Below, in pieces: positions 1-10,967 of a stretch of 10,967 nt of DNA. Under the pieces are notes generated by a model. The model saw nothing but the letters and a program-made list of their open reading frames with translations. It did not search any database and was not told the DNA's origin. The stretch comes from Methanobacteriota archaeon. Its GTDB lineage: Archaea > Halobacteriota > Methanomicrobia > Methanomicrobiales > Methanospirillaceae. The position numbers and the translations under genes were made by a program. The stretch covers positions 1 to 10,967 of the forward strand of contig WRER01000011.1 of the NCBI GenBank assembly GCA_009779205.1. Direction: 5' to 3'. Position 1 is the first letter of the stretch; each line of letters opens with the position of its first letter.

Positions 1-716
1 GAAGGCGAGCTGATCTCGTTATTTTGTCTGATATGGAAAGATGCACAATTCATGACGTGCTCATCGCAGGGATCAGCTATCATGAAGTTCAGACTTCACC
101 TGCACCTAAAACTCCTTTCTATCCATTTCATGCAACCACTCCTGCTGCTTTGGATCTGGAGATTACACAATCAGGGATCGCAACCGTTGTTTCATTGAAC
201 CGAAATCGTATCGATACATCTGTAATGCGGGTTCCTGTGAACGGCAAAACGCTTCCTGATCTTTCACGCGATATCCTAAAAGCTGTTGTTGTCTCACGGT
301 ACACGCCCGATAAGATGGGAATCGGTCTGGTGCATGGATTTTCCATGAAAAAAGGTGCGATTGCCTCGAGTGTCTCTCATGATTCCCATAATATTATAGC
401 AGTCGGTACTTCTGATGAAGAGATCTGTCTGGCACTTGGAGCAGTTATTGAGCATAAAGGGGGAGTAGCCATTGTACATGGAGATGAGCTGTATCTTCTT
501 CCTCTGAGTATTGCAGGATTAATGAGTGATATGCCTGCTCATGACGTGGCTAAGAAACTTTCAGAAATAGAGGATTGTGTTGCCAGATGGGGAGGCTTGG
601 AAGATGCATTTATGTACCTTTCATTTCTCGCTTTGACTGTCATTCCAGAGGTGCGTATTACCGAACGAGGGGTTTTTGACGGGCGAACATTTGAGGACAT
701 TCCTCTCTTTTCCTAG
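1..716 (+). CDS. ade: Adenine deaminase, C-terminal part (5' end cut by window edge)
   Basis: Adenine deaminase hydrolyses adenine to hypoxanthine and ammonia in purine salvage (cytoplasmic, metal-dependent amidohydrolase superfamily). The frame is open to the left edge from base 3 and reads RRADLVILSDMERC before any usable start, so the TTG at 24 is internal and the gene begins upstream. About 237 residues are visible, out of roughly 540-600 usual for the family. They cover the end of the amidohydrolase fold and the adenine-deaminase-specific C-terminal domain. Diagnostic stretches are GLVHGFSMKKGAIASSVSHD followed by SHNIIAVG, then LPLSIAGLMSD, and near the end LSFLALTVIPEVRITERG. The metal-binding N-terminal half is outside the window, so catalytic integrity cannot be judged. 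The next gene starts 39 bp downstream on the same strand, with no clear terminator between, so co-transcription is possible. Confidence 0.93.
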   Translation, partial: RRADLVILSDMERCTIHDVLIAGISYHEVQTSPAPKTPFYPFHATTPAALDLEITQSGIATVVSLNRNRIDTSVMRVPVNGKTLPDLSRDILKAVVVSRYTPDKMGIGLVHGFSMKKGAIASSVSHDSHNIIAVGTSDEEICLALGAVIEHKGGVAIVHGDELYLLPLSIAGLMSDMPAHDVAKKLSEIEDCVARWGGLEDAFMYLSFLALTVIPEVRITERGVFDGRTFEDIPLFS

Positions 717-755
717 ATTCCATACCTTATTCACATATTTGGTCAATTAGTATAT

Positions 756-2204
756 ATGGCACGATTCACACAACATACGTGGCTTATTCTCTTTCTTGTT
801 ATCGGTGTGGCAGCAGGAGCTATGATTGTTTTAAGCACGCAGTTTGGCGCACTATCTGATGCCTATGAGATCTCCAATTCACTACGTATTGCAGCAGAAG
901 GTGGAGATTACAACCCAAATGTCTGGCTTGCCAGAGGTGAGCTTGCAAGGCAGCAGTGGAATTTACCTAAAGCTGAAGAAGCATTTCGTCAGGGGCTTTT
1001 GGTCTTCCCGGATGATCCAAATCTACTAAATAATCTCGGTCTGGTGCTTATTGATCAGGGACGGTATGAAGAGGCAATTCCTCCTTTACAGGAAGCAATC
1101 TCTAAAAAAGCCTATGCAGCGCCACTTTATCTCAATCTTGGCAGTGCATATGCATTGCATGGAGATTTTCCTTTGGCAGCAGTGTATTTTGAGCAGGCTA
1201 TTTCTCTATCACCACAGTATCTGCTTGCACTTCAAAATTTGGGACTTGCACAGATAAATGCTCATGAGTTTGAAAAAGCTCTTCCACCACTTCTTGATGC
1301 ACTTCAGATCGCTCCCGGAAATGGTGTTACCTGGATAAATCTTGGAATCAGCCTTTCACAGTTAGGATATCTGGATGATGGGCTATTTGCACTTGAGCAT
1401 GCGCAGACCCGTTCACTTTCTGATGCAGACAGGGCACTTACAAAAGAAGCAATTATGTTCGCAAAAGAAGCACTTGAAGAGACTTCACCCCTTCCATTAG
1501 ATCCAGAGATCCGAGATCAGATTCATGCGCTTTCTGTTGCTCCTGCAATAATTGAGCCAGCAGTGATTATTCCCGCCCTTCACGCTCCACAAAATGAGTC
1601 AGACCTATTATATCTGGAATTTCCCGTTTCATTCAATGGAACAGATGAATATATTGAGCTAGCTGTGAATCGTGAGCTCTATGTGCAGGCTCAGGGAAGT
1701 TACAAAGCACCGCTATGGAATGATCCTTCTGCACGTGCATTAGTTCCCCCGGGACTTTTGTACCATGTCTTTATACATGATCCTGTGCAAAAACCTATCA
1801 TTGAGTCTCTCGGAGCAGAACTTCATCGAGTTATGGATCGCCATACAGATCGTTCTTATTTGGAGCTGATTGCTGCATTTATGCATACATTAACTCAGGA
1901 TCCAGCCCATACTGAGCTTCGATACCCTGTTGAAAGTCTCGTTGATAAAGCAGCTGATTGTGATGATCGAACGATCCTTGCTGCAGCCATCTTATTGGAA
2001 GATGGGTATGATCTTGCGATTATGTCCTTTCCAACCCATGTTGCTCTTGGTGTTCGTTCATATGAATGGGATATTCCCCTTCCTGAGTACCGGGATAGTG
2101 GGTACAGTGTGATTGATCTGACTTCATATGGAGATCTCGGAATGATTGATTCGATCTATGATACATCTCCTCTGTCAGTGATTCCAGTACAATCTGTTGG
2201 ATAA
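756..2204 (+). CDS. Membrane-anchored TPR protein with transglutaminase-like C-terminal domain
   Basis: 482 residues. Residues about 8-27 form one hydrophobic segment (signal anchor), so the rest probably faces outside the membrane. Residues about 55-224 contain five tetratricopeptide repeats, recognisable by patterns such as NLGLVLIDQGRYEEAIPPL and LNLGSAYALHGDFPLAAVYF. The C-terminal part (about 340-482) looks like a papain-fold transglutaminase-like domain: Cys402 in AADCDDRTILAAA, His428 in FPTHVALGV, and Asp454 in SVIDLTS, in the order and spacing of a Cys-His-Asp triad. Proteins of this fold act as transglutaminases, peptidases or amidases; the substrate here is unknown. The ATG at 756 fits the membrane segment, but there is no strong Shine-Dalgarno sequence. 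It ends 5 bp before a possible GTG, and 14 bp before the ATG, of the next gene, suggesting an operon. Structural assignment is fairly sure; enzymatic activity is inferred only. Confidence 0.85.
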   Translation: MARFTQHTWLILFLVIGVAAGAMIVLSTQFGALSDAYEISNSLRIAAEGGDYNPNVWLARGELARQQWNLPKAEEAFRQGLLVFPDDPNLLNNLGLVLIDQGRYEEAIPPLQEAISKKAYAAPLYLNLGSAYALHGDFPLAAVYFEQAISLSPQYLLALQNLGLAQINAHEFEKALPPLLDALQIAPGNGVTWINLGISLSQLGYLDDGLFALEHAQTRSLSDADRALTKEAIMFAKEALEETSPLPLDPEIRDQIHALSVAPAIIEPAVIIPALHAPQNESDLLYLEFPVSFNGTDEYIELAVNRELYVQAQGSYKAPLWNDPSARALVPPGLLYHVFIHDPVQKPIIESLGAELHRVMDRHTDRSYLELIAAFMHTLTQDPAHTELRYPVESLVDKAADCDDRTILAAAILLEDGYDLAIMSFPTHVALGVRSYEWDIPLPEYRDSGYSVIDLTSYGDLGMIDSIYDTSPLSVIPVQSVG

Positions 2205-2218
2205 AATTTGTGAATATT

Positions 2219-2893
2219 ATGAAGTTGATTCTTGCTATCGATCTTATGGGTGGGCTTGTGGTGCATGGGAAGAGTGGGCAGAGGGATACATATACTCCGC
2301 TTACCTGGGGACTTTCTCCCTCTGCGATCCCTGATGAATATATATCACATATACGTCCTCGATATGTTTATATCGCAGATCTCGATTGTATTCAAGAACA
2401 AGGAGATAATACTATGATTGTACACCATATTGCGTCATATGTGGATCACGTTCTCCTTGACAAAGGATATAAAGACCCTGCTGCTCTTCCCGATATTCCC
2501 GGAGTTTTGAATATTATTGGGACTGAAACGGCAGGCTGTGATCCCCAGCGGCTCTCACAGTACTCTGGTGTGTTGAGTGTTGATATAAAAAATGGTGTAG
2601 TTATTCCGTGTGGGATGGATCCAGTTGCTTTTTTGGATTCAATCGTGCATCTTTTCTTTGAGGCAATTATTATCCTGAATGTCAGTACCGTTGGCACCGA
2701 AACCGGTCTTGATGTTGATCTGCTTTCTCGTCTTCGGAGTGCAACAACCCTGCCTCTGTACTATGGTGGAGGTGTTGCAACAATACGAGATCTGGATATG
2801 CTTGCTGCTGCTGCTTTTGATGGTGCGATTGTTGCAACCGCAGTACATAAGCGAAATATTCCTCTCTCTGCAATTCAGAAAGGGGAATGGTAA
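2219..2893 (+). CDS. HisA/HisF-like TIM-barrel protein of unknown function
   Basis: About 224 residues from the ATG at 2219. An in-frame GTG at 2210 would add three residues; the ATG is preferred because homologous barrels begin directly with the first strand (MKLILAIDLMGG), and GTGA at 2210-2213 could serve as a weak ribosome-binding site. The fold matches HisA/HisF (phosphoribosyl-formimino-AICAR isomerase / IGP synthase) at half-barrel level. Strand 1 carries the Asp of AIDLMGG, strand 5 the Asp of LSVDIKNG, and strands 7/8 carry phosphate-binding GGG (YYGGGV) and GAIVATAVH. The HisA/HisF strand-6 motif DxDGT reads STVGT here, so both Asp are absent. This argues against an ordinary histidine-pathway enzyme and for the HisA-related family found in methanogens and some methylotrophs, whose reaction I cannot name. 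It follows the TPR/transglutaminase-like gene closely and converges on uvrC. Confidence 0.85.
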   Translation: MKLILAIDLMGGLVVHGKSGQRDTYTPLTWGLSPSAIPDEYISHIRPRYVYIADLDCIQEQGDNTMIVHHIASYVDHVLLDKGYKDPAALPDIPGVLNIIGTETAGCDPQRLSQYSGVLSVDIKNGVVIPCGMDPVAFLDSIVHLFFEAIIILNVSTVGTETGLDVDLLSRLRSATTLPLYYGGGVATIRDLDMLAAAAFDGAIVATAVHKRNIPLSAIQKGEW

Positions 2894-2917
2894 AAAATGA
2901 TGGATAATTTCATTTTT
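2892..2917. terminator. A/T hairpin between convergent genes, possible bidirectional terminator
   Basis: AAAAATGA (2893-2900) and its exact reverse complement TCATTTTT (2910-2917) are separated by 9 bases, overlapping the TAA of the HisA-like gene. On the plus strand the right arm ends in a T5 run; on the minus strand the other arm reads TCATTTTTT, so each direction ends in a T tract, as archaeal RNA polymerase termination needs. The stem is all but two pairs A-T, so the T tracts may matter more than the hairpin. Confidence 0.5.
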
Positions 2918-2919
2918 AA

Positions 2920-2936
2920 TCACGAAAGACACGAAA
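2920..2936. repeat. Short CACGAA direct repeat between convergent genes
   Basis: TCACGAAAGACACGAAA holds two copies of CACGAA spaced 9 bases apart, followed by a looser TGTGAA at 2938-2943. It lies just beyond the uvrC stop (2946-2948, minus strand). The same CACGAA word occurs on the minus strand in the repeat cluster at 4750-4833 (TTCGTGC at 4750-4756 on plus). The two sites may belong to one dispersed family of short degenerate repeats. Confidence 0.45.
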
Positions 2937-2945
2937 TGTGAATTT

Positions 2946-4547
2946 TCAAAGGTATTTGGTTTTTCCTCTCTTTTTCCCGTCTTCCCGTTGCTTCTTACTG
3001 CGGGTCGTTTTCTGATATGCAATTGCAAATCGATGTGTTTCGTTGCGTATTTCTTGCAATAAGAGTGAGGCCTCAGAATCACATTTGATTGGGAGAGGAA
3101 TCTGAGATGAGATACTATAGACCTCTTCCTCTCGTTTTGCAAGACTGATCAATGGAATATCAAGTCCAAGCACGATCAATTCTTGATGAGCAGCGTTTAA
3201 TTGTCCTTTTCCTCCATCTATCACAATAAGATCCGGTAATGTCGATTCTTCTTCCAGCAATCGAGTGTATCGCCTGCGTACAAGCTCTGCAATGCCTAAG
3301 AAATCATCGATCCCTTCATAACTTTTTAACTTGTACCTTCGGTAATTCCGTTTATCTGGTTTTCCGTCCATAAATCGGACCATTGCACCAACAGTTCCAG
3401 TTCCACCTAAATGGGAGACATCAAAGCACTCAATAATGGATGGAGGTGTTGGCAAGGTAAGTGCTTCTCCAAGTGCATCTACTCTGGTAATATGTTTGAA
3501 AAAGGTAGCTCCAATGTTTTTTGAAACAAGTGAAAGCAAGCGTCGTTTATCTCCTCGCTTTGGCACAGTAATTGTTACTTTTGATCCCCGTTTATTTGAT
3601 AGATATCCTTCCATCGACTCATCTGGTTCTTCTGGCAGAATCAGCTCTTGGGGGGGAGTGTTATCTGTGTAATATTGGATCAGAAATTCATCCAAAAACT
3701 CTTCTGTTTTTTCAAACACAAATTCTTCTTTATGTGTCAGACATCCTCTCTCAACACTAAAAAGCATGAGATAGACCTGATCTGCATGGAGTGCATAATG
3801 GATAATATGTTCATCTTCTTTTGTATTTCGAAGCACGTACTGTCGCTCTGAAAGGTGCTCGATAGCTTTGATCTGATCTCGAATCTGAAGTGCTTTTTCA
3901 AATGCAAGCTCATCAGAGCATCTTTGCATATCCTCCTTCATATCTGAAAGAAGCTCGGTATTCTTTCCTTGCAGAAGCTTCTCCGCACATGTGACTTGAT
4001 ATGCATACTCCTGTTCAGAAACCCTTCCAGTACATGGTGCAGCACATGAATCAAGATGATACCGCAAGCATGGGCGCTTTCGGAGGTGTTTGCAAGACCG
4101 AAGTCTAAATGTTCTTTTTGTAAAGTGCAGAATCTGATCTCGCTCGCGGGCAGAGACGAATGGACCAAAATATGTCGACTTTGCTTTTTTTCCAGTTTGT
4201 TTTGTGTCTATTGTTCGAACAACGCTTATTTTTGGATATGAATCCCCTGACAGAGCAATGTAGGCGTATCCTTTTGAATCTTTTAAACTAATGTTGTATT
4301 CTGGCTGATGTTTCTTTATCAATGTGCTTTCAAGCAGCAAGGCTTCAACCTCGCTGGAAGTTACAATAAAATCAATATCTGAAATGTGGGCAACAAGCCG
4401 CTTCGTCTTCGAATCACGATGCGTCTTTTGAAAGTACGAAGAAACACGCCGCTTCAAATTCTTTGCTTTCCCGACATAGATTACCTCTTTATTCTCATCA
4501 AGAAAAAGATAACAGCCAGGATCATGAGGGATATCAGATAAGATCAT
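2946..4547 (-). CDS. uvrC: UvrC, nucleotide excision repair endonuclease subunit (no C-terminal HhH)
   Basis: UvrC makes both incisions around a lesion presented by UvrA/UvrB. The ATG at 4547 gives 533 residues beginning MILSDIPHDPGCYLF, as UvrC normally begins; a TTG at 4562 would add five. Domains in order: GIY-YIG nuclease (about 1-90; GCY at 11-13, YVG at 24-26, Arg33/34, Glu73 in ALLLEST) for the 3' cut; four cysteines (152, 160, 168, 172) in RSC-x7-PC-x7-SC-x3-C spacing matching the reported UvrC iron-sulphur site; a UVR helix pair near 212-232 for UvrB contact; and an RNase H-like nuclease with Asp376 (CFDVSH), Asp444 (VIDGGKGQ) and His505 (ETHRFAI) for the 5' cut. The protein stops in a basic tail soon after the nuclease, lacking the tandem helix-hairpin-helix of bacterial UvrC. 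A C7 tract on the coding strand (3650-3656) encodes TPP. No Shine-Dalgarno is visible. Confidence 0.97.
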   Translation of the reverse strand: MILSDIPHDPGCYLFLDENKEVIYVGKAKNLKRRVSSYFQKTHRDSKTKRLVAHISDIDFIVTSSEVEALLLESTLIKKHQPEYNISLKDSKGYAYIALSGDSYPKISVVRTIDTKQTGKKAKSTYFGPFVSARERDQILHFTKRTFRLRSCKHLRKRPCLRYHLDSCAAPCTGRVSEQEYAYQVTCAEKLLQGKNTELLSDMKEDMQRCSDELAFEKALQIRDQIKAIEHLSERQYVLRNTKEDEHIIHYALHADQVYLMLFSVERGCLTHKEEFVFEKTEEFLDEFLIQYYTDNTPPQELILPEEPDESMEGYLSNKRGSKVTITVPKRGDKRRLLSLVSKNIGATFFKHITRVDALGEALTLPTPPSIIECFDVSHLGGTGTVGAMVRFMDGKPDKRNYRRYKLKSYEGIDDFLGIAELVRRRYTRLLEEESTLPDLIVIDGGKGQLNAAHQELIVLGLDIPLISLAKREEEVYSISSQIPLPIKCDSEASLLLQEIRNETHRFAIAYQKTTRSKKQREDGKKRGKTKYL

Positions 4548-4552
4548 GAAAT

Positions 4553-4570
4553 CAATGCACAATGTACAAT
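4553..4570. repeat. Heptamer pair / inverted copy at the uvrC start
   Basis: On the minus strand this reads ATTGTAC ATTGTGC ATTG, two units of the (A/C)TTGTNN heptamer found in the opposite orientation at 4785-4833. TGCACAATGTACAAT at 4556-4570 is the reverse complement, with one mismatch in 15, of 4813-4827. Within it, 4553-4562 is an exact 10-base inverted copy of 4807-4816. It overlaps the alternative TTG start of uvrC and ends in the last stop of the four-helix-bundle remnant. Confidence 0.7.
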
Positions 4571-4827
4571 TATGTAATTTTTGAAGTTCTTATGATTGCA
4601 ATCAATAATCAGTTTAATTTTCCACAATCAGACCTAATACTCGAAAATTCACTCTTCTCCAAGTAATCACTTTCATATAATAATTCAAGCCAATATTCAC
4701 ACTCTACAGCTTCTTTTACGATATTCATTTTTGAAACAAATTTTTTTACTTCGTGCCTTGTACCGCATTGTTATTTGTCCCCCACTTGTTCCTTGTGCCT
4801 TGTTACTTGTGCATTGTAAATTGTGCA
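4556..4827. mobile_element. Candidate repeat-bounded element with four-helix-bundle remnant
   Basis: A 272-bp segment bounded by a 15-base inverted repeat with one mismatch (4556-4570 and 4813-4827), embedded in heptamer repeats, and enclosing the decayed four-helix-bundle gene. It sits between uvrC and the phosphorylase gene and overlaps the 3' end of the latter. No transposase, reverse transcriptase or obvious target-site duplication is visible. Calling it mobile is inference from the boundaries and the gene decay; it could equally be an old gene whose flanks were invaded by short repeats. Confidence 0.3.
4570..4770 (-). pseudogene. Four-helix-bundle (S23/IVS-like) protein gene, C-terminal remnant
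   Basis: Minus-strand frame with recognisable four-helix-bundle protein sequence (the family first known from 23S rRNA intervening sequences, also free-standing and as Avd of diversity-generating retroelements). VKKFVSKMNIVKEA, then YWLELLYESDYLEKSEF, matches the family's pattern of helix, KEA, YWLELL, then a turn. After GKLN comes an in-frame TGA (4609-4611), but the same frame continues LLIAIIRTSKIT to a TAA (4570-4572), which is how this family usually ends. The TGA therefore looks like a nonsense mutation within the old gene. The N-terminal half (first two helices) is absent: upstream the frame runs into heptamer repeats and a TAA at 4771-4773. An ATG at 4728 could still give a 39-residue peptide, but nothing suggests it is functional. 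The family call is from memory of its consensus. Confidence 0.7.
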
Positions 4828-4833
4828 CTGTGA
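4750..4833 (+). repeat. Degenerate tandem heptamer array, consensus (A/C)TTGTNN
   Basis: Seven contiguous units from 4785: CTTGTTC, CTTGTGC, CTTGTTA, CTTGTGC, ATTGTAA, ATTGTGC, ACTGTGA. Before them, less regular units occur: TTCGTGC (4750), CTTGTAC (4757), ATTGTTA (4767) and TTTGTCC (4774), with a few extra bases between. The first two positions and the last two vary while the TTGT core is kept. The array covers the stop codon and last nine codons of the phosphorylase gene and the broken 5' side of the four-helix-bundle remnant. Confidence 0.75.
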
Positions 4834-5492
4834 ATCATCTGTTGTATCATTGAATCTGTTCGGTGCTGTGTCTGTTTTGAAGAACTAATGACCTCGTCAT
4901 AGGTTGCCGTAGCGTTTTCAATTCCATTTGCATAGTTATCAACAAAACACAATGCGGCACATGGTATCTGAAGATCATTTGCAATCATGATCTCATGGGC
5001 GATAGTCATTCCAACAATGTCTCCGTACTGAGCCAGGTACCTGGTCTCATGCCTTGTTTCAAAGCGCGGCCCTTCTGTTTGAACATAGCAACCACCATAA
5101 TGTGCCATTGGAAAGAGATCTGAGAGTTTTTGTGCGAGTTCAGGTGAAATCTGAGCTGTTATGTGATTTAGAGAATGGTTATATATTGTGACATTCCCGG
5201 TTGCACAGAAATAATCAGTTGGAATTACAATGGAACCTGGCGGCAGATCTGCATGAAGAGAACCTGTAGATCCAATACAGATTATTGCATCAACTCCAAG
5301 AACAGCAAATGCAGAGATATGTGCCCTCACATTTATTTTGTGGGGGGGGGTGTGAAACTGATGTCGCTGAAGTAAGACAACCATATCAGAACACATAACT
5401 TCTGAAGATCCGTATGGCGTATGCACAATCTGTTTTGTGAGATCTGTCAAACCAGTATGGATGATAGCAGTACCGCCAATAATACCTAACAT
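4803..5492 (-). CDS. Purine nucleoside phosphorylase, MTAP/MTIP family; probable S-methyl-5'-thioinosine phosphorylase
   Basis: 229 residues, ATG at 5492. The enzyme cleaves a purine nucleoside with phosphate to free base and (methylthio)ribose-1-phosphate. Family signatures in order: LGIIGGT at the N-terminus; HxFHTPPHKINVRAHI (about 44-59); GSTGSL (74-79); TEGPRFET (139-146); VGMTIAHE with Met162; and VDNYANGI (184-191). Where human MTAP has Asp for 6-aminopurines (TDYD), this protein has Asn186. Asn at this place is typical of enzymes using 6-oxopurines (inosine, guanosine, methylthioinosine), which fits the methanogen route where methylthioadenosine is first deaminated. Product would then be hypoxanthine. 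The last codons and TAA lie inside a heptamer repeat array, and a C9 run falls in the PPH motif. There is no T-rich terminator downstream, so read-through towards uvrC is possible. Plain PNP activity cannot be excluded. Confidence 0.88.
   Translation of the reverse strand: MLGIIGGTAIIHTGLTDLTKQIVHTPYGSSEVMCSDMVVLLQRHQFHTPPHKINVRAHISAFAVLGVDAIICIGSTGSLHADLPPGSIVIPTDYFCATGNVTIYNHSLNHITAQISPELAQKLSDLFPMAHYGGCYVQTEGPRFETRHETRYLAQYGDIVGMTIAHEIMIANDLQIPCAALCFVDNYANGIENATATYDEVISSSKQTQHRTDSMIQQMIHSAQFTMHK
5342..5350 (-). repeat. Nine-base homopolymer (C9 on coding strand) inside the phosphorylase gene
   Basis: Nine G on plus, nine C on the coding strand, encoding the Thr-Pro-Pro-His of the conserved HTPPHKIN phosphate/nucleoside-site motif. 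The gene is in frame with nine bases; gain or loss of one would truncate it. Proline codons elsewhere in the window are mostly CCA, CCT or CCG, so consecutive CCC CCC is unusual. Confidence 0.85.
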
Positions 5493-5553
5493 ACGTACAA
5501 TATCATCATTTGAAGGTAAAATGGATCTGTCATCCCAATCTTAAAATCAGTGA

Positions 5554-5559
5554 ATATAA
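5554..5559 (-). promoter_or_regulatory. Possible TATA box for the phosphorylase gene
   Basis: Minus-strand GGTTATATTCAC places a TTATAT core about 60 bases upstream of the ATG at 5492, which would give a leader of roughly 35-40 bases. A second A/T candidate (CTATAAATTATGC) lies at about 5579-5591. Assignment rests only on A/T composition and distance. Confidence 0.35.
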
Positions 5560-5635
5560 CCTTCTTTCTTCTCTGTTGCATAATTTATAGAGCTTATTTC
5601 AAGGGCAGATCGGTATCAAAGTTCAGTTCGATATG

Positions 5636-5643
5636 TATATAAT
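5636..5643 (+). promoter_or_regulatory. Probable TATA box of the surface-protein gene
   Basis: TATATAAT at 5636-5643, within ATATGTATATAATTAC, resembles an archaeal TATA element. Transcription would start near 5665-5670, leaving a leader of about 40 bases before the ATG at 5710. The rest of the 5493-5709 gap shows no gene that I can support. Confidence 0.5.
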
Positions 5644-5696
5644 TACTCATGAGGATAGGTACTTACATATCATTGGATGTGATATCTTCCAAATGT

Positions 5697-5701
5697 GGGA
5701 G
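5697..5701 (+). promoter_or_regulatory. Ribosome-binding site of the surface-protein gene
   Basis: GGGAG lies 8 bases before the ATG at 5710 and can pair with the CCUCC of archaeal 16S rRNA. It supports this start over the in-frame ATG at 5746, and an in-frame TAG at 5707-5709 excludes anything earlier. Confidence 0.6.
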
Positions 5702-5709
5702 CATTATAG

Positions 5710-8700
5710 ATGGGGAATGTTAGGATACTTTATGGCGCCATTTTAATGGCAGTTCTCCTAACATCGGTGTCAATTGCGTCAGTTTCAGGGGATGAAACTA
5801 TTGGCACTGATGTTATGGGATCCTTTGCCAAGCTACCTCTCGTTTTTATTGCAAATGAGGGTCAGTTGAGTGATGGCATAGCTTTTCAAACGAGTTCAGC
5901 GGATCAGGCGATCTCGCTTTTAAGTGATAGAATTGAGTATATCCATGCAGACGGATCAGCTCCTGTTTCTGTCATTTTTATGGGTGCGCAACCAAATCCA
6001 GTTATTTCTGGCTTAGATCCATTCAGTGGAACGGCCAGTTTTTTCCATGGCTCTGAACCTTCAGACTGGACAACCGGTGTAGAACTGGTTACGAAAGTCA
6101 AGTATGAGGAGTTGTACCCTGGTATTGATATGGAATTATCTGGTTCTGGAGGGATATTGAAGACGGAATTTATCGTCCACCCTGGCGCAGATCCCTCTCA
6201 GATTGCATTGCAGTATGAGGGTCAGACTGATATATACATCAGTGACGATGGCGCGCTTGTTGCTTCTACCGGCACTCGTGACATTATTGATGACACTCCA
6301 TACTCATTTCAGATTGTAGAGGAATCTGAAATTTTTGTAGAAAGTGCATATGTTCTTTCTGAGGATGCTGTCGTAACGTTCGAGCTTGGATCGTATGATC
6401 CTTCATTGACGCTTATTATCGATCCAGTCATGCGATATTCGCTCTACTTTGGTGGTCCTAACAAAGATCTTGGAAACGCCATCGCAGTTGATGACTGGGG
6501 ATATGCATACATGCTTGGGACTGCAATGTCTCGAAGCTTGAAATGGAAGCCTGAATTCAGTGTATTGAGTGCACAGGGAAATAATGCAATTGACAATAGT
6601 CGTGACGCATTTATCGTCAAGATTAATCCAGACGGAACTGAACTTGAATATCTGATCTACCTTGGAGGTTCAAGTGAAGAGGAAGGAAGTGGACTTTATC
6701 TTGATGTCGATGGAAGTGTCTACCTATGTGGTACTACCGCTTCAACAGACTTCCCTGTTGTAAATGCATTTCGCAGTTCGAATGCCGGAGGACGTGATGC
6801 ATATGTTACAAAAATAAATCCAGCAGGTACTGAGCTCATTTTCTCTACGTACCTCGGCGGTTCTGCACATGATGAAGCACTTGATCTTACCCTTGATCAG
6901 GATCGCAACATTTTGATTACCGGTTCGACCCGCTCATGGGATTTCCCAATTGTAAATCGATATGAAAAATCTCCATTTGGAGGAATGGTTGATGCATTTA
7001 TCACCAAGATGAATCCAACAGCCTCTGCAATTATCTACTCGAACTTCATCGGAGGTACTGCATATGATATTGGTCGTGCCATTGCAGTAACAGAGGGAGG
7101 ATACGCCTGTGTTGTTGGTCATACTGAGTCCAGGGACTTTCCACTTGTCAATCCATTTCAGAGTGAGAGACGCGGACATTGGAATGCATTTGTTGTAGCA
7201 TTTGATCCAGAGGGAACATATCCAGCAGCGTACTCAACATATCTTGGTGGTTCTGGAGATGAGTATGCAGAAGGTATTCTCTCCTGGCCGAATGGTGATA
7301 TTACTGTCGTTGGTAAAACCAACTCAAGGGATTATCCAATTCACAATGCAATTCAGCCATATCGTGCAGGTTTATGGGATGGTTTCATCACCACGTTCAG
7401 TCCGGGAGGTCATTCCCTTGTTCAGAGTACCTACTTTGGAGGCACTGGAAACGAGGCAATAAATGGCATCGCTCGTGATGGAGACGGTAATGTGTACGTT
7501 GTTGGAACAACGAACTCAAGAGATTTCCCAGTCGTCAATGCTTACCAGTCTCGACTAGGTGGTGCATCCGATGCCTTCGTCACAAAGTTTGACCGTGCTA
7601 TCAGCACAGTTGTGTATTCCACTTTTCTTGGAGGTAGTGGAAACGATGAAGGTCGTGCTATTGCGGTAACGACGGAAGGAGATGCGTATGTTACTGGATA
7701 TACTGAATCTAAGAACTTCCCTCAAGTCTGGCCCTTCCAGCAGAACTTTGGTGATGGTAACAATGATGCGTTTGTCTCCGTTATTTCAGATAATGCCTAT
7801 ATACCACTGCCAGAGTTTGTAGGCGTTCCAACAAATGGCGAAGCTCCACTTACTGTTCAGTTTACTGACCTTTCACGTGGTATTCCAACTGCATGGCTGT
7901 GGAACTTCGGTGACGGTGCAACCTCAACTGAGCGCGATCCACTGTATGTGTACACTACTCCGGGAACGTACACCGTGAGCCTCCAGGTCTCAAATATTGT
8001 GTCAAAACAGACTCTGACAAAAGAAAATTACATAATTGTACGTGAACCTGTTCAACCACCAATTGCTGACTTCAAGGGTGTACCTCAGTCAGGGGTCGTT
8101 CCACTGGTCGTCTCATTTACTGACTTGAGTCTTAATCAGCCAACCTCTTGGTCTTGGGACTTTGGTGATGGTGCGACTTCAACTGAGCAGAATCCAAAGT
8201 ACACGTACACTACACCTGGAATCTATACCGTAGCATTAACAGTAACGAACTCAGCAGGAATTGATACTGCAATTAAAGAGCAGTTTGTGACAGCTGAACC
8301 TGATGTTATTGCTCCAATTGCTGATTTCAATGCAAATCCTCGCTCTGGTGTAGTTCCATTAACTGTTAAGTTTGCTGATCTCTCCCGTAATGACCCAACC
8401 TCCTGGTCTTGGGACTTCGGCGATGGCGGCACATCTACGCAGCAGCATCCAACGTACAAATATACTGCACCTGGAACCTACACGGTTATGCTGACCGTGC
8501 AGAACAAGGCTGGAATCGATACTGCAATTAAAGAGCAGTTTGTGACAGCCGAATCTGGTGTTCTCGCTCCAATTGCCGATTTCAATGCAGATCCACGTAT
8601 TGGAAAGGTTCCTCTGGGCGTAACATTCATTGATCTCTCCCGTAATGACCCAACTTCCTGGTCTTGGAACTTCGGTGATGGTGGCACATCCACAGAGCAG

Positions 8701-10967
8701 AATCCATTCTATACTTATCTCCAACCAGGCAGATACACGGTAAGCCTTACGGTTGCAAATGAAGCTGGAATCGATACTGCAACTAAAGAGCAGTTTGTGA
8801 TTACCGAACCTGGTGTTCTTGCTCCAGTTGCTGATTTCAATGCAAATCCTCGCTCTGGTGCAGTTCCATTAACTGTTAAGTTTGCTGATCTCTCCCGTAA
8901 TGGTCCAACTTCCTGGTCTTGGGACTTCGGTGATGGCGGCACATCTACGCAGCAGCATCCAACGTATACATATACTGCACCTGGAACCTACACGGTTATG
9001 TTGACCGTGCAGAACGAAGCTGGAATCGATACTGCAATGAAACAGCAGTTTGTGACGGTAGAACCTGGTGTTCTCGCTCCAATTGCCGATTTCAATGCAA
9101 ATCCACGCATTGGAAAGGTTCCTCTGGGTGTAACATTCACTGATCTCTCCCGTAATGGTCCAACCTCCTGGTCTTGGGACTTCGGTGATGGCAGCACATC
9201 TACGCAGCAGCATCCAACGTACACATACACTGCACCTGGAACCTACACAGTTATGCTGACCGTGCAGAACAAGGCTGGAATCGATACTGCAATGAAACAG
9301 CAGTTTGTGACTGTAGAACCTGGTGTTCTCGCTCCAATTGCCGATTTCAATGCAAATCCTCGCTCTGGCATAGCTCCATTAACTGTTAAGTTTGCTGATC
9401 TCTCCCGCAATGCTCCAACCTCTTGGTCTTGGGACTTCGGTGATGGCGGCACATCCTCGCAGCAGCATCCAACGTACACATACACTGCTCCTGGAACGTA
9501 CTCAGTTATGCTGACTGTACAGAACCAGGCTGGCATCGATACTGCAATGAAACAGCAGTTTGTTACTGTAAACAAAGCAGGTCATGCACCAACAGCTCAA
9601 TTCCGTGCTGCACCGACAACAGGAACAGCTCCGTTACATGTTGCATTTACCGATCTCTCCACAGGTGATCCAATCTCCTGGTCTTGGACATTTGGTGATG
9701 GTGCAACCTCTGTCGAACGTCACCCTGAACATGTGTATACTGCTCCTGGAACATACACCATTACACTTATTGCAAGAAATGAATTCGGTGAATCTGTTGC
9801 ACAGCGTGAGAATTACATAACAGTACGTCCGGATCTGCCTGATCTGAAAGCTTCCTTTATAGGAGAGCCAACGACAGGCATGGCGCCATTGACAGTTCGA
9901 TTCACTGATCTGTCTGTAGGACAGCCAAAAGCGTGGCAATGGAACTTCGGCGATGGTGCTACATCAACTGAACAAAATCCTGTGCATACCTATCGCGAAC
10001 CAGGCAGTTATACAGTATATTTGACTGTGACACGTGATGATGCACGTGATGTTACTGCAAAGTTCAATTACATTATTGTCAACAAAAAGCCAGAGATACA
10101 AGTTGATTTCTCTGCATACCCAACTAGTGGCGATGTTCCACTGTGTGTGCAGTTTACTGATCTCTCAACTGGTGATATCACTACGTGGGAATGGAGCTTT
10201 GGGGATGGCGTAACTTCACGTGATCGAAACCCAAGTCACACCTACCTTGAAGCTGGGGAGTACACCGTTTGTTTAACAGCCAGCAATGCGCACGAAAGCA
10301 AGCAACAATGCAAGCCAAACTTTGTTCATGTTACTGGCTCCAAGCTTCCTGCGGAGTTCTATGGAACTGTCACTATCGGTGATGAACTTGCTCCTGTTGG
10401 AACACTGATCCTTGCCAGAGGACCTGGTGTTGTGACTGATGTTGAAGGAAATCCTGTCACCCTTACTACTCCGGGTTGCTTTGGAACAATCTTCCCTTTG
10501 ACAGTGTATGGTTCGATCCAAAATGGTGATCCCGTCACATTCTGGGTAAAAACTCCTGACATGATTGATTATGTAGAGGCTGAAGTCTGGGATGTGTATG
10601 GTGGTAACCAGTGGCAGAAATCCTATCCATTCTATGGCGGCACAAGAACTCGTATTGATTTGCGTGTTGGTGGCAATCCAATCCCACCAAGGCCACCTCT
10701 TCCTCATGAGTTCTATGGTGAGGTAACCTACAATGGGCAGCCACTTCCACAAGGGTCAATGGTGCTTGTGAAGGGACAGAATGTACTTGAAGGACGACCC
10801 GGAAATCCCCTGCCTGTTACCTCTACCGGATTTTACGGCATGAGTGGAGAATCGAAACTTATTGCACAAGGAGATCTTGAAACCGGTGACGAACTTACAT
10901 TCTGGATAGTGCTTCCTGGAACTGCAGTACCAATATCAGCACAATGTCGCAATGTTGATGCGAACTC
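5710..10967 (+). CDS. Giant secreted surface protein: SBBP beta-propeller plus ten PKD domains (3' end outside window)
   Basis: One open frame of 1752 codons to the right edge. Residues 1 to about 27 are a signal peptide (basic start, hydrophobic core, SIASVSG). Residues about 43-240 match the domain that precedes SBBP repeats in this class: LPLVFIANEGQ, then LYPGID, FIVHPGADPSQI and LIIDPVMRYS. Residues 242-693 hold seven SBBP units of about 64 residues, each built as TxSxDFPxxNxxQ, DAFVTK, then YSTYLGG, enough for a closed seven-bladed propeller. Residues 698-1543 are ten PKD domains of 85 residues with the WSWDFGDG and PGTYTVxLTV signatures. From 1546 two copies of another 118-residue domain begin (FYGxVT, then G-D-x-x-TFW). 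Such proteins act in cell surfaces or adhesion; the ligand is unknown. A sorting or anchoring signal would lie beyond the window. It is divergent from the phosphorylase gene and has its own promoter. Confidence 0.93.
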   Translation, partial: MGNVRILYGAILMAVLLTSVSIASVSGDETIGTDVMGSFAKLPLVFIANEGQLSDGIAFQTSSADQAISLLSDRIEYIHADGSAPVSVIFMGAQPNPVISGLDPFSGTASFFHGSEPSDWTTGVELVTKVKYEELYPGIDMELSGSGGILKTEFIVHPGADPSQIALQYEGQTDIYISDDGALVASTGTRDIIDDTPYSFQIVEESEIFVESAYVLSEDAVVTFELGSYDPSLTLIIDPVMRYSLYFGGPNKDLGNAIAVDDWGYAYMLGTAMSRSLKWKPEFSVLSAQGNNAIDNSRDAFIVKINPDGTELEYLIYLGGSSEEEGSGLYLDVDGSVYLCGTTASTDFPVVNAFRSSNAGGRDAYVTKINPAGTELIFSTYLGGSAHDEALDLTLDQDRNILITGSTRSWDFPIVNRYEKSPFGGMVDAFITKMNPTASAIIYSNFIGGTAYDIGRAIAVTEGGYACVVGHTESRDFPLVNPFQSERRGHWNAFVVAFDPEGTYPAAYSTYLGGSGDEYAEGILSWPNGDITVVGKTNSRDYPIHNAIQPYRAGLWDGFITTFSPGGHSLVQSTYFGGTGNEAINGIARDGDGNVYVVGTTNSRDFPVVNAYQSRLGGASDAFVTKFDRAISTVVYSTFLGGSGNDEGRAIAVTTEGDAYVTGYTESKNFPQVWPFQQNFGDGNNDAFVSVISDNAYIPLPEFVGVPTNGEAPLTVQFTDLSRGIPTAWLWNFGDGATSTERDPLYVYTTPGTYTVSLQVSNIVSKQTLTKENYIIVREPVQPPIADFKGVPQSGVVPLVVSFTDLSLNQPTSWSWDFGDGATSTEQNPKYTYTTPGIYTVALTVTNSAGIDTAIKEQFVTAEPDVIAPIADFNANPRSGVVPLTVKFADLSRNDPTSWSWDFGDGGTSTQQHPTYKYTAPGTYTVMLTVQNKAGIDTAIKEQFVTAESGVLAPIADFNADPRIGKVPLGVTFIDLSRNDPTSWSWNFGDGGTSTEQNPFYTYLQPGRYTVSLTVANEAGIDTATKEQFVITEPGVLAPVADFNANPRSGAVPLTVKFADLSRNGPTSWSWDFGDGGTSTQQHPTYTYTAPGTYTVMLTVQNEAGIDTAMKQQFVTVEPGVLAPIADFNANPRIGKVPLGVTFTDLSRNGPTSWSWDFGDGSTSTQQHPTYTYTAPGTYTVMLTVQNKAGIDTAMKQQFVTVEPGVLAPIADFNANPRSGIAPLTVKFADLSRNAPTSWSWDFGDGGTSSQQHPTYTYTAPGTYSVMLTVQNQAGIDTAMKQQFVTVNKAGHAPTAQFRAAPTTGTAPLHVAFTDLSTGDPISWSWTFGDGATSVERHPEHVYTAPGTYTITLIARNEFGESVAQRENYITVRPDLPDLKASFIGEPTTGMAPLTVRFTDLSVGQPKAWQWNFGDGATSTEQNPVHTYREPGSYTVYLTVTRDDARDVTAKFNYIIVNKKPEIQVDFSAYPTSGDVPLCVQFTDLSTGDITTWEWSFGDGVTSRDRNPSHTYLEAGEYTVCLTASNAHESKQQCKPNFVHVTGSKLPAEFYGTVTIGDELAPVGTLILARGPGVVTDVEGNPVTLTTPGCFGTIFPLTVYGSIQNGDPVTFWVKTPDMIDYVEAEVWDVYGGNQWQKSYPFYGGTRTRIDLRVGGNPIPPRPPLPHEFYGEVTYNGQPLPQGSMVLVKGQNVLEGRPGNPLPVTSTGFYGMSGESKLIAQGDLETGDELTFWIVLPGTAVPISAQCRNVDAN
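7801..10338 (+). repeat. Ten tandem PKD-coding repeats with 255-bp period
   Basis: Units begin at 7801, 8056, 8311, 8566, 8821, 9076, 9331, 9586 and 9841, every step exactly 255 bp (85 codons); the tenth begins 252 bp later at about 10093. Units 3, 5 and 7 share RSGxxPLTVKFADLS, while units 4 and 6 share RIGKVPLGVTF, giving an alternating pattern with a 510-bp super-period. Units 3-7 are very similar in DNA sequence; units 1, 2, 8, 9 and 10 have diverged. Each unit carries the FGDG signature of PKD. Confidence 0.92.
10345..10967 (+). repeat. Tandem 118-residue C-terminal domain, two copies visible
   Basis: Copy one starts at 10345 (LPAEFYGTVTIGDELAPVG), copy two at 10699 (LPHEFYGEVTYNGQPLPQG), exactly 354 bp apart. 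Both continue with a glycine-rich turn (PGCFG / TGFYG) and GDPVTFWV / GDELTFWI. A proline-rich linker (PIPPRPPLP) joins them. I know similar beta-rich domains from surface proteins of Methanomicrobiales but cannot name a family with certainty. Copy two is cut by the edge. Confidence 0.7.

Follow-up and report, generated by a model that had tools for sequence, protein, structure and literature searches.

A decayed four-helix-bundle gene between inverted heptamer arrays as a probable copy of a small mobile S23 unit

The nearest parallel to the present locus that we found in print is the intervening sequence (IVS) in the 23S rRNA gene of Coxiella burnetii. According to the available excerpts of its description (PMC4990558), this IVS is 428 nt long, has terminal inverted repeats that pair, and contains an S23p ORF that is read in the same sense as the transcript, with tandem GACAGAT heptamers, in two or three sets depending on the strain, located just upstream of the start codon. 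Cutting by RNase III was shown in vitro, and the authors termed the sequence selfish and cited older ideas of a transposon (same excerpts). Heptamers have also been described elsewhere, such as TAACTGA (excerpts of PMC4679880) and the arrays of GGGAATC, of which two Xanthomonas genomes contain 186 and 183, including 70 and 75 convergent pairs, generally without a link to mobile elements in the excerpted text (PMC4692102). The Xanthomonas arrays and the Nostoc GGGGA(C/T)T arrays are G-rich 7-mers that are dispersed, mostly intergenic and in many cases convergent, like the arms described below, but in the same excerpts they are tied to no gene family or insertion (PMC4692102). The terms "S23" and "xcc0516" are absent from the main text of PMC4692102. 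An S23 protein of X. campestris, XCC0516, has a solved structure (2gsc).

Small inverted-repeat units with gene-less copies dispersed between genes are furthermore known as MITEs and REP/BIME units, which are mobilised in trans, are not known to carry a conserved gene and have ends that are common to the whole family. The pentamers of S23 and of Avd, a protein of the diversity-generating retroelements (DGRs), are alike. Avd is a four-helix-bundle protein that is related to S23, as stated in excerpts of PMC10053308. In the open-licence PMC literature, which does not include preprints, our searches brought up no account in which free-standing S23 genes and heptamer arms are treated as an element, and among the papers available in excerpts, S23 and heptamers were joined only in the one on Coxiella (PMC4990558).

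The window, by which we mean the whole stretch of 10,967 nucleotides that was analysed, is a contig (C11) of an incomplete genome (G000; 62% complete, 1.25 Mb, 252 contigs). The feature studied here is very probably a copy, now dead, of a small mobile "S23 unit" that was inserted between genes, as judged from sequence comparisons. The locus contains the following features:

4548..4836, minus strand: the whole extra stretch, a putative decayed unit in which the S23 remnant has a heptamer arm on each side, delimited by blastn against the locus in the sister genome (L003 in G001)
4768..4833, minus strand: 5' arm, made up of ACAANNN heptamers in tandem on the minus strand (TTGTNNN on the plus strand), from the lag-7 score and the comparison of protein ends with the sister
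4600..4758, minus strand: remnant of a four-helix-bundle (S23, 23S_rRNA_IVP) gene, of which the C-terminal half is left, with a TGA inside, from PF05635 and TIGR02436
4553..4570, minus strand: 3' arm, two oppositely oriented heptamers (TTGTNNN on the minus strand) complementary to the 5' arm, from the inverted match and weak when taken alone
4803..5492, minus strand: upstream neighbour, a phosphorylase gene, whose 3' end the 5' arm has overwritten, from homology to the sister
2946..4547, minus strand: downstream neighbour, uvrC, on the same strand as the S23 remnant, from tblastn, with the name taken from a preliminary description and the sequence

The remnant matched profile positions 52-105 of the 106 positions in PF05635 with 29.4 bits (E 8e-7), which is below the Pfam cut-off of 33.8. 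However, the score of the same piece, with an X at the stop, against TIGR02436 ("four helix bundle protein") was 32.1 bits, which is above the cut-off of 24 and places it in the S23 / 23S_rRNA_IVP / TIGR02436 family by the TIGR02436 cut-off. The remnant has one TGA inside and lacks the 5' half of the gene. The lag-7 score of the 5' block was 19 at 4785-4832, the maximum when the window was tiled at 120 bp (99th percentile of the tiles 9), and TTGTNNNTTGT is unique to this block within the window, with six starts from 4768 to 4814. The 3' block is weak, with two ACAANNN units at 4559 and a lag-7 score of 9, and ACAANNNACAA recurs once, at 4942. The inverted match between the 2 blocks was 14, which ranked first among 355 placements with this geometry, but narrowly; the runners-up scored 13 and 12, both overlapping the 5' block, and 12 elsewhere. 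The preliminary description, made from the window alone, had reported a decayed four-helix-bundle gene between opposed heptamer blocks, and profiles, lag-7 score and inverted match confirmed it at the coordinates given, with a weak 3' block.

The same description had suggested that the junction between uvrC and the phosphorylase gene be compared in relatives, and in the sister species it is indeed empty. The only other genome from the same genus (G001) contains the phosphorylase gene and uvrC side by side, with 81-82% identity in DNA, and only 60 bp separate the matched stretches, as compared to about 289 in the window. The blastn homology of the phosphorylase gene stops at about position 4837, and that of uvrC starts at 4547. 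A comparison of the protein ends with the sister indicated that the last phosphorylase codons in the window have been replaced by the 5' array. The phosphorylase, which we take to be MTAP-like, was encoded in 36 of the 37 genomes searched (its own included), and its amino acid identity to the sister is 81%, while residues 1-478 of UvrC matched the sister locus with 84.6% (tblastn). Among 61 genomes of the order that were searched, PF05635 matches were identified in the window's own genome only. It was also noted that the phosphorylase gene contains a run of nine Gs (C on the coding strand) at 5342-5350, also present in the sister, which is a possible frame-slip site, and that a very large open frame at 5710-10965, with many PKD-like repeats by eye, runs off the contig and probably encodes a surface protein.

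The window repeat was also found elsewhere in its genome. With at most 2 mismatches, ACAANNNACAANNNACAANNNACAA was identified 26 times in G000, versus 3 times for the backwards control; the total in 25 relatives of the family was 27, versus 48 for the control. Fourteen other contigs of G000 contain matches to this pattern, and ten of these loci were inspected. Eight were convincing by eye, while 2 (L290 and L297) look like chance. Four of the eight are convergent pairs without room for a gene (L282, L286, L295 and L300), and the remaining four are one-sided or nearly so (one-sided in L292, L293 and L298). A further PF05635 match besides the window remnant was not found in G000. Four of the eight gene-less loci (L286, L293, L295 and L299) are clearly absent from the sister, which has a single ACAATG seed at the site of L293; the comparison was ambiguous at L292, and at L282, L298 and L300 only one flank or no collinear flanks were found in the sister. 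The gene-less loci, several of which are absent in the sister, suggest that the window repeat has spread in its own lineage, mostly without the gene.

An intact S23 unit is normally about 400-480 bp long and consists of a 5' tandem array, one S23 (four-helix-bundle) gene and a 3' array that is the reverse complement of the first, with a repeat that is mostly a G-rich 7-mer, sometimes an 8-mer and rarely a 6-mer. To describe the flanks of S23 genes in general, we used a set of 80 loci from named genomes (the named set), the best 80 of at least 590 matches, which favours canonical S23. Three loci with less than 100 bp on one side (L120, L149 and L172) were dropped, resulting in a total of 77 loci, and the flanks of 150 other ORFs at the same loci served as controls. 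Arrays, called at a lag-7 score of at least 12 that also exceeded the other lags, were identified upstream of the S23 gene at 42 loci, downstream at 51, on both sides at 39 and on either side at 54, whereas the corresponding numbers for the 150 control ORFs were 12 upstream, 18 downstream and 3 on both sides. For the inverted score, the 5' flank was compared with the reverse complement of the 3' flank and the best ungapped match was taken; its median was 21 at S23 genes, as compared to 10 in direct orientation and 9 each for the control ORFs and for shuffled partners.

The preliminary description had proposed to test whether inverted heptamers flank most S23 copies. This holds, with inverted scores of at least 15 at 62 of the 77 loci versus 8 of the 150 control ORFs (Fisher 4e-32). 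The outcome that would have spoken against the unit, S23 genes without heptamer flanks, was seen in part, in that 15 of the 77 copies scored below 15, but the majority is flanked. The S23 loci without clear arms, about a fifth, are possibly decayed or domesticated. The repeat unit was mostly a 7-mer, with an 8-mer in about seven loci and a 6-mer in one locus of a second set described below. On the coding strand, the 5' arm is G-rich (41 array calls versus 10) and the 3' arm is C-rich (54 versus 4), as counted over calls at lags 7 and 8, such that one flank may count twice. Other periods were also seen: in the 3' flank of L164, the S23 gene is followed by a tandem unit of 15 bases instead of heptamers, and periods of 14 to 16 bases scored best in L121, L126 and L145.

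Array and inverted match occurred together at 56 of the 77 loci, which include Acidobacteriota, Bacteroidota, Cyanobacteria, Chloroflexota, Alpha- and Betaproteobacteria, Bacillota, Planctomycetota, Ignavibacteriota, Desulfobacterota, Fibrobacterota, Verrucomicrobia, Nitrospirota and archaea. Clear cases of bracketed S23 genes are thus present in at least a dozen phylum-level groups. With group labels assigned by hand from record titles and unlisted loci counted as Bacteroidota, the numbers were 23 of 39 in Bacteroidota and 0 of 1 for the single loci from Cloacimonadota and SAR324. The S23 genes in the named set shared the strand with the upstream neighbour in 60 of 68 cases, with the downstream neighbour in 47 of 59, with both in 41 of 56 and with neither in 2 of 56. 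Since the neighbours of the control ORFs were also mostly on the same strand (54 of 67), operon architecture explains part of this bias. No S23 match was obtained in 50,697 phage records, and 29 S23 loci were located in viral contigs.

The second set consisted of 30 of the 60 S23 matches from 12 named genomes (1 to 11 matches per genome), and 12 of the 30 loci are also in the first set. The arms of the same element matched with a median score of 18, as compared to 9 when the arms were taken from different elements within one genome (99th percentile 15 over 50 ordered pairs) and 9 when they were from different genomes. Because the arms of other elements match at background level, the match reflects neither a genome-wide repeat, which we reject as its cause, nor a conserved end sequence. 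Similar values were obtained for 53 elements from Methanophagales, retained from 74 segments by score and flank length: their own arms had a median score of 16 (25th percentile 12) versus 9 for shuffled arms, and 45 of the 53 contained 7/8-mer arrays in either flank. When S23 genes located at different sites, meaning that no match of the flanking DNA was seen in the available sequence, were at least 85% identical, the arms were shared (score at least 15) in 46 of 55 pairs. The corresponding numbers were 30 of 38 at 70-85% identity, 36 of 128 at 60-70%, and 17 of 400 sampled pairs below 60%, a sample of about 6%; the pairs are not independent and many are from one clade. Close S23 copies at different sites thus mostly share the repeat, suggesting that gene and arrays travel together. 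As these comparisons show, the repeat is private to each element, and common to both arms and to close relatives.

Within the phylum, S23 matches were identified in 39 of 392 genomes, 33 of which belong to one family, Methanophagales (f10), where a genome has at most 8 matches and many of the matches are fragments. Inspection of 30 Methanophagales loci by eye indicated that most of the genes are located between a 7-mer array and its reverse complement, and that the 7-mer differs per element. The intact Methanophagales copies are under purifying selection, with dN/dS values below 0.5 in 90 of 90 pairs of at least 75% identity and a median of 0.12. It was also noted that the S23 gene in L054 is interrupted by a sequence that starts near CCATGGGTGTTCG and has GGCTTAACCGAACAC near its other end (by eye); a similar sequence precedes the S23 gene in L061 and is probably a separate small inverted-repeat element.

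One junction, next to the tfb gene, could be followed across Methanophagales. The gene adjacent to tfb was found in 46 of the 51 genomes searched, and 30 loci were read. S23 is present in ten of these, with the direction in four (L184, L193, L204 and L206) reversed relative to the other six, some of the copies being internally deleted and two cut by the contig end. Short scars are present in L189, L190 and L203, and in L207, where no tfb is in view, and L205 contains a gene-less pair of a different repeat. Eleven loci have unrelated spacers (L195-L200, L202 and L208-L211), and L188 and L201 add nothing. Another gene-less inverted repeat, of the CCAAATCC / GGATTTGG type, is located in L185 and L186 at this junction used by S23 units. 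The tfb junction seems to be a repeated target. Opposite orientations at one site were also observed for L034/L039 and L081/L086, and the simplest reading of both orientations would be an inversion between the arms, or re-insertion. Compared across loci, the units apparently invert, lose the gene and decay.

Occupied and empty sites were also compared on plasmids of cyanobacteria, where S23 units are located inside operons, including a conjugation operon, and where inverted arms were seen by eye at all eight loci inspected (two of which represent one site). In Trichormus variabilis 0441 and ATCC 29413 and in Scytonema NIES-4073, a unit is located between 2 genes. The same 2 genes are separated by 13 bp, and both the arrays and the S23 gene are missing, in Fremyella NIES-3275, Nostoc linckia, Aulosira laxa, N. 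carneum and Tolypothrix 7712. The downstream gene at these five empty sites is 96-97% identical in DNA to that in Trichormus, and the upstream protein has one accession in common between Trichormus and Tolypothrix 7712. The same site is occupied by a truncated copy in Nostoc C052 and by a gene-less pair in Brasilonema. The three paralogous operons of Nostoc ATCC 53789 have the order A|S23|B-C on pNsp_a and A-B|S23|C on pNsp_c, with no S23 on pNsp_b; a gene-less pair is also present on pNsp_c. The clean empty sites imply that the arrays arrive with the unit, and the alternative that the arrays are pre-existing landing sites was rejected on the basis of the five sites that have neither array nor gene.

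The junctions were duplicated over 5 bp (GTAAT) at the Trichormus site. Of the two sites in ATCC 53789, one has a duplication of 3 bp and the other one of 5 bp if a one-base indel is allowed, whereas the fourth site (Aulosira versus Calothrix) showed a small replacement instead of a duplication. The four plasmid junctions thus differ, and a target duplication of fixed length was not seen among them. Units were also identified inside cas operons, between cas6 and cas4 on a plasmid in Anabaena 90 (L342) and between cas10 and a Cmr3-family gene on a plasmid in Picosynechococcus PCC 7003 (L345), for which the related plasmid in PCC 7002 has no unit. A "four helix bundle protein" encoded near cas genes therefore need not be a CRISPR component.

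As the comparisons show, gene and arrays are present or absent together, as one insert between genes that is mostly in the direction of the operon. The relatives were represented by one genome per species, and movement is deduced from comparison. The idea that the gene and its heptamer flanks form a small dispersed unit, put forward in the preliminary description, agrees with the shared arms at new sites, the private repeats and the clean empty sites. Its counterpart, that arrays might occur without any S23 gene, stands to the extent that gene-less pairs exist, but not at the clean empty sites, which hold no arrays.

Several other explanations were weighed against the S23 unit. It is very improbable that the arrays are ordinary slippage repeats (SSRs) in spacers, where S23 genes merely sit. 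Heptameric SSRs are reported to be over-represented in many bacterial genomes (excerpts of PMC4692102), and the one-sided arrays in L292, L293 and L298, together with the single seed in the sister at L293, would fit such an origin. However, slippage at one place cannot give a private inverted repeat that is common to both arms, it is contradicted by the five clean empty sites, and 238 of 312 7/8-mer arrays were located within 400 bp of an S23 match, that is, in 177 of 730 kb of sequence mostly from loci fetched for S23. Outside of S23 flanks, we identified no arrays in 200 kb of the S23-free G003 or in 101 kb from 28 Methanomicrobiales loci, but 4 per 200 kb, CT-rich, in the S23-free Methanophagales genome G116, as compared to 5 per 170 kb in the S23-rich G251; the latter comparison speaks against a simple correlation at the genome level. 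That the inverted heptamer pairs are themselves a MITE-like mobile element with S23 as a caught passenger gene is unlikely, but can be argued from the gene-less pairs in the window genome, in L205, on pNsp_c of ATCC 53789 and in Brasilonema, of which L205, with its other repeat, shows that arrays need no local S23 gene, and from the 70 and 75 convergent GGGAATC pairs in Xanthomonas (excerpts of PMC4692102). On the other hand, closely related S23 genes have retained their repeat at new sites, selection on S23 is purifying, and the gene-less pair at site 3, which is used by full units in relatives, fits an internal deletion; this explanation was judged on loci fetched for S23.

It is quite unlikely that S23 is a gene of the host or plasmid, such as a regulator, an operon accessory or a phase switch, with the arms serving as an mRNA hairpin or an invertible switch. 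The dN/dS value of 0.12, the codirectional location in operons, including those for cas and conjugation, and both orientations at one site would suit such a role, and a benefit of S23 to the host is possible. However, S23 is patchy on plasmids with nearly identical neighbours, is present as many fragments in Methanophagales and was matched by PF05635 in only 1 of the 61 genomes of the window's order, the window's own, while the neighbouring genes varied among the loci listed and the repeat is not conserved between elements. Retrotransposition of the unit in trans by a resident reverse transcriptase, in a DGR-like manner with S23 acting as Avd, is similarly improbable. Avd and PF05635 are likely homologous in structure (excerpts of PMC10053308), and the sense-strand bias and the insertion into rRNA would suit an RNA step, but units are also found antisense at one site, and no RT, TR or VR is known with S23 units. 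RVT_1 was absent from 9 of 13 genomes, including the window genome, which is 62% complete, and eight of the nine carry 4 to 11 S23 matches.

The S23 unit also differs from other known elements. Its arms are terminal inverted repeats, as in MITEs and insertion sequences, but the ends are private arrays of 6-8-mers, and no constant target duplication was seen. The Y1 transposase of IS200/IS605 elements and RAYT-REP systems (Y1_Tnp) was absent from 7 of the 13 genomes, and both RVT_1 and Y1_Tnp were absent from 5, namely the window's incomplete genome and G409, G416, G418 and G420, with 4 to 7 S23 matches. For movement in trans by another enzyme, which the preliminary description considered possible, the existence of carriers without either enzyme indicates that neither is a general partner, and a reverse transcriptase or Y1 transposase in this role was unsupported in the 13 genomes examined. 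Taken as a whole, the S23 unit and its insertion are likely to be the best explanation of the data.

Pairing rather than sequence seems to be kept, since the repeat changes freely while the arms stay complementary. The complementarity could either be selected, if a hairpin is recognised, or be the mechanical product of template switching. We tentatively suggest, as a possibility that is less likely than not, that a hairpin formed by the arrays is recognised by S23 and that host enzymes assist. The S23 pentamer may bind the array hairpin on single-stranded RNA or DNA, recognising it by its pairing and not by its sequence, and insertion may be aided by host enzymes for replication or repair. Template switching from arm to arm would keep both arms alike while the repeat drifts, and gene-less pairs could spread like MITEs. 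The IVS in 23S rRNA would then be an S23 unit that landed in an rRNA gene and is excised from the RNA by RNase III.

The IVS has the same anatomy as the S23 unit, according to the excerpted Coxiella paper (PMC4990558), and is most simply explained as an S23 unit that landed in 23S; rRNA IVSs are thus probably a special landing place of the unit. An S23 ORF between complementary ends, as in the IVS, was identified at 62 of the 77 loci, and the window had an inverted score of 14. In contrast to IVSs, S23 units are located between protein genes; that of the window is not in a 23S rRNA gene but between the phosphorylase gene and uvrC. Private heptamers in both arms generally, gene-less derivatives, inversions and empty sites are features of S23 units that are not in the excerpted IVS account (PMC4990558). 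An exact-motif check for five specific 23S motifs in loci L032-L281, of which 180 were fetched for S23, found none, so that the link to IVSs rests on the excerpts of the Coxiella paper (PMC4990558).

On balance, we lean towards the view that the free-standing S23 genes of bacteria and archaea represent the coding portion of minimal mobile elements that form a class of their own. These elements would have no transposase or fixed ends but private inverted heptamer arrays that matter by their pairing, and the class would include the rRNA IVSs, the dispersed heptamers in Xanthomonas, Nostoc and others and perhaps the ancestry of the DGR Avd. The S23 unit offers an answer to the question of what many of the free-standing genes annotated as "four helix bundle protein" are, as well as to the over-representation of heptamer repeats in bacteria and the origin of the intervening sequences in 23S rRNA. 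As occupied and empty sites are known exactly on plasmids of cultivable cyanobacteria, both the movement and the role of the protein are directly testable. An element with paired arms but a changing repeat would represent an unusual kind of end recognition.
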